A stretch of 64,000 bases of DNA from Thermoplasmatales archaeon. Its GTDB lineage: Archaea; Thermoplasmatota; Thermoplasmata; Thermoplasmatales; Thermoplasmataceae. Location of the stretch: positions 1,225,966 through 1,289,965 of the forward strand of contig CP060531.1 in assembly GCA_016806715.1 (NCBI GenBank), given 5' to 3'. Numbering within the stretch: position 1 is the stretch's first letter; every line of letters starts with the position of its first letter. Made by a program: the position numbers and the translations under genes. This document shows, in pieces, positions 1 to 64,000 of the stretch. Under the pieces are notes generated by a model. That model searched no databases. It had not been told where the DNA came from and worked only from the letters and a program-made list of their open reading frames with translations.

Positions 1-30
1 ACAATGTTGAAGAGATCCTTCATAACTTTG

Positions 31-68
31 TTAACCCGCTACCCCAGATGCAGTATCTCCAAAGTTAA
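31..68 (+). repeat. Left terminal inverted repeat of the decayed IS
   Basis: The inner core GCAGTATCTCCAAAGTTAA (50-68) matches the reverse complement of 1456-1473 with one substitution and one missing base. The outer TTAACCC (31-37) matches GGGTTAA at 1486-1492, at the same 12-base spacing from the core. Confidence 0.65.
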
Positions 69-160
69 ATATCATTTTTTGCGAATAATATTCATTTCTT
101 TTAAAATCATTTAGAACACCAAAACACAAATTTTATTATTGGATATGCACCGTATATCCT

Positions 161-313
161 ATGAAGAAGAGACCGCTGACGCCTGCCACGAGACTGGATA
201 TAGATGGCATAGAGGGGTATTTCATCAGAACAGTCAATACATTTGGAAACAGTGCCAAGATAGACTGTCCAAAGGAGTATCTTGGAAAGACTGTCTATGT
301 AATAGTTGCATGA
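161..313 (+). CDS. DUF2080-family transposon-associated protein, 50 aa
   Basis: The frame is open from ATG 161 to TGA 311-313 and encodes 50 residues. The second half contains the pattern F-G-N-S-A-K-I-D-C-P-K-E-Y-L-G-K-T-V-Y-V, which I recognise as the signature of DUF2080, short proteins encoded next to transposases in archaeal insertion sequences. Its role is not established; being small and fixed next to a transposase, it may aid or control transposition. It is apparently intact, while the following transposase is broken. It sits inside the inverted repeats at 31-68 and 1456-1492. The family call is from memory of the motif. Confidence 0.7.
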   Translation: MKKRPLTPATRLDIDGIEGYFIRTVNTFGNSAKIDCPKEYLGKTVYVIVA

Positions 314-344
314 ACAGAGTCGGGTTGCTTGCTTCCTGAGGCCC

Positions 345-1396
345 TTGGAAAATTTCACCAAAGATTCTGTTGCACTGAAGCACTACACACAATATCTGAA
401 CGGATTTCACTACAACAGGGACCTGCTGAATGCTGCTGGCGCAAACACATACGGGGAGACTGTTAGCAGCAGGTCTGTTTTCCTGTATAGTGCAGTGGAG
501 AATTCCACTGTTGATACCGTGAAGAAAATCCGGTTTACTAGAATGTCAGCAATAAGGTGACCCACAAGCATGGACGAAAGGAGACACATAATAGCCTTTG
601 ACTACACAACAGAGGACTTCTACGGTGACAGGCACGGCTTGTGTATACATGGTTGAACCAGTGATCATGGCGTTACCAAAAAATACTCGTACCTTACTGC
701 GAACATTGTCAATAAGAATCTGAGGCTGCCAATATTATACATCCCTTCACCAATGGACGGCGACATACCCGGGGGAGGCATCTGGCATACTTCGGAGAAT
801 GAGCAGCAACACTCACGATATTGATCTTGTGCTGTTCGACAGGGGATTCTACTCCAAGGAAAACAGCCTTGCACTCCCCGGTATGTGCGTGCCATATCTC
901 ATATTCGTGCTGAACCATAAGTCTGTGAAAAGCTAACTCGGCTCCATGATACCTGAGGTGAAGAAGATCATTCTCCATAAGTTCTCCTTCTACCGCGATG
1001 GTCAAGAAGGTTGTTGGGGGCATAAGCCTTGTATTCCCGAGGCAGATTTATGATCACCGCCAATATGAGTATTACAACAGGGGGGTGTTTGCAGCAAACG
1101 TTTCGAATACGAATCTTGAAAAGATTGTCAGGCAGTACAAGGCACGGTGGCGCATAGAGACCATGTTCCGGGTGCAGGATGAATACCGCATAAATACCAA
1201 AAGCAAGGACATTCGCGCTCGGTACTTCCGGTTTGCATACGAGCAGATGGTTGAATCAATCTGGTATCTTTTCTACCATGAGGAGGTGAGTTTCAAGAAA
1301 TTTCTCACTGAGCTGAGCAGTGTGCTCAGCACGCTGGCGGATATGAGGAGAGAAGGGGAACAACCAATTCATAGGACATTCTGGGTTCATGAATAG
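345..1396 (+). pseudogene. Broken DDE transposase of the decayed IS
   Basis: Transposase-like segments occur in order but in different frames. At about 345-560 there is an N-terminal piece. At about 590-760 is a piece reading HIIAFDYTTEDFYGD, with a stop just after it, resuming with TKKYSYLTANIV. At about 810-930 is LVLFDRGFYS, the usual context of the second catalytic Asp. At 998-1396 is a clean C-terminal piece with YKARWRIETMFRVQDEYRI, the Y-x-x-R-W-x-I-E region that carries the catalytic Glu. Several frameshifts and stops make it non-functional. Overall length and motif order fit an IS4-superfamily-like transposase. Confidence 0.75.
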
Positions 1397-1455
1397 TGAG
1401 CTCGCTGTCTGCGTTCTCAAGCGATTCAGCAGCGCAAGCAACCTAAAAACTTAGC

Positions 1456-1492
1456 TTAACTTGGAGAAACTGCGTGTTGAACGAAGGGTTAA
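1456..1492 (-). repeat. Right terminal inverted repeat of the decayed IS
   Basis: Partner of 31-68. TTAACTTGGAGAAACTGC at 1456-1473 is the inner core and GGGTTAA at 1486-1492 the outer edge. Confidence 0.65.
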
Positions 1493-1674
1493 TACTGAAT
1501 AGAATATCATTTTTGATTCCTTTATATGAAAGATTTAGGTACTTTAGTTCTAGGTCCATTATAATGAATATAATGGTAGTATATACATTACCTAGTATGT
1601 GACTCTATTTTTGAACCAGCTGGAAACCCTGATGTTTTTTTATCGTAAAAAATAATTTGGAAGAAAGACAATAT

Positions 1675-2103
1675 TTACTGCCCTGCAATTTTCTTCAGTC
1701 TTTCCGATAGTTCTTTGAGTTTCTCTGAATAAGGTTTCACTTTCTCTGCATCCGAGACCTTCAGGTCCTCCATGTAGGAAAGGAAGCTTCCCATTTCAGA
1801 GACCATGTCTTCAACACTTCTTGGATTGTGGCTTCCAAACATCCCTCCGAATCCGGCATTGGCTTTTCCTTCTTTGGTCAGTTCGTATCTCCCATCCTCT
1901 TTCTTGACTATGAGCCCTTCATCGGAAAGACTCTCCAAAAGCGGGTAAATCGACCCTGGCGATGGCTTCCAGAAGCCCATGCTGCTCGACTCTATCTCAT
2001 TCATGATCTCCGCTCCATTCATCGGGCGTTCCCTGAGAAGATAAAATACCCAGTATCTCAAGCCGCCTCTCATTCTATGCATTCCTCTCATTCCTTGATA
2101 CAT
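1675..2103 (-). CDS. PadR-family transcriptional regulator
   Basis: A 142-residue protein with an N-terminal winged helix. LRYWVFYLLRERPMNGAEIMN is followed by WKPSPGSIYPLLESLSDEGLI, and the P-S-P-G-S-I-Y-P-L-L motif is diagnostic of PadR proteins. A beta-wing follows, and the C-terminal part (about 95-142) is charged and helical, as expected for the dimerisation helix. The N-terminus is Met/Arg/Gly-rich. PadR proteins usually repress their own gene and a transporter or detoxification gene in response to small molecules; the target here is not evident. A cluster of TATCGATA/CGATATCG palindromes lies 10-50 bases ahead of its start (2113-2150), a likely self-operator. The start ATG at 2101-2103 is supported by that spacing. 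Confidence 0.9.
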   Translation of the reverse strand: MYQGMRGMHRMRGGLRYWVFYLLRERPMNGAEIMNEIESSSMGFWKPSPGSIYPLLESLSDEGLIVKKEDGRYELTKEGKANAGFGGMFGSHNPRSVEDMVSEMGSFLSYMEDLKVSDAEKVKPYSEKLKELSERLKKIAGQ

Positions 2104-2112
2104 TTTTATACC

Positions 2113-2150
2113 TCGATATCGTTTTATCGATATCGGATAATCGATAACGA
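2113..2150. promoter_or_regulatory. Multi-palindrome operator upstream of padR gene
   Basis: There are three closely spaced palindromic cores: CGATATCG at 2114-2121, the overlapping TATCGATA (2125-2132) and CGATATCG (2128-2135), and ATCGAT (2140-2145) within a less regular half-site. They sit in the short gap between the leftward padR start (2103) and the rightward methyltransferase gene, so a bound dimer could control either promoter. That the PadR product is the binder is inferred. Confidence 0.55.
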
Positions 2151-2235
2151 TTATTTAAACTTTTATAATACACTCTTTTCTCTTCCGGATGCAAATCTAA
2201 ATAGGGAATCTGAATAAACACCCGATAAAGAGTTC

Positions 2236-2805
2236 ATGGAAATCTCATATGCGGGCGTTACTGTTGAAACATGCCGCGGAGTCTATGCTCCCGCGGAGGA
2301 CACCTTCCTTGTGGTCGACAACGCAATGGTTGGATCCGCTTTACTGGAGGTTGGATCAGGATCAGGCTTCACGTCAATATATTATGCAAAAATGGGAAAA
2401 GCGGTTTCTGCATGCGACATCAGCGAAGCAGCAGTTGAATGCACGCTGGAAAATGCCAGGAGGAATTCTGTCAGCATAAACGCCTTCAGGTCTGATCTCT
2501 TTTCTGCCGTCAGAGGGAAATATGACACCATAATCTTCAATCCTCCGTATCTTCCTTCTGATGATGATCTCGAGGAGGCTATACAGTGGAATGGTGGCAG
2601 CGACGGTTTCGCAGTGGTACGGCCTTTCCTGGATGCTGCATTCGGATTCCTGCGGCGGGATGGAAAAATATACATTGTACTGTCCTCCCTGACCGACTAT
2701 AAGTCACTGGAACAGGAATACGGAAACTATACATTCAGCATCGTGGCTTCACAGTCATTCTTCTTTGAGACAATATTTCTGTTCCTGCTCACCAGTAAGC
2801 CATGA
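2236..2805 (+). CDS. HemK/PrmC-like class I SAM-dependent methyltransferase
   Basis: A 189-residue Rossmann-fold methyltransferase. Motif I is LEVGSGSGFTSIYYAKMG (about 38-55), the acidic residue after beta-2 is in SACDIS, and the catalytic N-P-P-Y motif is IIFNPPYLPS (about 98-107). NPPY methyltransferases of this short archaeal type methylate a glutamine side chain, usually the GGQ glutamine of release factor aRF1, often with the zinc protein Trm112; no Trm112 gene is visible nearby. The length fits archaeal/eukaryotic Mtq2-like enzymes, which lack the N-terminal domain of bacterial PrmC. It is monocistronic, with padR upstream on the other strand. Confidence 0.85.
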   Translation: MEISYAGVTVETCRGVYAPAEDTFLVVDNAMVGSALLEVGSGSGFTSIYYAKMGKAVSACDISEAAVECTLENARRNSVSINAFRSDLFSAVRGKYDTIIFNPPYLPSDDDLEEAIQWNGGSDGFAVVRPFLDAAFGFLRRDGKIYIVLSSLTDYKSLEQEYGNYTFSIVASQSFFFETIFLFLLTSKP

Positions 2806-2870
2806 CATTGTCCTCTCTGGCTAACGGCAAAATTTAACGTTAGACTTGCAATATTGACCTGGTACTTGTT

Positions 2871-3386
2871 ATGGCAGACCTGGCGGAAATACTCATAGTA
2901 GAACACCTTGCAATAAAGAATTCAAGATGGATCCTGGAAAAGCCTTACAATTCCGAAGACTTCATGCGGTTTCATTCTTATGTAAAGTCATGCCACATTG
3001 AAATTGAGGAGAAAATCTGTTTTCCCATACTCGAGGCACATTCCTTTCCGGATTCAGCCAAGTTTAAGGAAAGGGCCGAGAGAATAAAGGCGGATCATAA
3101 GCTTATCGACACACTGGCGCTAAATATAATCCGGTGGGGCGAGGAGGAAAACATGGGACTTGTGGCAGAGAGAATTCCGCTCTTCTTCAGGCTTCTGGTA
3201 GATCACAATGCCAGTGAGGAAACCGACCTATTCCCAAGGTGGGACAGCATGGATCCAGGTGAGATAAAAGCCTCAATGGGTGATGCTCTATCCATAATCG
3301 GGTCATTTGGGGAAAAAGAATACATGATGGCTGTTGGACTGAATGAGAAGTCCTTCCATTACCTCTTCAGGCCCGGGAACAGGTAA
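2871..3386 (+). CDS. Hemerythrin-like domain protein
   Basis: A 171-residue soluble all-helical protein. The helix starts carry the spaced histidine and glutamate ligands of the hemerythrin fold: H near residue 13 (VEHLAIKNSRWIL), H-x(3)-E in KSCHIEIEEKICFPILEAH, H in KADHKLIDTL, and H-x(3)-E in VDHNASEETDLFPRWD. The family binds a di-iron centre and serves in oxygen, NO or redox sensing or in iron-sulphur repair; the role here is not set by context. It ends one base before the stop of a second hemerythrin-like gene on the other strand, so the pair look like an inverted duplication of old date. A TATA-like TTTAACG lies about 35 bases upstream. Confidence 0.8.
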   Translation: MADLAEILIVEHLAIKNSRWILEKPYNSEDFMRFHSYVKSCHIEIEEKICFPILEAHSFPDSAKFKERAERIKADHKLIDTLALNIIRWGEEENMGLVAERIPLFFRLLVDHNASEETDLFPRWDSMDPGEIKASMGDALSIIGSFGEKEYMMAVGLNEKSFHYLFRPGNR

Positions 3387-3387
3387 C

Positions 3388-3906
3388 TTACTTTCTGAAA
3401 TTCTTCTCCAGCAGAGGAATGTTCTCTTCAATCTTTACTGAGACCTCCTTTTTTTCAGGTTCAGGCAAGTAGGTGTCTATAAGGCCGAAAAGTCCGTTTT
3501 CTTCCTTGTAGACATGCTGCAGTAATGTTCTTGCAATAACACCGCATTTCCCGAACAGCTCGTCCGGAGTCGTCTCAACCTCATCGTCAGACTCAGAAAT
3601 GTTTGGTCTATACAACATCTGCCTCTCTCTCCTTATGGTCTGGTGTTCGCCGGAAATAACCCTGATGGGTTCCTCAAAATCCAGGTACTTTTTCAGAAAA
3701 GGGCGGAATATGGGTATGAGAAAATTATCCTCAAGAGGGAAGTGTACGGCGATGGAGTAATCAACGTGTTCCAGGAATTTCTTGATGTCAATGCTGTTGT
3801 CCAGGTATCCTTCAGCAAATTCCACTGTTAATATGTGCTGGCTTCTCAGCGCTTGTGTCGCAACGGAACCCTTGAAAGACAGGGAATCCCTGAGGCTCAT
3901 ATCCAT
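3388..3906 (-). CDS. Hemerythrin-like domain protein (second copy)
   Basis: I take the ATG at 3904-3906 as start, giving 172 residues, close to the 171 of its neighbour; an in-frame TTG at 3948 would add 14 residues without domain content. Candidate di-iron ligands are H in LRSQHILTVEFAEG, H and E in HFPLEDNFLIPIFRP, H in GEHQTIRRERQM, and H-x(3)-E in LLQHVYKEENGLFGLID. Sequence similarity with the preceding gene is low but the ligand spacing is comparable. The two genes are convergent and almost touch. Function is unassigned beyond a likely di-iron helical bundle. Confidence 0.7.
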   Translation of the reverse strand: MDMSLRDSLSFKGSVATQALRSQHILTVEFAEGYLDNSIDIKKFLEHVDYSIAVHFPLEDNFLIPIFRPFLKKYLDFEEPIRVISGEHQTIRRERQMLYRPNISESDDEVETTPDELFGKCGVIARTLLQHVYKEENGLFGLIDTYLPEPEKKEVSVKIEENIPLLEKNFRK

Positions 3907-4259
3907 GCAATTCAAGCTCTTAGTTAAACTTTTACTGGTATAAGTCAACGAGATGCCGGCCGGAGAAACAGGGTCTCACTATGCTTCAGTCAGGGGAGGA
4001 GGTTGATAGTCATTCCAGTGGTTGCACATCAGCCCGGTGGATCAGTTCTGTCAACTAAGTCCATCTGGTGAAGGGCATTCTCTTAATTTGTGATTAACTG
4101 GCTAATTGCCTGGAAAAACAATTCATCGAATTTTCAGGAATTAAATCCAGTCTTCCGGGATCTATCAATTTTCACGTTTTGTTATGGCCATTCCGGACCA
4201 GCGCTTATGGTTCAAGAGCCGCGGGGCAACGATACATTACCCTACAATGCAGGCACATC
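3907..4259. other. Intergenic stretch, nothing recognised
   Basis: The region lies between the start of the second hemerythrin-like gene and the stop of the HTH regulator. Short open frames here have no recognisable content. I see no tRNA, repeat or inverted repeat long enough to call. Confidence 0.5.
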
Positions 4260-4871
4260 CTATTTTTCTGTCTTCAGCAGGCCCATCGACGGAATGCCAA
4301 CTATCAAGAGTGTATTTCTGGGGGTTTTTACACTATGTTTTTTATCGAGTTCTTCAAGTTTTTTGTTTAGTGCCTCAATTTCAGGAGCGATGCTCAAGTA
4401 TGACTGATCGGAAAGCCTGGAATATGATAGGAATACCTTGTTCTTTTTGATGAGTTCTTTCATCTTCCCTATAGACTGGTCCTCTGACATGCTGATCTCC
4501 TCTGCTATTATCTTCAGTATCACAGACTGTGTAAGAAGAAAGGACACAGTGATGTCCCTGAAGTCATCTGAGCTGAGTGAAGTCATCACGTCTATCCACT
4601 TCTCTTGTGGAACACCGGAAAAAGCTTCCTCGTTAATTGTATAAAACTTCTCTACATAATTTTTTGATACCCTGATGTCGGGTGCATTGACCAGGCCATC
4701 CGATACAAGTTCAGCGATTGCCTGGTAGAGGTTTGATCTTGTCGTGCCTATGATCTTTGAAATCTGGGTAACTGTCATTTCCCCCTTCTGTATCAGCACC
4801 GCTATTATGCCTAATTTTGTGGGGTTTTTGAAGGAGTTTGCCATTATGTTGGCCTTGTCAATGGGTTCCAT
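4260..4871 (-). CDS. HTH transcriptional regulator, ArsR/TrmB-like
   Basis: A 203-residue protein with an N-terminal winged helix: NPTKLGIIAVLIQKGEMTVTQISKIIG, then TTRSNLYQAIAELVSDGLV (residues about 15-62), a wing, and a longer C-terminal region predicted helical (VFLSYSRLS...PEIEALNKKLEEL). The extended C-terminus is longer than in simple ArsR proteins and probably senses a ligand or dimerises. It is divergent from an MFS transporter gene starting 57 bases away, a typical regulator/efflux pair, so that transporter is its most likely target. The ligand is unknown. Confidence 0.75.
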   Translation of the reverse strand: MEPIDKANIMANSFKNPTKLGIIAVLIQKGEMTVTQISKIIGTTRSNLYQAIAELVSDGLVNAPDIRVSKNYVEKFYTINEEAFSGVPQEKWIDVMTSLSSDDFRDITVSFLLTQSVILKIIAEEISMSEDQSIGKMKELIKKNKVFLSYSRLSDQSYLSIAPEIEALNKKLEELDKKHSVKTPRNTLLIVGIPSMGLLKTEK

Positions 4872-4927
4872 GTTACCCTAGATTTATATATCAGTTAAAT
4901 ATCTACGTATAAGAATAGGTTATATGT

Positions 4928-6145
4928 ATGGTTAACACTTATACGGATAATGATAAATTACCCGTGAATTTGGCCAACTTCAGGATGATGATCGCAAGTT
5001 TTGCCGTGTCGAGAATTGGAATATCCTCATTCTCCATTATGGTACTCTGGATTACGCTCAGGATCACGGGGTCTCCAGTAATAGCCGGATTTGCAGATGG
5101 GCTGTTTTCAGTTCCGCTTCTCTTCTCGTTCTTGGTTGGAACGTTAGTTGACCGATCCATGCACAAAAAGATGATTTCCATTGTTGCAATGATTGCAAGG
5201 GGATTCGCTGTTTTCCTGATCTTCCTGGCCGCAATCTCGCACATATACGGGGTCGAGATATTCCTGATCTACCTGTCTGTTGTGCTTGTAGGCTTTACAT
5301 CGGATGTGACGAATTCAATCCGATCAGTCTGGTTCAAAATCTTCCTGAGTGAGGAGAGATACCAGAAAGGTTCCGCGATTATGAATGGAATTGGCTCTAT
5401 TGCAGAAGCTCTTGGATATGTAATGGCTGGAGTTTTTCTTTTTATCGGTACTGGGGAAGGCACAACTGCACTGGCTATTGTATTCCTGCTCTCCACGATC
5501 CCCCTCATTTTCATAAGGTACCGCGACAGGGAAATACCGAAAACATCGGTTTCTGACGGCTTGCGCGGAGGTTTCAGCTTCCTGTTGAAGGACAGGTTCC
5601 TGCAGGAGGCACTCTTCCTATCCCTGATTGCAAACATGTCTGTTGCCATGATAGGAATAGCCTTCACTGTTCTGGTTCAGGAAATCTTTCATCTGCCGGC
5701 GATATACCTCAGTCTCGTATTCATTGCGATTTCAGCCGGCATAGCCGCTGGTTCGCTTCCCGGTGCAAAATTGAGGGGCAGGCTGGATCGCATTGTGATG
5801 CCTCTCCTGCTGGTAGTTGGGCTGGCTTTTGTTTCTGTCAATTTTATAAGGACAGTTTACTTTCTGTATATCCCTATATTTGTGATGGGCGCCATGATCG
5901 GGATGATAAATCCCCCAATAAACTCAATTCTCTATAAAAGAATCCCTTCAGATATAATGGCGCGTATAATGGGGCTGTTCAATACAATGGCCCTCTCCAT
6001 GACATTCCTTTCCGGAGCAATAGGTGGCGTAATCATTCAGTTGACATCTTCACGGTCTCTATTTATTGTAATAGGTGTCCTCATTGTGGCATGTGCGCTG
6101 GTTGTCCCTCTGCTGGGAGAGTTTCGAAAGGCGGTCGTCAGCTGA
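4928..6145 (+). CDS. MFS transporter, probable efflux (MDR-like)
   Basis: A 405-residue membrane protein with about 12 hydrophobic segments. The loop between segments 2 and 3 carries a motif-A-like pattern, VGTLVDRSMHKKMI. The repeat LMARIMGLFNTMALS-type glycine-rich segment in the second half is typical of drug/macrolide-type MFS exporters. Substrate is not predictable. It is divergent from the ArsR/TrmB-like regulator with a 56-base shared promoter region, so drug- or metabolite-responsive control by that regulator is likely. The ATG at 4928 is preceded within 50 bases by an AT-rich TATA-like stretch rather than a Shine-Dalgarno site. Confidence 0.85.
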   Translation: MVNTYTDNDKLPVNLANFRMMIASFAVSRIGISSFSIMVLWITLRITGSPVIAGFADGLFSVPLLFSFLVGTLVDRSMHKKMISIVAMIARGFAVFLIFLAAISHIYGVEIFLIYLSVVLVGFTSDVTNSIRSVWFKIFLSEERYQKGSAIMNGIGSIAEALGYVMAGVFLFIGTGEGTTALAIVFLLSTIPLIFIRYRDREIPKTSVSDGLRGGFSFLLKDRFLQEALFLSLIANMSVAMIGIAFTVLVQEIFHLPAIYLSLVFIAISAGIAAGSLPGAKLRGRLDRIVMPLLLVVGLAFVSVNFIRTVYFLYIPIFVMGAMIGMINPPINSILYKRIPSDIMARIMGLFNTMALSMTFLSGAIGGVIIQLTSSRSLFIVIGVLIVACALVVPLLGEFRKAVVS

Positions 6146-6222
6146 TTTATGTGGCATCCCTCCGGTCAATAACGGAATAATCAGTCAACTTAAAGTAATC
6201 CAATGGTATCGTTGCACAGCAA

Positions 6223-7311
6223 ATGGCCGGTATAGAGGACAGGATTCGCGAGATAGAGGAAGAGATCAAAAAGACGCAATACAACAAGGCAACCGAGCGA
6301 CACATTGGTTTGCTGAAAGCCAGAATCTCCAAGCTTCAGATGGAAGCAGAGTCCCACAAGGGGCATGGCGGTACCGGGTTCTCGATACCGAAGAGTGGAG
6401 ATGCGACCGTTGCCCTCGTCGGTTTTCCAAATGTCGGGAAAAGCAGTCTTCTGAACAAGCTGACGGATTCAGACAGCGAGGTTGGAAATTTTGCATTCAC
6501 CACATTAAGGGTCATCCCCGGAATACTGGAAATCAATGGAGCTAGAGTACAGATACTTGACCTGCCCGGCATAATAGAAAACGCAGCCTCTGGATCAGGA
6601 AGGGGAAGGGAAATATTAAGCACTGTAAGGGGTGCAGACCTGATAGTTATCGTGGTTGACGTACAGACACAGGGAGTTGACAAGATACAGAACGAACTGT
6701 ACAAAGCAGGAATAGTGCTGAACAGGAAAAGAAAGAACGTGTCGCTGAAGCGCACGAACAGCGGCGGGTTGAAAGTATACAGGCCAAAGGGCACGCTGCT
6801 GGACGAGGACTCGATCAGGGAGATACTCAAGGAGTTCAAGATAACAAATGCCGAGCTTTACATCAGGGAAAGGATCACGGCTGACGACCTCATCGACTTC
6901 CTCAAGGGGAATGTTGTCTATATTCCCTCAATAGTGGCAGTCAACAAGATAGACATACCACACAATGAGTCAAAGATCGAGCAGCTCAAGAGACAGTGGG
7001 GCACTGTGGTGGAAGTATCCGCCTCAAAGGGCATAGGCATCGAACCGCTCAAGGATGCCATCTTCCAGTCCCTGCAATTCGTGAGGATCTACCTTAAGGA
7101 CAAGTCAGGCAGAGTGGATTTTGAAAGACCTCTCGTACTTACTCAGGGATCAAAGGTCCGTGATGTCTGCAGGAAGATCAGCAGGGAGATGATGTCGTCA
7201 TTCCGGTATGCAATCATGACCGGTCCGAACCGCAAAATGGGTGAAATCAGGGCAGGACTGGATTATGACCTCAAGGATCAGGATATTGTCACTGTTGTCA
7301 GCAGAAACTGA
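6223..7311 (+). CDS. DRG-family GTP-binding protein with TGS domain
   Basis: A 362-residue GTPase of the developmentally-regulated GTP-binding (DRG) branch of the Obg family. A coiled basic N-terminus (IEDRIREIEEEIKKTQ) precedes G1 GFPNVGKSSLLNKL (about 67-80), G3 DLPGI, and G4 NKID. A domain inserted between them is basic (LNRKRKNVSLKRTN). The C-terminal 80 residues form a TGS domain ending DQDIVTVVSRN. DRG proteins bind ribosomes and help stalled translation; the archaeal partner is usually unlinked. The length matches the family. It stands alone after an MFS gene. Confidence 0.93.
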   Translation: MAGIEDRIREIEEEIKKTQYNKATERHIGLLKARISKLQMEAESHKGHGGTGFSIPKSGDATVALVGFPNVGKSSLLNKLTDSDSEVGNFAFTTLRVIPGILEINGARVQILDLPGIIENAASGSGRGREILSTVRGADLIVIVVDVQTQGVDKIQNELYKAGIVLNRKRKNVSLKRTNSGGLKVYRPKGTLLDEDSIREILKEFKITNAELYIRERITADDLIDFLKGNVVYIPSIVAVNKIDIPHNESKIEQLKRQWGTVVEVSASKGIGIEPLKDAIFQSLQFVRIYLKDKSGRVDFERPLVLTQGSKVRDVCRKISREMMSSFRYAIMTGPNRKMGEIRAGLDYDLKDQDIVTVVSRN

Positions 7312-7370
7312 CTGAGCCCGCTGATTCACAATGCATTTTAAGTAAAAAGACCTCAGGTGTATGACCACAA

Positions 7371-7952
7371 GTGAATGATGATATTGCAGTCAGGCCGGCG
7401 CAGGAGAGGGAAAGAATTCTATTTACAATCGGCTATTCAAACAGGCCATTTGACGAATTCCTGACCATGTTAAGGGTGAACAGGATCGATATTCTCGTGG
7501 ATGTGAGAACCATTCCAAGATCCCGCTATAGGCCGGAATTCAATATCGACGTGTTGCCGGGAGAACTTGGCAAAGGCGGAATATCATACATTAACATGAA
7601 GGGACTGGGAGGACTGCGGAAACCGTTGGGGAACTCCGTAAATAGTGGCTGGTCCAATGCAAGTTTCAGGGGTTTTGCGGACTATATGCAGACAGGGCAG
7701 TTCAGGGATGCCATTTTAGATTTACAACGATTGGCAGAAAATAAAAGGGTAGCCATAATGTGTGCAGAAGGAAACCCGTTCAGCTGCCACAGGTCCCTCA
7801 TTGCAGATGCCATGCTTGTCAGGGGGTACCATGTGTACGAAATCAGTACAGTTAAGAGCCTATCCGCGCATAAGCTGACGCCATTCGCTGAAGTCAATGG
7901 CGATGGGATCACCTATGGTGGAAAAAGTGATAAAATACAACGTTCCTTATAG
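7371..7952 (+). CDS. DUF488 family protein
   Basis: A 193-residue protein starting with GTG. The N-terminal motif FTIGYSNRPFDEFLTML and the following VDVRTIPRSRYRPEFN, then CAEGNPFSCHRSLIADAMLV with its paired Cys and HR, are the hallmarks of DUF488. The biochemical role of the family is unknown; the conserved cysteine-histidine-arginine patch suggests metal or nucleotide chemistry. Its last 38-56 bases overlap the next gene, a uracil-DNA glycosylase, so translation is probably coupled. TATA-like TTTAAGTA lies about 33 bases before the GTG, consistent with a short-leader transcript. Confidence 0.85.
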   Translation: MNDDIAVRPAQERERILFTIGYSNRPFDEFLTMLRVNRIDILVDVRTIPRSRYRPEFNIDVLPGELGKGGISYINMKGLGGLRKPLGNSVNSGWSNASFRGFADYMQTGQFRDAILDLQRLAENKRVAIMCAEGNPFSCHRSLIADAMLVRGYHVYEISTVKSLSAHKLTPFAEVNGDGITYGGKSDKIQRSL

Positions 7953-8487
7953 GGCATCCGTGCTGTTTGTAGGAATAAATCCACATCCCGGGTCCGACAG
8001 ACATGGGATTCCATTCTCAAACAACAGGAATTTCTGGTATAACCTCTCAAGGGCTGGATTGATCCATAACTCCGTGGAAGAGCTTAAGGACGATCGCAAC
8101 CTGATGAGAGTTTACACAGAGGACTTCCCCGGGATTTACGGATACGGTTTCATGAACATAGTGGACCGGCCGACCGTGAATACTACCCTTCTCCAGAAAG
8201 GCGAAGAAGTGGCTGGAGTCAGGAGAATCCAACAGGAGATTGTGGAAAAGAAACCACTGGTAGTATGCTTCATTGGCAAGGTAACATATTCCAAGTTCTC
8301 GGGAGAAAATGGTTTTAATTTAGGCTTTCAGGAATCCAGGATCGATGATTCAGCTGTATACATTTCAAGTTTTCCAATCCGGGGGCTCAATTCCACGAGG
8401 GTTGCAGAGATGGCAGAACTAGGAAGGATAGTTGACAGACTGCGTGAAGACCGCGATAATAAGGATAGGGTGGGGCACCTTGGATGA
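7915..8487 (+). CDS. Uracil/mismatch-DNA glycosylase, MUG/TDG-like
   Basis: About 190 residues from ATG 7915; an in-frame ATG at 7897 would add six residues. The motif VLFVGINPHPGSDRHGIPFSN is the active-site loop G-x-N-P of the G:U/T mismatch-specific (MUG/TDG) branch, followed by NRNFWYNLSRAGLI, the usual F-W stacking region. The late motif YISSFPIRGLNSTR takes the place of the (H/N)P-S-P-(S/R)-x-x-N DNA-intercalation loop, but the P-S-P part is altered. The family removes uracil or thymine mispaired with guanine, useful against cytosine deamination in hot acid. It overlaps DUF488 upstream and acylphosphatase downstream. Confidence 0.82.
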   Translation: MVEKVIKYNVPYRASVLFVGINPHPGSDRHGIPFSNNRNFWYNLSRAGLIHNSVEELKDDRNLMRVYTEDFPGIYGYGFMNIVDRPTVNTTLLQKGEEVAGVRRIQQEIVEKKPLVVCFIGKVTYSKFSGENGFNLGFQESRIDDSAVYISSFPIRGLNSTRVAEMAELGRIVDRLREDRDNKDRVGHLG

Positions 8488-8758
8488 AGAACTGATTACA
8501 GCAGAAGTGAGGTTTTCGGGGAAGGTCCAGGGAGTTAACTTCAGGCGAAATGCATCTTATGTTTCGGCGCGATACGGCGTGACTGGATGGATCAGGAACG
8601 CAGAGGACGGAACCGTTGAAGCATGTTTCAGCGGTACCAAAACGTCCGTGATGGAAGTTATCAGGGAGTGCCGGGATCTGCCGGGGGCAATGGTCAGCGG
8701 AAGTCAGGTAAGGCTTGCCAACTACACAGATTACAGGGAATTTTCCATAAGGCGCTGA
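8480..8758 (+). CDS. Acylphosphatase
   Basis: Starting at TTG 8480 gives 92 residues, the canonical acylphosphatase size; an upstream TTG at 8432 would add a non-conserved leader. The catalytic arginine loop is GKVQGVNFRRNASYVSARYG (G-x-V-Q-G-V-x-F-R), and the substrate-water Asn is in GVTGWIRNAEDGTVEACFSG. The enzyme hydrolyses acyl phosphates such as carbamoyl phosphate and 1,3-bisphosphoglycerate. The TTG overlaps the glycosylase stop by eight bases (TTGGATGA). Most plausibly the third gene of a DUF488-glycosylase-acylphosphatase transcript. Confidence 0.92.
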   Translation: MDEELITAEVRFSGKVQGVNFRRNASYVSARYGVTGWIRNAEDGTVEACFSGTKTSVMEVIRECRDLPGAMVSGSQVRLANYTDYREFSIRR

Positions 8759-8759
8759 T

Positions 8760-9989
8760 TCACGTTTCAACCACGAATGAATATCCAAGGGTCTTGAGTT
8801 TTTCAATAAGTTCCTCGGCGTGAGACTTTCCCCTGACATTTACCGTGAATTTTACGCTCTGGAAACCGACCGGCGTGCTTCTTTCCATGTTGTCCACCTG
8901 GGCATGATATATGTTTCCTCCGATGGAAGATATTGTTGTCGCTATCTTCATCAGTGTTCCCGGCTTGTCAGGTATCTGGAAATCTATCCTTATAAGGCGG
9001 TTTTCTACCTCCATGGCCTTGTATATTATCTTCGAGAGAAGAAGCAGGTTGGCATTCCCTCCAGAGAGAACTATGGCAACTTTTCTTCCCTTAACGTTGA
9101 CCTTTCCCTCCATCAGCGCAGCAAGCCCTACCGCTCCTGATGGTTCCACGAGTACCTTATTTCGCTCAAGGAGCTTGTAGAGGGCCATCGCGATACTCTC
9201 GTCGCTTACTGTTACTATTTCATCTACGTATTTCTGTACTATCTTAAGGTTCAGCTCGCCAGGGTACTTAACTGAAATTCCATCCGCTATTGTGTTTGTG
9301 CTGGTATAAGGAACTATCTTTCCCGCGGCAACGGATTGCTTCATGGAGTCTGCCTGCTCAGATTGCACACCCACGATTCTAATTTCGGGTTTTATCATCT
9401 TCGCTGCCAGTGCTATACCAGATATGAGCCCCCCGCCTCCAATTGGAACTAGAATAGTGTCGATCTGGGGCTGATCCTCCAGGATTTCCAGCCCTATTGT
9501 TCCCTGGCCGGAAATTATCCACCTGTCGTTGAATGCGTCAATAAACGTCCTGTTCTCAGCTTTACATATCTCATCCGCGCGTATGTGAGCCTCATTGTAG
9601 TCTGAACCAGAGAGAACTACCTGTGCCTTGTAATCCATGACGGCATTTACCTTGGCCGGGACGGTGTACTCCGGCATGACGATTTTTGCGTTTATGCCAT
9701 TAATCATCGCTGCATATGCCACGCCCTGGGCATGGTTGCCTGCGCTAGCTGTGATCACGCCTCTTCTTTTCTGGTCCTCATTGAGTTTCGATATCCTGAA
9801 AATCGCACCTCTGGCCTTGAAAGAACCAGTTTTCTGTATATTCTCCATCTTGAAGAAGATGTCAGATTCATAAATCCTGCTGAATGTTGAAGAATAATTA
9901 AGCGGAGTCCTGTTTATCTTCCCATTCAGTTCTTTCTTAGCGGCAAGGAAATCGTCCATGGTAGGTTGAACCAGCAGTTCATCATCCAT
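8760..9989 (-). CDS. tdcB: Threonine ammonia-lyase (threonine dehydratase) with ACT domain
   Basis: A 409-residue PLP enzyme of fold type II. The PLP lysine is K58 in KTGSFKARGAIFR, the Asn of SAGNHAQGVAYAA follows, and the phosphate-binding glycine loop is VPIGGGGLISGIALA. Residues about 325-409 (LIRIDFQIPDKPGTLMKIAT onward) form one ACT domain, as in the catabolic/biosynthetic IlvA-TdcB group with a single regulatory domain. It converts threonine to 2-oxobutyrate and ammonia, feeding isoleucine synthesis or catabolism. It lies 44 bases downstream of the cyclodeaminase gene on the same strand and may be co-transcribed. It ends two bases from the acylphosphatase stop. Confidence 0.93.
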   Translation of the reverse strand: MDDELLVQPTMDDFLAAKKELNGKINRTPLNYSSTFSRIYESDIFFKMENIQKTGSFKARGAIFRISKLNEDQKRRGVITASAGNHAQGVAYAAMINGINAKIVMPEYTVPAKVNAVMDYKAQVVLSGSDYNEAHIRADEICKAENRTFIDAFNDRWIISGQGTIGLEILEDQPQIDTILVPIGGGGLISGIALAAKMIKPEIRIVGVQSEQADSMKQSVAAGKIVPYTSTNTIADGISVKYPGELNLKIVQKYVDEIVTVSDESIAMALYKLLERNKVLVEPSGAVGLAALMEGKVNVKGRKVAIVLSGGNANLLLLSKIIYKAMEVENRLIRIDFQIPDKPGTLMKIATTISSIGGNIYHAQVDNMERSTPVGFQSVKFTVNVRGKSHAEELIEKLKTLGYSFVVET

Positions 9990-10033
9990 GGGTGTGTTAT
10001 GGCTGGCTGGCTAAAAATATTGCTGTAACCTGA

Positions 10034-10660
10034 TCAGGCTAGCTTTTTCTTCACTGCCTTCTCAATATCATTGTAAATATCCAGTGCCGCGTCAAGGATC
10101 AGCCTGATCTTAGCATCAAGTTCTGTCCTGGTCTCTGGATTTGATATTGATTTCAGGTTGATCATTGCATTGTAAAGCGCACCTTTTATGGCGGCCATAG
10201 CGAATTCTGATGCGCATGCGCTGTCAGTTATCGCATTCTTGTTGCCTTTTACAGCCAGATAAGAAGCCGTTTCAAGTATGGTTAGGGATTCCCTGGCTAT
10301 CTTAAGTGGTACGCCTATTGCAACTAGAGTTGCCTTTTCAATCTCTCCCTTCCGTTTATTTTTCTCTATATCAGTAGTCTTAGGCAGTGCCCAGGCGGAT
10401 ACTATAAGGTTGAATGCATCCTCATCCTCTTTCATCAGAGCACGAAGCCTTAGAGAAGTTTCAGAAGCAGTTTTTTCAATTTCCAGCATGCGTTCTTTTT
10501 CCGTTTCATATCCTTTTTTGTTCAGGGTCAGCGACGAGACCATCGAAGCTAGAGAAGATGCCACTACCGATACTAGCGCGCTGGCTGCACCTCCGCCCGG
10601 GGCGGGAGAGCCACTGGAAAGCCTCTTCATGAAACTATCGAGATCTTCCACATTAATCAC
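10034..10660 (-). CDS. Formimidoyltetrahydrofolate cyclodeaminase
   Basis: A 208-residue helical protein of the FTCD C-terminal type. The start contains SGSPAPGGGAASALVSVVASSLASMV (the P-x-P-G-G-G-S/A-A motif of the family), followed by long helices with KTASETSLRLRALMKEDEDAFN. It converts 5-formimidoyl-THF to 5,10-methenyl-THF and ammonia. Its start overlaps the end of the formiminotransferase gene by eight bases, so the two activities that are fused in animals are separate but coupled here. The typical gene length is about 200 residues. Confidence 0.92.
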   Translation of the reverse strand: MINVEDLDSFMKRLSSGSPAPGGGAASALVSVVASSLASMVSSLTLNKKGYETEKERMLEIEKTASETSLRLRALMKEDEDAFNLIVSAWALPKTTDIEKNKRKGEIEKATLVAIGVPLKIARESLTILETASYLAVKGNKNAITDSACASEFAMAAIKGALYNAMINLKSISNPETRTELDAKIRLILDAALDIYNDIEKAVKKKLA

Positions 10661-11552
10661 CCCACAATTTCTTCTCGAAAATCTGTGACGAGCTAAATCC
10701 GTTGAGCTGAAGGTAAAACTGTGCAGCTTCTGTTATGGCATCCATGGGAACCAGCCCGACAATCTCAGATTCAGCAACAGTTATCCCATACCTGGAGGAT
10801 TCCAGTTTCACCATCTCAAATGCACGATATATGGGGGTTTTCCTGAAGCTTGTAAGGTTCATGGATATTTGCACCATTCCCTTGTCTTCAAGGTAGAATG
10901 CCAGCGCCTTGACAAATGTGAATCCACCATCCCTGGCCCTGAGTGCCCTTGCAATCTTCTTGCCGGTGGATATATCCTTGGTGTTAAGGTTTACATTGTA
11001 GGCAACGAGGAAGTCCCGTGCACCTATTATGGACGCTCCTGCCGACCCTATATTTGCTGGTCCAAAATCGGGCTTCCATTCTTCGGTCACTATGGCGGTT
11101 CTAAGCTGTTCATACTGGAAACTCTTGTTTCTTATGTCCTCAAGGTTTTTCCTCCTTTCAGATCTTGCGGCGGAGCCGTACAGGTAAACCGGTATATCCA
11201 GCTGGTTGCCAACAAGCTCGCCCAGTTCTCCAGCCAGTTTTACGCAATCTTCTATCGTTGTTCCGGAAATCGGTATGAAGGGAATTACATCTGAAGCGCC
11301 GAATCTCGGGTGTTCCCCGGAGTGCTTGCTCATATCTATAAGCTCTGACGCTTTTTTTATTCCTGCAAATGCAGCCTTTACAGCATTTTCGTATGATACG
11401 ACAAAGGAAACCACCGATCTGTTGTGGTTAGGGTCCAGCTCGGCATCAAGAAGCTTTACTGTGTCGACCTTCGTAATTTCAGCTACAATCTGGTCTACAA
11501 CAGCTTTTTTCCGTCCTTCACTGAAGTTTGGAACACATTCAACAGTCCTCAT
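10653..11552 (-). CDS. Glutamate formimidoyltransferase
   Basis: A 299-residue protein matching the N-terminal and middle domains of FTCD. It opens MRTVECVPNFSEGRKKAVVDQI, with LLDAELDPNHNRSVVSFV carrying the family's D-x-x-x-N-H-N/R-S motif, then HPRFGASDVIPFIPISG. It transfers the formimidoyl group of N-formimidoylglutamate to tetrahydrofolate. No histidase or urocanase gene is seen in this window, so the source of formimidoylglutamate is not shown. It heads a leftward run with the cyclodeaminase and threonine ammonia-lyase. Confidence 0.92.
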   Translation of the reverse strand: MRTVECVPNFSEGRKKAVVDQIVAEITKVDTVKLLDAELDPNHNRSVVSFVVSYENAVKAAFAGIKKASELIDMSKHSGEHPRFGASDVIPFIPISGTTIEDCVKLAGELGELVGNQLDIPVYLYGSAARSERRKNLEDIRNKSFQYEQLRTAIVTEEWKPDFGPANIGSAGASIIGARDFLVAYNVNLNTKDISTGKKIARALRARDGGFTFVKALAFYLEDKGMVQISMNLTSFRKTPIYRAFEMVKLESSRYGITVAESEIVGLVPMDAITEAAQFYLQLNGFSSSQIFEKKLWGD

Positions 11553-11920
11553 TTATGAGAATCCCCTCTGATTTAATGAATCTACGCAGGAATCGTAATC
11601 CGCGTTTCATTGGCTACTGTGGCTGCATTCAATGACGATCGCAGGGGCACAAGTAGATACAGACCTGTTACAACCTTAAATATGTATATAAATGAAATGA
11701 ATTGCATGTTAATTCGCTCCCGATTACAGATTAGAAACTGGTAACTGTCAACCGGTCACCAACATAGGAATAGATATGATCATATATATTGATCACTGAT
11801 TTGATCAAATATGTTTCCAAGTTGAAACAAAGTAGTAAACTCTGTGAATAAAGTAAAATATACCGTTAAGATGTTTATGTGTAAGGAAGAGAATGTTTTC
11901 GCGATCTTCCGGGTGAACCA
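11553..11920. promoter_or_regulatory. Divergent promoter region with triple TGATCA palindromes
   Basis: This is the 368-base gap between the leftward formimidoyltransferase and rightward ribonucleotide reductase. It carries TGATCA three times, at 11777-11782, 11790-11795 and 11802-11807, with start-to-start steps of 13 and 12 bases, in an AT-rich context. A TATA-like stretch ATGTATATAAATG occurs near 11682-11694. GGGTG at 11911-11915 is a plausible ribosome site for the reductase ATG at 11921. No gene is seen. Confidence 0.5.
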
Positions 11921-14269
11921 ATGATTAAGACTATTATCAAAAGAGATGGGACAGAGGCTGCCTTCGACGAGGGAAAGATTATAAGGGCAATATACAAGGC
12001 CATGCTTTCCGTGAAAGTTGGCACGATGAAGGATGCCGAAGAAGTGGCAAAAATAGCTGTAAAGGAAATTTCAAAAATCGTTCAAAAGCCAACAGTGGAG
12101 CAGATACAGGACAAGGTAGAAAGTGCTCTTATGGGATACTCAGGCAACAACCAGTCATTCGTGGAAGTTGCAAAAGCATACATCCTTTACAGGGAAAGAA
12201 GGAGAATCATACGGGACGAGAAGGCATCAATCGGTGTCAAGGATGACCTGAAACTCTCAATAAACGCAATAAAGGTGCTTGAGGCAAGGTACCTCCTCAA
12301 GGACGAGGAAGGCAAGATCATAGAGACTCCAAGGCAGATGTTCAGGCGCGTTGCCAGTCATGTGGGCGCAATAGATGCTCTGTATGAGTACAGGAATTAC
12401 CAGCTTAGCGGAAAGTTAGCGGAAAACGGGAAGAAAATATCGGCCCTGTCAAAGACGCAGATCGAGGTTCTCAAAAGAGGTTTTGATGAACTCGTAAAGG
12501 AAGGCCAGATCCAGGGAAAGTTCGATGAGTTCATGAATTTCATCTATACCAAGCCAACGTGCTTTGAGGAAGCTATAAACGAGTACGAGGAAATGATGCT
12601 GAACCTTGAGTATGTACCAAACTCGCCAACAATGATGAACGCCGGGGCGAGACTGGGACAGCTTTCGGCTTGCTTTGTATTGCCTGTGGATGACAGTGTA
12701 GACGGCATATTCAGCGCACTGAAATACACTGCTGAGATACACAAATCCGGAGGCGGCACAGGCTTCTCCTTCTCAAGGCTGCGTGGGAAGGATGATATCG
12801 TAGGATCCACAAAGGGCGTTGCATCGGGCCCAGTATCGTTCATGAGGATATTTGACACAACAACTGATGTCATTAAGCAGGGTGGGAAGAGGAGAGGTGC
12901 CAATATGGGCATTCTGAGATTCGATCACCCGGACATCATGGACTTCATACTGAGCAAAGATGCCGAAAACACCATACTGAGCAATTTCAACATCTCAGTC
13001 GGTATGACAGATGAGTTCTTCGAGAAGCTTGATTCCGATGGGTTTGTAGAACTCAAAAACCCCCGCGATGGTAGGGTGACCGGCAGGATAAAGGCCAGCA
13101 CCATGTGGGACACAATAATAAACCAGGCGTGGAAAACAGCCGATCCGGGGCTGATATTCCTTGATGAGATCAACAAGAAAAATCCTGTTTCTCACATAAG
13201 TGAGATAGAGGCAACAAATCCATGCGGTGAGCAGCCGCTTATGCCATACGAATCATGCAATCTTGGCTCGATCAACCTTGCTAAATTTGTAAAGGATGGG
13301 GACATTGATTACGAGAAGTTGAGAAGCGTCATACGACTCTCGACCAAATTCCTGGACAACGTAGTGGACGCAAACAAATTCCCGGTTGAACAGATAAAGG
13401 AGATGACGAGGAAGACAAGAAAAATTGGACTTGGCATAATGGGATTTGCCGACATGCTCATCAAGCTCGGTATACCATATAACAGCGGCGATGCGCTTGT
13501 CATGGGAGAGCGTATGATGGCGTTCCTCCAGGACGAGTCTCACGAGGAGTCAAAAATACTCGCGGAAGAGAGGGGAGTCTTTCCGGGCTGGTACGGATCG
13601 AAATGGGAAGAACAGGGAATAAAAATGAGAAACTCCACCACAACAACCATAGCTCCCACGGGAACCATATCGATCATAGCAGGTTGCTCATCATCCATCG
13701 AACCACTCTTTGCCATAGCATTTGTGAGGCATGTTCTCAACGGGCAGGAACTCATAGAGGTCAATCCCCTGTTTGAGGAAATGCTCAGGGCCAAGAATCT
13801 TTACTCCGAAGAACTCATGAGGGAAGTTGCCAAGAGCGGCAATCTACACAACATTAACATAGATCCTGAAATAAAGCGTCTTTTCGTTACCGCACACGAA
13901 ATAGAGCCGGAATGGCATGTTCTCATGCAGGCTACCTTCCAGAGATACTGTGACTCTGGAGTATCCAAGACAATCAATCTTCCGTCTGATGCCTCTCCCG
14001 AGGACATAGGCAAGGCGTACAGAATGGCAAAAGACCTTCACTGCAAGGGGATAACTGTATATAGGGACCAGAGCAAGACACAGCAGGTACTTTACACTGG
14101 TACTGCAAGCAGAAAGGAGCCAAAGGAGAAAGTAGAGAAAAAGAAGGTCGAGAAGAAGGAAACAGAGGAGGAAAGCATAATGGAACTAATAGCCAAGGTT
14201 CCTGACAAATACCTCAAACTGGACTCAACCTTCGATCCTGCGTGCCCAACCGGCAAATGTGATAAATAA
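11921..14269 (+). CDS. nrdJ: Adenosylcobalamin-dependent (class II) ribonucleotide reductase
   Basis: A 782-residue enzyme. Residues 1-95 form an ATP-cone allosteric domain ([20 protein letters not shown]). The catalytic barrel has the redox cysteine in [11 protein letters not shown] (about 250), the radical cysteine in NPCGEQPL (about 433-440), and the loop [19 protein letters not shown]. The C-terminal arm carries C775 and C780 in the C-x4-C spacing of the shuttle cysteine pair, just before the end. A lysine/glutamate-rich linker precedes the arm. The enzyme makes deoxyribonucleotides without oxygen. A 38-residue cysteine-rich gene follows after 14 bases and is likely co-transcribed. Confidence 0.95.
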
Positions 14270-14283
14270 TATAACCATTTTTT

Positions 14284-14400
14284 ATGTGTGCAGACTGCTC
14301 TTCAGAATGTGAATGCACCTCCTGCTATTCGTTCAGGCACAATGCAGCTTGCCCCATCTGCGGGCACACAATTTTTCTTGATTGCTGTCAGGGCTTCTAG
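14284..14400 (+). CDS. 38-aa cysteine-rich protein following ribonucleotide reductase
   Basis: ATG 14284 to TAG 14398-14400 encodes 38 residues with nine cysteines. The layout is C2-x2-C5-x3-C9-x-C11-x2-C14, then C23-x2-C26 in CPICG, and a final C34-C35, plus two histidines. CPICGH is a classic zinc-knuckle half. It lies 14 bases behind nrdJ on the same strand, and its stop shares four bases with the stop of the antiporter gene on the other strand (CTAG). I do not recognise the family. It could be a zinc-ribbon partner of the reductase, a thiol reductant, or a metallochaperone; none of these is shown by the sequence. Confidence 0.6.
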   Translation: MCADCSSECECTSCYSFRHNAACPICGHTIFLDCCQGF

Positions 14401-15569
14401 TAATCCAAAGTTTTATCCGGCTTTCCCAGCCTGTCTCTTCTATCAGCCAGCACCGGCATTATTAATGAGAGTATGATCGACCCTAAAATAACGAGAGAAT
14501 AGAGGGAGCTGCCAATTACGCCGTCCTGAAACGCGACTGCCGCTATGATTATCCCGACTGCGCCTCTTCCACCGAGAATGGCCATTGTAGTCCTTGGATT
14601 TATGTCTCTCATCAGGGTTTTGCTTGAAAAATAGGTCAATACTCCTCCGACTATTGCACTTATTGCGACCAGTGACACCAGCAGGGGGAAATACGAACTT
14701 CCCGGTATTGTAGCATCGAGGCCAGCTATGGTGAAAAAAATTGGTATGAAGAAACTTTCATTAAGCCTGTTCAGCGTTCTCCTGATAATCCCGATCAGTT
14801 CCTTTCCCACTATGACCTCACTTACAATCAATCCCGAAAAGAGTGCTCCCAGTACGTAGGAAATGCCTATAATATCCAGTATAGCGGATACCAGAAGACC
14901 CCAGATTATTATAAGGCCAAATATTATTTCCTCGCCACGTTCAGTTGCATGCAGCCTTACAAAAAAGTTGACAATTTCCGTTGAATGCCTCTTTATGATC
15001 CGGTCTAGCAGCAGGATTATAACTATCAGGATAGCGATCCCGATCATTTTTTCCACGACCCTCTGTGGATCTATTGTGGCGGACAGAAGAATAAAAGCCA
15101 TGATGTCAGTTATGACTACACTGGCAAGGATATGATTTCCGCTCGAACTCTTGAGGAGTGAATACCTGTTTACAAGGACTGAAATTATGGAGATAGATGG
15201 AACCCCTATCCCAATTGATACTGCTATGGATTCGGTAAGACCAACCTGAAAAACGAAATTCGCTATTGCTACCATTGTTATTAGTGGAATGACGAAGCTC
15301 GAAATAGTCAGGATCCATCCCTTACCGGAATACTTAGTCAGCAGGTCTGAAGTTACATCGACTCCTATCAGAAGCACGATGAAGAAAAGCGCGATTTCTG
15401 AGAGTCCATGCAGTACTGCATTGGGTTGAAGGATATTGAATACTGCCGGCCCAAGGACAAGTCCCACTAATAGTGCACCCACGACAGCGGGGAAACCCTT
15501 CACTTCGAGCAGTTCCCCTATGATTAGGGAAGCCGACAGCAATATTAGTACGGAGGTAATCAGATCCAT
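14397..15569 (-). CDS. Cation/proton antiporter, CPA2 (KefB/NapA-like)
   Basis: A 390-residue membrane protein, essentially all transmembrane (about 12 segments), without a soluble TrkA-N domain. The opening LITSVLILLSASLIIGELLEVKGFPAVVGALLVGLVLGP is typical of the Na+/H+ exchanger superfamily, and ILASVVITDIMAFILL carries the acidic residue of the unwound ion-binding helix. FGLI/GRGAVGIIIAAVAFQDG in the last third matches the conserved antiporter core. Likely exchanges Na+ or K+ for H+, important for pH homeostasis in acid. Ion preference cannot be read from sequence. It converges on the cysteine-rich gene. Confidence 0.87.
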   Translation of the reverse strand: MDLITSVLILLSASLIIGELLEVKGFPAVVGALLVGLVLGPAVFNILQPNAVLHGLSEIALFFIVLLIGVDVTSDLLTKYSGKGWILTISSFVIPLITMVAIANFVFQVGLTESIAVSIGIGVPSISIISVLVNRYSLLKSSSGNHILASVVITDIMAFILLSATIDPQRVVEKMIGIAILIVIILLLDRIIKRHSTEIVNFFVRLHATERGEEIIFGLIIIWGLLVSAILDIIGISYVLGALFSGLIVSEVIVGKELIGIIRRTLNRLNESFFIPIFFTIAGLDATIPGSSYFPLLVSLVAISAIVGGVLTYFSSKTLMRDINPRTTMAILGGRGAVGIIIAAVAFQDGVIGSSLYSLVILGSIILSLIMPVLADRRDRLGKPDKTLDY

Positions 15570-15866
15570 GCGATTTACTACTATGATTCGTAGTTATTAA
15601 TATTTACTAGGCAAGAACGCTTAGGCAGCGACCCCGACCGCGTTATGATTTCCTGCATCATATTGTGGATTTTAGCTTATATAAACACTGGCCGGAATCC
15701 ATGATAGACGCTAAATTGATGGAAACAAGTCATATAGGCTCTCTCAATTTTAAATGCCTATTAAGCCATGTCCTGTATAGAAATCAGGCTAAATTAAATG
15801 GGAACTATATTCACTATAAAAAATATTTATGAAACATTTATATAAATTTAGGTGGTGTGGTTCCTT
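15570..15866. promoter_or_regulatory. Divergent AT-rich promoter region
   Basis: Gap between the antiporter and the first MFS gene. AT-rich runs around 15640-15690 and 15805-15850 include several TATA-like stretches. GGTGGTG at 15851-15857 is a plausible ribosome site nine bases ahead of GTG 15867. Confidence 0.4.
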
Positions 15867-17288
15867 GTGACAGCAGAAAGCAAGAACAATGAGTCATATC
15901 TACCATCGCGGTCTGTAGTGACGACACTGTCTTCAATGGGGTATTTTCTTGACGGCTATGATCTTAGCGTCATAGCGGTGTTCACGCTGGTTTTGACCAC
16001 CTATAAAATATTCCCATATGATGCATTTTCCGAAGGATTTGTAAGTGGATCTGCATTGCTGGGTGCGTTCGTAGGCACTGTGGTGTTTGGCCATTATTCG
16101 GATAAAATTGGGCGAAGATATCTATATATTTTTGACTTGATATTCTTTGCAGTTTTCGCTATATTAAGTGCATTCGCAACCAACCTTATTGAACTGATAA
16201 TTTTCAGGTTCTTCATTGGATGGGGTGTCGGGGCCGATTATGCGCTGAGCCCTGTTTATACAACGGAAATGTATTCTAACAAGGAACGGGGTTCAGGATA
16301 TGGCTGGGTATGGACATTCTGGAGCATCGGGGCTGCATTCTCATTCCTTGTAGCGTACTTGTTCTTTCTTTCGGACCCTCTGACTTCTTGGAGATGGGCG
16401 CTTGGACTGGGGGCGATTCCTGCAGTAATTGTTGTAATATTGAGAACTAGGATGCCAGAGTCAGCTAGATGGAATATCGTAAACAATGGGAACGTTGATG
16501 CCCACATAAAGCGCGTTTCAGAAAAAGTAGGAATAAGTGAGGGTGACATCATTGCCTTACTGGAAGAAAGGAAACGGGAGGCAGAAATTGCCGCTGGTTC
16601 CGCATCCAGTCTGTTTAAGGGAGAATATGGAAAGCGTACGGCAATAGTATGGATACAATGGATACTCTACGACATTGCAGGCTATGGTATTGGATTATAT
16701 TCTCCGGTGATACTCAGTAGTTTCGGGATTAAAGGAGCAACTACACTGATTCTATCCTTCGCGTTCTATATGCCAGTAGGTTTCATGGGCGCATATGGGG
16801 CTGTGAGATTGAATGATAAAGTTGGGAGGCGTCCACTTCAGGCGGCTGGGTTTGCTTCCATGGCAATTGCAATGTTACTGTTCTACATTGCTTCGGTGAC
16901 GGTTGGATCTATACTGGTCGTGCTTGGAATATTAGCTTTTATTCTCGACTATGGAATGGGAAACCTTGGGCCGGGAAACACCATGGGTCTTTATGCCATA
17001 GAGCTACTTCCAACAAAACTGAGATCCTCATCAATGGGCAATGCCACAGGTATTACAAGGATTGTGTCATTCCTCAGTGCGTTCCTGTTTCCAATAGTCG
17101 GTGATTCCCTGGGGAAATCCACATTCTTCGCTATATTGCTTGCATTAATGATAGTGGCGTTCATCTTCACGATGCTGTATACTCCGGAAACGAAAGGTCT
17201 TACACTGGAAGAAATAGCAATTGCATCGTATAAACGCATCAACGGGAAGCCTCAATTGGTGCTTCCCAGTGCTGCAAAGAAAAACTGA
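15867..17288 (+). CDS. MFS transporter, sugar/metabolite-porter type (copy 1)
   Basis: From GTG 15867 (473 residues) the protein starts MTAESKNNES; I prefer this to GTG 15852 because GGTGGTG (15851-15857) then serves as ribosome site. About 12 membrane segments. Motif A is GHYSDKIGRRYLYIFD, and FRFFIGWGVGADYALSPVYTTEMY with RGSGYGW is the loop pattern of sugar-porter/PHS-type MFS proteins. The second half repeats motif A as RLNDKVGRRPLQ, and the end TPETKGLTLEEI is typical of the sugar-porter family. The gene resembles the one at 18294-19646 throughout, so they are paralogues. Substrate unknown. It meets an unrecognised gene tail to tail with a 4-base gap. Confidence 0.88.
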   Translation: MTAESKNNESYLPSRSVVTTLSSMGYFLDGYDLSVIAVFTLVLTTYKIFPYDAFSEGFVSGSALLGAFVGTVVFGHYSDKIGRRYLYIFDLIFFAVFAILSAFATNLIELIIFRFFIGWGVGADYALSPVYTTEMYSNKERGSGYGWVWTFWSIGAAFSFLVAYLFFLSDPLTSWRWALGLGAIPAVIVVILRTRMPESARWNIVNNGNVDAHIKRVSEKVGISEGDIIALLEERKREAEIAAGSASSLFKGEYGKRTAIVWIQWILYDIAGYGIGLYSPVILSSFGIKGATTLILSFAFYMPVGFMGAYGAVRLNDKVGRRPLQAAGFASMAIAMLLFYIASVTVGSILVVLGILAFILDYGMGNLGPGNTMGLYAIELLPTKLRSSSMGNATGITRIVSFLSAFLFPIVGDSLGKSTFFAILLALMIVAFIFTMLYTPETKGLTLEEIAIASYKRINGKPQLVLPSAAKKN

Positions 17289-17292
17289 TGTC

Positions 17293-17937
17293 CTAGCCTA
17301 TCAAACCCAGTCTAATCCACTGGGTGAATTTTTTACTAAAATCAACAATTTTTGTCCATTCATCGCTGTTTTTATCCGGCATAGTAATTTTTGAAGAAAT
17401 TTCTGATACCTTTGTGCTTGCCGCGTTCTTTGAGATTATCTGAATAATAGCAATGCTGGCGCTATAATATATTGGTATTTTATCGGTCCAGTAGGTGGGG
17501 ATTTTAAAGTCAAGCAGGGTAAGCAGCAGAAAGTCAAGAGACGGAACTTTCATGAGCCCTATTGTAGTGTATCTCTTAACTCTCGGTTTTAACCTGAAAT
17601 TATTAGGTGGAGAGATCAGGATAAAATGCATGTAATCGCATATATCGTTAGCAATGTCATCAGTCAATGGGATTAAAGAAAAATTGCCGTCACCGGGAAT
17701 CATAAGGCTTGGGCTCTTTTCGACCATTCCTCTTATTTTATTAGTTATAAACGAATAAGCCTCGGAGAGTCTTGAGTAGTCTTTGTTTGTCTCATAAAAT
17801 AGGTGTTTTCTGTTAAGGTATAATTCTTTAATTCCCTCTTCTATGTAGGTTCGGAGAATTACATCCTGATCAGCTTGCCCCACCAGTCTCCCTTTTTTAT
17901 TTTTCTGTGCATTCAGGTTGTGATTTTCCCTTGCCAT
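17293..17937 (-). CDS. Unrecognised protein, 214 aa, convergent with MFS copy 1
   Basis: Not recognised. It encodes 214 residues with a basic, Asn/Lys-rich N-terminus (about 1-22), a middle region of alternating hydrophobic helices without clear membrane spans, and no cysteine or obvious catalytic motif. The stop is four bases from the stop of the MFS gene on the other strand. The second MFS paralogue is also met tail to tail by an unrecognised gene (19653-20129); short resemblances between the two (for example EKSPS versus KKSPPS in comparable positions) are weak. It may be a helical regulator of the neighbouring transporter, which is speculation. Confidence 0.6.
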   Translation of the reverse strand: MARENHNLNAQKNKKGRLVGQADQDVILRTYIEEGIKELYLNRKHLFYETNKDYSRLSEAYSFITNKIRGMVEKSPSLMIPGDGNFSLIPLTDDIANDICDYMHFILISPPNNFRLKPRVKRYTTIGLMKVPSLDFLLLTLLDFKIPTYWTDKIPIYYSASIAIIQIISKNAASTKVSEISSKITMPDKNSDEWTKIVDFSKKFTQWIRLGLIG

Positions 17938-17994
17938 GTTAACTTACGCCTTTGGAAGTTATCTTCTACCTGATACTTAAACCATCTTTCTGGT

Positions 17995-18183
17995 TCACTG
18001 CTGAAACACGTGCATATGGAGTATGTCTATTCGTTCCTTTTTCATTATTTTAAAAACATCCTCTTCTTTGTAGCCATACTGCTTTTCCGGCACGACTGTA
18101 TACTTGATACTGCCATCCGCCATGTACTCATGAACATTCTTCCTGCTTATCCGTTATTGATTCAAAACTTCTTTGACTTTCAT
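17995..18183 (-). pseudogene. IS607-like recombinase HTH-domain remnant with nonsense codon
   Basis: Read leftward from ATG 18181-18183, the frame gives MKVKEVLNQ, a TAA at 18154-18156, then RISRKNVHEYMADGSIKYTV and YGYKEEDVFKIMKKERIDIL before TGA 17995-17997. This is a MerR-like helix-turn-helix of the kind found at the N-terminus of archaeal IS607 serine recombinases (D-G-x-I-K-x-x, Y-x-Y-x-x-x-D-V). A Leu codon (TTA) one base away would restore the reading. The catalytic domain that should follow is missing. It sits between the two MFS paralogues. Confidence 0.55.
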
Positions 18184-18293
18184 TTTTAACAACTTATACG
18201 TTGGAAGTAAGTAGCGTTATCCCGGTTGTTGACTATAAGCCAGAAATGAGAGTAAATTTGAGTTCCAGAACTTAGAAAGATTCAATACAAGGC

Positions 18294-19646
18294 ATGCCAA
18301 TCCCAGTTTTGCCAATGCCAACAGGTAGCATATCCATTCGGAGCTACAGGAAGTATGCGCTTCTTTCCGGTATGGGATATTTCTTGGATGGCTATAATCT
18401 GACTGTGGTTGCAGTTTTCACATTCATACTTTCCACGTACGGCATAATGCAATATACACCGTTTGAGATGGGCTTCGTCAGCGGATCCGCCCTCCTAGGG
18501 GCAATGGCGGGTGCTATCCTGCTTGGCCGTTATTCAGATCTGTCAGGCAGGCGGTATATCTACATACTTTACGTGGCATTCTTCATAATTTTTCCACTGC
18601 TAAGTTCCATTTCAACCAACATTATAGAGGTTATTGTATTCAGGTTCCTTTTGGGCATTGGAATCGGTGCTGATTACGCCATAGGGCCGGTCTATTCAAC
18701 TGAGATGTATCCTGACAGGAAAAGAGGAACAGGATACGGAATGGTATGGGCTTTCTGGAGTCTGGGAGCGAGCGTGGCCTTCATAATTGGATACTCAGGT
18801 TTTGCTTTCCTTGGAGCACAAAGTTGGAGGCTTGCATTGGGGTTCAGCGCAGCTCCAGCTGTCGGACTGATTTTGCTCAGGGCTGGCATTCCGGAATCAG
18901 AGCGCTGGAAATCTGCTTCAGGGAAAACTTCAACCAAGAATGTACAAGGTACCCACACTCGTAAAAAATTCGATTCAAAAACTTCTCTCTCCTCGATTTT
19001 CAGGGGAGATTATGGGAAGAGAACAGCAATAATATGGATTCAGTGGATTCTGCTTGATATAGGATCATACGGGTTTGGTCTCTACGCTCCATTGATAATA
19101 GGCAACTTTGGATTTCACGGATCAGAAACATTCCTCATCACCTCATCCCTCTATGCCATAGGTTTCATAGGGGCATTTGTATCTATGTCGTGGAATGATA
19201 CAATTGGCAGAAGACCTTTGCAGATATTCGGTTTTGGGTTTATGGCACTAGGCATGGCTCTGATGGCTTTGGCTGTTAATCTGAGGGGACTGTCGATGAT
19301 ACTTTCTGGCATTGTTGGGCTTATTCTGTGGTTCGGGGTTGAAAATATCGGCCCCGGGAAGACCATGGGTCTTTATGCAATAGAGCTCCTTCCAACCAGG
19401 TTAAGATCGACCTCCATGGGTGCCGCCACCGGAATAACCAGATTGGTCTCTTTCTTAAGTGCTTTCGAGTTTCCGTATATTGCGGTAACAATCGGTGCTT
19501 CAGGATTTCTTTATATCCTCTTCTTTGTCATGCTCGGGGCGTTCCTCTTCACAATACTGTTTACACCTGAAACTCGGGGGTTAACTCTGGATGAGATCGA
19601 AGATGCCGTCTATTCGCGCCACAATCTGGTGCAAAAGAAAAACTGA
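18294..19646 (+). CDS. MFS transporter, sugar/metabolite-porter type (copy 2)
   Basis: A 450-residue paralogue of the gene at 15867-17288. Shared landmarks include MGYFLDGYNLTVVAVFT, GFVSGSALLGAMAGA, motif A GRYSDLSGRRYIYILY, LLGIGIGADYAIGPVYSTEMY, GPGKTMGLYAIELLPTRLRS and TPETRGLTLDEIEDAV. About 12 membrane segments. The cytoplasmic loop between halves (about 215-240) is shorter and differs, as expected for duplicates of some age. The substrate is unknown; sugar, phosphate or organic acid are all possible for the family. It also ends close (6 bases) to an unrecognised gene on the other strand. Confidence 0.88.
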   Translation: MPIPVLPMPTGSISIRSYRKYALLSGMGYFLDGYNLTVVAVFTFILSTYGIMQYTPFEMGFVSGSALLGAMAGAILLGRYSDLSGRRYIYILYVAFFIIFPLLSSISTNIIEVIVFRFLLGIGIGADYAIGPVYSTEMYPDRKRGTGYGMVWAFWSLGASVAFIIGYSGFAFLGAQSWRLALGFSAAPAVGLILLRAGIPESERWKSASGKTSTKNVQGTHTRKKFDSKTSLSSIFRGDYGKRTAIIWIQWILLDIGSYGFGLYAPLIIGNFGFHGSETFLITSSLYAIGFIGAFVSMSWNDTIGRRPLQIFGFGFMALGMALMALAVNLRGLSMILSGIVGLILWFGVENIGPGKTMGLYAIELLPTRLRSTSMGAATGITRLVSFLSAFEFPYIAVTIGASGFLYILFFVMLGAFLFTILFTPETRGLTLDEIEDAVYSRHNLVQKKN

Positions 19647-19652
19647 ATTCTC

Positions 19653-20129
19653 TTATTTTGACAGAACAATGCTTCGGTAAACCAGAACCAGTCTCAGGAA
19701 AGGTAAGCCTTCATAGTTGTTAATATTAAATCCATCAGCAAACCTTGTCTCTTTTGAAAGGCGCACAAACCAGAACATCAGTTCTCTTGCCTTGAGCGCA
19801 GCTCCCATGAGATTACCTACAAGGGGGTTCTGGGATCGCAGCAATCTCTCAGAAGAACTGTCCTCAGTTTCTTCTCCCATTGCAAGATCAACAAGAAAAT
19901 CGTGGCTTGGCGGAGATTTCTTGTAAATGATAGAATCTGATAGGTCGGAGAGGAACTTCATCATCTTCACGTAATTGGCACTCCACTCCCTGTCCATGAG
20001 TCTCAGGTTGTTAAGCTCAATTGTCAGGTACTGTGCATTTATGAAATAATTCTCCACTTCAGAATCATAGGGTTCCTGTGTGTTGGATATCATGCAGTCG
20101 AATGTAGGAAACTGTTTTTCACTGTCCAT
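19653..20129 (-). CDS. Unrecognised protein, 158 aa, convergent with MFS copy 2
   Basis: Not recognised. It encodes 158 residues, acidic in the middle (a GEETEDSSSE stretch), predicted mostly helical, with one cysteine near residue 12 and an aromatic-rich segment (ARELMFWFVRLSKETRF). It has no signal peptide and no clear membrane span. Its stop is six bases from that of the MFS gene, the same tail-to-tail arrangement as 17293-17937 with MFS copy 1. A distant relation to that protein is possible but cannot be settled by eye. Confidence 0.6.
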   Translation of the reverse strand: MDSEKQFPTFDCMISNTQEPYDSEVENYFINAQYLTIELNNLRLMDREWSANYVKMMKFLSDLSDSIIYKKSPPSHDFLVDLAMGEETEDSSSERLLRSQNPLVGNLMGAALKARELMFWFVRLSKETRFADGFNINNYEGLPFLRLVLVYRSIVLSK

Positions 20130-20298
20130 GGATGATTATTGTTACGCGGATATTAAACATTCGATGATAATCATTCTAAAGACAATATAGCATATAATGG
20201 TGGTAAAATTGCAATCCGTGGCCACAGCCAAGAGTCATGAGAGGTCAGCTGCGTAGCGAGGACCAAACGCTTCATGTGTAAGTGATTCTATGAAGTAA

Positions 20299-21780
20299 CT
20301 AGCTTGTGTAGTGCCTGAGAACGCTCTCTACTGCCTTCTTCCAGTTTCCATATAATCTCTCAGCAACTCTACGATCCATTCCGGGATGTAATGGTTCCAG
20401 GTATGAACTCATCGCCTTGATATCATCATAGGACCACATGCCATCAGACAGACCGCTCATGTAAGCGACCCCTGCAGAAGTCATTTCACTGTTGGCAGAC
20501 CTATATACATCCATGTCAAGTATGTCGGCCTGGAATTGCATAAGGAAATTGTTAGTTGTCGGTCCTCCGTCAACTCTTATCCTGTCCCTTAATTCGCTCC
20601 CGCCATCCATGCTGCCAATTATGTCCCTGATCCTGAAAGCTATGGCTTCCAGTGCCGATCTCACAAGATCGTACTTTGATGTTTTCCCTGTAATCCCAAA
20701 AATGGTTCCCCTTGCACTCGGAAGCCAGAAAGGGGCTCCAAGTCCGGATAGTGCCGGAACAAATATCAATCCATGATCCGGGGATGATTTCATGGCTGCA
20801 TCTCCAACCGACCCGCTACTGTCAATTATTCCAAGGTTATCTTTTATCCACTTTATAATAGACCCTGTGTTGAAGGCACTCCCCTCGTTGCAATATATGG
20901 CTGGACTACCGTGCAGCTTCCATCCAATGCTGGTCAGGATATTCTGCTTCATTGAGACGCTATCACCAGTATTCACCAACACAAACGATCCTGTGCCATA
21001 TGTACATTTAGAATCTCCGGGAAGAAACGCCTGGTGTCCGAACAGCGAAGCCTGCTGGTCACCCGCAATCGAGTTCAGAGGTATCTGCGATCCCGATACA
21101 TCGATAAGAGCAAGTTCCGGAGCAGCGGAATCCACCACCTCGGGAAGCAAAGACACAGGGATGTGAAAAGATTCGGTAAGATCTTCCGACCATTCCAGGT
21201 GGTTTATGTCATATATCATGGTCCTTGATGCATTGCTGGCATCTGTTATGTGTCTGTGACCATTGCTCATATTCCATATAAGCCACGTGTCAACTGTCCC
21301 GAAAATAAGGTCATCAATATTTTTGCCTCCTATGGTATTTTCCAGCATCCACCTGATCTTTGATGCTGAAAAATATGGATCGGGCACTAAACCGGTTACA
21401 CTCTTGATATGGTTTCTGGATTCCTCCTGAAGCTTCCCCAGTTCGGCTTCCCCACGCCTATCCTGCCAAACAATTGCATTGTACAAAGGCTGCCCGGTGT
21501 TCCGGTTCCATATGACAGATGTCTCTCTCTGGTTTGTCAACCCGATACTGGTTATCTGTGCGGGATCGCAGCCAGATGTCTGCAGGACCTCATTTATGCA
21601 TTGCCTCACGGTATTGACTATGGAGAACGGTTCCATCTCAATTTCGCCGTTCATTCCGCGGATCATTTTCATCTCCCCGACTCCAAGATGCTGCATTTTT
21701 CCGGTCTCATCCCAGAGTGCGCATTTGCACTGTGTGGTGCCCTCGTCAATAGTTAGAATGTATTTCTCCTTCAACATCAA
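20299..21780 (-). CDS. glpK: Glycerol kinase
   Basis: A 493-residue FGGY-family kinase. The N-terminal phosphate loop is TIDEGTTQCKCALWDE, where Glu replaces the more usual Gln before G-T-T. GLTNQRETSVIWNRNTGQPLYNAIVWQDRR is the glycerol-kinase signature and binds glycerol (R, E and W-Q-D-R). The second signature is GLGAPFWLPSARGTIFGIT, and the late DGGPTTNNFLMQFQADIL is the adenosine/phosphate-2 region. It phosphorylates glycerol to glycerol 3-phosphate, for lipid or carbon metabolism. No glycerol facilitator or dehydrogenase is adjacent. The length is normal. Confidence 0.95.
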   Translation of the reverse strand: MMLKEKYILTIDEGTTQCKCALWDETGKMQHLGVGEMKMIRGMNGEIEMEPFSIVNTVRQCINEVLQTSGCDPAQITSIGLTNQRETSVIWNRNTGQPLYNAIVWQDRRGEAELGKLQEESRNHIKSVTGLVPDPYFSASKIRWMLENTIGGKNIDDLIFGTVDTWLIWNMSNGHRHITDASNASRTMIYDINHLEWSEDLTESFHIPVSLLPEVVDSAAPELALIDVSGSQIPLNSIAGDQQASLFGHQAFLPGDSKCTYGTGSFVLVNTGDSVSMKQNILTSIGWKLHGSPAIYCNEGSAFNTGSIIKWIKDNLGIIDSSGSVGDAAMKSSPDHGLIFVPALSGLGAPFWLPSARGTIFGITGKTSKYDLVRSALEAIAFRIRDIIGSMDGGSELRDRIRVDGGPTTNNFLMQFQADILDMDVYRSANSEMTSAGVAYMSGLSDGMWSYDDIKAMSSYLEPLHPGMDRRVAERLYGNWKKAVESVLRHYTS

Positions 21781-22087
21781 AAAATCATTGCCCTATATTT
21801 TACGCTTTCGTAATTTCCTCTGAACGTCTTTAAACTTTTATTGTTGTCCAAGGCGAACCTTGTGGCTAAAGGTTATTCTGTCTCATTTTAGGTCTTTTCT
21901 CTTTCTTGCAGAGTGTTAAATTATTTTCCCTAAAGCACAATTGTAACGCACAGCGAAATGTCATGAGAAGCGCTAGTTTCTGTGGTTTCTGCGACGGTCA
22001 GATGCAGAATAAGGTTTACATTCCTTTTCATCGGCAGTTGTGCAGGAAAGAAAGATAAATAAGAATTAACGTTATCAGCATAGACCT
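21781..22087. other. Intergenic stretch ahead of tRNA-Leu
   Basis: Between glpK start and the tRNA. AT-rich segments near 21836-21845 and 22045-22070 could hold promoters; GATAAATAAG near 22054-22063 is about 30 bases ahead of the tRNA. Nothing else recognised. Confidence 0.4.
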
Positions 22088-22172
22088 GCAGGGGTTGTCG
22101 AGATTGGTCAAAGGCGCCAGATTGAGGGTCTGGTTCCGTAGGGATACGTGGGTTCAAATCCCATCCCCTGCA
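22088..22172 (+). tRNA. tRNA-Leu (anticodon GAG)
   Basis: 85 bases including the discriminator A. The acceptor stem GCAGGGG/CCCCTGC is perfect. The anticodon stem CCAGA/TCTGG encloses loop TTGAGGG, giving anticodon GAG, which reads CUC/CUU leucine codons. A long variable arm typical of class II leucine tRNAs follows. The T arm is GTGGG-TTCAAAT-CCCAT. No CCA is encoded and no intron is present. Confidence 0.95.
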
Positions 22173-22575
22173 CTTATTCTTGCTCTGGCTTCAGTTAGGC
22201 AGCCTGACAGGGCTTTCACTAGAATTATGACAATAGTGTTCCAAAGAGCCTTTCATTTGCTTCTATAGAACACTTAGCTTATATGGAATGAACCTCCGTT
22301 GTATCCTGATTAATGGTATCTTATGATAGTCATCCGCTGTATTTTGGTCCCTCTTAGCGTCAGTGTGAGAAAGCCGGGATAATTTATGAAAATAGAGGCT
22401 TATCAGGATTTGTGTGGAATAAGATATATGGAAAAACGCAGTGAATGCGAAAATGGCATCGTTAACCAGTCCATCTGTGTTCAGCGCAACTCCGGGAATG
22501 TCATGCTGAAAGTTGGTCCGGACCGGCAAATATTGAACAAGAGCTTAAATAGAATCAGCACATTTTAATGTTAAA
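22173..22575. other. Intergenic stretch with promoter of the oligopeptidase
   Basis: No convincing gene; open frames at 22263-22529 (-) and 22386-22568 (+) overlap each other and match nothing I know. The only supported signal is TTAAATAG at 22545-22552, a TATA-like box centred about 28 bases before the ATG at 22576. Confidence 0.45.
22545..22552 (+). promoter_or_regulatory. TATA-like box of the oligopeptidase gene (leaderless spacing)
   Basis: CTTAAATAG is centred about 28 bases before ATG 22576. Archaeal transcription starts some 22-27 bases after the TATA centre, so the mRNA would begin at or next to the start codon. Confidence 0.5.
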
Positions 22576-24669
22576 ATGACTCAAGAGAACGATCAAAACT
22601 CAGGCTTGCAATACCCTGAAACTCCGAGGATGCGTGTTACAGATATCTATCATCATTTGACAGTTCACGACGATTACCGTTGGCTTGAGGACGCAAAAGA
22701 TGAGAAAGTTAGTAAGTGGGTCGAGGACCAGAACAATTTCACTGAGGCATATCTCGCGAAGATTCAGGACAGGGTGTCTATACATAATCGCCTTAAAGAG
22801 CTCTATTCCAGAGTTTCGCCGAATTATTACGGTGGCACATTCCGCGGTGGTCAAGCGTTTTTTATGAAGTGGGATCCGTCGAAACAGCAACCATATCTTG
22901 TGCGCTTTGAATTTACCGACATGCTCGGTTCTGAGAACATTGTTTTCGATCCAAATGAGTATGACAGGAACTCATCGACTTCCATTGATTTTTTTGTCCC
23001 CTCCCGGGACGGAAAGCTTGTTGCAATCAGTCTCTCAAAAAGCGGTAGTGAGGATGGTTCGCTTCACATCTTCAATGTCAAAAGTGGAGAAAAACTTCCG
23101 GACGTCCTTCCTAAGGTTAACTACCCTACTGCAGGCGGAAGCGCCGAGTGGAATGAAAATTCAAGCGGCATCTACTATACGAGATACCCGCGTGAGGGAG
23201 AGTTTTCGCAGGATGATATGCACTTCTATCAGCGGGTCTACTTCCACAAGCTCGGAACTGACATAAAGAGTGATGTTTACGTGATTGGGAAGGAGTTTCC
23301 GAGAATAGCAGAGATAAAACTCAGTTCTCCAGAGCATGGAGATGGTTTGCTCGCAACAGTGGCAAACGGAGATGGCGGTGAGTTTTCTCACTATTACATG
23401 CAATCGCCAGGTAAATGGACCAAGATAACTGATTTCAAGGACCAGGCAAAGGGTTCAGTATTCTCGAAGGACGGCAAGAGTCTCTTTCTCCTTTCAACGA
23501 AAGGTTCTCCAGGTGGAAGAATACTTAAGATTTCCCTGGAATCTCCGGATATCGAACATCCTGGGACCATTTTTGGCGCAAGGGAAGGATCCATAGAGTA
23601 TTTTGCTGTAACCGAGGACAGGATCTTTGTGTCCGAGGTAGTCGGCGGGCCTTCAAGGCTGTTTGTTTATGCTCAGAGTGACTCAACATACGTCTCTGAA
23701 GTGGTTCCGTCAACTGAACCGATATCATCCATAGACGAAATAGTTGCAGTTCCGAAAAATTCTCTCCTGATCAGGAGCCAGAGTTTCATCCAGCCATCAT
23801 CGTGGTACCTGCTTGATCATACACTTTCAATAAAAAGAACACCTCTGGAATGCAAATCTCCACTGGACACTTCTTCGTTTGAAGCAAAGAGGGAATTTGC
23901 GACTTCGAAGGATGGTACCAGGATTCCCATAAATCTTGTAATGAGAAGAGGGACTGTCAAGAACAAAAGTAATCCTACTATACTCAATGGTTACGGTGGG
24001 TACGGGATCAACCTCAAACCGGCATTTTCGATCCACACTCTGGCATGGCTTGACATGGGCGGGGTGTTCGCAGTTGCAAACCTGAGAGGAGGCGGGGAAT
24101 ATGGAGATGAATGGCATATGGCGGGCATGCTTACCAGGAAACAGAATGTCTTCGACGACTTCATCGCCTGTGCAGAATACCTGATCAAGACCGGATACAC
24201 AAGCCAGGAGAAACTGGCAATTGAGGGTGGAAGCAACGGAGGACTTCTCATGGGAGCAGTACTGACGCAGAGACCTGAACTATTCGGTGCAGTGATATCA
24301 CATGTTGGAATTTACGATATGATCCGGGTGGAATCACAGGATAATGGGGTCTTTAATATAACGGAGTTTGGAACAATAAAGGATCCGGATGAATTCAACG
24401 CCATCTACTCATATTCGCCTTATCACAGGGTCGTAGATGGTACACAATATCCATCAGTAATGTTGCTTTCTGGCGAAAATGACGGGAGAGTTGATCCATC
24501 TCACTCAAAGAAAATGGCTGCAAGGCTTCAAAGCGCAACACGTTCACGCAAGCCGATTCTCCTGAGGATTGATACTGCCGGCCATGGTTTCGGGGCCACT
24601 CTTGACCTGCGAGTAGCACAAGATACTGATGTTTTTACATTCCTTCATCAGGAACTTCACTTGAGCTGA
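22576..24669 (+). CDS. Prolyl oligopeptidase family serine peptidase (S9A)
   Basis: A 697-residue soluble peptidase. The N-terminal part (about 8-75) has YPETPRMRVTDIYHHLTVHDDYRWLED typical of S9A, followed by a seven-bladed propeller. The catalytic alpha/beta-hydrolase domain starts around residue 440. The oxyanion/nucleophile region is AIEGGSNGGLLMGAVL (nucleophile Ser in G-x-S-N-G-G), the Asp is in LLSGENDGRVDPSHSKKMA, and the His is in DTAGHGFG. It cleaves short peptides after proline. No signal peptide, so cytoplasmic. The length matches the family. Monocistronic with a leaderless-type promoter. Confidence 0.94.
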   Translation: MTQENDQNSGLQYPETPRMRVTDIYHHLTVHDDYRWLEDAKDEKVSKWVEDQNNFTEAYLAKIQDRVSIHNRLKELYSRVSPNYYGGTFRGGQAFFMKWDPSKQQPYLVRFEFTDMLGSENIVFDPNEYDRNSSTSIDFFVPSRDGKLVAISLSKSGSEDGSLHIFNVKSGEKLPDVLPKVNYPTAGGSAEWNENSSGIYYTRYPREGEFSQDDMHFYQRVYFHKLGTDIKSDVYVIGKEFPRIAEIKLSSPEHGDGLLATVANGDGGEFSHYYMQSPGKWTKITDFKDQAKGSVFSKDGKSLFLLSTKGSPGGRILKISLESPDIEHPGTIFGAREGSIEYFAVTEDRIFVSEVVGGPSRLFVYAQSDSTYVSEVVPSTEPISSIDEIVAVPKNSLLIRSQSFIQPSSWYLLDHTLSIKRTPLECKSPLDTSSFEAKREFATSKDGTRIPINLVMRRGTVKNKSNPTILNGYGGYGINLKPAFSIHTLAWLDMGGVFAVANLRGGGEYGDEWHMAGMLTRKQNVFDDFIACAEYLIKTGYTSQEKLAIEGGSNGGLLMGAVLTQRPELFGAVISHVGIYDMIRVESQDNGVFNITEFGTIKDPDEFNAIYSYSPYHRVVDGTQYPSVMLLSGENDGRVDPSHSKKMAARLQSATRSRKPILLRIDTAGHGFGATLDLRVAQDTDVFTFLHQELHLS

Positions 24670-24831
24670 ATTGAATTGCATTAAAGAATTCTGTGAGTTC
24701 ATTCCATCTAACTTACATTTTCACTTTTATAGCATGAAATTGTATCAAAAGGTATTTAAATCTGTTTTAAATACTAAGTATGAAAAAACTACTTACTGCA
24801 TCATTAAATTTGTGCAGTGCAGTCTTCGGTC

Positions 24832-24861
24832 AACTACTCCTCGCTAAAGCTTCGGAGCTTG
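24832..24861 (-). repeat. TnpB element end; 30-base repeat shared with 52587-52616
   Basis: On the minus strand this is the end of the tnpB gene plus its right end. The top-strand sequence from AACTACTCC to GAGCTTG is identical over 30 bases to 52587-52616, where a dead tnpB ends in the same way; outside it the two diverge at once. In the TnpB orientation, CTCCGAAGCTTTAGCGAGGAG can fold partly and is the expected 3' end of the omega-RNA, with the guide beginning in the flanking DNA at about 24831 and running to lower coordinates. Confidence 0.6.
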
Positions 24862-25950
24862 CAGCTGGGCATTCTTAGGCTCACCCGCTACGATGGGCTG
24901 ATTGACTGCAGCCCTGTTCCTGATGTTGAGGGAAGCAATGAAATCTGCTTCTCCCTCAAGACCACAGGATATGCATTTGAATTTAGGTCGTTCTGGCCTG
25001 TTCCTCCTGTCAATGGTGTGGCAGGACGGACATTCCCTGCTGGTATTTTCTGGAGTAACTGGGATTACAGGGACGCCCATTATCCTGGCCTTATATTCAA
25101 TGAATGACCTGAGCTGGTGGAAAGCCCAGGAGTTATGCTGGTATCGCTCTCTCTTTCTAACGGTTGTCCTCTCCCTGAGGCCTTTGAGATTTTCAATGGC
25201 TACAGCAGAAGAGGTGCCTTTGGCTTTCTGCACAATCTCCTTCGATATCACATGGTTTGTGTTCTTGGCGAACCTGCCCTCCTTTCCGGAGAGCTTCTTG
25301 AGATGCCGTCTGGCAGACGTGGTGCCTGCAGACTGGAGGTCGACCCTGAGGGCAGAGTATCTCTTCCTGACTTTTTCTATTTTATCGCCGGAATAGTATT
25401 TGCCGGTGGAATCAACGGCGATGTTCACCCTCCCCAGATCAACGCCCATAATGTCTTTCGGTTCTATTTGCGGTTCCACTGGGACATCGATAGCGACCAT
25501 CAGGTAGAAAAGCTTATTTTTTCGTACAAGATCACTCTGCCCCCTCATTCTCCTGAATGGTATCTCACCGTATTTCCCAATGGTTATGTGTATTCTTATC
25601 CTGCCTTGAACCGTGTTGATGCTGACCTCATCCATGCCCTTGAAGCTCAGTATCCTCTGATCGTATACGATGCTCCCGTACTCACGGAATTCATGGAATA
25701 TTGCCTTATCCGTTTTATAGGTCTCCACGACCTTTGCAATGACCCTGATCGCAAGCTGGGAAGCCAGTCCGAATTTATCCCTTATGTCATGGTATACTAT
25801 TTTCTGCAGGAGTACCTTGTTGAATATTTTCCGGTTCCACGCTATTTCAGAGACAAAATTACATGCATCGTTAAATTGCCTGAACGTATCGGTGAGAATT
25901 ACTTTCTGATTGTCGTCAGGGAGGAGCTTGATCTGAAGGGTCTTGAGCAC
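24844..25950 (-). CDS. tnpB: TnpB, RNA-guided nuclease of an IS200/IS605-type element
   Basis: A 368-residue, apparently intact TnpB. The RuvC acidic residues are D171 (MGVDLGRVNIAVDS), E253 (VAIENLKGLRERT) and D336 (EADFIASLNIRN); the last motif deviates from the usual A-D-x-N-A-A but keeps the Asp. Zinc cysteines are C307/C310 and C326/C329. TnpB proteins are omega-RNA-guided DNA nucleases that maintain their element. No TnpA transposase is adjacent, so this is a TnpB-only copy. The stop is 12 bases inside a 30-base end shared with the dead copy at 52.6 kb. It is inserted just ahead of the pirin gene. Confidence 0.9.
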   Translation of the reverse strand: MLKTLQIKLLPDDNQKVILTDTFRQFNDACNFVSEIAWNRKIFNKVLLQKIVYHDIRDKFGLASQLAIRVIAKVVETYKTDKAIFHEFREYGSIVYDQRILSFKGMDEVSINTVQGRIRIHITIGKYGEIPFRRMRGQSDLVRKNKLFYLMVAIDVPVEPQIEPKDIMGVDLGRVNIAVDSTGKYYSGDKIEKVRKRYSALRVDLQSAGTTSARRHLKKLSGKEGRFAKNTNHVISKEIVQKAKGTSSAVAIENLKGLRERTTVRKRERYQHNSWAFHQLRSFIEYKARIMGVPVIPVTPENTSRECPSCHTIDRRNRPERPKFKCISCGLEGEADFIASLNIRNRAAVNQPIVAGEPKNAQLQAPKL

Positions 25951-25994
25951 AATATTGATATATTAATTCAATATAAAAGAGTGTCGCAATTACT

Positions 25995-26014
25995 CTCCAC
26001 CCTGAAGGTTGGAG
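25995..26014. repeat. Imperfect hairpin, possible left end of the TnpB element
   Basis: CTCCA at 25995-25999 pairs with TGGAG at 26010-26014, with one internal mismatch and two further GC pairs around a TGAA loop. IS200/IS605 elements carry subterminal hairpins, and this one is 45 bases ahead of the tnpB start. It also overlaps the region just upstream of pirin. Confidence 0.35.
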
Positions 26015-26041
26015 CTTCATTGCAATGGGAATGTGATAGTT

Positions 26042-26965
26042 ATGAAAGACATAAAGTCAAAAAATGTTGAATACATATATGCAGGAACAACCACAACCGA
26101 TGGGGCGGGAGTGAAACTCAAGAGAATATTTGGAGGTCATGAGTCTGCAGTAAGGACCGATCCATTTCTTCTCCTTGATCACTTTGGATCAAACAAGCCT
26201 GAGGAATACCTTTCAGGTTTTCCGTGGCATCCTCATAGAGGTATAGAGACCGTTACTTATTTACTGGAGGGAAAGGTCGAACATCAGGACAGTGAAGGCA
26301 ACAGGGGTACCATATATCCATCGGATATACAATGGATGTCTGCTGCAAGTGGCATTTTCCATCAGGAAATGCCAAAACCCCTGGACGACAAGGACCCAAA
26401 GGAGCTTCTAAGGACAACAGGCATGACCACCAGCTCCGTAGGGTTCCAGCTATGGATAAATATGCCTGCAAAAATAAAGATGTCCACTCCAATGTATAAT
26501 GGCATTCAAGGGAAAACAACCCCTGTCGTCGACGATGGTAATGGTTCTACTGTGAAGATGGTCGCAGGAGAATACCTTGGGACAGAGGGGTCGCTTAAGG
26601 GAAGGAGTGAGGTTGACCCTACATATCTGGATGTAAGGATGGACAGGGAAACTGAATTCACTTTTCCGGTAAAAACAGGTTATACCTCAATAATTTACAG
26701 TATCGCAGGAGAGGTAATGACCGGATCAACAGGAGAAAAATTACTTCCAGGATCTGCTGCGGTGTTTGGCAACGATGGAGACGCCGTGTCAGTGTCTTCC
26801 AGGGACAGCGGTGGCAGGTTCATTTTCCTCTCAGGTAAACCCTTGAGGGAGCCAATTTACTGGTACGGGCCAATGGTGATGAACACCCGTGAGCAGATAA
26901 ACGAGGCACTGAGAGACCTACAGTCAGGCTCTTTCATAAGGGATAAGAATCCAATCTTTCAGTGA
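26042..26965 (+). CDS. Pirin family protein
   Basis: From ATG 26042 (307 residues); an in-frame TTG at 26009 would add a leader with no domain content. This is a bicupin protein. The metal-binding motif is WHPHRGIETVTYLLEGKVEHQDS (His, His, His and Glu ligands), followed by GDIQWMSAASGIFHQEMP as in pirins. The second cupin (about 170-300) lacks metal ligands, as usual. Pirins bind Fe(II) and some act as quercetinases or redox-sensing co-regulators; no partner is indicated here. A TnpB element ends within about 90 bases upstream and may have displaced the original promoter. Confidence 0.92.
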   Translation: MKDIKSKNVEYIYAGTTTTDGAGVKLKRIFGGHESAVRTDPFLLLDHFGSNKPEEYLSGFPWHPHRGIETVTYLLEGKVEHQDSEGNRGTIYPSDIQWMSAASGIFHQEMPKPLDDKDPKELLRTTGMTTSSVGFQLWINMPAKIKMSTPMYNGIQGKTTPVVDDGNGSTVKMVAGEYLGTEGSLKGRSEVDPTYLDVRMDRETEFTFPVKTGYTSIIYSIAGEVMTGSTGEKLLPGSAAVFGNDGDAVSVSSRDSGGRFIFLSGKPLREPIYWYGPMVMNTREQINEALRDLQSGSFIRDKNPIFQ

Positions 26966-27015
26966 ACTGCAGATAGGCATGTTTGCGACCGACTTGACAA
27001 CTCACTGTTGCAAGA

Positions 27016-27783
27016 TCACTGTACAGGCTGCTTCAGGTTTCCGTTCCTGAGTTTCCTGAGTACCTCATTGCAGCCGGCCAATGCCAGTATTGCCGCCACG
27101 ATGATGACCGGAGTGAAAATAAACGAGATCAAATACAGTATCATTGCTGCATCAAACATGCCAGTGTTGAATACGGAAGCAAGCCTGTGCATGCCCATGA
27201 TGATGCCCATTATAATGCCGATCAGCAGTATCACTACACCGACCAGTAGTATGGAACTTGCAACGAGCAGCCTCGTGATCAATGGTCCAGGCAGAGAGTT
27301 GGTTGAGACCCCCGAAAGGAGGTTTGGAACCAGCATAATTATCACTATAGCAGGAATGATAACCATGGCAAATCCAGCCATGAGCAGCAGGGCTCCCGTT
27401 CTCGGGGACCTAAACCTGTTTGAGGATCTTGACAGCCTGTCAAATCCCCTGTAAAGCATGAAGTATGAAATCAAGGCTACCGCAGTAATGGCAATGATCA
27501 ATGCAATGAAATAGGCAAAAGACGGAGAACTTATAAAATTGGAGACAGATGTGGATACGGATGTTCCGGAAATAGGGGCTATACTTGAGATACCGTATCC
27601 GGAAAATGTTGTCACAAGCCCAACGATCCCTGATATTATGCTAATCGCCGCAAATACCCTGATCGATAGTATACCAGCTACCTGGCTATCTGATGAGGGT
27701 ACTTCCATCTCAAGCCCACAGACCGGGCAGACAGTTGCCCCGCTGTCAACTTCTGATCCGCACGTTGGGCATTTCCTTAGCAT
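27016..27783 (-). CDS. Zinc-ribbon membrane protein
   Basis: A 255-residue protein starting MLRKCPTCGSEVDSGATVCPVCGLEME, a short C-x2-C/C-x2-C zinc ribbon (residues 5-22), followed by about five or six membrane spans and ending in a short charged tail. This domain order is widespread in archaea and has no assigned role; the ribbon lies on the cytoplasmic side. It stands alone between pirin and an amidohydrolase, convergent with pirin. I do not recognise a closer family. Confidence 0.75.
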   Translation of the reverse strand: MLRKCPTCGSEVDSGATVCPVCGLEMEVPSSDSQVAGILSIRVFAAISIISGIVGLVTTFSGYGISSIAPISGTSVSTSVSNFISSPSFAYFIALIIAITAVALISYFMLYRGFDRLSRSSNRFRSPRTGALLLMAGFAMVIIPAIVIIMLVPNLLSGVSTNSLPGPLITRLLVASSILLVGVVILLIGIIMGIIMGMHRLASVFNTGMFDAAMILYLISFIFTPVIIVAAILALAGCNEVLRKLRNGNLKQPVQ

Positions 27784-27832
27784 CTGAGATCATTGCTCCA
27801 GTATTATTAAAATTCGTTGGCTGATCCGGATA

Positions 27833-28960
27833 TCAGTCCTCATATACTGATTTTCCCTCCGCAATAACCATTTTTGGGTGCGAGGACAGCAGGAAGGGAT
27901 CATCATTCCAAACGCTGAATGAAGCTGTATAACCGGCCTCGACTCTTCCCAGGGATTTTATTCCAAGTATCTCGGCAGGTTGGCTTGTCAACTTTGCTAT
28001 AACCTCTTCCCTGCCGAGTCCAAATCTCATGAAATGCCTCATCGTGTAGAACAGGTTTCGCTGCAGTATCACAGGGTGGTCGGACATCATGCAGAATTTT
28101 ATTCCGGAGTTAAGCACCTTTTCAGCATTCCTCCACGATTCATGCTTCAGCTCAACCTTGTAGGGGTGTGTATCAAGAGGGCCATAGACAAGAGGAATTC
28201 CTGCGGCAGAAACCTTCCTGAAAACCTCCTCGTGATGAATATCAATCCCATGATTGAGCACGGCGTTGAAACCAAATTCGTCTCTCAGCTTCATAAGCGT
28301 GAACGCATCATCCTCCTTGTGAAGGTGCACCATCAAGCGGTATTTTCCTTGAAGAATGTTCATGAAGACATCCACTATTGGTTCTATTTCGTCCGGGATT
28401 TTCTTCCCGGATGCGATAAGGTTCGCAGTTTTTCTCGCCTTAATAAAATTCTCACGGAGCAGAGCAACTGCACCCATCCTCGTTGTGGGGCGCTTTCCCT
28501 TCCATTCAGTCGTGCTTCTCGGGTTGTACCCAAGAGCAGCCTTGATCCCAATATCCTGCATGTATGCCTGATCGATATTTGAGGCATAATTCCTGATCAG
28601 CACAGCTTTCCCTCCTATGGGGTTCCCGCTACCGGGAAGGACTACGGAGTAAAGTACTCCATTCTCGATGGATTCCCCAAAGGCGTGGTCATCCATGTAT
28701 ACGCTGTCAAGGGCACTGACAAGTGGATAAATGGAGTCCATCTGTTCGTTGGATTCATCCTCCGCTGCAGGTTCACCTGCCCTGACCATGCCTATGTGGC
28801 TGTGTCCGTCTATGAATGCAGGGGTAACGAACCCTTCTGACACTATTTCACAGTCTGGCTTATTTTCGCTAACATTTTTTATAGTGTCATCAAAGGAAAT
28901 ATACACATCCCGTTTTGAAGAAGTTCCGTCATAGAGGACTTTTGCTTTTATGGCTCTCAT
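27833..28960 (-). CDS. Amidohydrolase, imidazolonepropionase-like (COG1228 type)
   Basis: I take ATG 28958-28960 (MRAIKAKVLYDG) as the start, giving 375 residues; ATG 28978 would add six. The metal-binding H-x-H is in TPAFIDGHSHIGMVRAG, a second His cluster is LMVHLHKEDDAFTLM, NHGIDIHHEE supplies another, and the late Asp is in KFCMMSDHPVILQRN. TIM-barrel amidohydrolases of this group hydrolyse cyclic amides or dipeptides; the true substrate is not predictable. Despite distant likeness to imidazolonepropionase, it is 16 kb from the formimidoyl genes and should not be taken as a histidine-degradation enzyme on position alone. Confidence 0.83.
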   Translation of the reverse strand: MRAIKAKVLYDGTSSKRDVYISFDDTIKNVSENKPDCEIVSEGFVTPAFIDGHSHIGMVRAGEPAAEDESNEQMDSIYPLVSALDSVYMDDHAFGESIENGVLYSVVLPGSGNPIGGKAVLIRNYASNIDQAYMQDIGIKAALGYNPRSTTEWKGKRPTTRMGAVALLRENFIKARKTANLIASGKKIPDEIEPIVDVFMNILQGKYRLMVHLHKEDDAFTLMKLRDEFGFNAVLNHGIDIHHEEVFRKVSAAGIPLVYGPLDTHPYKVELKHESWRNAEKVLNSGIKFCMMSDHPVILQRNLFYTMRHFMRFGLGREEVIAKLTSQPAEILGIKSLGRVEAGYTASFSVWNDDPFLLSSHPKMVIAEGKSVYED

Positions 28961-29057
28961 GAGTTGATATACGTTCAATATTAAAAAAAGTGGTCACAAA
29001 CGGAAAAGGATTTCAGTTACTATACACGGCTGCAGGTATCTATCGCTTCCAGCCAGG

Positions 29058-29309
29058 TTATCGGTTTTCCCGCCCCTCTGCTTTCCATTTCTGCCAGTTT
29101 GATATAATGTAAACAGAATATGCCGCAGCCCAGAATATGATTGCTACCACAAGACCAAGGCCTATGAGTGATCCGGTACCTGAATATCCCATCAGGTAAA
29201 GCAGCTCATAAGAGAACAGGCCAGTTGTCAGTGCTATGATGCCGAAAATTACCAGTATAAGGGAGATGTAGAACGATGCATTGTCCCATGGACTTCTTTC
29301 ATCTGACAT
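29058..29309 (-). CDS. Small membrane protein, two spans, 83 aa
   Basis: Not recognised. 83 residues with two strong hydrophobic segments (about 13-36 and 44-68), a soluble N-terminus (MSDERSPWDN) and a basic tail (NWQKWKAEGRENR). It lies 64 bases downstream of arsB on the same strand and 79 bases ahead of the amidohydrolase, so it may belong to the ars transcript. Confidence 0.6.
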   Translation of the reverse strand: MSDERSPWDNASFYISLILVIFGIIALTTGLFSYELLYLMGYSGTGSLIGLGLVVAIIFWAAAYSVYIISNWQKWKAEGRENR

Positions 29310-29373
29310 GACTTCCTTTTCCCATGGGCTTTACCTATTTCTTATTTTTCTTTCCTTACAACCGGGCTGTTGC

Positions 29374-30651
29374 TTATAACAGAACAAGAGCCAGAAGGGT
29401 AATTATCAGAACGGGTGTGGCAATAATAAATCCGACCTTCATATAGCTGCGGGCTGATATTACTATTCCCCTTTTCCGCTTGAGGGAATATAGCCACAGA
29501 AGCGTGGCAAGCGATCCTATGGGCGTGAATTTTGGGCCGATGTCGTTTCCAATGACGTTTGCATACACCAGGATGCCTGGATCGGATATCCTGGCTATTG
29601 CCAGGTTGCCTATCATCACCGAGGGCAGGTTGTTCATAATTGCTGCCATGAATCCGAATATCAATCCAGAAAATACGGTCGATACTGGATTCCCCAGCCT
29701 TGCAATGGCGATCAGCAAATCCGCAACATACTGGGTGAAACCTTGCGCACCCATACCAAAGACTACTATATACATCCCGAGTGAAAAGATGACAATCTGC
29801 CAGGGCGCTTCGCGAATGATGCTGTTTGTATCTATAACGCCGTGCAGGCGAGCCACTATGAACAGTGCCGCTACCCCTGGAACCGCGATTAACGCTATGG
29901 GTATATCAAATATTCCGCCTATTGAGTAAAGGACTACAAGGGTTGCAATAACAGGGAATGCAAGTTTGAAGAGCAGCGGATCTCTTATTGCCGTTTCCGG
30001 TTTCTCCAGGAGCTTTGTATCGAATCTGTCAGGGATCTGGTGCCTGTAATAGAGCCACAGGAATAGTACCGTAGCCGCGATGGACACAATATCAGGAAGA
30101 ATCATCTTCATTGCGTATACAAGGAACGGTATGGAAAAATAGCTCGCAGAGATTATGTTTACGAGATTGCTGATTGTCAGCGGAATGCTCGCAGTATCGG
30201 CAATGAATCCAGTAGCCATAATAAACGGGATAATTTGTTTCTTGTTGAACCCCGACCTGTAAACGATGGCAATAACAATAGGAGTAAGGACAAGTGCAGT
30301 GCCGTCATTGGCAAATACGGCAGATATTCCGGACCCAAGCAGTATTATGAGGATGAAAAGTTTCCTGGCATCCCCCATGGAGTAGTGGGCAATTTTCAGC
30401 GCAAGGTATTCAAAAAACCCTGCCTCGTCAAAAACCAGTGACGCAATGATTATTGCTACAAAAGTGAAAGTTGCATTCCAGACAATATTCCACACTATAA
30501 TTATGTCAGAAAATGAGGTTATTCCAAGGATTACTGCCACTCCTGCCCCTATGAGGGCGGAATATCCAATGCCAAGGTTCCATGGACGCTTCAGCACAAG
30601 GAATAGCGTGAATGCGAATATTGCAACGGATGCCGGGAAAAGTATCTGCAT
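29374..30651 (-). CDS. arsB: Arsenite efflux permease ArsB-like
   Basis: A 425-residue membrane protein of the ArsB/NhaD-like ion transporter superfamily with about 12 spans. ArsB landmarks are FANDGTALVLTPIVIAIVYR, MNNLPSVMIGNLAI, and NVIGNDIGPKFTPIGSLATLLW. It expels arsenite or antimonite as a proton-driven pump, alone or with ArsA; no ArsA gene is visible. The ATG overlaps the stop of the upstream arsR-like gene (TGATG), so the two are coupled. Confidence 0.9.
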   Translation of the reverse strand: MQILFPASVAIFAFTLFLVLKRPWNLGIGYSALIGAGVAVILGITSFSDIIIVWNIVWNATFTFVAIIIASLVFDEAGFFEYLALKIAHYSMGDARKLFILIILLGSGISAVFANDGTALVLTPIVIAIVYRSGFNKKQIIPFIMATGFIADTASIPLTISNLVNIISASYFSIPFLVYAMKMILPDIVSIAATVLFLWLYYRHQIPDRFDTKLLEKPETAIRDPLLFKLAFPVIATLVVLYSIGGIFDIPIALIAVPGVAALFIVARLHGVIDTNSIIREAPWQIVIFSLGMYIVVFGMGAQGFTQYVADLLIAIARLGNPVSTVFSGLIFGFMAAIMNNLPSVMIGNLAIARISDPGILVYANVIGNDIGPKFTPIGSLATLLWLYSLKRKRGIVISARSYMKVGFIIATPVLIITLLALVLL

Positions 30652-30995
30652 CAGTGCACCTGGTTGTTACCTTCCATTCCATCATGATCTTCCGGGCACT
30701 CAACGCATTTGCATATCAGATTTATGTCACTCCCCGTCTTCTCGCCCTGCATGATCAGGTTGATCATGGATTTATCGCTCAGCGAATATATGATGTTCTT
30801 TCCTGAAAAATGACTTTTCACGAGCCCTAAATCACGGAGATCCATGAGCTTGTGAGACACCAGTGACTGTGATTTACCTGTTTTCTTGACTATGTCACCG
30901 ACGCAGTGGTCCCCCTGCACCAGGATCTTCACTATATTCAGCCTTGTACTGTCTGAGAGCATTTTGTATATTTCCAGATCTCCAACATTTTTCAT
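30651..30995 (-). CDS. arsR: ArsR/SmtB-family metal-responsive repressor
   Basis: A 114-residue winged-helix repressor. The fold runs YKMLSDSTRLNIVKILVQGDHCVGDIVKKT, then the recognition helix SQSLVSHKLMDLRDLGLV and a wing. In classic ArsR the alpha-3 helix has E-L-C-V-C-D; here only one Cys (DHCVGD) is present, and a cysteine-rich C-terminal tail (CKCVEC) may supply the other ligands. It is translationally coupled to arsB, which it presumably derepresses on arsenite. The promoter faces the phosphoesterase gene. Confidence 0.88.
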   Translation of the reverse strand: MKNVGDLEIYKMLSDSTRLNIVKILVQGDHCVGDIVKKTGKSQSLVSHKLMDLRDLGLVKSHFSGKNIIYSLSDKSMINLIMQGEKTGSDINLICKCVECPEDHDGMEGNNQVH

Positions 30996-31077
30996 TTATC
31001 CGCCAACCAGTGAAAATAATTTCATATGATAATTCCTTCATATAATAATATTCGTTTGCAGCTAACTTCACAGACCG

Positions 31078-31085
31078 GATAAATA
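31078..31085 (+). promoter_or_regulatory. TATA-like box of the phosphoesterase gene
   Basis: GATAAATA centred about 24 bases before ATG 31106, again implying a transcript starting at the start codon. Confidence 0.5.
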
Positions 31086-31105
31086 CCCGGCATTCATGCT
31101 AAATC

Positions 31106-31792
31106 ATGAAGTTTCTTATCATATCGGACGCCCATTCCAATTACTCAGCCCTGAGGGCCGCGGTTGACTCTGAAAAGTACGACAAGCTGATATTTCTTGG
31201 AGATGCCGTTGACTACGGCCCACAACCTGTAGAAGTGCTTGACTTCATTACAGAGAACGCGGACTATTCCGTGATGGGGAATCATGACAGGGCCGTTGCC
31301 TACAATGAGGATTGCAATTGCTCCATTGACATGCACGATCTCAGCGAATATACGAGAAGGGAAATATCAGGAAAACTTCTTTCAAAGCAGGATATCGACA
31401 AACTGAAGAAAATGCCGGAAAGGATCACTGTGAATCTTGACGGGATCAAGACCCTGATGACTCACGCATCACCATACAACAGCCTGAATGGGTATATGTA
31501 TGGAAGCGAAGCAGACATGGTTGCCAGGGACAAGAACCTCATGGAGTATTCCCTCATAATGGTTGGTCATACACATTACCCCATGTATTTCAAGAGCAGG
31601 ATCATAAATCCCGGAAGCGTTGGCCAGCCAAGGGACGGAAACTGGAGGCCCCACTATGCGACACTTGATACGGATAGCATGAAGGTGGAGTTCAGGAGAT
31701 TCAAATATGATCATGAGAAAACCCTGAAGCTTCTCACAGACATTGTGACCGATGAGGCAATGTTGCAGAAACTTGCGAAATTTTATTCCTGA
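31106..31792 (+). CDS. Metallophosphoesterase, YfcE/MJ0936-like
   Basis: A 228-residue calcineurin-like phosphoesterase. The metal motifs in order are IISDAHSNYSAL (D-x-H), FLGDAVDYGP (G-D), VMGNHDRAV (G-N-H-D), TLMTHASPYN (H) and MVGHTHYPMYF (G-H-x-H). The last 40 residues are a typical small-family tail. Such enzymes hydrolyse phosphodiesters or nucleotides; the physiological substrate is unknown. It is divergent from arsR and carries its own TATA-like box. Confidence 0.9.
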   Translation: MKFLIISDAHSNYSALRAAVDSEKYDKLIFLGDAVDYGPQPVEVLDFITENADYSVMGNHDRAVAYNEDCNCSIDMHDLSEYTRREISGKLLSKQDIDKLKKMPERITVNLDGIKTLMTHASPYNSLNGYMYGSEADMVARDKNLMEYSLIMVGHTHYPMYFKSRIINPGSVGQPRDGNWRPHYATLDTDSMKVEFRRFKYDHEKTLKLLTDIVTDEAMLQKLAKFYS

Positions 31793-31932
31793 AGAAACTG
31801 TCAGACAAAATCAGTAAAATTTAAAATAAATTCCTGTGATGGCCTGTAAGGCAGAAGTGGTAGTTCACGGGTTTTATTATTAATAAGGGTGACGTCAAAT
31901 CCCAGAATACTCCCGACGACGCGTCAAACAGG

Positions 31933-33240
31933 ATGGTTGGGAAGAATGGAGATCTTAGGAAGGGCTGGTTTATCAGCTATCTGTTTTCTAACATTGCTGG
32001 TGGCATAAACACCCCGCTTATCCCGTTGTTTGTGGTTATATATCTCAGATCCAATGTTTCTCTTGTCGGTATAACTTCAGCCCTTGCTTCAGCGGCTTCT
32101 GTACCGGCTTTGGTCTACTGGGGAAACCTTTCCGACAGGTTTGGAAGAAGAAAAATATTCATTTTTGCTGGATTCTTCGGGTCATTCCTTACCCTGATAT
32201 TTATCCCGTTCATAAGGGGTATCGGGGAGTACATACTCGTTCTTATGGCCTTCCAGATAGTAGCAATGGCAAGTGTTCCCGTATCAACCATGATAATACT
32301 GGAAAACACCGAGGAATCAAGATGGCCATCCATAATGTCGAGCTTCAACATGATCACTTCCATTGGAACAGTTCTTGGCCTCATCCTTGGATCAATCCTG
32401 GTTCTTGGCGATACGGCATTCACAACATCTTCCCTGCCTGATATTTACGTAATATCAGCATTTATATATCTTATAGCGGCCATAAGCTCACTCTATCTTC
32501 TCCCGGAACCGAGAAGGAGACTGAGGAGAAGTGGGATAAACTATCTTTATACGATCAGGGTGATAGAGCGCATCAGGTACCTCCCTTCATTCGTGCTTCA
32601 CATATTCACCGAGGGAAAGAACGGACACCGGCTCTCCGGTTCCCTGAAGAAATATCTGTTCTCAACCACTCTCCTCATGTTTGGCTTCCAGATATTCTTT
32701 GTTCCGTTCCCTGTATTCCTGATAGACCGTCTGGGGGCAGGAAATCTGCAGATATTCGTTATGTACCTCCTGAACAGCGTTTTTTCCACTATTGCTTTCA
32801 GGCCTGCGGGTACGCTGATAAATCGTTTCGGCATAACAAAGACTATTACAAGCTCAATAGTAGCAAGGATAGTCATATTCACAGCTGCTGCTTTCATCCC
32901 GTTTATCATCACAGGAAGTTTTGTGCTGCTTATCATAATGCTTGCATTCTATGGTATACTTGGAGGACTGTGGAGCCTTATAAGCATTTCAGAGGTTACA
33001 TCTATTTCAAAGATGTGCGAAAAGAATGTCAGGGGCAAGACCATAGGGGCATACAACTCCCTGAACGGAGTAGGCCAGATACTTGGTGCAGGTTTGTCAG
33101 GCTTCGTAGCGCTTTATCTTGGGTATGAAACTGACTTTATAATAGCCGCCGTGGTGGTTGCGGTCGGACTTTCCTTCATCCTGAAAATAAGGATACCGCA
33201 TACCTTTGAGAGCCTATCACCAGAGACTGCGCCTAAATGA
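31933..33240 (+). CDS. MFS transporter, sugar-efflux/YceI-like type
   Basis: A 435-residue membrane protein with about 12 spans. Motif A is VYWGNLSDRFGRRKIFIFAG. The central cytoplasmic loop (about 205-240) is basic. The late segment MCEKNVRGKTIGAYNSLNGVGQILGAG is a common MFS motif. No substrate can be named. The stop overlaps the stop of sepF by eight bases on the other strand. Distinct from the two sugar-porter-like copies at 15.9-19.6 kb. Confidence 0.85.
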   Translation: MVGKNGDLRKGWFISYLFSNIAGGINTPLIPLFVVIYLRSNVSLVGITSALASAASVPALVYWGNLSDRFGRRKIFIFAGFFGSFLTLIFIPFIRGIGEYILVLMAFQIVAMASVPVSTMIILENTEESRWPSIMSSFNMITSIGTVLGLILGSILVLGDTAFTTSSLPDIYVISAFIYLIAAISSLYLLPEPRRRLRRSGINYLYTIRVIERIRYLPSFVLHIFTEGKNGHRLSGSLKKYLFSTTLLMFGFQIFFVPFPVFLIDRLGAGNLQIFVMYLLNSVFSTIAFRPAGTLINRFGITKTITSSIVARIVIFTAAAFIPFIITGSFVLLIIMLAFYGILGGLWSLISISEVTSISKMCEKNVRGKTIGAYNSLNGVGQILGAGLSGFVALYLGYETDFIIAAVVVAVGLSFILKIRIPHTFESLSPETAPK

Positions 33241-33607
33241 TTCCCCTGACAACATTCCTGTCTACTGACACTCCTTTTGGAGTAAGAATAATCATGTTTT
33301 TTCCAAATCCAGCAACATCTCCACCAGTGTCCCTGCCCAGGTATTTTATGTCATCAAGGACTTTCCTGCGCGTGAGCTCGTCATCTGCCACTGGACTGTA
33401 GTCTATTATCAGTATGGTACCGCCATAGGTGAATTCCGTTAGTCTCGAGACATCATCATACCTGTTTATCTCGACAACGCGGACTACCATGTCAGACCCG
33501 GTGAAGTCATCCTGTATCTTCAGCTCGTCCAGATCAATGAATTTCCTGGATCTGTCCTTTCCCCTCGCGGGTTTTGCCTTACCTTTGTTCCCCCTTAGAA
33601 GCGCCAT
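33233..33607 (-). CDS. sepF: SepF-like cell-division protein
   Basis: A 124-residue protein with a basic disordered N-terminus (about 1-22) and a SepF core: FIDLDELKIQDDFTG, MVVRVVEINRYDDVSRLTEFTYGGTILIIDYSPV, and a final YLGRDTGGDVAGFGKNMIILTPKGV. In archaea SepF anchors FtsZ to the membrane by an N-terminal amphipathic segment; the start here (MALLRGNKGKAKPARG) is short and basic. It is convergent with and overlaps the MFS gene by eight bases, and follows the glycosyltransferase on the same strand. Confidence 0.85.
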   Translation of the reverse strand: MALLRGNKGKAKPARGKDRSRKFIDLDELKIQDDFTGSDMVVRVVEINRYDDVSRLTEFTYGGTILIIDYSPVADDELTRRKVLDDIKYLGRDTGGDVAGFGKNMIILTPKGVSVDRNVVRGII

Positions 33608-33681
33608 CTGATCAAGAAATAAGACTTAACTACGATATAAAGATTTTTTCTATTTTGCTCAGGGAATATTCAGCGTTATCA

Positions 33682-34344
33682 CTACTTCCTTGTCATCTTC
33701 ACGAAAATGTTCAGGAGATTGGAAATTCCATCCCCCCAGGTTTTTAGCTTTGGCTTTGTGATCCTGACTCCATAGCGTATGGGCACCTCTATGAATTTCC
33801 CCTTTTTCATCGCCTCTATCTTGATCTCCTGTGAAAATGACATCCCCTCGCTAAGATGTCCCATCTTCCTGTATATTTCTGACCTGAAGATCCACATCCC
33901 GCTCTGGGAATCCTTCATCGAGTGCTTGAAGAAGAGCCTGATCGTAATATTCAGTACGCTGTTTCCCACAAAATGCAGTGTTGTATAATTCTCGCCATTC
34001 CTGAGTGACATCCGGTCGCAAGAGATGAAATCCACATCATCCTTCCTGAGCAGGTCTATCAGGGTGCTGACCATATCTGTTGGATATGTACCATCCCCGT
34101 CCATGCAGACAATTATGTCGCCTCCAGCCTGGTCAAGCCCGGTTTTGTACGCCAGTCCGTAACCGCGCCGCGGTTGGTCTATAACCTTTGCTCCCTTTGA
34201 TATCGCAATTTCCCTTGTGCGGTCTCTTGAGTTGGTGTCCACTACCAGTATTTCAATGTCATCCAGTGTTTTCAACCCGTCTATGACACTGCCAATGGTG
34301 TTCTCCTCATTCATTGTGGGAATGACTGCACTGATCTTGGGCAT
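33682..34344 (-). CDS. Family 2 glycosyltransferase, dolichyl-phosphate mannose synthase-like
   Basis: A 220-residue GT-A glycosyltransferase. It opens ISAVIPTMNEENTIGSVIDGL and carries the metal/UDP motif D-x-D in IIVCMDGDGTYPTDM, then DSQSGMWIFRSEIYRKMG, as in DPM1-type enzymes, and no C-terminal membrane domain, so it is cytoplasmic-face. The likely product is dolichyl-phosphate hexose for archaeal N-glycosylation, or a lipid sugar. It follows rad50 by 69 bases on the same strand and may be the end of that transcript. Confidence 0.88.
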   Translation of the reverse strand: MPKISAVIPTMNEENTIGSVIDGLKTLDDIEILVVDTNSRDRTREIAISKGAKVIDQPRRGYGLAYKTGLDQAGGDIIVCMDGDGTYPTDMVSTLIDLLRKDDVDFISCDRMSLRNGENYTTLHFVGNSVLNITIRLFFKHSMKDSQSGMWIFRSEIYRKMGHLSEGMSFSQEIKIEAMKKGKFIEVPIRYGVRITKPKLKTWGDGISNLLNIFVKMTRK

Positions 34345-34413
34345 ATTTCGTAGACCTAATCATGATCGGTGTATAATACGTTTGTCCAGGGGCATGTGCT
34401 TCCTGAAGAAGGT

Positions 34414-37101
34414 TCATCCAAGCCTTGTAACCTCGCTGGTTCCGTTGTTCTTCTTTATCTCGTACATTGCATCTGCAACGGAATACAGTTCCCTGTGGTG
34501 TGTTATAAGGACGAGCTGTGGAACGATGCCTTCATCCCTGAGCGAGTACTGTATTATGTCTCTCAGGTTAGCCCTCCTGTCCTCATCCAGGAAAGTTGTA
34601 GGCTCATCCATTATTATGGTGCTTATCCTGTTTTCGAGATAACTTGAAATAGCAAGCCTGACAGCTATTGCAAGTGCTGTCCGCTCCCCTCCGCTCAAAG
34701 AGTCTATGCTCTCCATTGAACCATTCTGGGAAACCTGTATGTCGAGGTCCTCGTCAACTGAAACATCATCTATGTTCAGGTTGAAGGACGCTATCAGGGA
34801 TACGGTCCTGTCGGAGATGAATTGAGAGAACCTTTTCCTTATTATCTTCTGGACACCATCTCTGTCAAAGGCTTTCCTTATGCTTTCCAGCGTTGAAATA
34901 GCACTCCTGTATCTGTTGAACAATATCCTTGACTTCTCAACAGCTTCCTTCTCAGTTTGCAATTGCGCCAGGGTCTTTCTGATCTGGTTCTCCATGCCGT
35001 CCAGGCTTGAAATTTCCATCTGCCTTTCAAGCAGCTCCTTCCGGATCATCTGGTAGTCCTCTTCAGCTTTCCTGTAACTCAGTTCTGCTCCTGACTCAAG
35101 GTCGATTTCTCTTGCCAGATCAGAGAGAACTTTTTCCATCTCCGCTACTCTTGACGATATCTCATTCTCCGTTACCCTCAAGGAGTCCAGCTGGGAAATT
35201 TTCTTGGATATGCTGTTGTATTCCTTCCTGATATTCTCCAGGGAAGCAATGCTGTCCATTCCGGGCACAAAACCAATTTCCCTCTCGATTTCTGCAAGCC
35301 TGTTCTCTATGTCTGAAACTTCTGCCAGCAGACCTGACCTGTGTTCCCGGAGTTCGTCGATGTTCATTGAGTCTCTCGTTGCCAGCGTTACGGAATATTC
35401 GCGATGGTTTCTGCTTGCTGTATCCATGGCTGTTCTTGTAGCTGCAAGCTGTTCCTCCATCTTCTTGATCTTTTCATATTCAGCTGAATGATCCATGACC
35501 AGGGTTTCAGCCTCAGCAAGTTCCTTTGTGGATGTTTCAAGGTCAGAAGCTGCCTTCATTGCGTTCCTGAGATCAGCGGACTGGATTCTGTCAATTTTTA
35601 GGGTGATTGTTGTTATATGGTTGAGCAGTTCCTCTTTCTTTTCTGAAATCCGTGCTATCTCTCCAGTAATGTCTTCTTCCCTCTTCCTGTACTCCTCCCG
35701 CATGGATGAAATGTGTTCAGGCGTCAGGTCGGATCCACACAGAGGACAGACACTTCTGCCTTCCAGAGTTTCGAGGTTCTGCCTTATTTCCTTCAGGTTC
35801 TTGGCAAGGCTTGCTGCCTCCGCCTTCAGGGACTCAATCTTTCCAGAGGCTTCTGTCTTATCGGCGTTCAACTTTTTCTGGAACTCTGCAATGTAATCCA
35901 TTGTAATGGGGGAACCCGGCGGCATGAAGTCCCTGAAATTCTCCACTGCCGTAGCATCATGCCTGAGTTTTTCAATGCGTTTCTTCTGCATTTCCATTAT
36001 CTGGACGGCAGTTTCATACTGCCTCACTATACCAGCAGCGGACCTGATTTGGGTATCCAGGTTCCTGGACTGTTCGTCAAGCCGATTGTATTCATCATAA
36101 TCTTTCTGGAGTGCCTTCAGCCTTGAGTCAAGTTCCTCGTATCTTTCCAAGCTTTCCGAAACAACCTTCAGCCTGGATTTCCCAGACGCCAGGTCCTTTC
36201 CCTCTAGAAGATATCTGGATATCTTTTCGCCATTCCTGTAAAGGGGGTCATTCTCTATTTCATGTCTTCTCTTCTCCGTATCCTTTAAGGATTCCATGAG
36301 GGCCTTTGTCTCGTTTATACGCTGTATCGCGATATCAAGACTTGCCTTCATGGTTTTCATCTGTGCTGTCTTGGAAGTGTAGTCCTGGTAGGATCTGTAG
36401 AAATCATCCCTCTCCTTTGTCTTGACCTCCAGGGCATGCGCGATGCTGTCCATTTCTCTGCGCCTAATAGTAATTGTTTCTGTTGTGTTCTTGAGTTCGT
36501 TCTCCTTCTTGGTAATGTCTGCGGAAAGACCCAAAAAATTCTCCTCGCTGTAATGGTAAATAGATGCATCGTTCTCCATCCTCCGTATATATTCACTTAT
36601 CTTGGCCGCCTGCTTGCCTAGGCGCTCTATGTTTATCACCTTGGCGAGGAAGTCCTTTCTCTTTCTCGGTTCCTCAGAAATGAGCGAATCGATGTCACCC
36701 TGTCTCACAAAGACAGAGTTCAGGAAAACATCCTTGGACATCCCCAATATTCTGGAAACCTGTGAAGTAACCCCCTCAGAGGTTTCGGCTATCATGCTTC
36801 CCTGCGACTTGAGCCATGCTTCCTTGGCTCCCTTCCTGATGGCAATTGACCGGTAAAGTTCATAGTCTATCCCACCCATGTTGAAATTCAGCGTAACCGA
36901 AGCCTCCAGCTTTCCCTTCTTTATCATGTCCTGTATGTTCCCGGACCTGCGTTCATTGAAGAGTGCGAATTTTATAGCATCCACGACGCTCGACTTTCCC
37001 GCCCCGTTTTGGCCAACTATCAGGTTGACTCCCGTTGCGAAATCAATTTCACTGCTGTCGTGCGATACGAAATTGGAGAGCGTAACTGACTTGAGTATCA
37101 A
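34414..37101 (-). CDS. rad50: Rad50, ATPase of the Mre11-Rad50 end-processing complex
   Basis: 895 residues from TTG 37099-37101 (M/LILKSVTLSNF); upstream in-frame codons to 37161 overlap mre11 and add no domain. A GGAGGAG run ends just ahead and mre11 stops one base before. Walker A is VGQNGAGKSSVVDAIKF, a long coiled coil occupies about 150-720, the zinc-hook CPLC is near residue 452, and the C-terminal part has signature SLSGGERTALAIAVR and Walker B IIMDEPTTFLDED. With Mre11 it tethers and processes DNA ends. Third and fourth partners, HerA and NurA, lie upstream. Confidence 0.96.
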   Translation of the reverse strand: MILKSVTLSNFVSHDSSEIDFATGVNLIVGQNGAGKSSVVDAIKFALFNERRSGNIQDMIKKGKLEASVTLNFNMGGIDYELYRSIAIRKGAKEAWLKSQGSMIAETSEGVTSQVSRILGMSKDVFLNSVFVRQGDIDSLISEEPRKRKDFLAKVINIERLGKQAAKISEYIRRMENDASIYHYSEENFLGLSADITKKENELKNTTETITIRRREMDSIAHALEVKTKERDDFYRSYQDYTSKTAQMKTMKASLDIAIQRINETKALMESLKDTEKRRHEIENDPLYRNGEKISRYLLEGKDLASGKSRLKVVSESLERYEELDSRLKALQKDYDEYNRLDEQSRNLDTQIRSAAGIVRQYETAVQIMEMQKKRIEKLRHDATAVENFRDFMPPGSPITMDYIAEFQKKLNADKTEASGKIESLKAEAASLAKNLKEIRQNLETLEGRSVCPLCGSDLTPEHISSMREEYRKREEDITGEIARISEKKEELLNHITTITLKIDRIQSADLRNAMKAASDLETSTKELAEAETLVMDHSAEYEKIKKMEEQLAATRTAMDTASRNHREYSVTLATRDSMNIDELREHRSGLLAEVSDIENRLAEIEREIGFVPGMDSIASLENIRKEYNSISKKISQLDSLRVTENEISSRVAEMEKVLSDLAREIDLESGAELSYRKAEEDYQMIRKELLERQMEISSLDGMENQIRKTLAQLQTEKEAVEKSRILFNRYRSAISTLESIRKAFDRDGVQKIIRKRFSQFISDRTVSLIASFNLNIDDVSVDEDLDIQVSQNGSMESIDSLSGGERTALAIAVRLAISSYLENRISTIIMDEPTTFLDEDRRANLRDIIQYSLRDEGIVPQLVLITHHRELYSVADAMYEIKKNNGTSEVTRLG

Positions 37102-37102
37102 C

Positions 37103-38242
37103 CTACCTCTCCTCCGTGATTCCCAGATAGCCAAGTACAGTGGAATAGGTGCGATCATCATCGTCGTTCAGCAGGGATTCATACATCTTCTCTGCCAGTG
37201 ATGCCATTTCCGCGTTATCCTTGAAATAGGCCGCGAAGTAACTCTTCATGCTGTTATCATCAGGTTTCTCAATCGCGCTCCTATCCTCGCTTATGAACTC
37301 CGGCTTCCTGAATATTGCAGTATCCTTCATTTTTTCCAGCGTTTCACCCACTTTCAGTCTGTCGCTCTTTCCTGAAATCTTGAGGGTAACTATGGGAAGC
37401 TTTCCATTATGCACCGGATTCTTTTCCAGCGCATCCCTGACAAGGGCAAGATAATTCTCTTCCCTTGCGTCTATCTCGATTTGGGGCCTGACCCTCCTGA
37501 GGTTGATCCTCTTCACCACGGCATTTCCGTTCTCCAAGGTCACTAGGTTCACAGCCTTTCCGTTCCTTGCACACGCCTTTATCTCCCTTGTGCTGGTCAT
37601 TTCCGTCGATCCAGCATAGGCAAACACGCTTCTCCCCATTTTCACCTGATCCGAATCGTGTATGTGGCCGAATGCCATGTAACTGAAATTCACTGGAATC
37701 TCGTTTTTTAGTGCTTCGCACTCCTCCGGAGGAAGATATCCTTCAACAGCCTGATGCGTAATCAGCACTGACGATAACGAGTCCTTTGCCATGGCGTCAG
37801 CCTTACGGTATTCCTCGGGAAGCCTGGCTTTCCTGAAGCCCTTCATGTTGGATATGCCGCAGATCATGACTTCCTCGCCATTACCGGAGTAAAGGGTGCT
37901 CTCACAGCCGTCCCTTCCCAGCAGGACTATGTTAAGGTGATCAAATATGTCTGCAGCAGGGAAATCTATCCGTTTCGGCCTGTCATGATCACCAAGGACC
38001 ACGTACATTTTCTTTCCGCTTTCCCTGATCCTGAGTGCGGCATTCTTGAATTCTGTCAGTGCCCTGTTGCTCGGATCAGCGTAGTGGAAAAGATCTCCGG
38101 AGTGGACAAAGAAATCGACATCTTCAGCCAGGCCTATGTCTATAGCCTCCCTGAATGCGTCATAAAAGTCTTCTTCCCTGAGCTCCATCATGTACTGCCT
38201 TGCACCGAGGTGCGTATCCGAGAGATGAAGGAACCTGACCAT
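37103..38242 (-). CDS. mre11: Mre11 nuclease
   Basis: 379 residues from ATG 38240-38242, one base after the herA stop; GTG 38251 is an alternative. The phosphoesterase motifs are LSDTHLGARQY, VHSGDLFH, VVLGDHDRPK, LITHQAVEG and AFGHIHDSDQ, which place the Mn-binding residues. The C-terminal part (about 245-379) holds the Rad50-binding segment. It opens hairpins and resects ends with 3'-5' exonuclease and endonuclease activity, together with Rad50. Confidence 0.96.
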   Translation of the reverse strand: MVRFLHLSDTHLGARQYMMELREEDFYDAFREAIDIGLAEDVDFFVHSGDLFHYADPSNRALTEFKNAALRIRESGKKMYVVLGDHDRPKRIDFPAADIFDHLNIVLLGRDGCESTLYSGNGEEVMICGISNMKGFRKARLPEEYRKADAMAKDSLSSVLITHQAVEGYLPPEECEALKNEIPVNFSYMAFGHIHDSDQVKMGRSVFAYAGSTEMTSTREIKACARNGKAVNLVTLENGNAVVKRINLRRVRPQIEIDAREENYLALVRDALEKNPVHNGKLPIVTLKISGKSDRLKVGETLEKMKDTAIFRKPEFISEDRSAIEKPDDNSMKSYFAAYFKDNAEMASLAEKMYESLLNDDDDRTYSTVLGYLGITEER

Positions 38243-38243
38243 T

Positions 38244-39797
38244 TCAATCACCCATCAGGCTTGAAATGTCTTTCCGTATGCTTTCAGGATCGGTTTTCCT
38301 GGATCTCTCTGAAAGGCTCTCCTTAAGCAGCGTAACTATGTCCACGTCTCCTCCGCCCTCATCCGTTTCCCTCTGCCGTATCTTCACAATCACCGGCATC
38401 TTGACAAACTCCCCTATGAGTATCCCTTCGCCAACGTCGAGTGACGGCAGATCAGACATTATGGATTCTCCGACGCTTTCTCCGCTCTCCATTACCGCCT
38501 TCTGGTCCAGGGGGTTGGTTATCCTGAGTATTATTTCAGAGTTGCACTGGCTCAGGACGTCCTGATCTATCTTTCCCGGGCGCTGTGTTATCACCACAAG
38601 GAATATTCCAAACTTCCTGCCCTCGGAAGCTATCCTCTTGATCAGCTGCGATATCTGGGTGCTGGATGCTGGAGGGACAAAATTATGTGCCTCCTCTATG
38701 AATATGAATACGGGAAACCTGTATGTGGATGAAAGCTTGCTCTCATATATCTCATTTACAACCCTGTAGGAGAAATAATTGGCCATGAACTGGTCCATCC
38801 CCGAAAGATCCAGTATGCTCATCTGGCCTGGGGCAAGATAGTCTCCCTTTCCCGTTGAGGTATCGGAAAATATTCCTCTGATCTTCTTAAGGAATTTTAT
38901 CCTGCCTTCAATTTTCCTTCTTTCCTCAGGTTTGAGGGTTTCCAGCGCATTGAGGAAGTCCTGGAAATCGCCTTTTCCTGACATTGCTTTCTGGGCGTTC
39001 TCAACGATGCCGGACAGGTTTGTCCAGTTCTCCCTGATGTTCATGATTCCTGCAAGGTCCTCAGGTGTCAGGTCCTGGAAACGCAGGGTGAATTCCTCCA
39101 CTATACCTTTTCCGTTCAGGTCGTATCTTCCCGTACTCAGGGGAGTGCGGAATATCTTTATGAAACGGGAATAGCTGTTTTTTGTTCCGCCCGATTTCAT
39201 GAATACATAATCGGCATGGGGATCAAGGACTATTATTGACGCTCCCTTCTTCAGGAGCTCCTCCATTATGACTCCTGCTGTGTGGCTCTTACCGGCTCCA
39301 GTCTGGGCAACAATTGCAAGATGCCGCCTGAGGCCGTTGACGCTCACGGAAACAGGTACGTCATTCCGATCTCCAAGATACCCTATTTCAAGAGCATCAT
39401 CTCCGGGAAACCCGAAGGCGTTCCTGAGCATGAATGAATCTGCCGGGTATACCTTCAGTCCGGGGTGCAGGAGATCCCTGGACTGTCTCATCCGCCCATT
39501 TTCAAATGACCCAAGAGTGTGCGCCTGGCAAATGCTTACCCTGTCTATTATTTCGGACTCCACATATTTCTGTATGGTGGAAAAATCCATGCTATCGTTG
39601 AGAAGTTCGCTCCTGGATACTATCCTCTCTATCCTCCCCAGAATTTTAGCATCACCATAATCGATTGTGACGTAGTCCCACTTCTTCACCGGAGTGCCGG
39701 AACTGACCACGAACTGAAAGCGATCGGACGTGTTCTCTCCAACTGTGTATCCAATATTAGATCCTGATTCTTGCACGGCGTTCCCCCCTGGTTTCAT
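38244..39797 (-). CDS. herA: HerA DNA translocase
   Basis: 517 residues (ATG 39797; GTG 39776 is an alternative). An N-terminal HAS-barrel (about 20-110) precedes the RecA-like core with Walker A VAQTGAGKSHTAGVIMEEL and Walker B PVFIFIEEAHNFVPP, followed by an Arg finger region VVITQRPGKIDQDVLSQCNSEIILRI. It is a hexameric bidirectional DNA pump that drives the NurA nuclease. It overlaps the nurA end by 41 bases, so the two are translationally coupled. Confidence 0.95.
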   Translation of the reverse strand: MKPGGNAVQESGSNIGYTVGENTSDRFQFVVSSGTPVKKWDYVTIDYGDAKILGRIERIVSRSELLNDSMDFSTIQKYVESEIIDRVSICQAHTLGSFENGRMRQSRDLLHPGLKVYPADSFMLRNAFGFPGDDALEIGYLGDRNDVPVSVSVNGLRRHLAIVAQTGAGKSHTAGVIMEELLKKGASIIVLDPHADYVFMKSGGTKNSYSRFIKIFRTPLSTGRYDLNGKGIVEEFTLRFQDLTPEDLAGIMNIRENWTNLSGIVENAQKAMSGKGDFQDFLNALETLKPEERRKIEGRIKFLKKIRGIFSDTSTGKGDYLAPGQMSILDLSGMDQFMANYFSYRVVNEIYESKLSSTYRFPVFIFIEEAHNFVPPASSTQISQLIKRIASEGRKFGIFLVVITQRPGKIDQDVLSQCNSEIILRITNPLDQKAVMESGESVGESIMSDLPSLDVGEGILIGEFVKMPVIVKIRQRETDEGGGDVDIVTLLKESLSERSRKTDPESIRKDISSLMGD

Positions 39798-40785
39798 AGA
39801 ATTGTATACCGGTCATCCTCTCAAATGTTTTCATGTACAGGTTCTCTATCTCAGGCGTCCTGAACTTTACCAGCCTGTCAATGTCGGCCAGCCAGATGTT
39901 ATGAGCCTTTATGCCACCGTACCCCCAGAATACCATGTTGAGCAGGTCTTCGTTTACTGAAACCGGCAGGGGTGCATCTGTCCGGATTTCCTGGTTATCG
40001 CCTGTGAAGACGTCAATCTTGAGAGGCAGGTCCATTACGTCCGGAACTGCGTGGAAAGTAAGTATGTTGTATTTCACATTTGTTGGTACCGGTTTCATTG
40101 GTACCAGCAGCGGCGTTGAATAACCGCTGAACTTTGCCATTGACCGAATGAGCAGGTGATCCGTCTCCTCCGGTCTCCTGGCAGTGTCTCCGATGATTCC
40201 CTGAAGGTGCCGTATGAACATCCTGGAGTCTGAGCTCTTTGAAATGAATACAAGTGGCACTCCTGTTTCCGAGGACGCTACTAGCATATCGTTGAGAGTC
40301 ATGAAATATGCATCCATGAAGTCCTCGTATTTTGTGGCACTAATCAGCCTGTGCTCATGCATGAACCTGCCGACGAGGGAACCGTCAACAAGGGCAAAAT
40401 CGGGCCTGTGTCTGCGAAGCATGTCAATTACCGATAGATGTTCCTGATGCTCCATCAGGAGGCCTATGAACACGTTCAGGTCATCCCTCCCGACTGACTG
40501 GACTTCCGCCAGGAAATTGCTCGATATATCTTCACCGAGTCTGGAATATGCCCTGATCAGTATCAGCTTCTTGCCAGAATAAAGTTCCCTGACGAATTCA
40601 GTGCTGTCTGTGGCGGAAATCTTGTAATTTTTTCTTTCCCCAGGAGAAAAAGGGTGGAAGTTATTCATGAAAGCATGCTCATAGTGCATATATGGTTCTG
40701 ATCCGTAATCCATCAGGAGGGAATTCCTGATCTCCTGCATATTTTCTGACAGGTATGCGACAAAGTCGGAAAAGGTATCATTCAT
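39757..40785 (-). CDS. nurA: NurA 5'-3' nuclease
   Basis: 342 residues. An acidic pocket is suggested by ATDSTEFVRELYSGKKLILIRAYSRL and FALVDGSLVGRFMHEHRL (the conserved L-x-D-G-S-L motif of NurA); the late HNIWLADIDRLVKFRTPEIENL matches the family C-terminus. It degrades DNA 5'-3' when loaded by HerA, creating 3' tails for RadA. It is the first gene of the nurA-herA-mre11-rad50 run. Confidence 0.9.
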   Translation of the reverse strand: MNDTFSDFVAYLSENMQEIRNSLLMDYGSEPYMHYEHAFMNNFHPFSPGERKNYKISATDSTEFVRELYSGKKLILIRAYSRLGEDISSNFLAEVQSVGRDDLNVFIGLLMEHQEHLSVIDMLRRHRPDFALVDGSLVGRFMHEHRLISATKYEDFMDAYFMTLNDMLVASSETGVPLVFISKSSDSRMFIRHLQGIIGDTARRPEETDHLLIRSMAKFSGYSTPLLVPMKPVPTNVKYNILTFHAVPDVMDLPLKIDVFTGDNQEIRTDAPLPVSVNEDLLNMVFWGYGGIKAHNIWLADIDRLVKFRTPEIENLYMKTFERMTGIQFYETRGERRARIRI

Positions 40786-41316
40786 GATGCCTTAATTAGT
40801 TCAGTGGGATAAATAGTTGCCACTGTATATTAGGCATGATACCATTTGAAGCAAATGTTGGAACTCAAACCCAAAATGTAAATGCCAAATCTATCGGAGT
40901 CGAAAGACTATACCGCTCATCACTGGTACGCAATAGAAAAGCCAGGAAGAAGCAAAAGCTGAAATTAATTGGCAGAATGTATAAGTTAGAATGCCTTGCC
41001 ACTCTGTATAGATTAGTGCCCAAAAACTGAAATACACTGGAAAAATGGGTCCGCTTAATCTAGGAGGCAGCGATTGCGCATTCATTACGTATGAGGGTGC
41101 TGCAGCGGCACAACTCTTTTAAACCTGGGTCTATGGGTTGCGACTCTGCGCAGCAGAAAGCACAGGTCAATTTATGGTTAGATGGTCCCAGGATCAAAAG
41201 ACGGGTGTAGATTACTGGCTTAAAATGGCAGACCTTAAAACCAAGATTGGTGTATCACAAAGGCACGGAATCTGGATAATTACTTTAAGGATACAGCAAA
41301 ATAGGGGGATGAAGGA
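40786..41316. other. Intergenic stretch with possible transposase fragment
   Basis: A 531-base gap between divergently oriented nurA and the gamma-glutamyltranspeptidase gene. A basic 64-residue frame at 40836-41030 is listed separately. The rest (41031-41316) has no convincing gene, tRNA or repeat. GGGGGATGAAGG ahead of 41317 could be a ribosome site. Confidence 0.4.
40836..41030 (+). pseudogene. Possible DDE transposase fragment, 64 aa
   Basis: An open frame of 64 residues, strongly basic in the middle (RNRKARKKQKLKLIGRMY). The start MIPFEANVGTQTQNVNAK resembles the I-P-F-K/E segment seen in some archaeal IS5-like transposases, but the match is from memory and incomplete. No terminal repeats were found around it. 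It may be an unrelated small protein or chance frame. Confidence 0.3.
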
Positions 41317-42774
41317 ATGAATAAGGAATTCGCGGTTGCATCTGCTCATCCATTGAGCACACGCATAGGCATGAGAATAATGGAGAACGGAGGAAATTCA
41401 TACGATGCTGCAGTAGCTGTCAGCGCGGCTCTTACGGTAGTGCAGCCAAACCTGAATGGGCTTGGAGGCGACATGTTTGCCATTGTCAAGGACGGTTCGG
41501 TCAAGGCACTGAATGGAAGTGGACCCGCCTCAAAAATGGCATCGATTGAGTTCTTTGAAAAATCCGGGTTTACTGAGATTCCGAACAGGGGGCCATTATC
41601 ATCCTTTTCCGTACCAGGCCTGGTTTCATCATGGCAGCTCCTCAGCGAACACTGCTCCATGGACATGGGTGAACTTATGAAACCGGCAGCAGAGATTGCC
41701 AGGAACGGGTTCAGGATCTCAGCAGGAATTGCATCGGCCATAGGCAGGATGAATGGATACGATAAGGAATGGGAAGAAATCTATAAGCCTGCCGAAAAGG
41801 ACGGAATCCTGTATGAAGCTGCACTTGGGAAGACACTTGAGAAGATAGGAGAAGACAGTGGCTATGGATTTTATCATGGGGAAATTGCCAGGCAGATAGA
41901 GAAGGACATGATAGCCAGGGGTGGGCTCATGAGATTCAGCGATCTTGACTCGTACTCAGCCAGCTGGGTTGATCCAATGAGGATAAAATACAGGGGATAC
42001 GATGTGTATACAAATCCTCCTCCAAGCCAGGGCGTAACTTCGCTGTTATGGCTGAATATGCTGGACCGCGTTTCCTTTGACTCCATTTCAACAGAAGATT
42101 ATTACGATCGGATGATAGAAAAGATGCTTGTGGCGTATGATTATCGATCCAGGTACGTCGCAGATCCTTCCCGAATAAAATTTCCCATGGAATTGCTTGA
42201 AAAAGATGCGGTATACGCTGGTTCAAGGTTGACAGGAAGGGCGCCGGAAAAGAATTCTGATACCACTGCATTCTCAGTTTATGACGGAGATACCGGAATA
42301 AGCGCAATACAGAGCAATTATACCGGCTTTGGATCCGGGCACAGCATATCCGGTACCGGGATAAACATGAATAACAGGGGCTGCTACTTTACCCTTAACC
42401 GGGAGCACCATAATTCCCTAGCTCCAGGAAAAAAGACGTTCCATACTCTAATGGCAGTATACGCAGAGGGAGAGAAAAAAATCTTCGTGGGTACAATGGG
42501 CGGAGACGTTCAGCCTCAGATAAATGTCCAGATACTCAGCGGAATCATTGATCTCCAGCGGAAAGCCAAGGAAGCGGTCTCCTACCCGAGATTTGTCTAT
42601 CCTGCAAGCATATATGGAGACGCTGATATTTATTATGAGGAATCGCTGCGACTGGGAAAATTCACGCCCATCAGAGATAATAACAGCATGACAGGGCATG
42701 CACAGTCAATAATAGCAGGTGAGTTCGTTGAAGCAGGACTTGATCCAAGGGGAGACGGATTGCTGAAATATTAG
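41317..42774 (+). CDS. ggt: Gamma-glutamyltranspeptidase family protein
   Basis: 485 residues of the N-terminal nucleophile hydrolase type. It opens FAVASAHPLSTRIGMRIMENGGNSYDAAVAVSAAL, typical of GGT, and the likely processing/nucleophile Thr is in EKNSDTTAFSVYDGDTG (D-T-T for the usual G-T-T/T-T-H). Late features include GSGHSISGTGINMNNR and LAPGKKTFHTLMAVY. There is no signal peptide, so unlike bacterial GGT it appears cytoplasmic. It would cleave gamma-glutamyl bonds. The length is shorter than bacterial GGT (about 570-580). Confidence 0.9.
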   Translation: MNKEFAVASAHPLSTRIGMRIMENGGNSYDAAVAVSAALTVVQPNLNGLGGDMFAIVKDGSVKALNGSGPASKMASIEFFEKSGFTEIPNRGPLSSFSVPGLVSSWQLLSEHCSMDMGELMKPAAEIARNGFRISAGIASAIGRMNGYDKEWEEIYKPAEKDGILYEAALGKTLEKIGEDSGYGFYHGEIARQIEKDMIARGGLMRFSDLDSYSASWVDPMRIKYRGYDVYTNPPPSQGVTSLLWLNMLDRVSFDSISTEDYYDRMIEKMLVAYDYRSRYVADPSRIKFPMELLEKDAVYAGSRLTGRAPEKNSDTTAFSVYDGDTGISAIQSNYTGFGSGHSISGTGINMNNRGCYFTLNREHHNSLAPGKKTFHTLMAVYAEGEKKIFVGTMGGDVQPQINVQILSGIIDLQRKAKEAVSYPRFVYPASIYGDADIYYEESLRLGKFTPIRDNNSMTGHAQSIIAGEFVEAGLDPRGDGLLKY

Positions 42775-42821
42775 CCTCTTTTCCTCCCGTTCTGCACACC
42801 TCTGAAACCGTAACCTGACGG

Positions 42822-44309
42822 TTACTGCGATCCAAGTATGAGGCCATATGCGACGTCATCCTGGTCAGTCTTTCCCCTGCTGATGAAAAGATGCCTGGTC
42901 TGGGTATATTCCATTATTCCTTCAGTACCAAGTTCCCTGCCAACTCCACTGTCCTTGAAACCCCCTCTCGGTGCTGCAGCCGAAAGCAGGTGGTATTCAT
43001 TTATCCACACAGTTCCTGATTCCAGCCTGCTTCCTATGTTTCCTGCTCTCTGAATGTTATTGCTCCACACTCCGGCGGCAAGGCCATATCTCGATGAATT
43101 CGCCATCTCCACAGCTTCATCGTCCGTCTCAAACTCAGAGACAGCAAGTACAGGCCCAAATATCTCCTCTCTTGCAACCTCAGAATCAGGAGGCACATCC
43201 GTGAGTATTGTGGGTGGAAAATAATATCCTCCAGCCGGTACTCCCTGCATGTTCTTCCTGTAGAAAATTACTGAACCTTCTTCAGTGCCTGCATCTACAA
43301 GATCGCCGATCTTCTTTCTCTGTTTTTCAGTTGTTATTGCGCTGACATCGGTCTCCATGCTCATGGGGTTTCCCGTTTTCATGCCATCCAGGTATGTCTT
43401 CATCCTTTCCAGGAACCTGTCCTTTATGCGTGAACTAATAATGAGCCGGCTTCCTGATTCGCACAACTGCCCTGAGTTAAGATATATCCCGAACATGACG
43501 CCTTTTACAGCATGATCTATGTCACAGTCGTCGAGCACTATGTTCGGGGACTTTCCGCCCAGTTCCAGTGTTACTTTCTTTATGCTTTCAGAGGAATCGC
43601 GCATTATCTTTTTTCCAGTTGTCGTGGACCCTGTGAAGCTTATCATGCTTACTTTCCTGCTGCCAGTCATTGCCTCACCCACTTTAGCCCCGTCACCCGT
43701 GACAACGTTAACGACGCCGTCCGGAAATCCAACTGCCTTGATATCCGCAGCCATCTCCAGTGCTGTTAATGGGGTGAAGTGTGACGGCTTCAGGACTACG
43801 GTATTCCCGGCAACAAGAGCTGGTGCGAGTTTCCATACTGCCATGAGGAAGGGAACATTCCAGGGCGCGATGGATCCGACAACCCCCATCGGGGCATACT
43901 GTATCTCACCTTCAGTGTCAGGGTATTCCGGGTGCAGGATTTTCCTTGATCCGGTGAACTCATCGCTCGTGGCGAAATATTTTATGTGTTCTATGCCCAG
44001 CGGTATGTCCATCAGCATGCTCTGCCTTATTGTTTTTCCAGTATTCAGTGATTCAAGCGTAGCATATTCGTCAGATCTCTCCATGATCCTGTTTGCGAGC
44101 TTAAGCAGCAGTGTTTTTCTATCACTCAGCGTAGTCTTAAGCCACTTTTTGTGGAAAGCATCGTATGCGGAATCTATGGCCTCAAGGGTCTTCTCTCTGC
44201 TTCCCATAGTTATTCCTGCGATTACTGAACCGTCCGCAGGGCTTCGCAGTTCTTGTTTCTCACCATCAGTGTCAAATCTCCCATCAATGAAATTCCCATA
44301 ATTTTTCAT
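42822..44309 (-). CDS. Aldehyde dehydrogenase
   Basis: A 495-residue NAD(P)-dependent ALDH. Catalytic Glu is in VTLELGGKSPNIV and catalytic Cys in NSGQLCESGSRLIIS; the oxyanion-Asn region is APWNVPFLMAVWKLAPAL and the coenzyme Rossmann motif FTGSTTTGKKIM. The late REEIFGPVLAVSEF is the usual signature. Broad substrates oxidise aldehyde to acid. It starts three bases after the alcohol dehydrogenase stop on the same strand, so alcohol is converted through aldehyde to acid, or the reverse, by a coupled pair. Confidence 0.93.
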   Translation of the reverse strand: MKNYGNFIDGRFDTDGEKQELRSPADGSVIAGITMGSREKTLEAIDSAYDAFHKKWLKTTLSDRKTLLLKLANRIMERSDEYATLESLNTGKTIRQSMLMDIPLGIEHIKYFATSDEFTGSRKILHPEYPDTEGEIQYAPMGVVGSIAPWNVPFLMAVWKLAPALVAGNTVVLKPSHFTPLTALEMAADIKAVGFPDGVVNVVTGDGAKVGEAMTGSRKVSMISFTGSTTTGKKIMRDSSESIKKVTLELGGKSPNIVLDDCDIDHAVKGVMFGIYLNSGQLCESGSRLIISSRIKDRFLERMKTYLDGMKTGNPMSMETDVSAITTEKQRKKIGDLVDAGTEEGSVIFYRKNMQGVPAGGYYFPPTILTDVPPDSEVAREEIFGPVLAVSEFETDDEAVEMANSSRYGLAAGVWSNNIQRAGNIGSRLESGTVWINEYHLLSAAAPRGGFKDSGVGRELGTEGIMEYTQTRHLFISRGKTDQDDVAYGLILGSQ

Positions 44310-44312
44310 GAT

Positions 44313-45446
44313 CTACAGACCTCCATAAGCATCCATGAATAGTTTCCTGATCTCATCACTTCCGGCATCCCTTGGGTTCATGGTGACGCCCGTGGACTCT
44401 GATGCCATGGAAACAAGAGAATCCAGTGATTCCGTGAACGCATTTCTGCTTATCCCGGCATCTCTCAGCGTCAGGGGCTGGCCGATTGACCTGAAATATA
44501 ATCTCAGGCTATCCTGCAGTTTTTTGCCCTTGTACTTTTCGCTGAAAAGTGAATTCAGTTTGCCGTATTTTTCTTCACTGGATGGGTAATTGTATTCGAC
44601 CACATATGGGAGGAAGAGACCGACTGTCTTGCCATGAGCTATCTTGAAGTGTGCTCCCAGGGAGTGTCCCAGCGCATGGGCAAGGCCTATCTGTGAGTTG
44701 GAGAATGACAGTCCTGCCATGGAAGCACCGATATGTACGTTTGATCTCCGGGCAAGGTTTGTGGGGTCATTCAGCACCTCATCCAGGCTCCCGATTATCA
44801 GGGAAAGGGCTTTTTCTGACAGGGCATCTGAATAGGGGTTGTTCCACTGGCTGACGTAGGACTCAATTGCGTGGGTAATTGCATCTACGGCGGTGTTCCT
44901 TGTCTGCTCCGCAGGAAGGTCCAACACCATCACCGGGTCAAGTATGGCGTAGTCCGGCAGTATCTCCGGGGAAGCCAGTTCGTTCTTCCTCTTCTCATTC
45001 TTCTCCGATAGCACTGCTGCCCATGAACATTCTGAACCGGTGCCGCTGGTAGTGGGGATTTCAATCAGTCTGCATTTCTTCCTGAGGTTCAACGGTACAA
45101 GGGGGGTTATATCATAGACAGATAAGTCAGGCCTTTCGTACATGGCAAACAGGATCTTTGCAGTGTCCATTGAGGATCCACCGCCGAGGCCTATTATCCA
45201 GTCTGGTGAAAAATCCCTGATTGTGCTGATTCCCGCAACCATCTGCTCCTCGTCGGGTTCTTCTGATACGTTGCCAACAACAATTGACCCCGTAGATTCC
45301 GGCAGAGCATCCCTTACCTTGCCGGGCAGGTTGGTGTTCAGCAGGAACCTGTCCGTTATTATGGCTGCTCGCTTAACGGGCAGAGTTGAGAGGAATGACA
45401 GTGCATCTTCCCCGTAAATTATCTGCGGGCTTCTGAAAAACCACAT
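44313..45446 (-). CDS. Iron-containing alcohol dehydrogenase
   Basis: Taking ATG 45444-45446 (MWFFRSPQIIYGEDAL) gives 377 residues; ATG 45503 would add 19 with no homologous content. The coenzyme motif is DWIIGLGGGSSMDTAKI, with EIPTTSGTGSECSWAAVLS and the metal-binding region LDLPAEQTRNTAVDAITHAIESYVS; HALGHSLGAHFKIAHGKTVG supplies metal histidines. Group III alcohol dehydrogenases oxidise or reduce small alcohols, aldehydes or hydroxyacids. It precedes the aldehyde dehydrogenase by three bases. Confidence 0.92.
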   Translation of the reverse strand: MWFFRSPQIIYGEDALSFLSTLPVKRAAIITDRFLLNTNLPGKVRDALPESTGSIVVGNVSEEPDEEQMVAGISTIRDFSPDWIIGLGGGSSMDTAKILFAMYERPDLSVYDITPLVPLNLRKKCRLIEIPTTSGTGSECSWAAVLSEKNEKRKNELASPEILPDYAILDPVMVLDLPAEQTRNTAVDAITHAIESYVSQWNNPYSDALSEKALSLIIGSLDEVLNDPTNLARRSNVHIGASMAGLSFSNSQIGLAHALGHSLGAHFKIAHGKTVGLFLPYVVEYNYPSSEEKYGKLNSLFSEKYKGKKLQDSLRLYFRSIGQPLTLRDAGISRNAFTESLDSLVSMASESTGVTMNPRDAGSDEIRKLFMDAYGGL

Positions 45447-45676
45447 ATTATCCCACCCGAATTTCCATGTTTGTAACGCAATCAATCCATCCATTTCCCA
45501 CAAACAGCCCGTTCACGTTCATGGTTATACAACCCAATTTTCTATATAGAGGTTTTCCGCACTGGCTTAACGCAAAAAGAGATTTTCTACGCAGAAATTG
45601 GATGCAAGCCAATTATATTTTGGGCAAATTATCATTTTAGCACTGTCAGTCCCGGCAAAACGGTGCTCTATTTGTT

Positions 45677-46726
45677 TTACGCCTCATAAATTCCTGCTAA
45701 AGATGCAGTTTTCCCATCGTCGAGGATTATGCCGGTATCGTATCCGCAGTATACGCACTTTCCATCAGTGGTAAGCATTATCTTTGTTGTCCTGAAAATA
45801 TTCCTTTCAACAACGACACGACCGCATCCAGGGCAATATGTATTCTCGAACCTGTGCCCCGGGACGTTTCCAACATAGGAATACTTGAACCCCATCTCAA
45901 GGGCGATATCATGGTGCTGCTCCAGCGTTCGGACCGGTGTCTGCGGCAGGTCCTGTAACTTGAAATCGGGATGGAACCTCAGGAATTCAATCGGGACTGC
46001 GTTTCCGACAGAGTCAAGTATCCTACCAAGCATGGTTCTCAATTCATCTGTATTATCACCAATTCCAGGAAGAACAAGATCGGTTATCTCGAGGTGTATT
46101 CCCGCCTTCTTGAACCCCTCCAGGGTAGCGTAAATCGGTTCCGCACTTGGTACGGAAATATATTTCCTGTAAAACTGCGTGCCCGCATTGCCCTTGAAAT
46201 CAACAGTGGCGGCTGTAAGGAAGTCCCTTGCCATGTTTATGGATTCGTCCGTTTCAAAGCCGTTGGTAACAAAGATGTTGATCAGCCCCTTCTTCCTGGC
46301 TATCACTCCGATATCGTGCGCAAACTCCATGAATATGGTCGGCTCATTGTAAGTGTACGCAATCCCCCTGCACTTCAACCGCAGTGCTTCGTCAACCACG
46401 TCCTCGGGAGATATCTCCGTCCCCTCGGCCTTTCTCCTCTGGCTGATGTCCCAGTTCTGGCAATAGGCGCAGGCATAGTTGCAGCCCGTGGTGGATAATG
46501 ATAATATCCTCGAATTCGGAAACATGTGCAGCACAGGTTTCTTCTCTATCGGGTCCACATGCATTGCTGACACCAGCCCATAGACTGACAGATACAGCTT
46601 CCCGCCAATGTTAGTCCGGACTCCGCAGAAACCTGTCTGTTCAGGCTTTAGAATGCAATATCTCCAGCAGGCTGTGCATTTCACCCTGCCGTCCCCGATT
46701 TCCGAGTAAAGCACTGCTTCCTTCAT
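45677..46726 (-). CDS. amrS: AmmeMemoRadiSam system radical SAM enzyme
   Basis: 349 residues. The N-terminus has four Cys (C17, C20, C24, C34). The 4Fe-4S/SAM motif C-x3-C-x2-C is at C82-C86-C89 (TTGCNYACAYCQNW). The C-terminus adds two more Cys pairs (CPGCGR, KCVYCG), a zinc-ribbon-like tail that is unusually rich. The family always travels with MEMO1 and AMMECR1 homologues; the joint reaction is unknown. The ATG overlaps the MEMO gene stop by four bases (ATGA). Confidence 0.93.
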   Translation of the reverse strand: MKEAVLYSEIGDGRVKCTACWRYCILKPEQTGFCGVRTNIGGKLYLSVYGLVSAMHVDPIEKKPVLHMFPNSRILSLSTTGCNYACAYCQNWDISQRRKAEGTEISPEDVVDEALRLKCRGIAYTYNEPTIFMEFAHDIGVIARKKGLINIFVTNGFETDESINMARDFLTAATVDFKGNAGTQFYRKYISVPSAEPIYATLEGFKKAGIHLEITDLVLPGIGDNTDELRTMLGRILDSVGNAVPIEFLRFHPDFKLQDLPQTPVRTLEQHHDIALEMGFKYSYVGNVPGHRFENTYCPGCGRVVVERNIFRTTKIMLTTDGKCVYCGYDTGIILDDGKTASLAGIYEA

Positions 46727-47532
46727 ATGTACGCCACCATTGATGCATATCCGACCACTGGCTCGTCGTTACCGGTAACTTCCCCTGAAGTTGTGTGGTG
46801 CAGCAATTTTATCCTGCCGTTCATTTTCCTGGTGACGTGCATGAGGGTGGCAATGGCGCCATACCCGCATGCACTTATGTCCTCTTCCCTGAGCGTCCTG
46901 TAAAAGCCTGCCAGATCAAGCTCCACAATTTTATCGATTAGCGCAAGGTCCTTCCTGACCGTAATCTCCTGCTTCTGGTAATGGTTCAGGTCGGAGCTGG
47001 CTATTATGGTGAATTCATCAATGTGTTTCACCAGTGCATCACCAAGCGGTATCGCTGCATCCTTCTCCTGGTACCACATGCAGATGGGCACAAACGTGAA
47101 TTCCTTGCCGTATATACGCTGGAGGAATGGTATCTGTACCTCTATGGAGTGTTCTGCATATTGTGATCTGGGGTCGTTTTCGACGAAAGGCACCTCGGAC
47201 ATTATCTCATTCATGGTACCAACATTGACCTCAGCGGTACCAAGAGGTGTCTCCCATTCATCCATTCCTGTGCTCACGCTTGATCCTATGCCCCTGTGGT
47301 TGGGGCCGATTATGACAAAATTTCGTGAACTGGAATATTTCCTTATGGAGTTATAGGAATATGCTGCAGTACCTCCGGAATATTCATAACCTGCGTGTGG
47401 AACAACTACACCAATTAACCTCTTCATTTCCGTTTCAGGCAAAACTGCGGCGGACAGGACCTTGTCTATAGCTGCTTCCAGGTCTGGTTTTGCAGAAGGG
47501 TAGAACATTCCGGAAACTGCCGGATGTCTCAT
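46723..47532 (-). CDS. MEMO1 family protein (AmmeMemoRadiSam component B)
   Basis: A 269-residue protein opening MRHPAVSGMFYPSAKPDLEAAI, with VVPHAGYEYSGGTAAYSYN, VIIGPNHRGIGSSVS and IIASSDLNHYQ, the conserved H, H and H/D-x-N-H patch that resembles class III dioxygenases and may bind iron or copper. Its role in prokaryotes is unknown. It overlaps the radical SAM gene and faces the AMMECR1 gene. Confidence 0.93.
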   Translation of the reverse strand: MRHPAVSGMFYPSAKPDLEAAIDKVLSAAVLPETEMKRLIGVVVPHAGYEYSGGTAAYSYNSIRKYSSSRNFVIIGPNHRGIGSSVSTGMDEWETPLGTAEVNVGTMNEIMSEVPFVENDPRSQYAEHSIEVQIPFLQRIYGKEFTFVPICMWYQEKDAAIPLGDALVKHIDEFTIIASSDLNHYQKQEITVRKDLALIDKIVELDLAGFYRTLREEDISACGYGAIATLMHVTRKMNGRIKLLHHTTSGEVTGNDEPVVGYASMVAYI

Positions 47533-47829
47533 GGTTAAACAAGGGAAACCCGATAATTAACCTTTGTCCATTTCTGACATTATCAACTCTTAGCTGATGT
47601 TAAAGGCGCAAGCAACCTGACATGCACATATCCATTACAGAAAATGCATATTTGTGACCGGTTTTGCAGAATTCAAGCATTTAAAGAGCGATATTTTCAA
47701 AGTCTCACCAACTATTTTTTGACAAATTCCCATTTCTACTATTAGCCAAGAGTTGAAATCTTACAACCATGGACTTTATCCCCTTCTGATCAACTATTAT
47801 ACCTGAAACTCATTATAACATGGACAGCA
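47533..47829. promoter_or_regulatory. Divergent gap between MEMO1 and AMMECR1 genes
   Basis: 297 bases, AT-rich, no gene or repeat recognised. It presumably holds the divergent promoters of both genes of the AmmeMemoRadiSam set; CTATTATA near 47797 is a TATA-like candidate about 30 bases ahead of 47830. Confidence 0.4.
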
Positions 47830-48405
47830 ATGAAAATAGACGAAGTTTCGTCGATGACCCCTGAAGACGGGAAGATCCTTCTTAAAATTGCAAGAGAATC
47901 AGTGGAGGAACACATACTCAGGATGCGCGTGCCTGCGGTTAGAAGCATAGACCCGTCCATGAGGCAGAATGCAGGCGTCTTTGTTACCCTGAAGATTCAT
48001 GGGGACCTGAGAGGGTGCATTGGTTTTGTGGAAGCTATCTACCCCCTTTACATAGGAGTCCAGAAAGCTGCTGTCTATGCAGCGACGGATGACCCACGGT
48101 TTCTTCCTGTCAGCGAAGATGAGCTTGGCTTACTGGAATACGAAGTGACGGTTCTCAGTGATACTGAGGAAATCAGTATTGGAAAGGATACGGACCTTTC
48201 CGCACTTATTGTCAGAGGCGTGCACGGGCTGGAGATATCAAAGGGAATACGAAGCGGGCTTCTCCTTCCACAGGTAATGGTGGAAATGAACCTCAGTCCT
48301 CTGCAGTTCCTGGATGAGACCTGCATCAAGGCGGGCATGCGAAGCAGCTGCTGGAAGGATCCTGAAGCCAGGGTTTATCGATTCATGGGAAAGGTATTTT
48401 CATAG
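47830..48405 (+). CDS. AMMECR1 family protein (AmmeMemoRadiSam component A)
   Basis: 191 residues. The invariant core L-R-G-C-I-G occurs in LKIHGDLRGCIGFVEAIYPLY, preceded by NAGVFVTLK and followed by AAVYAATDDPRFLPVSEDELG. The fold pairs two subdomains around the LRGCIG patch; the biochemical activity is unknown. It is divergent from the MEMO1/radical SAM pair, completing the three-gene set. Confidence 0.94.
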   Translation: MKIDEVSSMTPEDGKILLKIARESVEEHILRMRVPAVRSIDPSMRQNAGVFVTLKIHGDLRGCIGFVEAIYPLYIGVQKAAVYAATDDPRFLPVSEDELGLLEYEVTVLSDTEEISIGKDTDLSALIVRGVHGLEISKGIRSGLLLPQVMVEMNLSPLQFLDETCIKAGMRSSCWKDPEARVYRFMGKVFS

Positions 48406-48408
48406 CGT

Positions 48409-49953
48409 TTAGAGAAAGAGCTTCGGTATTTCCCGATTCATGTTGACTACCAATACTTTTGTATTATTACCCTCACGTAACCACTCCATTTCTGCAAGAT
48501 CAGGTCCCGCAACTTTTGCCTCCACGCCGAATCCTCTTGCAACCTCTGCGATATCCAGATTCAGGTTGAAGAAATCTGCGTTTTCCAGGCCGGGATAATA
48601 GCTCTTTGAGTAACTCTTCAGTATGCTGTACCCCCCATTGTTCAGGACAAGTATCTTCAGGGGTATGTCATACCGCTTCGCAGTCCATAGGCTCTGCACA
48701 GTATACATGAACGATCCGTCGCCGATGACCAGAAGGACCTTATCCATGACTGTACCTATTCCCATGGCTGCAGGGATGCCCCAGCCCAGTTGCCCACTTC
48801 TTGCGGAGAAGTATCTCATGTGGGAATAACCCATTATGGATCTGACAACCGGTGACGCGGAAATTGATTCATCCACGACGGTATATCCCTCAAATACCTT
48901 CCTGGCCATCGACATAACATAATTGATGCCCATGACACGCTTCTCCCTTGCTACAGTTGTTGCAAGGCTGAAATCATCCGGCTTACGGAAATTTCCCTTT
49001 CTTGATACCATGTTTTTCGCGGAGGACAGGAAAAGTTTAGGGTTCATGCTGTAAGATTTTCCCATCCTGTTTGACAGATCCATGCCGACAAATATCACCT
49101 CTTTTCCTGGAAGCAGCGGTGACGGAAGGTATGGGTAGAGGGTTATGTCTCCGCCCACAAAGAGGATGAGGTCATGCTGCAGGAGCCTGAGGTTGATAAG
49201 CGTGGAGGCAGGAAGGAGGTCGCCAGCATAGTTACTGTCTGATGAGTCGTAAACCGCCCTGCTTGCCAGGGGTTCTCCATAAACCCGGCATCCGATCGCA
49301 TGTGCAAAATCTATGGCCTCTGCGAAGGCGTCGAACATGTCTATCTCATACCCAAATACGAGGGCAGGATTGCTTGACCGGTTTATCATGGAGACTATCT
49401 CTTTTACAGCGTCAGTGTCCACAATGGAATAATTTGGATCGTGTTCCTCAATGTTCGCCCTGCCTGTTTCCTGATCCATTATGTTCATGGGAAAGGACAA
49501 AAATACTGGCCCCATCGGTGGAGTCATTGCTATGGCTCTGGCCCTGGAGAGTGCGGGAGCTATGTCGGACGCCTGCGTCGCTTCGAACCTGTACTTCACT
49601 GCGTCCCCGACCAGCATGAGCAGGTTGTGTTGCAGGAGCGGATCATAGAATGCGTGCCGCAAATCCTGCTGGCCCGCGGTGATTACAACGGGCGACCGGT
49701 TGATCCTGGCTGTATGGATGAATGCCATGGAATTTGCCACTCCCGGCAAATCATGAAGGTTTACCAGGGTCGCGCTGCCGCTGGCCTGGGCAGCACCGTC
49801 AGCCATCCCGACAGAAATTGAATCATGCAGACTGAGTATGTAACCCTTTATTTTCCTCAACATGGGGATCTCGGTCGTTCCAGGATTTCCAAAGATCGGG
49901 TACAGGTCAAGAGACTCCACGGCATCCTCAAAGATCTCGTAGCCCTTCATCAT
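48409..49953 (-). CDS. ThDP-dependent decarboxylase, benzoylformate decarboxylase-like
   Basis: 514 residues of the acetolactate synthase/BFD superfamily. The N-terminal Glu that activates ThDP is in PIFGNPGTTEIPML, and the ThDP-diphosphate/Mg motif is VIGDGSFMYTVQSLWTAKRYDIPLKILVLNNGGYSIL. It lacks an FAD-loop and is short for acetolactate synthase, favouring a simple 2-oxoacid decarboxylase. It overlaps the D-2-hydroxyacid dehydrogenase by four bases. The substrate is not known. Confidence 0.88.
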   Translation of the reverse strand: MMKGYEIFEDAVESLDLYPIFGNPGTTEIPMLRKIKGYILSLHDSISVGMADGAAQASGSATLVNLHDLPGVANSMAFIHTARINRSPVVITAGQQDLRHAFYDPLLQHNLLMLVGDAVKYRFEATQASDIAPALSRARAIAMTPPMGPVFLSFPMNIMDQETGRANIEEHDPNYSIVDTDAVKEIVSMINRSSNPALVFGYEIDMFDAFAEAIDFAHAIGCRVYGEPLASRAVYDSSDSNYAGDLLPASTLINLRLLQHDLILFVGGDITLYPYLPSPLLPGKEVIFVGMDLSNRMGKSYSMNPKLFLSSAKNMVSRKGNFRKPDDFSLATTVAREKRVMGINYVMSMARKVFEGYTVVDESISASPVVRSIMGYSHMRYFSARSGQLGWGIPAAMGIGTVMDKVLLVIGDGSFMYTVQSLWTAKRYDIPLKILVLNNGGYSILKSYSKSYYPGLENADFFNLNLDIAEVARGFGVEAKVAGPDLAEMEWLREGNNTKVLVVNMNREIPKLFL

Positions 49954-50885
49954 GCCACCCTGTACAATGGTTCAAGCCCCTGGGCGTAGCGCAGGACGTT
50001 AGAGATCGTTTCAGTTATGAATCTCTGCTGGCTCTCCACGGTAACACCAGCTATGTGCGGCGAAAAAATCACGTTGTCCAGCCTGAAAAGTTCCGAGTTG
50101 AAATCTGGCGGCTCGTGTGCAAATACGTCCAGCCCGGCTCTTAATCCCTTCGTCCTGACTGCGTCTGCAAGCGCTTTCTCATCCACGACCTCTCCCCTGG
50201 ACGTGTTGATAAGTATGGAACTCTCCTTCATCCTTTCAAACGCAGAAGCGGAGAACATTTTCTCAGTTTCCGCAGTGAGAGGAACATGAATTGAAATCAC
50301 GTCGCTAACCTCGAGAAGCTTATTCATGGGCAGATATGTTATACCGAGGATCTGTTCTCTTTCTTCTGGTAGCCTGCGGACATCAGTGTACACGAGAGCC
50401 ACTTCGAAGGGGAGTAGCCTCTCTGCCAGTTTTATTCCTATGGCCCCCATCCCGACAATTCCAAAAGTCTTCCCCTTCAGTTCCCTTGAGCCGGTGATCA
50501 TTGGCCAGTTCCCGCTGCGAAGCTCACTGTCCAGAAACCTCATGTCTTTCAGGAGCGAAAGGGTCATAGCTATAACGTGTTCTGCCACGCTCTCCTTGTT
50601 GGCAACCGGAATATTGCTGAGCATTACACCCCTATCCCTCACTGCTGCAAGGTCAACATTGTCGTAACCGGTGCTCGCAACCTGCATGAACTTCAGAGAT
50701 GGAAACTTCGCCAGTGTTTCGCGATCGACTTTGGTGAAGGTTGTGACTACGAGGACATCCACTTCACTCCTCTCAAAATCCATGTCCGTCCTAATCTCCA
50801 GATCCGGCAAAATCTGTTTCACGCTTGCCTTTATTTCATCCATTGGGAGAAACGCAGGAAGCACAGCCATAGCTTTCATGTCCAT
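49950..50885 (-). CDS. D-2-hydroxyacid dehydrogenase
   Basis: A 311-residue NAD-dependent enzyme. The Rossmann motif is FGIVGMGAIGIKLAERL; catalytic Arg is in LINTSRGEVVDE, Glu in DVFAHEPPDF and His in VIFSPHIAGVT. It interconverts 2-oxoacids and D-2-hydroxyacids. Translational overlap with the ThDP decarboxylase suggests that the 2-oxoacid made by one is used by the other. It could equally be a glyoxylate/hydroxypyruvate or phosphoglycerate-type enzyme; the ACT domain of SerA is absent. Confidence 0.92.
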   Translation of the reverse strand: MDMKAMAVLPAFLPMDEIKASVKQILPDLEIRTDMDFERSEVDVLVVTTFTKVDRETLAKFPSLKFMQVASTGYDNVDLAAVRDRGVMLSNIPVANKESVAEHVIAMTLSLLKDMRFLDSELRSGNWPMITGSRELKGKTFGIVGMGAIGIKLAERLLPFEVALVYTDVRRLPEEREQILGITYLPMNKLLEVSDVISIHVPLTAETEKMFSASAFERMKESSILINTSRGEVVDEKALADAVRTKGLRAGLDVFAHEPPDFNSELFRLDNVIFSPHIAGVTVESQQRFITETISNVLRYAQGLEPLYRVA

Positions 50886-50942
50886 GTTAACGGGTTTTAA
50901 GGATAAAAAACATTCCAGTGCGTTTCGCAGAGGTGCAATGGA

Positions 50943-52031
50943 TCACGTTGCCGCAGAGAGTGGTATTATGGTGAAAGTGAATATGAACATGAGGAGGGCA
51001 AATATACCGATGGCCGCATCGCGCCTCGAGAGTTTTGAATAATCATCCAGGGCTGGAGGGTGGTTTATGCCCACAAAGATAACGAATATGGCAAGTATCC
51101 ACCAGCCAGTATAGAAAGAACCTATGATTATCAGGAAGATGACGAAGGCATATCCTATAAAGGACGATCTTCTGCCGAGCAACCCCCTGACAACGTGACC
51201 GCCGTCTAGCTGTCCAACCGGCAAAAGGTTCATGGCGGTTGCAAACATCCCGACCCAAACAGCAAAGACCATTGGGAAAACTGGCGTGACCGAAGACGAT
51301 GACAGTCCGAAAAGGTTGTATATTATGGGCAGGTGAATGAGATATGGAAAGGTGTTCTCTACTGGTAGGTATATTCCCTTAAGGTAATTCGCAACAAACA
51401 GCAGTGGAAGAGCAGTCAGGAAACCGAATATTGGTCCGGCGGCGCCTATTTCGGCCATCGCCTTCCTGTTTGGTATTGGGTCACGCAGGGAGATGAAAGC
51501 CCCGAATGTCCCGAGACCGATTGGGAAAGGAATAAAAAATGGCAGTGATGCTTTCACTGAGAATCTCTTAGCCACGATATAGTGCCCCAGTTCGTGTATG
51601 CCCAGTATGAGCATAAGTGGCAGCGAGAAATAGACAAATCCATACAGTAGGCTTATGTACTCGGCGTTAGGACCCGCTGGCACGAAATCAACAGATAGCT
51701 GTGAACCCACATAGATGGTTGAAGCCAGCGTCAGGACCAGCATTATTATGTTCACCCAATTTTCCCTGTATTTCACGGGAGGCCTGCGGGAAATTTCGAC
51801 AAAATTCTCCCCGTCCTGCTGGACAAAAGGTATGTAACCATTCGGAACAAGTTCTTTTCTCAATTCATCAAATTGAGTGGCAAAATCCGGGTTATCACTG
51901 TAAAAGAACAGGAACCTGACTCCTAGGGGGCTGACCTGCGTTTCATATGTATTGATGTACTTTTTAACGGTATTAACAACGTTTTCGAGGTCATCGCTCT
52001 GGACCTTCAGAATTCTTATCTGGTTCTCCAT
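50943..52031 (-). CDS. Site-2 protease family zinc metalloprotease (M50)
   Basis: A 362-residue intramembrane protease. After a soluble N-terminal part (about 1-85) come several membrane spans; the zinc motif H-E-x-x-H is in LGIHELGHYIVAKRF, and the second motif is NLLPVGQLDGGHVVRGLLG (the N/D-x-D-G-G-H variant). S2P enzymes cut membrane anchors of regulators. No anti-sigma or SREBP-like target is adjacent. It lies behind the 2-hydroxyacid gene by 57 bases on the same strand. Confidence 0.9.
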   Translation of the reverse strand: MENQIRILKVQSDDLENVVNTVKKYINTYETQVSPLGVRFLFFYSDNPDFATQFDELRKELVPNGYIPFVQQDGENFVEISRRPPVKYRENWVNIIMLVLTLASTIYVGSQLSVDFVPAGPNAEYISLLYGFVYFSLPLMLILGIHELGHYIVAKRFSVKASLPFFIPFPIGLGTFGAFISLRDPIPNRKAMAEIGAAGPIFGFLTALPLLFVANYLKGIYLPVENTFPYLIHLPIIYNLFGLSSSSVTPVFPMVFAVWVGMFATAMNLLPVGQLDGGHVVRGLLGRRSSFIGYAFVIFLIIIGSFYTGWWILAIFVIFVGINHPPALDDYSKLSRRDAAIGIFALLMFIFTFTIIPLSAAT

Positions 52032-52586
52032 AATGATCAGTTTTAAACTTTACCCCAGCTTAACGGACGTTAATCACATTTCATAACTCACTGACCCGCT
52101 GGGGAATTTTCAACCATCCTCTGATCGGACGTTCACTGCAAGGTGGCGCACCATATACTGCATCCGAAGCCCATGGGATTGGTGAATTATAGTTCCGCGT
52201 CGTCATAGGTGATCATGAATCACACTTACTAATTAACGGAACGGGAGCTAATTGAAATATAGCTTTTAACCTTTTACTCTGTAATGTCTCTTCTAATTTG
52301 CAGGAATATTCACACAGAAATCTGGTAAATCATTCTCAGGTTGTTGCTACTCACGATTCTCTTGACTCAAAGAAACCTTAAACCAGAAGCTCCGGAGATT
52401 TATTGGTGTTTATCTTCATTGAATAATCAATCTCTTATACGGTGGAACAGGATTAACACGGAGTTCGAACTTGCTTAGCCTCTCATGATATCATTGCAGT
52501 ACAAACCCAAAGAATTAGTACGGTAACACTTGAACCCAATTAGACCTGATTAAAGGATGAATGAGGAATGGACAATTGTAGGGGGA
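52032..52586. other. Intergenic stretch, nothing recognised
   Basis: A 555-base gap between the protease gene and the dead TnpB element. No gene, tRNA or long repeat was seen. Its right edge adjoins the shared 30-base TnpB end (52587). Confidence 0.45.
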
Positions 52587-52616
52587 AACTACTCCTCGCT
52601 AAAGCTTCGGAGCTTG
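52587..52616 (-). repeat. End of dead TnpB element; 30-base repeat shared with 24832-24861
   Basis: Identical over 30 bases to 24832-24861, running from AACTACTCC to GAGCTTG on the top strand. In TnpB orientation it includes the last codons, the TAG (52599-52601) and GAGGAGTAGTT, the predicted omega-RNA 3' end. Flanks differ immediately (TCCCCCTACAATTG here against GACCGAAGACTGC at the other copy). Confidence 0.6.
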
Positions 52617-53450
52617 TTGCTGTTTTCCCCTCCTACTTGTGAGTAGAGATTCATTGAACCGCGACGATTGGCCGGTTGACAACAACCTGAAGTACTCAGA
52701 TTTACCAAGTAACCCAATGTTTCTCGCGGCATTGAGGTCTGCATGCAAATCGAAACCACAGTTCAGGCAGTGGAGCCTCGATTCTTTTTCTGTTGTTTTT
52801 ATCTAAGAAACCACCCTTTGAGCATTTCTGGGTCTGTATTTGGGGGTCAATGTAAACAACGAACTTGTTCCTGTCCTGTGCTTTGTATTCTATGAACTGT
52901 TCCCGTTGAAAAGGCCACTATGAACCAAGCGGTCCGTTGAAACGCTTGCCGTAATTCTTCATCTTTGATGGCCTTAATTCTTCAAGTGCAAACAGGTCGA
53001 AAGGAAGTTCGACTGCACTCTTTTATATCATGTGATTTGTGTCCTACACGAACTGTCTCTCTCTTCCGCCCAGTTCCCTTAATTTTTTGTGTGCGGAACG
53101 AGTGCCTGCGTGCTGCATTTTCTTCCTGTTGTACCTGTTTCTCCCCTTGACGCTTTTCAGGTGCTTGCTGTTGAAAAACCTGTTGTTTGACAATACCGCT
53201 ATATTCTTGATTCCCCTGTCTATTCCTGCAACGTTTATCTCTCAGTTTTCTTCCTGTATAACCTCCTGATCAGGCAATTTCACCCGAACCATTACGAACA
53301 TTTTCCAGTGCTGTACATCAATGGACAGCTGTGCGTTAGTGTACTCCCCTCTGTATCTATCTTTTAATGGAGACCTGGTGACAGGGAATACTAAGTACGA
53401 TGTTGGCAGTCCTAGGGAGCCAATTTTTTCGTTCTTTGAGGATCAGCAGA
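52599..53450 (-). pseudogene. tnpB: Dead TnpB copy with stops and frameshifts
   Basis: Read leftward, segments of a TnpB appear. VAGIDRGIKNIAVLSNNRFF holds the first RuvC Asp; LFALEEL holds the Glu; KCSKGGFLDKNN is half of the zinc motif; and HCLNCGFDLHADLNAARNIG holds the last zinc Cys pair and the third Asp. The final residues QQQAPKL resemble the end of the intact copy (QAPKL). At least two in-frame stops and two frameshifts break it, and the N-terminal third is missing. The element type matches the intact copy at 24.8 kb, though the two TnpBs are not close relatives. Confidence 0.8.
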
Positions 53451-53491
53451 GGTAACTCATGCAGGAAGCTTTAAAAATAATTCAAGAGTAA

Positions 53492-55552
53492 TCAGGAACG
53501 GAACACTTTTACTTCCCTTTGCATCGACATGGCATCCTCAACGTTCCTTGGATTACCGGTAACGATTTCAATTGATGATCTATTTTTTACAAAGATAGGT
53601 ATCTTTGATATCGGCTTTTCCACGGAAATCCATTTAGGACCGTCAACGCGGGTTCTATCATAAAAATCTATCCATCTCCCCTCAGGCACATAGACAGACC
53701 TCTTCCCGGTTTCATTGAAAATTGGTGCTATCAGTAAATTATCGCCAAGCATGTACTGATCGTCAATGAACTGACATCCCGGGTCTTCCGGGAACTCCAA
53801 TATTAATGGCCTCACCAGTGGTTTCTTATCATCGATGGATTTTCTCGCTTCTGAAATTATGTATGGAATCAGGCCGTACCTTAGTCTAACAAGCTCTCCA
53901 AAAGCATCGACAATTTCTTCATCATAATTCCATGGCTCCCTCGGGGTTGTTCCATGGAGCTTGAAGTGCGAGAACATTGCCCCCATTGCCACCCATCTGA
54001 TATAAAGAATGCGATCGGGTCTTCCGGCAAACCCACCCGTATCAAATGCTGTGAAAAGTGTTCCGCTTATGCTTGCGGAGAGAGCAGAACGAAGAGCAGT
54101 CCTCATGCCCTCCCAAGTAGAACTGGAATCTCCTCCCCATTGTATGGGAAAGTTATGGCTCAGGACAGACCCGGATCTTCCCCAGACCATCCCTTTTCCC
54201 CTTGCCTTCTTGACGCCATTGAATGCTGACATTTGATACAGATCCCCCAGCAGGTTTCTAATAAGATATCCTGGATTTCCATTGGAGTCGATAGAATTTG
54301 TAGGGACCGTTTCTCCAAAATCCGTCATCACCGCATCAGCATTGGATCTCCTCATGAGATTCTCTATTAGACTGGAATATCGTTTAAAACAATCAGGGTT
54401 TGAAAAGTCAACCATTCCCCTGTCTGGTTTGTCTGGGTTCTTATCCTGATTTGGGACAATTGCAATATTGCCTTCTGCGTCTTCCAGAAGACATCCATCC
54501 ATTTCCTTCCCGATTTTCCCTTTAATGAGGACGTACGGGTTCACCCAGAGGCAGAGTTTCTTGCCTCGTTCATTTAGAAAATTTCCAAGATCTTCATCAT
54601 TTTTAAAGTTCGATCTATCCCATTGGAATTCACAGGCCTGTGTTACGCCCGGTATGTAATCCTGAAGCCACTGTGGATCCATGCTTATCACGTCAAGAGG
54701 CACTCTGCTTTTGTCAAATGCAGCAAGTATCTGGGATACCTCCTGGACAGACCTGTAGCCTATTCCTGCCCATCTGCTTACCCACATGCCAAAACTCCAG
54801 GCTGGAGGCATTTCCGGTACACCAAACATATTCAGGTACTCCGCCAGTGTCTGTGCAGGGGATCCAAATAAGATATAAACTGAGAACGAACTTGTGGGCA
54901 GTGTGATCATGTTGAGACCCTCCATTGTCTGCCCAAAATCGAACTTGATTGGAACGTACTCTGGAAATACCACTCCTATCCCGGCGTCAGTTAAGAAGAA
55001 TGGAACCCCCTTGTAAACTTCCTCGGCACCCAGACAGTAGTTGTCATGTGGAAAAGTGTAAATGGTCTTTCCAGACTTGTTGAACGTAGTAAAATTTTCT
55101 CCAAGGCCGTAGATGCCGTAGTTTGAGGGAAGCCTGAAGGAAACCCGGATCATATCTCCATTATCCGAAACAGTGATATTCTCGTAGAATTCGTCTCCTA
55201 AACTAAGGAATCCAAGCTGATCTCCTGGTGCAAATGGGGAAAAGACTGTCTCTTCTCCGCGCTTAACAGAAATAGAGAATTTTTCTCCCTTCTCTGGTAA
55301 AGAGACAGAAAATTCTTCCTTCTTCTCGCCATTTGGATCCTTATGCGGAACGGCAAGCCCCGTGAAAGTTTTCCCTGAATCAACGGACACCTTGATGGCA
55401 AGACCTTCAACCACTTTCACCTTAATTGACATCTTTGATGTCCTGTAAGTAGTGTTTTCACCTTCTTTTAAAATATCTTCTATGAACCCTGCACTCGAAA
55501 ATGACTCGTTCTCGAAAAATTTCTTTATTTCAAAATCCCTGAGATTGTTCAT
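53492..55552 (-). CDS. Glycoside hydrolase family 31 alpha-glycosidase (copy 1)
   Basis: A 686-residue GH31 enzyme. An N-terminal beta-sandwich precedes the barrel, which begins near PPAWSFGMWVSRWAG (about 250). The catalytic nucleophile is D411 in VMTDFGETVP, and the acid/base Asp is in WGGDSSSTWEGM; GMWVSRWAGIG contributes to the +1 pocket. GH31 members cleave alpha-glucosides or alpha-xylosides from the non-reducing end. No signal peptide, so substrate is taken up first, presumably by the adjacent ABC transporter. It is closely similar to the gene at 61865-63922. Confidence 0.93.
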   Translation of the reverse strand: MNNLRDFEIKKFFENESFSSAGFIEDILKEGENTTYRTSKMSIKVKVVEGLAIKVSVDSGKTFTGLAVPHKDPNGEKKEEFSVSLPEKGEKFSISVKRGEETVFSPFAPGDQLGFLSLGDEFYENITVSDNGDMIRVSFRLPSNYGIYGLGENFTTFNKSGKTIYTFPHDNYCLGAEEVYKGVPFFLTDAGIGVVFPEYVPIKFDFGQTMEGLNMITLPTSSFSVYILFGSPAQTLAEYLNMFGVPEMPPAWSFGMWVSRWAGIGYRSVQEVSQILAAFDKSRVPLDVISMDPQWLQDYIPGVTQACEFQWDRSNFKNDEDLGNFLNERGKKLCLWVNPYVLIKGKIGKEMDGCLLEDAEGNIAIVPNQDKNPDKPDRGMVDFSNPDCFKRYSSLIENLMRRSNADAVMTDFGETVPTNSIDSNGNPGYLIRNLLGDLYQMSAFNGVKKARGKGMVWGRSGSVLSHNFPIQWGGDSSSTWEGMRTALRSALSASISGTLFTAFDTGGFAGRPDRILYIRWVAMGAMFSHFKLHGTTPREPWNYDEEIVDAFGELVRLRYGLIPYIISEARKSIDDKKPLVRPLILEFPEDPGCQFIDDQYMLGDNLLIAPIFNETGKRSVYVPEGRWIDFYDRTRVDGPKWISVEKPISKIPIFVKNRSSIEIVTGNPRNVEDAMSMQREVKVFRS

Positions 55553-55645
55553 AAAACGGTAACATGACTTCTAATAAATTGATTTCTGACCAATAAAATA
55601 TTGGGTCAGCACAAGATTTTAGTACTTTTCCAACTTTCTGGCTTA

Positions 55646-57484
55646 TTGTTATCGAAAGAAGTTCCCATCCTTAAGATTCGTAAACTCAGTCTTGGTTATG
55701 ATAGTGACGCAGGGGTTGTTATAGCCATCGATAATTTATCATTAGATATTCCGAAGGGCAAGATCTCGTCTATAGTCGGTGAATCTGGATCAGGTAAATC
55801 AACACTTGCGAACGCAATAATGGGATTCGTTAAGTATCCTAATGTAAGGCTCTCAGGTTCCATCTACTTCCATGACGAGGATATTCTAACAATGGGAACT
55901 GTGCAGTTACGAAGAATGAGGATGGAGAAAATATCAGTAGTTCCTCAAGCAGCAATGAATTCTCTCAATCCTGTGATGAAGATCGGCGACGAAATTCATG
56001 ATATCATATCGGCCCATAAGAAAATGTCTCCTGAGGAAGAAAAAAAGATAGTATCTTCTGCGCTGGAAATGGTAGAGCTGCCAGATTATGTGCTAAATTC
56101 ATACCAGAATCAGATAAGCGGGGGAATGCGACAGAGAGTAATGATTGCGATTGCATCGATGCTAGACCCCGAGATCATGATTCTTGATGAACCTACCACT
56201 GGTCTCGACGTAATAGTTCAGAAGAACATACTTGACATAATAAAGAAAATAAACAAGAATAAGGGGACTACTGTAGTGCTGATCACCCATGACATTCCTG
56301 TAGCATTCTATCTCTCAGATTTTGCTTCCATAATTTACGCTGGTAAAGTGGTAGAAGATGGCAGGAAAGAGAGTATTTTCACGAACAGGCTTCATCCTTA
56401 TACTAACCTGCTTATCGGAAGTATTCCTTCTATGACCGGTAGCAGTGAAAGGCTCACCACAATACCCGGAGAAGTAAAACCATTAATGGAAAACCAGAAA
56501 CTCTGTTCCTTCATTGATAGATGCCCCTTTGCTATTGCGGAGTGCAGGTCAAACGAACTTGAAGATTATGAAGAGAAAGATGAGATGGTCAGGTGCCACA
56601 GGTACAACCCATCTCTGAAGGATAATTTCACCAAACAAAAAACAGAAGATAAAGGGAAGTCAGAATCAGGGTTCTCCAGCAATATCACTTCACGTTTCGC
56701 AGTTGTGGAAGATCACAGCATTGAATTAATTGATCTAAACAAGAACTACACTGTTGGAAGAGGATCAAAGGCACATGTTATTAATGCTCTTAAGGGTGTA
56801 AACATAAAGGTGGAGACTGGTAAGGTTGTTTCCCTTGTAGGGGCTTCAGGTAGTGGCAAGACAACGGTTGGAAAAATTATCCTTTTTGACGAGAGGGCAA
56901 CGTCAGGAAAGTATATCATTGATGGCAGGGATGTGACCCATGCCAAAGACCGTGAAGTAAAGAGGCTCCGCAGGACAGTGCAGATGATCTTCCAGGACCC
57001 ATTTTCTTCACTTAGTCCGATCCACAAAATTGGCTACCAGATAAAAAGACCTCTGCTGATCAACCATATGAGCGAAGCAAATGATGTGAAGGATAATATT
57101 CTTGGGATGCTGAATCTCGTTGGCCTCAGGCCTGCTGAAAGTTTTTTTGATAAATTTCCCCATGAACTATCAGGCGGACAGAGGCAGCGGGTGAGCATTG
57201 CAAAGGCTTTGTCTGTCGGTGCAAGGATACTAGTTGCTGACGAACCTGTTTCCATGCTAGATGCCTCGGTTCGAGCTGAAATACTTAACCTCTTATCCGA
57301 CCTGAAGAATAGGCTCAAGATAGGAATACTTTACATAACACATGATCTTTCTACTGTCAGATACGTAGCTGATCATATCTATGTAATGAATGCAGGCATG
57401 GTCGAGGAAGAGGGAAACTGGGTTCAGATTGCAAACAATCCTTCTAAAGAATACACAAAAAAACTTCTGGATTCTGTTGTTTAA
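55646..57484 (+). CDS. Fused double ATPase of an Opp/Dpp-type ABC transporter
   Basis: About 612 residues from TTG 55646; TTG 55601 is possible. Two nucleotide-binding domains in one chain, with Walker A GESGSGKSTLANAI and GASGSGKTTVGKII, signatures ISGGMRQRVMIA and LSGGQRQRVSIA, and Walker B MILDEPTTGLD and LVADEPVSMLD. Between them a C-x(6)-C-P-x(5)-C...C tail (LCSFIDRCPFAIAEC, MVRCHRY) is the Opp/Dpp cysteine region that can bind 4Fe-4S. It is thus a fusion of DppD- and DppF-like subunits. Tail-to-tail with the permease genes by a 4-base overlap. Confidence 0.93.
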   Translation: MLSKEVPILKIRKLSLGYDSDAGVVIAIDNLSLDIPKGKISSIVGESGSGKSTLANAIMGFVKYPNVRLSGSIYFHDEDILTMGTVQLRRMRMEKISVVPQAAMNSLNPVMKIGDEIHDIISAHKKMSPEEEKKIVSSALEMVELPDYVLNSYQNQISGGMRQRVMIAIASMLDPEIMILDEPTTGLDVIVQKNILDIIKKINKNKGTTVVLITHDIPVAFYLSDFASIIYAGKVVEDGRKESIFTNRLHPYTNLLIGSIPSMTGSSERLTTIPGEVKPLMENQKLCSFIDRCPFAIAECRSNELEDYEEKDEMVRCHRYNPSLKDNFTKQKTEDKGKSESGFSSNITSRFAVVEDHSIELIDLNKNYTVGRGSKAHVINALKGVNIKVETGKVVSLVGASGSGKTTVGKIILFDERATSGKYIIDGRDVTHAKDREVKRLRRTVQMIFQDPFSSLSPIHKIGYQIKRPLLINHMSEANDVKDNILGMLNLVGLRPAESFFDKFPHELSGGQRQRVSIAKALSVGARILVADEPVSMLDASVRAEILNLLSDLKNRLKIGILYITHDLSTVRYVADHIYVMNAGMVEEEGNWVQIANNPSKEYTKKLLDSVV

Positions 57485-58467
57485 GGATTTTCTTCCTCGG
57501 GTTCGCTAAACATTACAGAAACTGATTTGGTCTTTGTATATTTTTTTGCATTTCTGTAAGTTCTAAGACTTGGATTTGCTATGGTATCCAGTCCAAGGCT
57601 AATCAGGCCGAATCCAACTCCGATTATGGCTATTGTAAGCCCTGGAGGAATAAACCACCACCACTCACCAAGGAGGATGGCGCTGTAATTGTTTGCAAAA
57701 TAAAGGATTGATCCCAATGAAATTATGCTTTCGTTTCCCAAGCCGAGGAATAGCAGGCTTGTCTCAAGCAAAATTGCAAAAATTATTAGGTTCGTGAAAA
57801 CGTATCCGATATATGAGAGGAGGGATGGCAGAACCTCCCTGAAAATTATTCTAAAATCTGACTCTCCAGTATGCTTTATGAATCTAATATAATCCCTGCC
57901 AGCAATAGACATCGCCTGTGCCCTGATTGTCCTTGCTCCAAATGCCCAACCTGTTACTATGATCACTATGGCAAGCGATAAGACCCCCAGGTTACTGTGG
58001 GATGCTTCTAAACCAGACGATATAACTATCGCAAGGGGAAGGCCAGGTATAAGGAGGAAAACGTTTATGAAGAAAGCGAGAACTTCGTTCTTAATTCCCG
58101 AGAAGTATCCGCCAAATAACCCAACAACTACCGCTACCAGTAGTGCCAGTGCTGCGCCTACCAACGCTATCTCCAGAGTAGGAATTATGCTTACCATGTA
58201 ATCTGAAAGTATGTCGTTTCCAAAGAAATTAGTTCCTAGCAAATGAGTGCTGGAAGGTGGAAGATTTGACGCGAATGACGCATTAGGGTTATACGGAGGA
58301 AAAAAATATCCGTAAATTGAGAAGACAAACACGGCTATAATTATTATTGATCCTACGAAGAGGTATTTATTGGAAATAAACGTTCTAATGCCATTCGATC
58401 TGGATGAACCTTTCACTTGCTCATGGATAATCTCTATAATTTCACCATTACCATTGTTCGAATCCAT
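57481..58467 (-). CDS. ABC transporter permease, DppC/OppC-like
   Basis: A 328-residue permease with a charged N-terminus (about 1-30), a first span near 34-54, the external segment GTNFFGNDILSDYMVSII and the EAA-type loop AMSIAGRDYIRFIKHTGESDFRIIFREVLPSLL typical of DppC. About six spans. It works with the second permease, the fused ATPase and the binding protein. Its stop overlaps the ATPase stop on the other strand. It follows the partner permease by two bases. Confidence 0.92.
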   Translation of the reverse strand: MDSNNGNGEIIEIIHEQVKGSSRSNGIRTFISNKYLFVGSIIIIAVFVFSIYGYFFPPYNPNASFASNLPPSSTHLLGTNFFGNDILSDYMVSIIPTLEIALVGAALALLVAVVVGLFGGYFSGIKNEVLAFFINVFLLIPGLPLAIVISSGLEASHSNLGVLSLAIVIIVTGWAFGARTIRAQAMSIAGRDYIRFIKHTGESDFRIIFREVLPSLLSYIGYVFTNLIIFAILLETSLLFLGLGNESIISLGSILYFANNYSAILLGEWWWFIPPGLTIAIIGVGFGLISLGLDTIANPSLRTYRNAKKYTKTKSVSVMFSEPEEENP

Positions 58468-58469
58468 GA

Positions 58470-59387
58470 CTATACCTCCCTTATTCTTGGATCCATCCTG
58501 TAGTAGAGGAGATCCATTATGAAATTGGCAATGAGCACCGCGATGATTATTAGCAAAAACGCAGTTTCCAAAACCGGGAAATCCTCATTTATCACTGCAT
58601 TGTAGATATCATACCCCAGCCCTGGGTATGAGAATACCATCTCTACTAGGATCCCTCCGCTAATGACATTGCCGAGACTAAGCGCAAAGCCTGTAAGATT
58701 TGGCAGGATTGCGTTTTTCTTTGAGTACTGCACAATTTTTTGCCGTCTAAGGCCTGCCATCTCGGCATACTTAAGGTAATCCTCATTTAGTGTCGCAATG
58801 GTATTATTTCTCATCCCAAGATACCATGAACCATACGAGGCTATGATCAGAGTGGCAAGAGGGAGGATAATATGAGTAACCACTGACCCAAAATATGCGA
58901 GCGAATAAGTAGGAAGAAAATGATTATAGGCGTATGCCTCTGGAAAAATATGGAATTGTATTGCAAAGATAAAAAGAAACACCAGAGCCATCCAGAAATA
59001 GGGGAATGAATACAGAAACAGGGCGAGGACCGAATTAACACTGTCTCTGGTGGAACCGCGCTTATGAGCCGACAAGAGTCCAAGATAGTTTCCCAAGTAG
59101 AAGCTGATCACGAGCGCAAGTCCAAAAAGGAGTATCGTCCAGCCTATACTCTGAATGATTATTGTAATCACCTTTGTCGGATAATACTGGAGCGAGGTCC
59201 CAAAATTACCTTGGAATATATGAACAACGAATTGCCAGAACTGTATTATCAGAGGTCCCTTGGTATAACCCAGAGAAGCCTGCAAAGACGCTATTTGTTG
59301 CGGGGTTAGGCTCGCACTCTGCTGTAATGTGCCTATCACTGCGTCAACAGGATTACCGGGCATTAAATGTGGAATTAGAAAATCCAA
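58470..59387 (-). CDS. ABC transporter permease, DppB/OppB-like, start disturbed
   Basis: The annotated frame from TTG 59387 (305 residues) starts inside the first membrane span. The same frame continues upstream to a TGA as KYIIRKSIFYFFSFWFILFL, exactly the conserved DppB N-terminus, but offers no ATG/GTG/TTG start. A TTG at 59457 downstream of GAGGAG would supply the start if one base of the CCC at 59446-59448 were skipped. The EAA loop is NEDYLKYAEMAGLRRQKIVQYS. Either a one-base sequencing/assembly error, a real frameshift or a non-canonical start. The rest is an ordinary DppB. Confidence 0.8.
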   Translation of the reverse strand: MDFLIPHLMPGNPVDAVIGTLQQSASLTPQQIASLQASLGYTKGPLIIQFWQFVVHIFQGNFGTSLQYYPTKVITIIIQSIGWTILLFGLALVISFYLGNYLGLLSAHKRGSTRDSVNSVLALFLYSFPYFWMALVFLFIFAIQFHIFPEAYAYNHFLPTYSLAYFGSVVTHIILPLATLIIASYGSWYLGMRNNTIATLNEDYLKYAEMAGLRRQKIVQYSKKNAILPNLTGFALSLGNVISGGILVEMVFSYPGLGYDIYNAVINEDFPVLETAFLLIIIAVLIANFIMDLLYYRMDPRIREV

Positions 59388-59459
59388 GAAAAGAATGAAC
59401 CAAAATGAAAAAAAATAAAAAATAGATTTTCTAATGATATATTTCGGGATCGTTCAAAC

Positions 59460-61283
59460 CTACTCCTCTTTAGTCCTGTTTCTCCTCAGTGCCACCACAG
59501 CTACCCCGGCGATAATTACCACAGCTACCACTCCTATTATCACATAATCTGTGAGAGAGAGTCCTGTTGGGGAAGTAGAGGTTGTGGAGTAAATATGCGT
59601 CAATGGAACAGCAATCGATATCAAGCCGTAGGTATTGGAATATAAAGCATCTTTAAACGTTGTCTGGTTAACTCCAGCATAACCGTAGGTATTAAACTCG
59701 TTCTGCGAGATCGATTCAGCTACCGGTATAGCGGGTGTATCATTAAGCAGGATACTGAGGGCAGCCTGGATGTACTGTCTCTGGCCATCGAGGGTTGTCT
59801 GGTTAGCTGCCTTCTGCAAATCTTTTGTAACATTTGTGTTGTTATACCTGGAATAGTCACCTGTCGCGGAGGTCCCGATAGGCTTGAGGTATGTGCTAGA
59901 GAAACCTGTTTGAAGAGCTCCTATGGGATTGATTGTGCTAGGAAGGAAACCCATTCCCATGCTGTAATTACCGCTATAGATGTTAGAATAGAAGATCGCA
60001 CCACTCGGAGTATACACACTAGCGTCGATACCGAAGCTTTTAAATTCAGTTGATATAGTATTCAGGTTAGCTACTACGTTTGAGGCCGCCCCGTTTCCAG
60101 ACAATGTTACTTTAACTTCCGTATTATTATTTTTATATTGCCAGTAACCATTACTTCCCTTCGTAAAGCCTGCCTGCTCCATAAGGCTAGTCGCTTTTGT
60201 TAAGTTAAGGTTATAGTATGAACCATTCGGGTACTGGGTGACAAATGATGGAGAAAGATAATTACTGAGCGCAGGCTCAACAAAGTTCGCTGCTGGGGGC
60301 TGCAGTGACTCGTTTGACAGTACATTCCTGTTGAGAACGTATGCCATAGCAGTTCTGACTAGTGACATGTTCAAGGGCCATGCGTGGGTGTTAATCCATA
60401 GCATTAGAAAACCGGATGGTGGATAGAAATAAAAGTGATTTGGACTCTGTCCTGCCCAAGTAGGTGCAGCTGCATCGAATCCACCAGAGAACCAGTTAAT
60501 GTTGCCGCTAGAAAGAGCATTAGTTTCTGCAGTTACACTCGGGTAGGAAGGTATTATCAGGGTGCTAATATGGGACCCTGTGTAGTAGTAGTGTGAGTTC
60601 CAAGAAAGCTCGAATTGGCTTGCTGTGATAGATTGTGCGACAAAAGGCCCAGTTCCTATAGGATCGGTAAGGGTAAGGCCATATGGATCAGACACATTTC
60701 TAAATTGGTTGGGATAGACAATTGGTTGTGACATTATGGCGTAAAGATTTGTATAGGCTGTGGTAGTTAAATAGAATGAAACCTGATCCACTCCAGTCTG
60801 GTTTATAGAAGATATGAAACTAGTCAATTCCTGAAAGTCGATATTAGGGTGACTCATGATGTAGTTAAACGAAAAGAGAACGTCTGATGGGCCGAACGAC
60901 GCTCCATTACTGTATTCCACATTGCTTCTCAACGTGAATGTAATGTTTGTTAGATTGGAACTATAGGAATAACTGGTAGCAAGCGCGGGGCTCGGAGCCT
61001 CACCATTCATTAGATACATCAGGGGTTGGTATACCAATGATATGGCTGTGGTTTCATAAGGTTCTGACGCTATCCCACTAAAAGGGTTCAGATTTGGAGT
61101 GAACGATCCATAGCTGTCAACAGCTAGATAAAACACTGATGTGTTGCTCGTGACATTCGTTCCAGCGAAGGAAGAATAAAGTGGCTCACTACTTGCGCTT
61201 GTTCCAAGTGGAACAATTGCCATCAAAACCGACATAACGGCGATTAATAGAACAACAACTCTCTTAGATAACCAACCTTTCAT
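59460..61283 (-). CDS. ABC substrate-binding protein, SBP family 5, membrane-anchored
   Basis: 607 residues. The signal peptide (about 1-30) is KRVVVLLIAVMSVLMAIVPLG. The body has the family-5 layout with NLNPFSGIASEPYETTAI near the N-terminus and the ligand-binding EFSFNYIMSH-type region. A Ser/Thr-rich stalk (TSTSPTG) and C-terminal span with RRNRTKEE anchor it in the membrane, as in archaea. The family binds peptides or, in archaea, often oligosaccharides; the flanking GH31 enzymes favour sugars. It is the first gene of the leftward permease run. Confidence 0.93.
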   Translation of the reverse strand: MKGWLSKRVVVLLIAVMSVLMAIVPLGTSASSEPLYSSFAGTNVTSNTSVFYLAVDSYGSFTPNLNPFSGIASEPYETTAISLVYQPLMYLMNGEAPSPALATSYSYSSNLTNITFTLRSNVEYSNGASFGPSDVLFSFNYIMSHPNIDFQELTSFISSINQTGVDQVSFYLTTTAYTNLYAIMSQPIVYPNQFRNVSDPYGLTLTDPIGTGPFVAQSITASQFELSWNSHYYYTGSHISTLIIPSYPSVTAETNALSSGNINWFSGGFDAAAPTWAGQSPNHFYFYPPSGFLMLWINTHAWPLNMSLVRTAMAYVLNRNVLSNESLQPPAANFVEPALSNYLSPSFVTQYPNGSYYNLNLTKATSLMEQAGFTKGSNGYWQYKNNNTEVKVTLSGNGAASNVVANLNTISTEFKSFGIDASVYTPSGAIFYSNIYSGNYSMGMGFLPSTINPIGALQTGFSSTYLKPIGTSATGDYSRYNNTNVTKDLQKAANQTTLDGQRQYIQAALSILLNDTPAIPVAESISQNEFNTYGYAGVNQTTFKDALYSNTYGLISIAVPLTHIYSTTSTSPTGLSLTDYVIIGVVAVVIIAGVAVVALRRNRTKEE

Positions 61284-61380
61284 AACGTGCCATAATTATT
61301 TTATTAATGAATCTTTGCATTTATAGAGACTGCTAAATAGTATTTGAAATTCTGGTATTTTAACCTTTATTACCGCAATC

Positions 61381-61410
61381 ATGAAATATCATGAATGCAT
61401 CATATTTCAT
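61381..61410. promoter_or_regulatory. Near-perfect 30-bp palindrome, candidate operator
   Basis: ATGAAATAT at 61381-61389 and ATATTTCAT at 61402-61410 are exact complements, with a further ATG/CAT inside and only one mismatched pair (C/C). It lies about 100 bases upstream of the binding-protein start and overlaps the beginning of the transposase fragment, so it could be a regulator site for the sugar locus or an element end. Confidence 0.5.
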
Positions 61411-61738
61411 GCGGATACACCGGATTCCAGGAATCAAGAGGGTTGTGATCACAACCAATCTTGATGATTATTCCAGTGATGGTCCATCATCTCCATTGAA
61501 GATTGATGAACAGCCCACCGGCATAAGGTTCCTGACAGATGGGGCACCGATCCTGCACTATTCATCTTCCCTCCGCCCCAGATGCATGTCACGCAATATA
61601 TCCAGGAACGGCGCATATATCCGTGATGTGCATGGTCATAATGTAAGGATCCAGAAATACATCTGCAGGGACTGTTCACATTCCTTTGGGGCAGGCCTCC
61701 TGGATATGGTTACAGGAAGCACATTCTTGACGACCTGA
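61391..61738 (+). pseudogene. Transposase N-terminal fragment with zinc-finger-like motif
   Basis: A 115-residue frame. Its second half (LRPRCMSRNISRNGAYIRDVHG, then IQKYICRDCSHSFG) resembles the N-terminal C-x2-C...C-x2-C zinc finger of archaeal DDE transposases, where the text normally reads C-P-x-C-x-S-x-x-x-x-R-N-G. One Cys of the first pair appears lost. No catalytic domain follows before the next gene, so this is a truncated remnant between the ABC operon and the second GH31 gene. Confidence 0.5.
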
Positions 61739-61864
61739 GGTAGAAAAAATCAGATACGTGTAATGTCACGGTATTCCATACAAATATATAAATTTCTGAA
61801 TAATTATCTAGGGATTCGCTGATTAATTACCAATATTTTAATATTGTAAAATCTTTCTTCGTCG

Positions 61865-63922
61865 ATGCAAAAGCTAAGTAACTTTGAGATTTCTTCGGTA
61901 TTTTCAGAAAGAATCTATAGGGGAATTGGAAAGATCTTAGAGATCACACATAAAAATGGGGAAACCATTTACCATTCTCAGTTTCATTCAGTTTCAATAA
62001 AAGACTTAGGAAACGTAGGCATGAAAATCACTTTTAACGCAGGAAAAAAAGATTATGGTCTTTCTGTTCCACACAAAGAACCCAAGGCGATGAATAATAT
62101 GGGCTCATACAGAGTTAAATCACCGAAAAAGGGAGAAAGGTTTCAAATAAACATTATGAGGCTTAACAGAACTGTACTCTCATCTTACTCGCCTGGCGAT
62201 CAACTCGGTTTTCTTAATCTGGGAGATGAAGTGCATGATATGTTCTGCACCGACGAAAAGAACGAGTTTACGACCATTTCGTTCAGGATACCAACTGAAT
62301 ATGGAATATACGGCTTGGGAGAAAACTTCACGACTTTTAACAAAAGGGGAAAGGTTCTTTATACATTCCCTGCCGATAACTATCTCTTGTTTGCGTCCCA
62401 AGTTTACAAGGGAATCCCTTTCTTCCTTAGCAATGCGGGACTTGGTATAGTTTTCCCTAGATATGAGCCCATCAAGTTTGATTTTGGGCAAACCATAGAT
62501 GGACTCATAATGATCTCAATCCCTTCCACCTCATTTGAGTTCTATATTCTTTATGGAACTCCAATCGAAATTGTGCAGAATTTTGTATCTATGTTTGACA
62601 AACCTCAGATGCCTCCGAAATGGAGTTTTGGACTTTGGTGGAGTAGATGGATCGGCATCGGACCACAGTCGGTAAATCAAGTTGCTGAGGTGGTTGATAA
62701 GTTCACTAAGGAACAGATACCATTGGATGTCGTTGTGATTGATCCACAGTGGTTAAAGGGTTATATTGCAGGCGTAACTCAGGCATGCTCTTTCGACTGG
62801 GATCACAACAAGTTCATGACTGACAACGCGGTGGGAGATCTTCTAGAAAGTAGAGGAAAGAAACTAGCATTGTGGATAAATCCGTATATAGAGTTTTACG
62901 GAACTGGATATGAAAAATTGAAGCATTGCTTTCTAAAGGACAAGACTGGAAAAACTGCATTAGTTCCAGTTCAGGATGGCAACCCTAATAAACCAAACAG
63001 AGGAATGGTTGATTTCACCAGGCCAGATTGTGCAGAAGTCTATATTAGTCTAGTTGCCGACCTCATGAAGCGATCCAAGGCGAGGACAGTTATCAGCGAC
63101 TTCGGGGAGACTGTGCCCCCCGATGCAATTGATGAGTACGGCAACCCTGGTTATATGATCAGAAACAAGCTGGGTGATCTCTATCAAATCGCCGCATTCG
63201 ATGGAGTCAAGAGAGGAACTGGTGAAGGCATCATTTGGGGGAGATCTGGATCATTGAGGAGTCATAACCTACCTATTAAATGGGGAGGAGATTCCAACTC
63301 TACATGGGAAGGAATGAAAACTGCGCTAAGAGCAGCACTTACTGCAAGCGTAAGTGGTGCTATCTTCTCCGCATTTGACATTGGGGGGTTCGCAGGTAAA
63401 CCAGATAAGAAATTGTTCCTGAGATGGTCTGCCGCTGCGGCGCTATTCTCCTACTTTAAGCTCCAGGGTACGACGGAAAGAGAACCATGGGCATATGACC
63501 AAGAAACTGTAAATGACTTCAGGGAGTTGTCCGAGCTCAGATACAGACTAATTCACTACATCCTGGACGAAGCAGAGAAGAGCATCAGAGACTACATCCC
63601 ACTGGTTCGCCCCCTTTTAATGGCATTTCCCGAAGACCCGAATGCAGCAAACATAGATGATGAATTTATGCTGGGATCGGATATATTGGTCGCTCCTATC
63701 CTCACGGAAGACGAAATAAGATCCATCTACATACCCGAGGGAGATTGGGTATATTATTACAATGGCGAGAGGACAGGTGGAGGAAAGTGGGTAACAAAAC
63801 AGGAAGGATTCAATAGGGTTCCGCTTTTCGTAAGGAAAGGTGCCAGAATCAAAATCGCAGTTGGAAGAGCAGACAACCTAGAAGAATATCTCAAGCTTCC
63901 AACTCAGATAAGTGAATTCTGA
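61865..63922 (+). CDS. Glycoside hydrolase family 31 alpha-glycosidase (copy 2)
   Basis: 685 residues, paralogous to the gene at 53492-55552 over its full length: GDQLGFLNLGDEV, GIYGLGENFTTFNKRGK, VYKGIPFFLSNAGLGIVFP, WSFGLWWSRWIGIG. The nucleophile is D412 in VISDFGETVP, and the acid/base Asp is in WGGDSNSTWEGM. Intact. No signal peptide. Reads rightward, away from the transporter run, with its own AT-rich promoter region (61760-61860). Substrate range may differ from copy 1, as pocket residues near the nucleophile loop differ. Confidence 0.93.
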   Translation: MQKLSNFEISSVFSERIYRGIGKILEITHKNGETIYHSQFHSVSIKDLGNVGMKITFNAGKKDYGLSVPHKEPKAMNNMGSYRVKSPKKGERFQINIMRLNRTVLSSYSPGDQLGFLNLGDEVHDMFCTDEKNEFTTISFRIPTEYGIYGLGENFTTFNKRGKVLYTFPADNYLLFASQVYKGIPFFLSNAGLGIVFPRYEPIKFDFGQTIDGLIMISIPSTSFEFYILYGTPIEIVQNFVSMFDKPQMPPKWSFGLWWSRWIGIGPQSVNQVAEVVDKFTKEQIPLDVVVIDPQWLKGYIAGVTQACSFDWDHNKFMTDNAVGDLLESRGKKLALWINPYIEFYGTGYEKLKHCFLKDKTGKTALVPVQDGNPNKPNRGMVDFTRPDCAEVYISLVADLMKRSKARTVISDFGETVPPDAIDEYGNPGYMIRNKLGDLYQIAAFDGVKRGTGEGIIWGRSGSLRSHNLPIKWGGDSNSTWEGMKTALRAALTASVSGAIFSAFDIGGFAGKPDKKLFLRWSAAAALFSYFKLQGTTEREPWAYDQETVNDFRELSELRYRLIHYILDEAEKSIRDYIPLVRPLLMAFPEDPNAANIDDEFMLGSDILVAPILTEDEIRSIYIPEGDWVYYYNGERTGGGKWVTKQEGFNRVPLFVRKGARIKIAVGRADNLEEYLKLPTQISEF

Positions 63923-64000
63923 AATTTGTCTGGATATACAGGTTGACCGCTACTTTAGAAGATAAATCTATATTTTTCTGAAAATTAGTTTTGGGCTTAT

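Follow-up and report, generated by a model that had tools for sequence, protein, structure and literature searches.

In the 64,000-nucleotide stretch of Thermoplasmatales DNA analysed here (the window), the frame at 14284–14400 is a real, strongly conserved coding gene under strong purifying selection, and its product, a 38-residue protein with nine cysteines, is probably a lineage-restricted C(P)XCG-like zinc-finger micro-protein acting through a specific protein partner. The gene is single-copy, mostly self-standing and usually preceded by its own promoter-like box. In the window it follows the class II ribonucleotide reductase gene nrdJ, and the original prediction saw in its product a detached zinc-binding tail or thiol partner of that enzyme. 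The notion of a cysteine-rich, putatively metal-binding protein holds up on sequence grounds; the link to the reductase does not, as the gene lies elsewhere in the other eight genera that carry it. The locus comprises the following features:

11921–14269, plus strand: nrdJ, adenosylcobalamin-dependent class II ribonucleotide reductase, 782 aa (NCBIfam NF005010, 1374.9 bits; TIGR02504)
14270–14283, plus strand: 14-base gap from nrdJ to the small gene, with no TATA-like box at −36 to −24 in the window's genus
14284–14400, plus strand: nine-cysteine protein MCADCSSECECTSCYSFRHNAACPICGHTIFLDCCQGF, 38 aa, ATG at 14284 and TAG at 14398–14400; 33 distinct homologues, pN/pS 0.02–0.19
14314–14361, plus strand: putative zinc-ribbon core C-x2-C-x8-C-P-x-C, codons C11 to C26; its cysteines are invariant in all members, and the Nop10 (E 0.011) and HVO_2753 (E 0.019) profile matches span these columns
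14383–14388, plus strand: vicinal cysteine pair, codons C34–C35, within the C-terminal DCCQGF motif; invariant
14397–15569, minus strand: convergent CPA2-type cation:proton antiporter (Pfam PF00999), its stop codon overlapping that of the small gene

The frame has the start, the stop, the nine cysteines and the position 14 bases behind nrdJ on the same strand that were first ascribed to it. Its cysteines are residues 2, 5, 9, 11, 14, 23, 26, 34 and 35; of the earlier reading of two C-x2-C pairs and CPICGH the latter stands, but the pairs are three (C2/C5, C11/C14 and C23/C26), CPICGH being the last of them. A cysteine fraction of 0.237 places it at the top of the 706 frames of at least 25 aa in the 64-kb window (runner-up 0.185), and among 58,587 such frames in 60 random windows, drawn from a first-order Markov model matching its dinucleotide composition, a single one was at most 60 aa long with at least nine cysteines. 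Weightier than this composition, and the basis of its status as a gene, are the full-length homologues, one each in 37 of 77 family genomes, the invariance of all nine cysteines and the strong purifying selection. A first search of 61 relatives recovered full-length homologues down to 42% identity, and a census of 77 genomes of the family Thermoplasmataceae showed the gene to be strictly single-copy in the 37 carriers, which belong to nine of 19 genera and include Ferroplasma acidarmanus Fer1, Acidiplasma aeolicum VT, a Cuniculiplasma sp. and the uncultured clone ASS_A1. Across the 33 distinct sequences twelve alignment columns are invariant (the nine cysteines, the start, G27 and G37) and six nearly so (D4, R18, H19, P24, D33, Q36). 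The original prediction had proposed looking for loss in close relatives and weighing synonymous against non-synonymous change, and both bear the gene out: it recurs 12–16 bases behind nrdJ, without stops or frameshifts, in each of the three genomes of the window's genus in which nrdJ was found, and pN/pS indicates purifying selection in the fourteen pairs compared, with synonymous sites near saturation and cysteine codons swapping freely between TGT and TGC.

Outside the family, the samples of class and phylum yielded no nine-cysteine member; weak matches there over columns 11–29 include Nop10 (e.g., G022:C2 and G014:C1:1363299). No relative was present among the viral contigs and plasmids searched, which together with the lack of an informative PHROGs match led to rejection of a viral or plasmid origin. 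Within the family, the distribution of the gene on the NrdJ tree requires at least five changes: it appears in the branch beside the Thermoplasma-like genus of G026 and G008 and is missing in several sub-branches, although many family genomes are incomplete, so that a lone absence is no proof of loss.

Most members are 38–40 aa long, with Ferroplasma and Acidiplasma forms reaching about 50 aa by a C-terminal extension. Sequences from these two genera and from genus g18 (L064, L065, L070, L071) continue beyond QGF into a short tail, e.g., IKHKYDMDFKL, so that lineages differ in their C-terminus. A divergent subtype, in which CGC replaces CGH, occurs in genera g17 (L017, L111, L112) and g9 (L016), the g17 sequences ending in CCLGY; genome G035, sharing its genus label with a genome of this subtype, has the standard form. 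Two weak partial matches with internal stops in a Ferroplasma-genus genome (G141:C12:2280-2375 and G141:C2:179460-179543) are possibly leftovers of extra copies, or chance.

The original prediction did not recognise the family, and indeed none in Pfam or NCBIfam describes it, nor did the literature on small cysteine-rich proteins of Thermoplasmatales yield a description. The best profile resemblances are to small archaeal zinc ribbons (Nop10 and HVO_2753 as above, and eS31, E 0.013), all below significance and matching on C-x2-C-x8-CPxCG, and hhalign against local HVO_2753 proteins aligns columns 11–28. An AlphaFold2 model is of low confidence (pLDDT 64, pTM 0.32), and metal sites of such proteins are not predicted by the method, according to a haloarchaeal study (PMC11241148); a Foldseek search with this model gave nothing significant (best E 1.9, the hits being for the most part RING-type zinc folds matched by chance). 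Pfam Prok-RING_4 reached E 0.00076 in the best member; it was rejected as an identity, since the RING spacing is absent, matches are confined to nine of the 33 members, and the score of the window copy, 12.9 bits, falls short of the cut-off of 27. The CXC/pre-SET Zn3Cys9 module was likewise rejected, because its published consensus, CX[C/H]X2-13CX4-7CXCX5-60CX2-4CX1-2CX2-15CXN (PMC3447885), does not describe a protein that lacks an initial CXC and ends in CCQGF. The size lies below the 70 aa of the C(P)XCG class, and both of its motifs are present: a CPxCG with invariant cysteines and glycine, and a partner CxxC without the glycine, a variant accepted for these micro-proteins (PMC11241148). 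Zinc was bound by nine of 14 haloarchaeal C(P)XCG proteins tested, the other five being without it (PMC11241148), so that by analogy zinc binding by the nine-cysteine protein is likely, not certain.

In the mechanism we propose, C11, C14, C23 and C26 would form a compact zinc ribbon, and the outer cysteines C2, C5, C9, C34 and C35 might build a second metal site, or one or two of them might stay as free thiols. The conserved non-cysteine residues (D4, R18-H19, P24, G27, D33, Q36-G37; YRHN / GHTIFLDCCQGF) would offer a surface for a specific cellular protein, the role also proposed for the C(P)XCG micro-proteins of haloarchaea. The small gene has ended up behind nrdJ in the window's genus, where it probably shares the nrdJ transcript. 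Against this reading weigh the low-confidence model with its empty Foldseek search, the profile resemblances that stay below significance, the five zinc-free haloarchaeal proteins and a gene neighbourhood that points to no partner. The proteins are acidic, with a net charge of −1 to −6 across members, arguing against RNA or DNA binding.

The main rival, which we regard as unlikely, is a metallothionein-like buffer, a thiolate cluster that would store zinc or copper or detoxify metals with no specific protein partner. Two histidines beside nine cysteines in 38 aa, the CxCxxC and CC motifs, and the metal-rich acid environments from which many hosts appear, by their named records, to come would all suit such a function, as would the acidity that makes nucleic-acid binding unlikely, and bacterial metallothioneins have a zinc-finger fold holding about four zinc ions (PMC10612145). 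However, many non-cysteine residues are as conserved as the cysteines, which a pure buffer would not need, none of the 33 members has a Pfam metallothionein match at E up to 1, and genes for metal transport or metal regulation do not recur beside it. A copper-chaperone link to heme-copper oxidase was rejected, as COX1 (PF00115) is found also in genera without the protein and shows no co-variation with it.

Improbable, in our estimate, is descent from the HVO_2753 (PF07754) or Nop10 micro-proteins as a ribosome- or RNA-associated zinc ribbon. The closest solved sequences are indeed Nop10, eS31, HVO_2753 and ribosome-bound zinc ribbons, and the first 29 columns are collinear with the second half of HVO_2753, yet these profile matches are not significant, and the protein is acidic, the window copy even lacking lysine. 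Pfam scans gave no match over the curated cut-offs of PF07754 or Nop10 (PF04135); the PF07754 gene is a different locus, and a genuine Nop10 lies at G000:1445415-1445558. Each of the 35 high-quality genomes of the family in fact has separate PF07754 and Nop10 genes, and as both occur in the same genomes as the nine-cysteine gene, replacement of either is rejected: the nine-cysteine protein is additional to them, not a substitute.

A role as partner of class II ribonucleotide reductase, whether as detached zinc-bearing tail, thiol donor or assembly factor, or through a wider link to B12 metabolism, is quite improbable. It draws on gene order and on precedent: the small gene is co-directional with nrdJ and 12–16 bases behind it in three genomes of the window's genus g1 (G000, G001, G003), it follows nrdJ at a distance of about 1.6 kb in some members of a second genus, g13 (G015, G031, YP4.bin104), it is near the B12-biosynthesis gene cobJ (precorrin-3B C17-methyltransferase) in three g18 genomes (L070, L071, L121), directly behind it in two of them (G036, G020), and other class II enzymes have a separately encoded cysteine-rich domain, NrdJb (PMC5704485). 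That cobJ is a second B12-related neighbour after nrdJ is possibly coincidence. Against this, an opposite-strand gene intervenes in g13, whose remaining carriers do not have nrdJ near the small gene, and the other genera lack any linkage: the gene follows trpS in g5, is surrounded by transporters in g12 and stands among unrelated genes in Ferroplasma (g10) and g17. Of the nine carrier genera, one has the frame directly behind nrdJ, the position in which the original prediction proposed to look for it in other Thermoplasmatota genomes. With neighbours varying between genera, a conserved operon partner was rejected, and no partner is suggested by gene neighbourhood across the carriers; the antiporter, too, is absent beside the small gene in G003.

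The reductase itself tells against the partnership as well. The C-x4-C pair first noted in the window is present at the C-terminal end of its NrdJ (stop TAA at 14267–14269), and NrdJ keeps this pair, CPTGKC, with or without the small protein, including in the Thermoplasma-like G026 and G008. NrdJ occurs in every well-assembled genome of the family, the small protein in only about half. Nor does the cysteine pattern recall the cysteine-rich domain of NrdJ, which measures 150–220 aa and whose cysteines are Cys-920, 923, 933, 936, 939 and 945 (PMC5704485); no subset of the nine alignment columns (2, 5, 10, 12, 15, 24, 27, 34, 35) reproduces its steps of 3, 10, 3, 3 and 6.

Upstream signals point the same way. 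Outside the window's genus, a TATA-like box stands some 30 bases ahead of the start codon, at −36 to −24, in 20 of 30 members (5.7 ± 2.0 in shuffles), which speaks against a reductase tail or thiol partner, and ribosome-binding motifs are almost absent before the gene, a combination that fits a leaderless monocistronic mRNA in those genera. The box is missing in all three members of the window's genus; since the 14-base gap region thus has none, unlike most other genera, co-transcription with nrdJ is plausible there. In most genera nrdJ keeps divergent formiminotransferase and cyclodeaminase genes on its upstream side, whereas its downstream side varies, so that a local rearrangement probably put the small gene behind it. 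In the window these neighbours are two separate genes (FTCD_N/FTCD and FTCD_C, 10034–11552). In several family members about 350 aa are inserted in frame into nrdJ near residue 440 (L060:1196-4642, L136, L137, L138, L139, L131, L140), a stretch that in G001 (L060) matches Intein_splicing and LAGLIDADG_3; long nrdJ frames of 1107–1174 aa suggest the same insert in G012, G028, G023, G033, G035 and G036, and the window's nrdJ has none.

Very improbable, finally, is a composite in which the nine cysteines make a minimal thiolate fold of a new kind, two-metal or polynuclear, and the protein serves, in at least some lineages, as a small thiol or metal partner of B12-dependent ribonucleotide reduction, its gene usually being unlinked although it adjoins nrdJ in one genus and is close to cobJ in another.

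As a C(P)XCG-like micro-protein, the reading preferred here, the product of this gene extends the archaeal zinc-finger micro-proteins by a 38-residue family not described before, and its nine invariant cysteines, in so short a chain, make it a conserved metal-binding candidate of unusual density. Carriers include the culturable acidophiles Ferroplasma, Acidiplasma and Cuniculiplasma, in which the protein is open to purification and testing. The case also cautions against reading function from adjacency to an essential enzyme in a single genome when relatives have the gene elsewhere.

Among known systems, bacterial metallothioneins of the SmtA type are similarly small and very rich in cysteine, with histidine, but no match to them arises from the Pfam library, and the conserved non-cysteine surface argues against a pure buffer. 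The CXC/pre-SET module shares the number of nine invariant cysteines, though not its published consensus. The NrdJ cysteine-rich domain and NrdJb resemble the protein in being cysteine-rich and possibly zinc-bearing, and in the window's genus it too sits beside nrdJ; they themselves have six cysteines otherwise spaced and are usually fused to or encoded with NrdJ (PMC5704485), whereas the small gene adjoins nrdJ only in g1, is about 1.6 kb off in part of g13 and is otherwise unlinked. Closer in sequence are the Nop10 zinc ribbon, which shares a CxxCxxYxxxxxCPxCG core but has a C-terminal part that the acidic nine-cysteine protein lacks and is separately encoded in the same genomes, and HVO_2753, which has the collinear C-x2-C ... 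C-x2-C-x8-C-x2-C; relative to the latter family the protein has CxC and CC in place of the first CxxC and stays below the Pfam cut-off. The nearest parallel in kind is found in the haloarchaeal C(P)XCG micro-proteins such as HVO_0758, itself confined to haloarchaea, with a leaderless transcript and pleiotropic mutant phenotypes (PMC10716476). There is no detectable homology between the two groups, and the nine-cysteine protein, at 38–40 aa, has five more invariant cysteines (in an N-terminal CxxC, a CxC and the CC tail); they are alike in falling below 70 aa with two CxxC-type motifs, one of them CPxCG, in being confined to one archaeal lineage, and in having a transcript that is leaderless or apparently so.

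What the first reader, a model, noticed from the sequence alone, without database searches (positions are those of the whole stretch)
24832..25950. Intact TnpB whose 3' end is shared exactly with a dead copy 27.7 kb away
Thirty bases covering the last TnpB codons, the stop and GAGGAGTAGTT are identical at 24832-24861 and 52587-52616, while flanks differ at once and the proteins are otherwise divergent. That pattern defines the element end and the likely omega-RNA 3' boundary, and gives a predicted guide from flanking DNA beginning GACCGAAGACTGC for the live copy and TCCCCCTACAATTG for the dead one. The strong conservation of an RNA-end motif between divergent TnpBs suggests trans-recognition of ends.
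Basis: partly seen in the sequence, partly recalled or inferred. Interest (0 to 1): 0.55.

Follow-up and report, generated by a model that had tools for sequence, protein, structure and literature searches.

The report
RNA-only partners of TnpB transposons
The shared 30 bases are the ordinary right end and guide-RNA tail of a small jumping gene, but in this genome and many related archaea the same tail also ends tiny protein-less elements that carry a conserved structured RNA and look like guide RNAs for a nuclease encoded elsewhere.

Summary
The 30-base identity is real. It is the right end (RE) and omega-RNA 3' end of IS200/IS605-family tnpB elements, a known arrangement. Empty sites for the live copy and for a second element of the genome put the end after GTAGTTGAC, so the live element is 24829-26032 (-) and its predicted guide starts CGAAGACTGC. 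The missing GAC matters: terminal GUUGAC pairs with GUCAAY near the start of the RNA core. The dead copy has GTTTCC, which breaks this stem.

The unexpected part lies outside the window. Of 7 near-copies of this end in the genome, two belong to tnpB-less mini-elements. Both kinds recur in related archaea. Family 1 (about 340-405 bp) has a conserved, covarying ~200-nt RNA domain fused to a ~95-nt omega core: 70 model matches in 35 of 117 genomes of the order, plus 6 genomes outside it. Its ends and target motif match TnpB clade B; its core best matches the resident clade-B core in 5 of 6 testable genomes. Family 2 matches clade A, the live TnpB's. They look like trans-guide elements; expression and function are untested.

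The parts
24829..26032 (-). Live tnpB-only IS200/IS605-family element, 1204 bp, LE at 26032, RE end at 24829
   Evidence: Alignment of the joined flanks with three same-genus genomes that lack the insertion; 91%-identical second copy also 1204 bp
24844..25950 (-). tnpB, 368 aa, GTG start, intact; RuvC motifs GVDLG (D171), AIENLKG (E253), ADFIASLN (D336), zinc-ribbon CPSC/CISC
   Evidence: (Cas12f1-like_TNB 6e-18; OrfB_IS605 6.8e-7, just under its cut-off)
24829..24906 (-). omega-RNA core, 78 nt: GUCAAU...GUUGAC closing stem, inner stem, RE hairpin
   Evidence: minimum-energy fold (z -1.69); covariation in 10 clade A copies
24837..24857 (-). RE hairpin CTCC...GGAG
24832..24861 (-).
24809..24828 (-). 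Predicted guide, CGAAGACTGCACTGCACAAA (flanking DNA, 20 nt shown)
   Evidence: position follows from the empty-site boundary; guide use is inferred from the family
25995..26014 (-). LE hairpin CTCC...GGAG
26033..26036 (-). Target/TAM-like motif TCAC on the element strand, left of the LE
   Evidence: TCAC precedes the LE in L001, L002 and L024 and is present in the empty sites
26042..26965 (+). pirin-family gene; element inserted 9 nt before its ATG
52587..52616 (-). Same 30 bases in the dead copy; next bases TCC instead of GAC (52584-52586)
52629..53418 (-). Dead clade B tnpB remnant (frameshifts, 4 in-frame stops)

Best explanation
Shown by sequence: the live copy is a tnpB-only IS200/IS605-family element (24829-26032, -) inserted after TCAC, without target duplication, 9 nt upstream of a pirin gene. 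Its last 78 nt fold into an omega-RNA core whose terminal GUUGAC pairs with GUCAAU, leaving flanking DNA CGAAGACTGC... as the guide. The identical 30 bases in the dead copy are the same right end on a different TnpB clade (B). The same kind of end is worn by RNA-only mini-elements of two families. Family 1 (clade-B-like LE, TTTAT motif, clade-B omega core) and family 2 (clade-A-like LE, TCAC motif, clade-A-like core) each carry about 200 nt of conserved non-coding sequence in place of tnpB. Inferred: TnpA encoded elsewhere mobilises all of them through the subterminal hairpins, and the mini-elements are transcribed as trans-acting guide RNAs for the TnpB of the matching clade, so that TnpB cuts the empty donor site and the mini-element is kept. 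The role of the extra 5' RNA domain is unknown; my guess is that it replaces the tnpB message as the RNA's own folding and stability module.
For: Empty sites: live copy, mini-element L023 against its paralogue in L003. Core fold and covariation. Family 1 RNA: 20 copies, 76 hand-drawn pairs, 90.1% of cells paired, 34 pairs with changes on both sides against 9-15 when slid by 1-3 columns, 92 against 9-22 cells. The guide-proximal stem GUCAAC/GUUGAC is kept in the tnpB-less copies, with A-U to G-C changes in 4 of 20; the corresponding -6..-2 nt of ISDra2 omega-RNA pair far upstream in the pseudoknot seen in the TnpB structure (PMC10097598, passages). That pairing serves a guide scaffold and is not needed for hairpin binding by TnpA (inference). 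No protein-coding frame is kept in the family 1 RNA; in 45 loci with flanks no tnpA and no tnpB was found beyond 21-31-aa matches, nearly all of them the core's own codons. Ends and TTTAT motif shared with clade B tnpB elements. Own-genome core match: mean identity 0.92 against 0.73, own best in 5 of 6; no other pairing of the six genomes did as well (27 of 20000 permutations, the floor). Clade B TnpB genomes hold the RNA in 17 of 20, against 35 of 117 overall.
Against: No expression data. 18 of the 35 genomes with family 1 RNA have no clade B TnpB at E 1e-40; many are incomplete, but G008, G095 and G014 are 97-99% complete. In the window's own genome the clade B TnpBs are dead, so family 1 copies there would need the clade A TnpB or be relics. 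Host matching and co-occurrence were not corrected for phylogeny, and vertical descent alone would give both. Energies are unremarkable: z -1.69 live core, -1.56 L125, 0.10 L301. 38 of 70 family 1 matches score under 100 bits and mostly lack a clear RE, i.e. are decayed copies. The hand structure was drawn from two of the sequences it was counted on, which inflates the paired percentage.
Confidence: 0.6

Rival explanations
1. Plain right-end homology only: the 30 bases are conserved because TnpA binds the RE hairpin. The mini-elements are ordinary non-autonomous (PATE-like) elements mobilised by TnpA, and their omega core is an inherited remnant with no guide function.
For: TnpA is known to bind the subterminal hairpins (PMC10278001, section 13 read). 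LE and RE hairpins resemble each other and the TnpA-bearing elements L003-L006 have a near-identical hairpin. Four intact Y1 tnpA genes are present. PATEs of this kind are known in haloarchaea (PMC3119063, passages).
Against: The GUCAAC/GUUGAC stem and the inner stem stay paired in 90% or more of cells in the tnpB-less copies, with two-sided changes; TnpA should not need them. The ~200-nt 5' domain is conserved and covaries, which junk would not.
Confidence: 0.25
2. The mini-element RNA has a function of its own (for example a ribozyme, an intron-like RNA as in IStrons, or a regulatory RNA), and the element end is only its vehicle.
For: The 5' domain is conserved across families of the class and is not derived from tnpB.
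Against: No Rfam family at gathering score nor a convincing one at E up to 5 (best HEARO, 23.6 bits against a cut-off of 83). Of 15 family 1 junctions read, most are not spanned by a long frame once flanks are joined, so splicing out of genes is not the rule (two of 15 have 142-143-codon frames across the junction and stay open). A separate function would not explain the matched omega core.
Confidence: 0.15

Closest known systems
IS200/IS605-family tnpB element with omega-RNA/reRNA (ISDra2 TnpB; AmaTnpB)
   Same: RE marks the 3' end of the scaffold, hairpin within 10 nt of the guide, guide from flanking DNA, TAM equals target motif, 3'-terminal nucleotides pair far upstream
   Different: Shorter core (78-95 nt against 116 nt in ISDra2); motifs TCAC (clade A) and TTTAT (clade B) read from insertion sites, not assayed; no tnpA in the element
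PATEs (palindrome-associated transposable elements) of Haloquadratum, PMC3119063
   Same: Non-coding, subterminal palindromes, no inverted repeats or target duplication, ends like IS605-type elements
   Different: The mini-elements here keep an omega core and carry a conserved covarying RNA domain not derived from tnpB; the passages read describe PATE interiors only as transposase-free or deletion products
RAGATH-18 reRNAs of IS607 TnpB (PMC11061315)
   Same: Conserved structured guide-RNA scaffold; 36% of them not beside a TnpB in that paper's counts (10,258 of 16,029 are)
   Different: Other transposon family; the Rfam library, searched whole, gave no such hit here
IStrons (group I intron plus IS605/IS607 end), PMC4227781, seen in search listing only
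   Same: Structured RNA between LE and RE, protein genes sometimes absent (recalled)
   Different: No group I intron signal; most insertions not inside genes

Membership tests
IS200/IS605-family tnpB-only element (window 24829-26032) | TnpB with RuvC triad and zinc ribbon | tested here: met
   Pfam PF07282 6e-18, PF01385 6.8e-7 (30.0 bits, cut-off 30.5); D171/E253/D336 by motif; PDB relatives Cas12f/TnpB
IS200/IS605-family tnpB-only element (window 24829-26032) | Subterminal hairpins at both ends, no inverted repeats | tested here: met
IS200/IS605-family tnpB-only element (window 24829-26032) | Insertion next to a short fixed motif, no target duplication | tested here: met
   empty sites in 3 of 3 same-genus genomes; left flank aligned with gaps
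IS200/IS605-family tnpB-only element (window 24829-26032) | Mobilised by a Y1 TnpA | not testable with these tools
   none in the element; 4 intact Y1 genes elsewhere in the genome
TnpB omega-RNA | RE hairpin within 10 nt of the scaffold 3' end | tested here: met
TnpB omega-RNA | 3'-terminal nucleotides pair with an upstream segment | tested here: met
   GUCAAY/GUUGAC; lost in the dead copy
TnpB omega-RNA | Transcribed and bound by TnpB with flank-derived guide | not testable with these tools
   no RNA data
PATE (family 1 and 2 mini-elements) | Non-coding, subterminal palindromes, IS605-like ends, no duplication | tested here: met
   coding test done for family 1 only; one empty site (L023/L003)
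IStron | Group I intron | tested here: not met
   Rfam on sampled copies
RAGATH-18 reRNA | Match to the Rfam family | tested here: not met

The most novel reading that the evidence does not exclude
Thermoplasmata archaea carry two families of protein-less IS605-type elements that encode long, conserved guide RNAs. Each is a clade-specific omega-RNA scaffold fused to a previously undescribed ~200-nt RNA domain, takes its guide from wherever it has inserted, and uses the TnpB of a co-resident element in trans: parasites of both TnpA and TnpB.
Probability: 0.45. Interest if true: 0.8.

Novelty: new variant of a known kind. Interest (0 to 1): 0.6.

Why it matters
If true, TnpB guide RNA is a shared good: elements without the nuclease gene can keep themselves in the genome by borrowing it. 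That would be a natural trans-acting guide system of IS605 type, a stepping stone toward separate guide and effector genes as in CRISPR-Cas12, and it makes the question of cis-preference of TnpB directly testable. The 5' RNA domain is a candidate new RNA family in its own right.

Tried and rejected
Sequence identity of the two ends as evidence of trans-recognition: weak, since hairpin sequences differ freely between clades and genomes while the fold stays. Mini-elements as known RNAs: no Rfam family. Mini-elements as coding: minus-strand frames of 90 or more codons are open in several family 1 copies but not in one frame. Intron/IStron reading: not supported. Homology of the family 2 interior to the family 1 domain: not shown (5.3 bits on L024); some short motifs look alike by eye. 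Family 1 in the window: none (one 17-nt hit of 6.5 bits). Family 1 in viral contigs: the 22-base pattern gave 0. In genome contigs it gave 22 stretches, 21 in Thermoplasmatota records; the one in a Microthrix record scores only 18 bits.

Rows dropped. Alignment A1 uses 20 of 42 loci read (near-identical, truncated or decayed copies left out; L144 left out for a lost RE). Host matching used 6 genomes (7 without the RE part). Of 31 mini loci, cores were read in 23; the 8 decayed ones include both-clade genomes G017, G035, G097, G022 and G052, so those are untested. The clade B tnpB of G001 was cut by a contig end and left out; that of G110 was truncated and used only in the seven-genome test. 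Family 1 loci outside the order: 10 read from 5 of 6 genomes; 7 show core plus terminus, 3 run off the contig after the core start. In the clade B motif count by eye L207 and L075 were not counted, being truncated or broken.

Literature: ten searches, one library; nothing describing RNA-only IS605 elements with an omega core was listed, but subscription papers are not held. Altae-Tran 2021 (stand-alone IscB omega-RNAs) and Meers 2023 (TnpB retention) are recalled, not seen.

Full report
Observation. The 30 bases are identical at the stated places and no match is expected by chance. The live ORF (24844-25950, -) is an intact TnpB with the RuvC residues and a zinc ribbon; its nearest solved relatives are Cas12f and TnpB chains. 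The dead copy belongs to another TnpB clade, here called B (61% to a relative, 4 internal stops; 29% to the live one).

Where the element really ends. The genome (1.96 Mb, one contig) holds 14 TnpB-like places, 4 Y1 tnpA genes, each beside a tnpB by coordinates, and 7 sites like the 29-base end within 3 mismatches. Five of the seven continue with GAC; the dead copy has TCC and one site (L025) has GGC. Three same-genus genomes carry the pirin gene without the insertion, and the alignment closes at ...TTCG|GTGATA..., placing the element at 24829-26032, after TCAC on its strand, with no duplication (the left flank aligns with gaps). A second empty site, of L023 in a paralogous stretch of L003, gives the same RE end. 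So the predicted guide is CGAAGACTGCACTGC..., not GACCGAAGACTGC.

Why the last three bases matter. The 78-nt tail of the live copy folds with GUCAAU paired to the terminal GUUGAC, an inner stem, and the RE hairpin (z -1.69). In ten clade A copies from eight genomes 94.1% of cells pair, with two-sided changes in 6 of 21 pairs against 0-2 when slid. The TnpB structure paper reports that nucleotides -6 to -2 of the ISDra2 omega-RNA pair far upstream (PMC10097598, passages). Nety et al. report the RE hairpin as the one feature conserved in almost all TnpB scaffolds, and that TnpA binds it too (PMC10278001, section 13 read). The dead copy has lost this stem.

RNA-only elements, family 1. Of the 7 ends in the genome, L023 and L024 sit on elements without tnpB. 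L023's interior recurs in other genera and ends at each genome's own RE. Aligned (20 copies, 312 columns) and counted on a hand-drawn structure: 76 pairs, 90.1% paired, 34 pairs with changes on both sides (9-15 when slid by 1-3 columns), 92 such cells (9-22). G-U outnumbers A-C 81 to 46 in the 5' domain and 28 to 10 in the core, in favour of an RNA of this strand. A covariance model of the 5' domain alone (200 positions) finds 70 matches in 35 of 117 genomes of the order and in 14 of 33 genera. In a 400-genome draw of the class it finds 37 genomes, 6 of them outside the order. Ten loci from five of those six were read: seven show the omega core and a GTTGAC or GCTGAC terminus with matching upstream partner; three run off the contig. 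Of the 32 matches of 100 bits or more in the order, 29 are followed by an RE motif; one of the others is cut by the contig end. The strict LE-plus-motif pattern was met in 16 of these 32, 28 of which have at least 100 nt upstream. Element length is 343-404 nt in 15 copies measured; the motif left of the LE is TTTAT in 11 of them and GTTAT, CTTAT or ATTAT in the other 4.

Link to TnpB clade B. Clade B tnpB elements have the same two LE types, the same core and RE; read by eye in 13 copies, TTTAT precedes the LE in 9, GTTAT or CTTAT in 2, neither in 2. The shared sequence begins at GTCAACCAGCCAATCG, just where the tnpB coding part gives way to the 5' domain. In six genomes with both, the mini-element core is most like the resident clade B core in five (rank 1 of 16) and fourth in one; own mean 0.92, other 0.73, and no other assignment of the six reached the observed mean (27 of 20000 shuffles equal the floor). 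In G007 both have lost the same apical hairpin, and in G013 the cores are identical. Clade B genomes (identity 48% or more) hold the RNA in 17 of 20 (hypergeometric 2.5e-8, not corrected for relatedness). Against this, 18 of 35 RNA genomes have no such TnpB.

Family 2. L024 (320 bp, motif GTCAC) has a clade-A-like LE and core. Matches of 75-83% reach into its interior in G102, G111, G012, G078 and G028 (mean column identity 86% in 5 copies), with the motif TCAC left of the LE in 4 of 5 measured copies and TTCAT in the fifth. Its interior is not shown to be homologous to family 1 and its folding energy is ordinary (z 0.10).

Mechanism, graded. Shown: element boundaries, omega-core fold with covariation, kept fold in tnpB-less copies, conserved 5' domain, matched ends. 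Inferred: mobilisation by TnpA in trans; transcription; use as guide by TnpB in trans; retention by cutting the empty site, as proposed for TnpB in PMC8612924 (passages). Unknown: the work of the 5' domain.

Known or new. Non-coding IS605 derivatives (PATEs) are known (PMC3119063, passages) and conserved reRNAs away from a TnpB exist for IS607 (PMC11061315, passages). I found no description of these RNA elements in ten literature searches and no Rfam family.

Noticed in passing
L025 (G000:C1:1175912-1178940), 1456-1524: Remnant of a family 2-like 3' end whose RE-like site stops about 290 nt before an archaeal RNase P RNA gene (1818-2130).
   Followed up: partly
L003-L006 (own genome): Four tnpA+tnpB elements, 86-96% alike in pairs; TTTAC left of the LE in the three with a clear left end (L004-L006), RE GTATGTCAG; hairpins close to those of the tnpB-only elements.
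   Followed up: partly
window 26030-26045: The live element sits 9 nt before the pirin start codon and replaces its upstream region; relatives have the gene without it.
   Followed up: partly
L010 and L011 (own genome): A 2640-bp stretch including a third type of tnpB is duplicated at 97% identity.
   Followed up: no
L012, L013, L014 (own genome): A 1.9-kb tnpB-bearing repeat in three copies at 89-91%; 104-129 nt of one end (90-92% identity) also lies near L009 without that tnpB.
   Followed up: no
G052 contigs (e.g. L067-L096): G052 has 22 sites like this RE, many within 200 nt of contig ends, as if a high-copy element broke the assembly.
   Followed up: no
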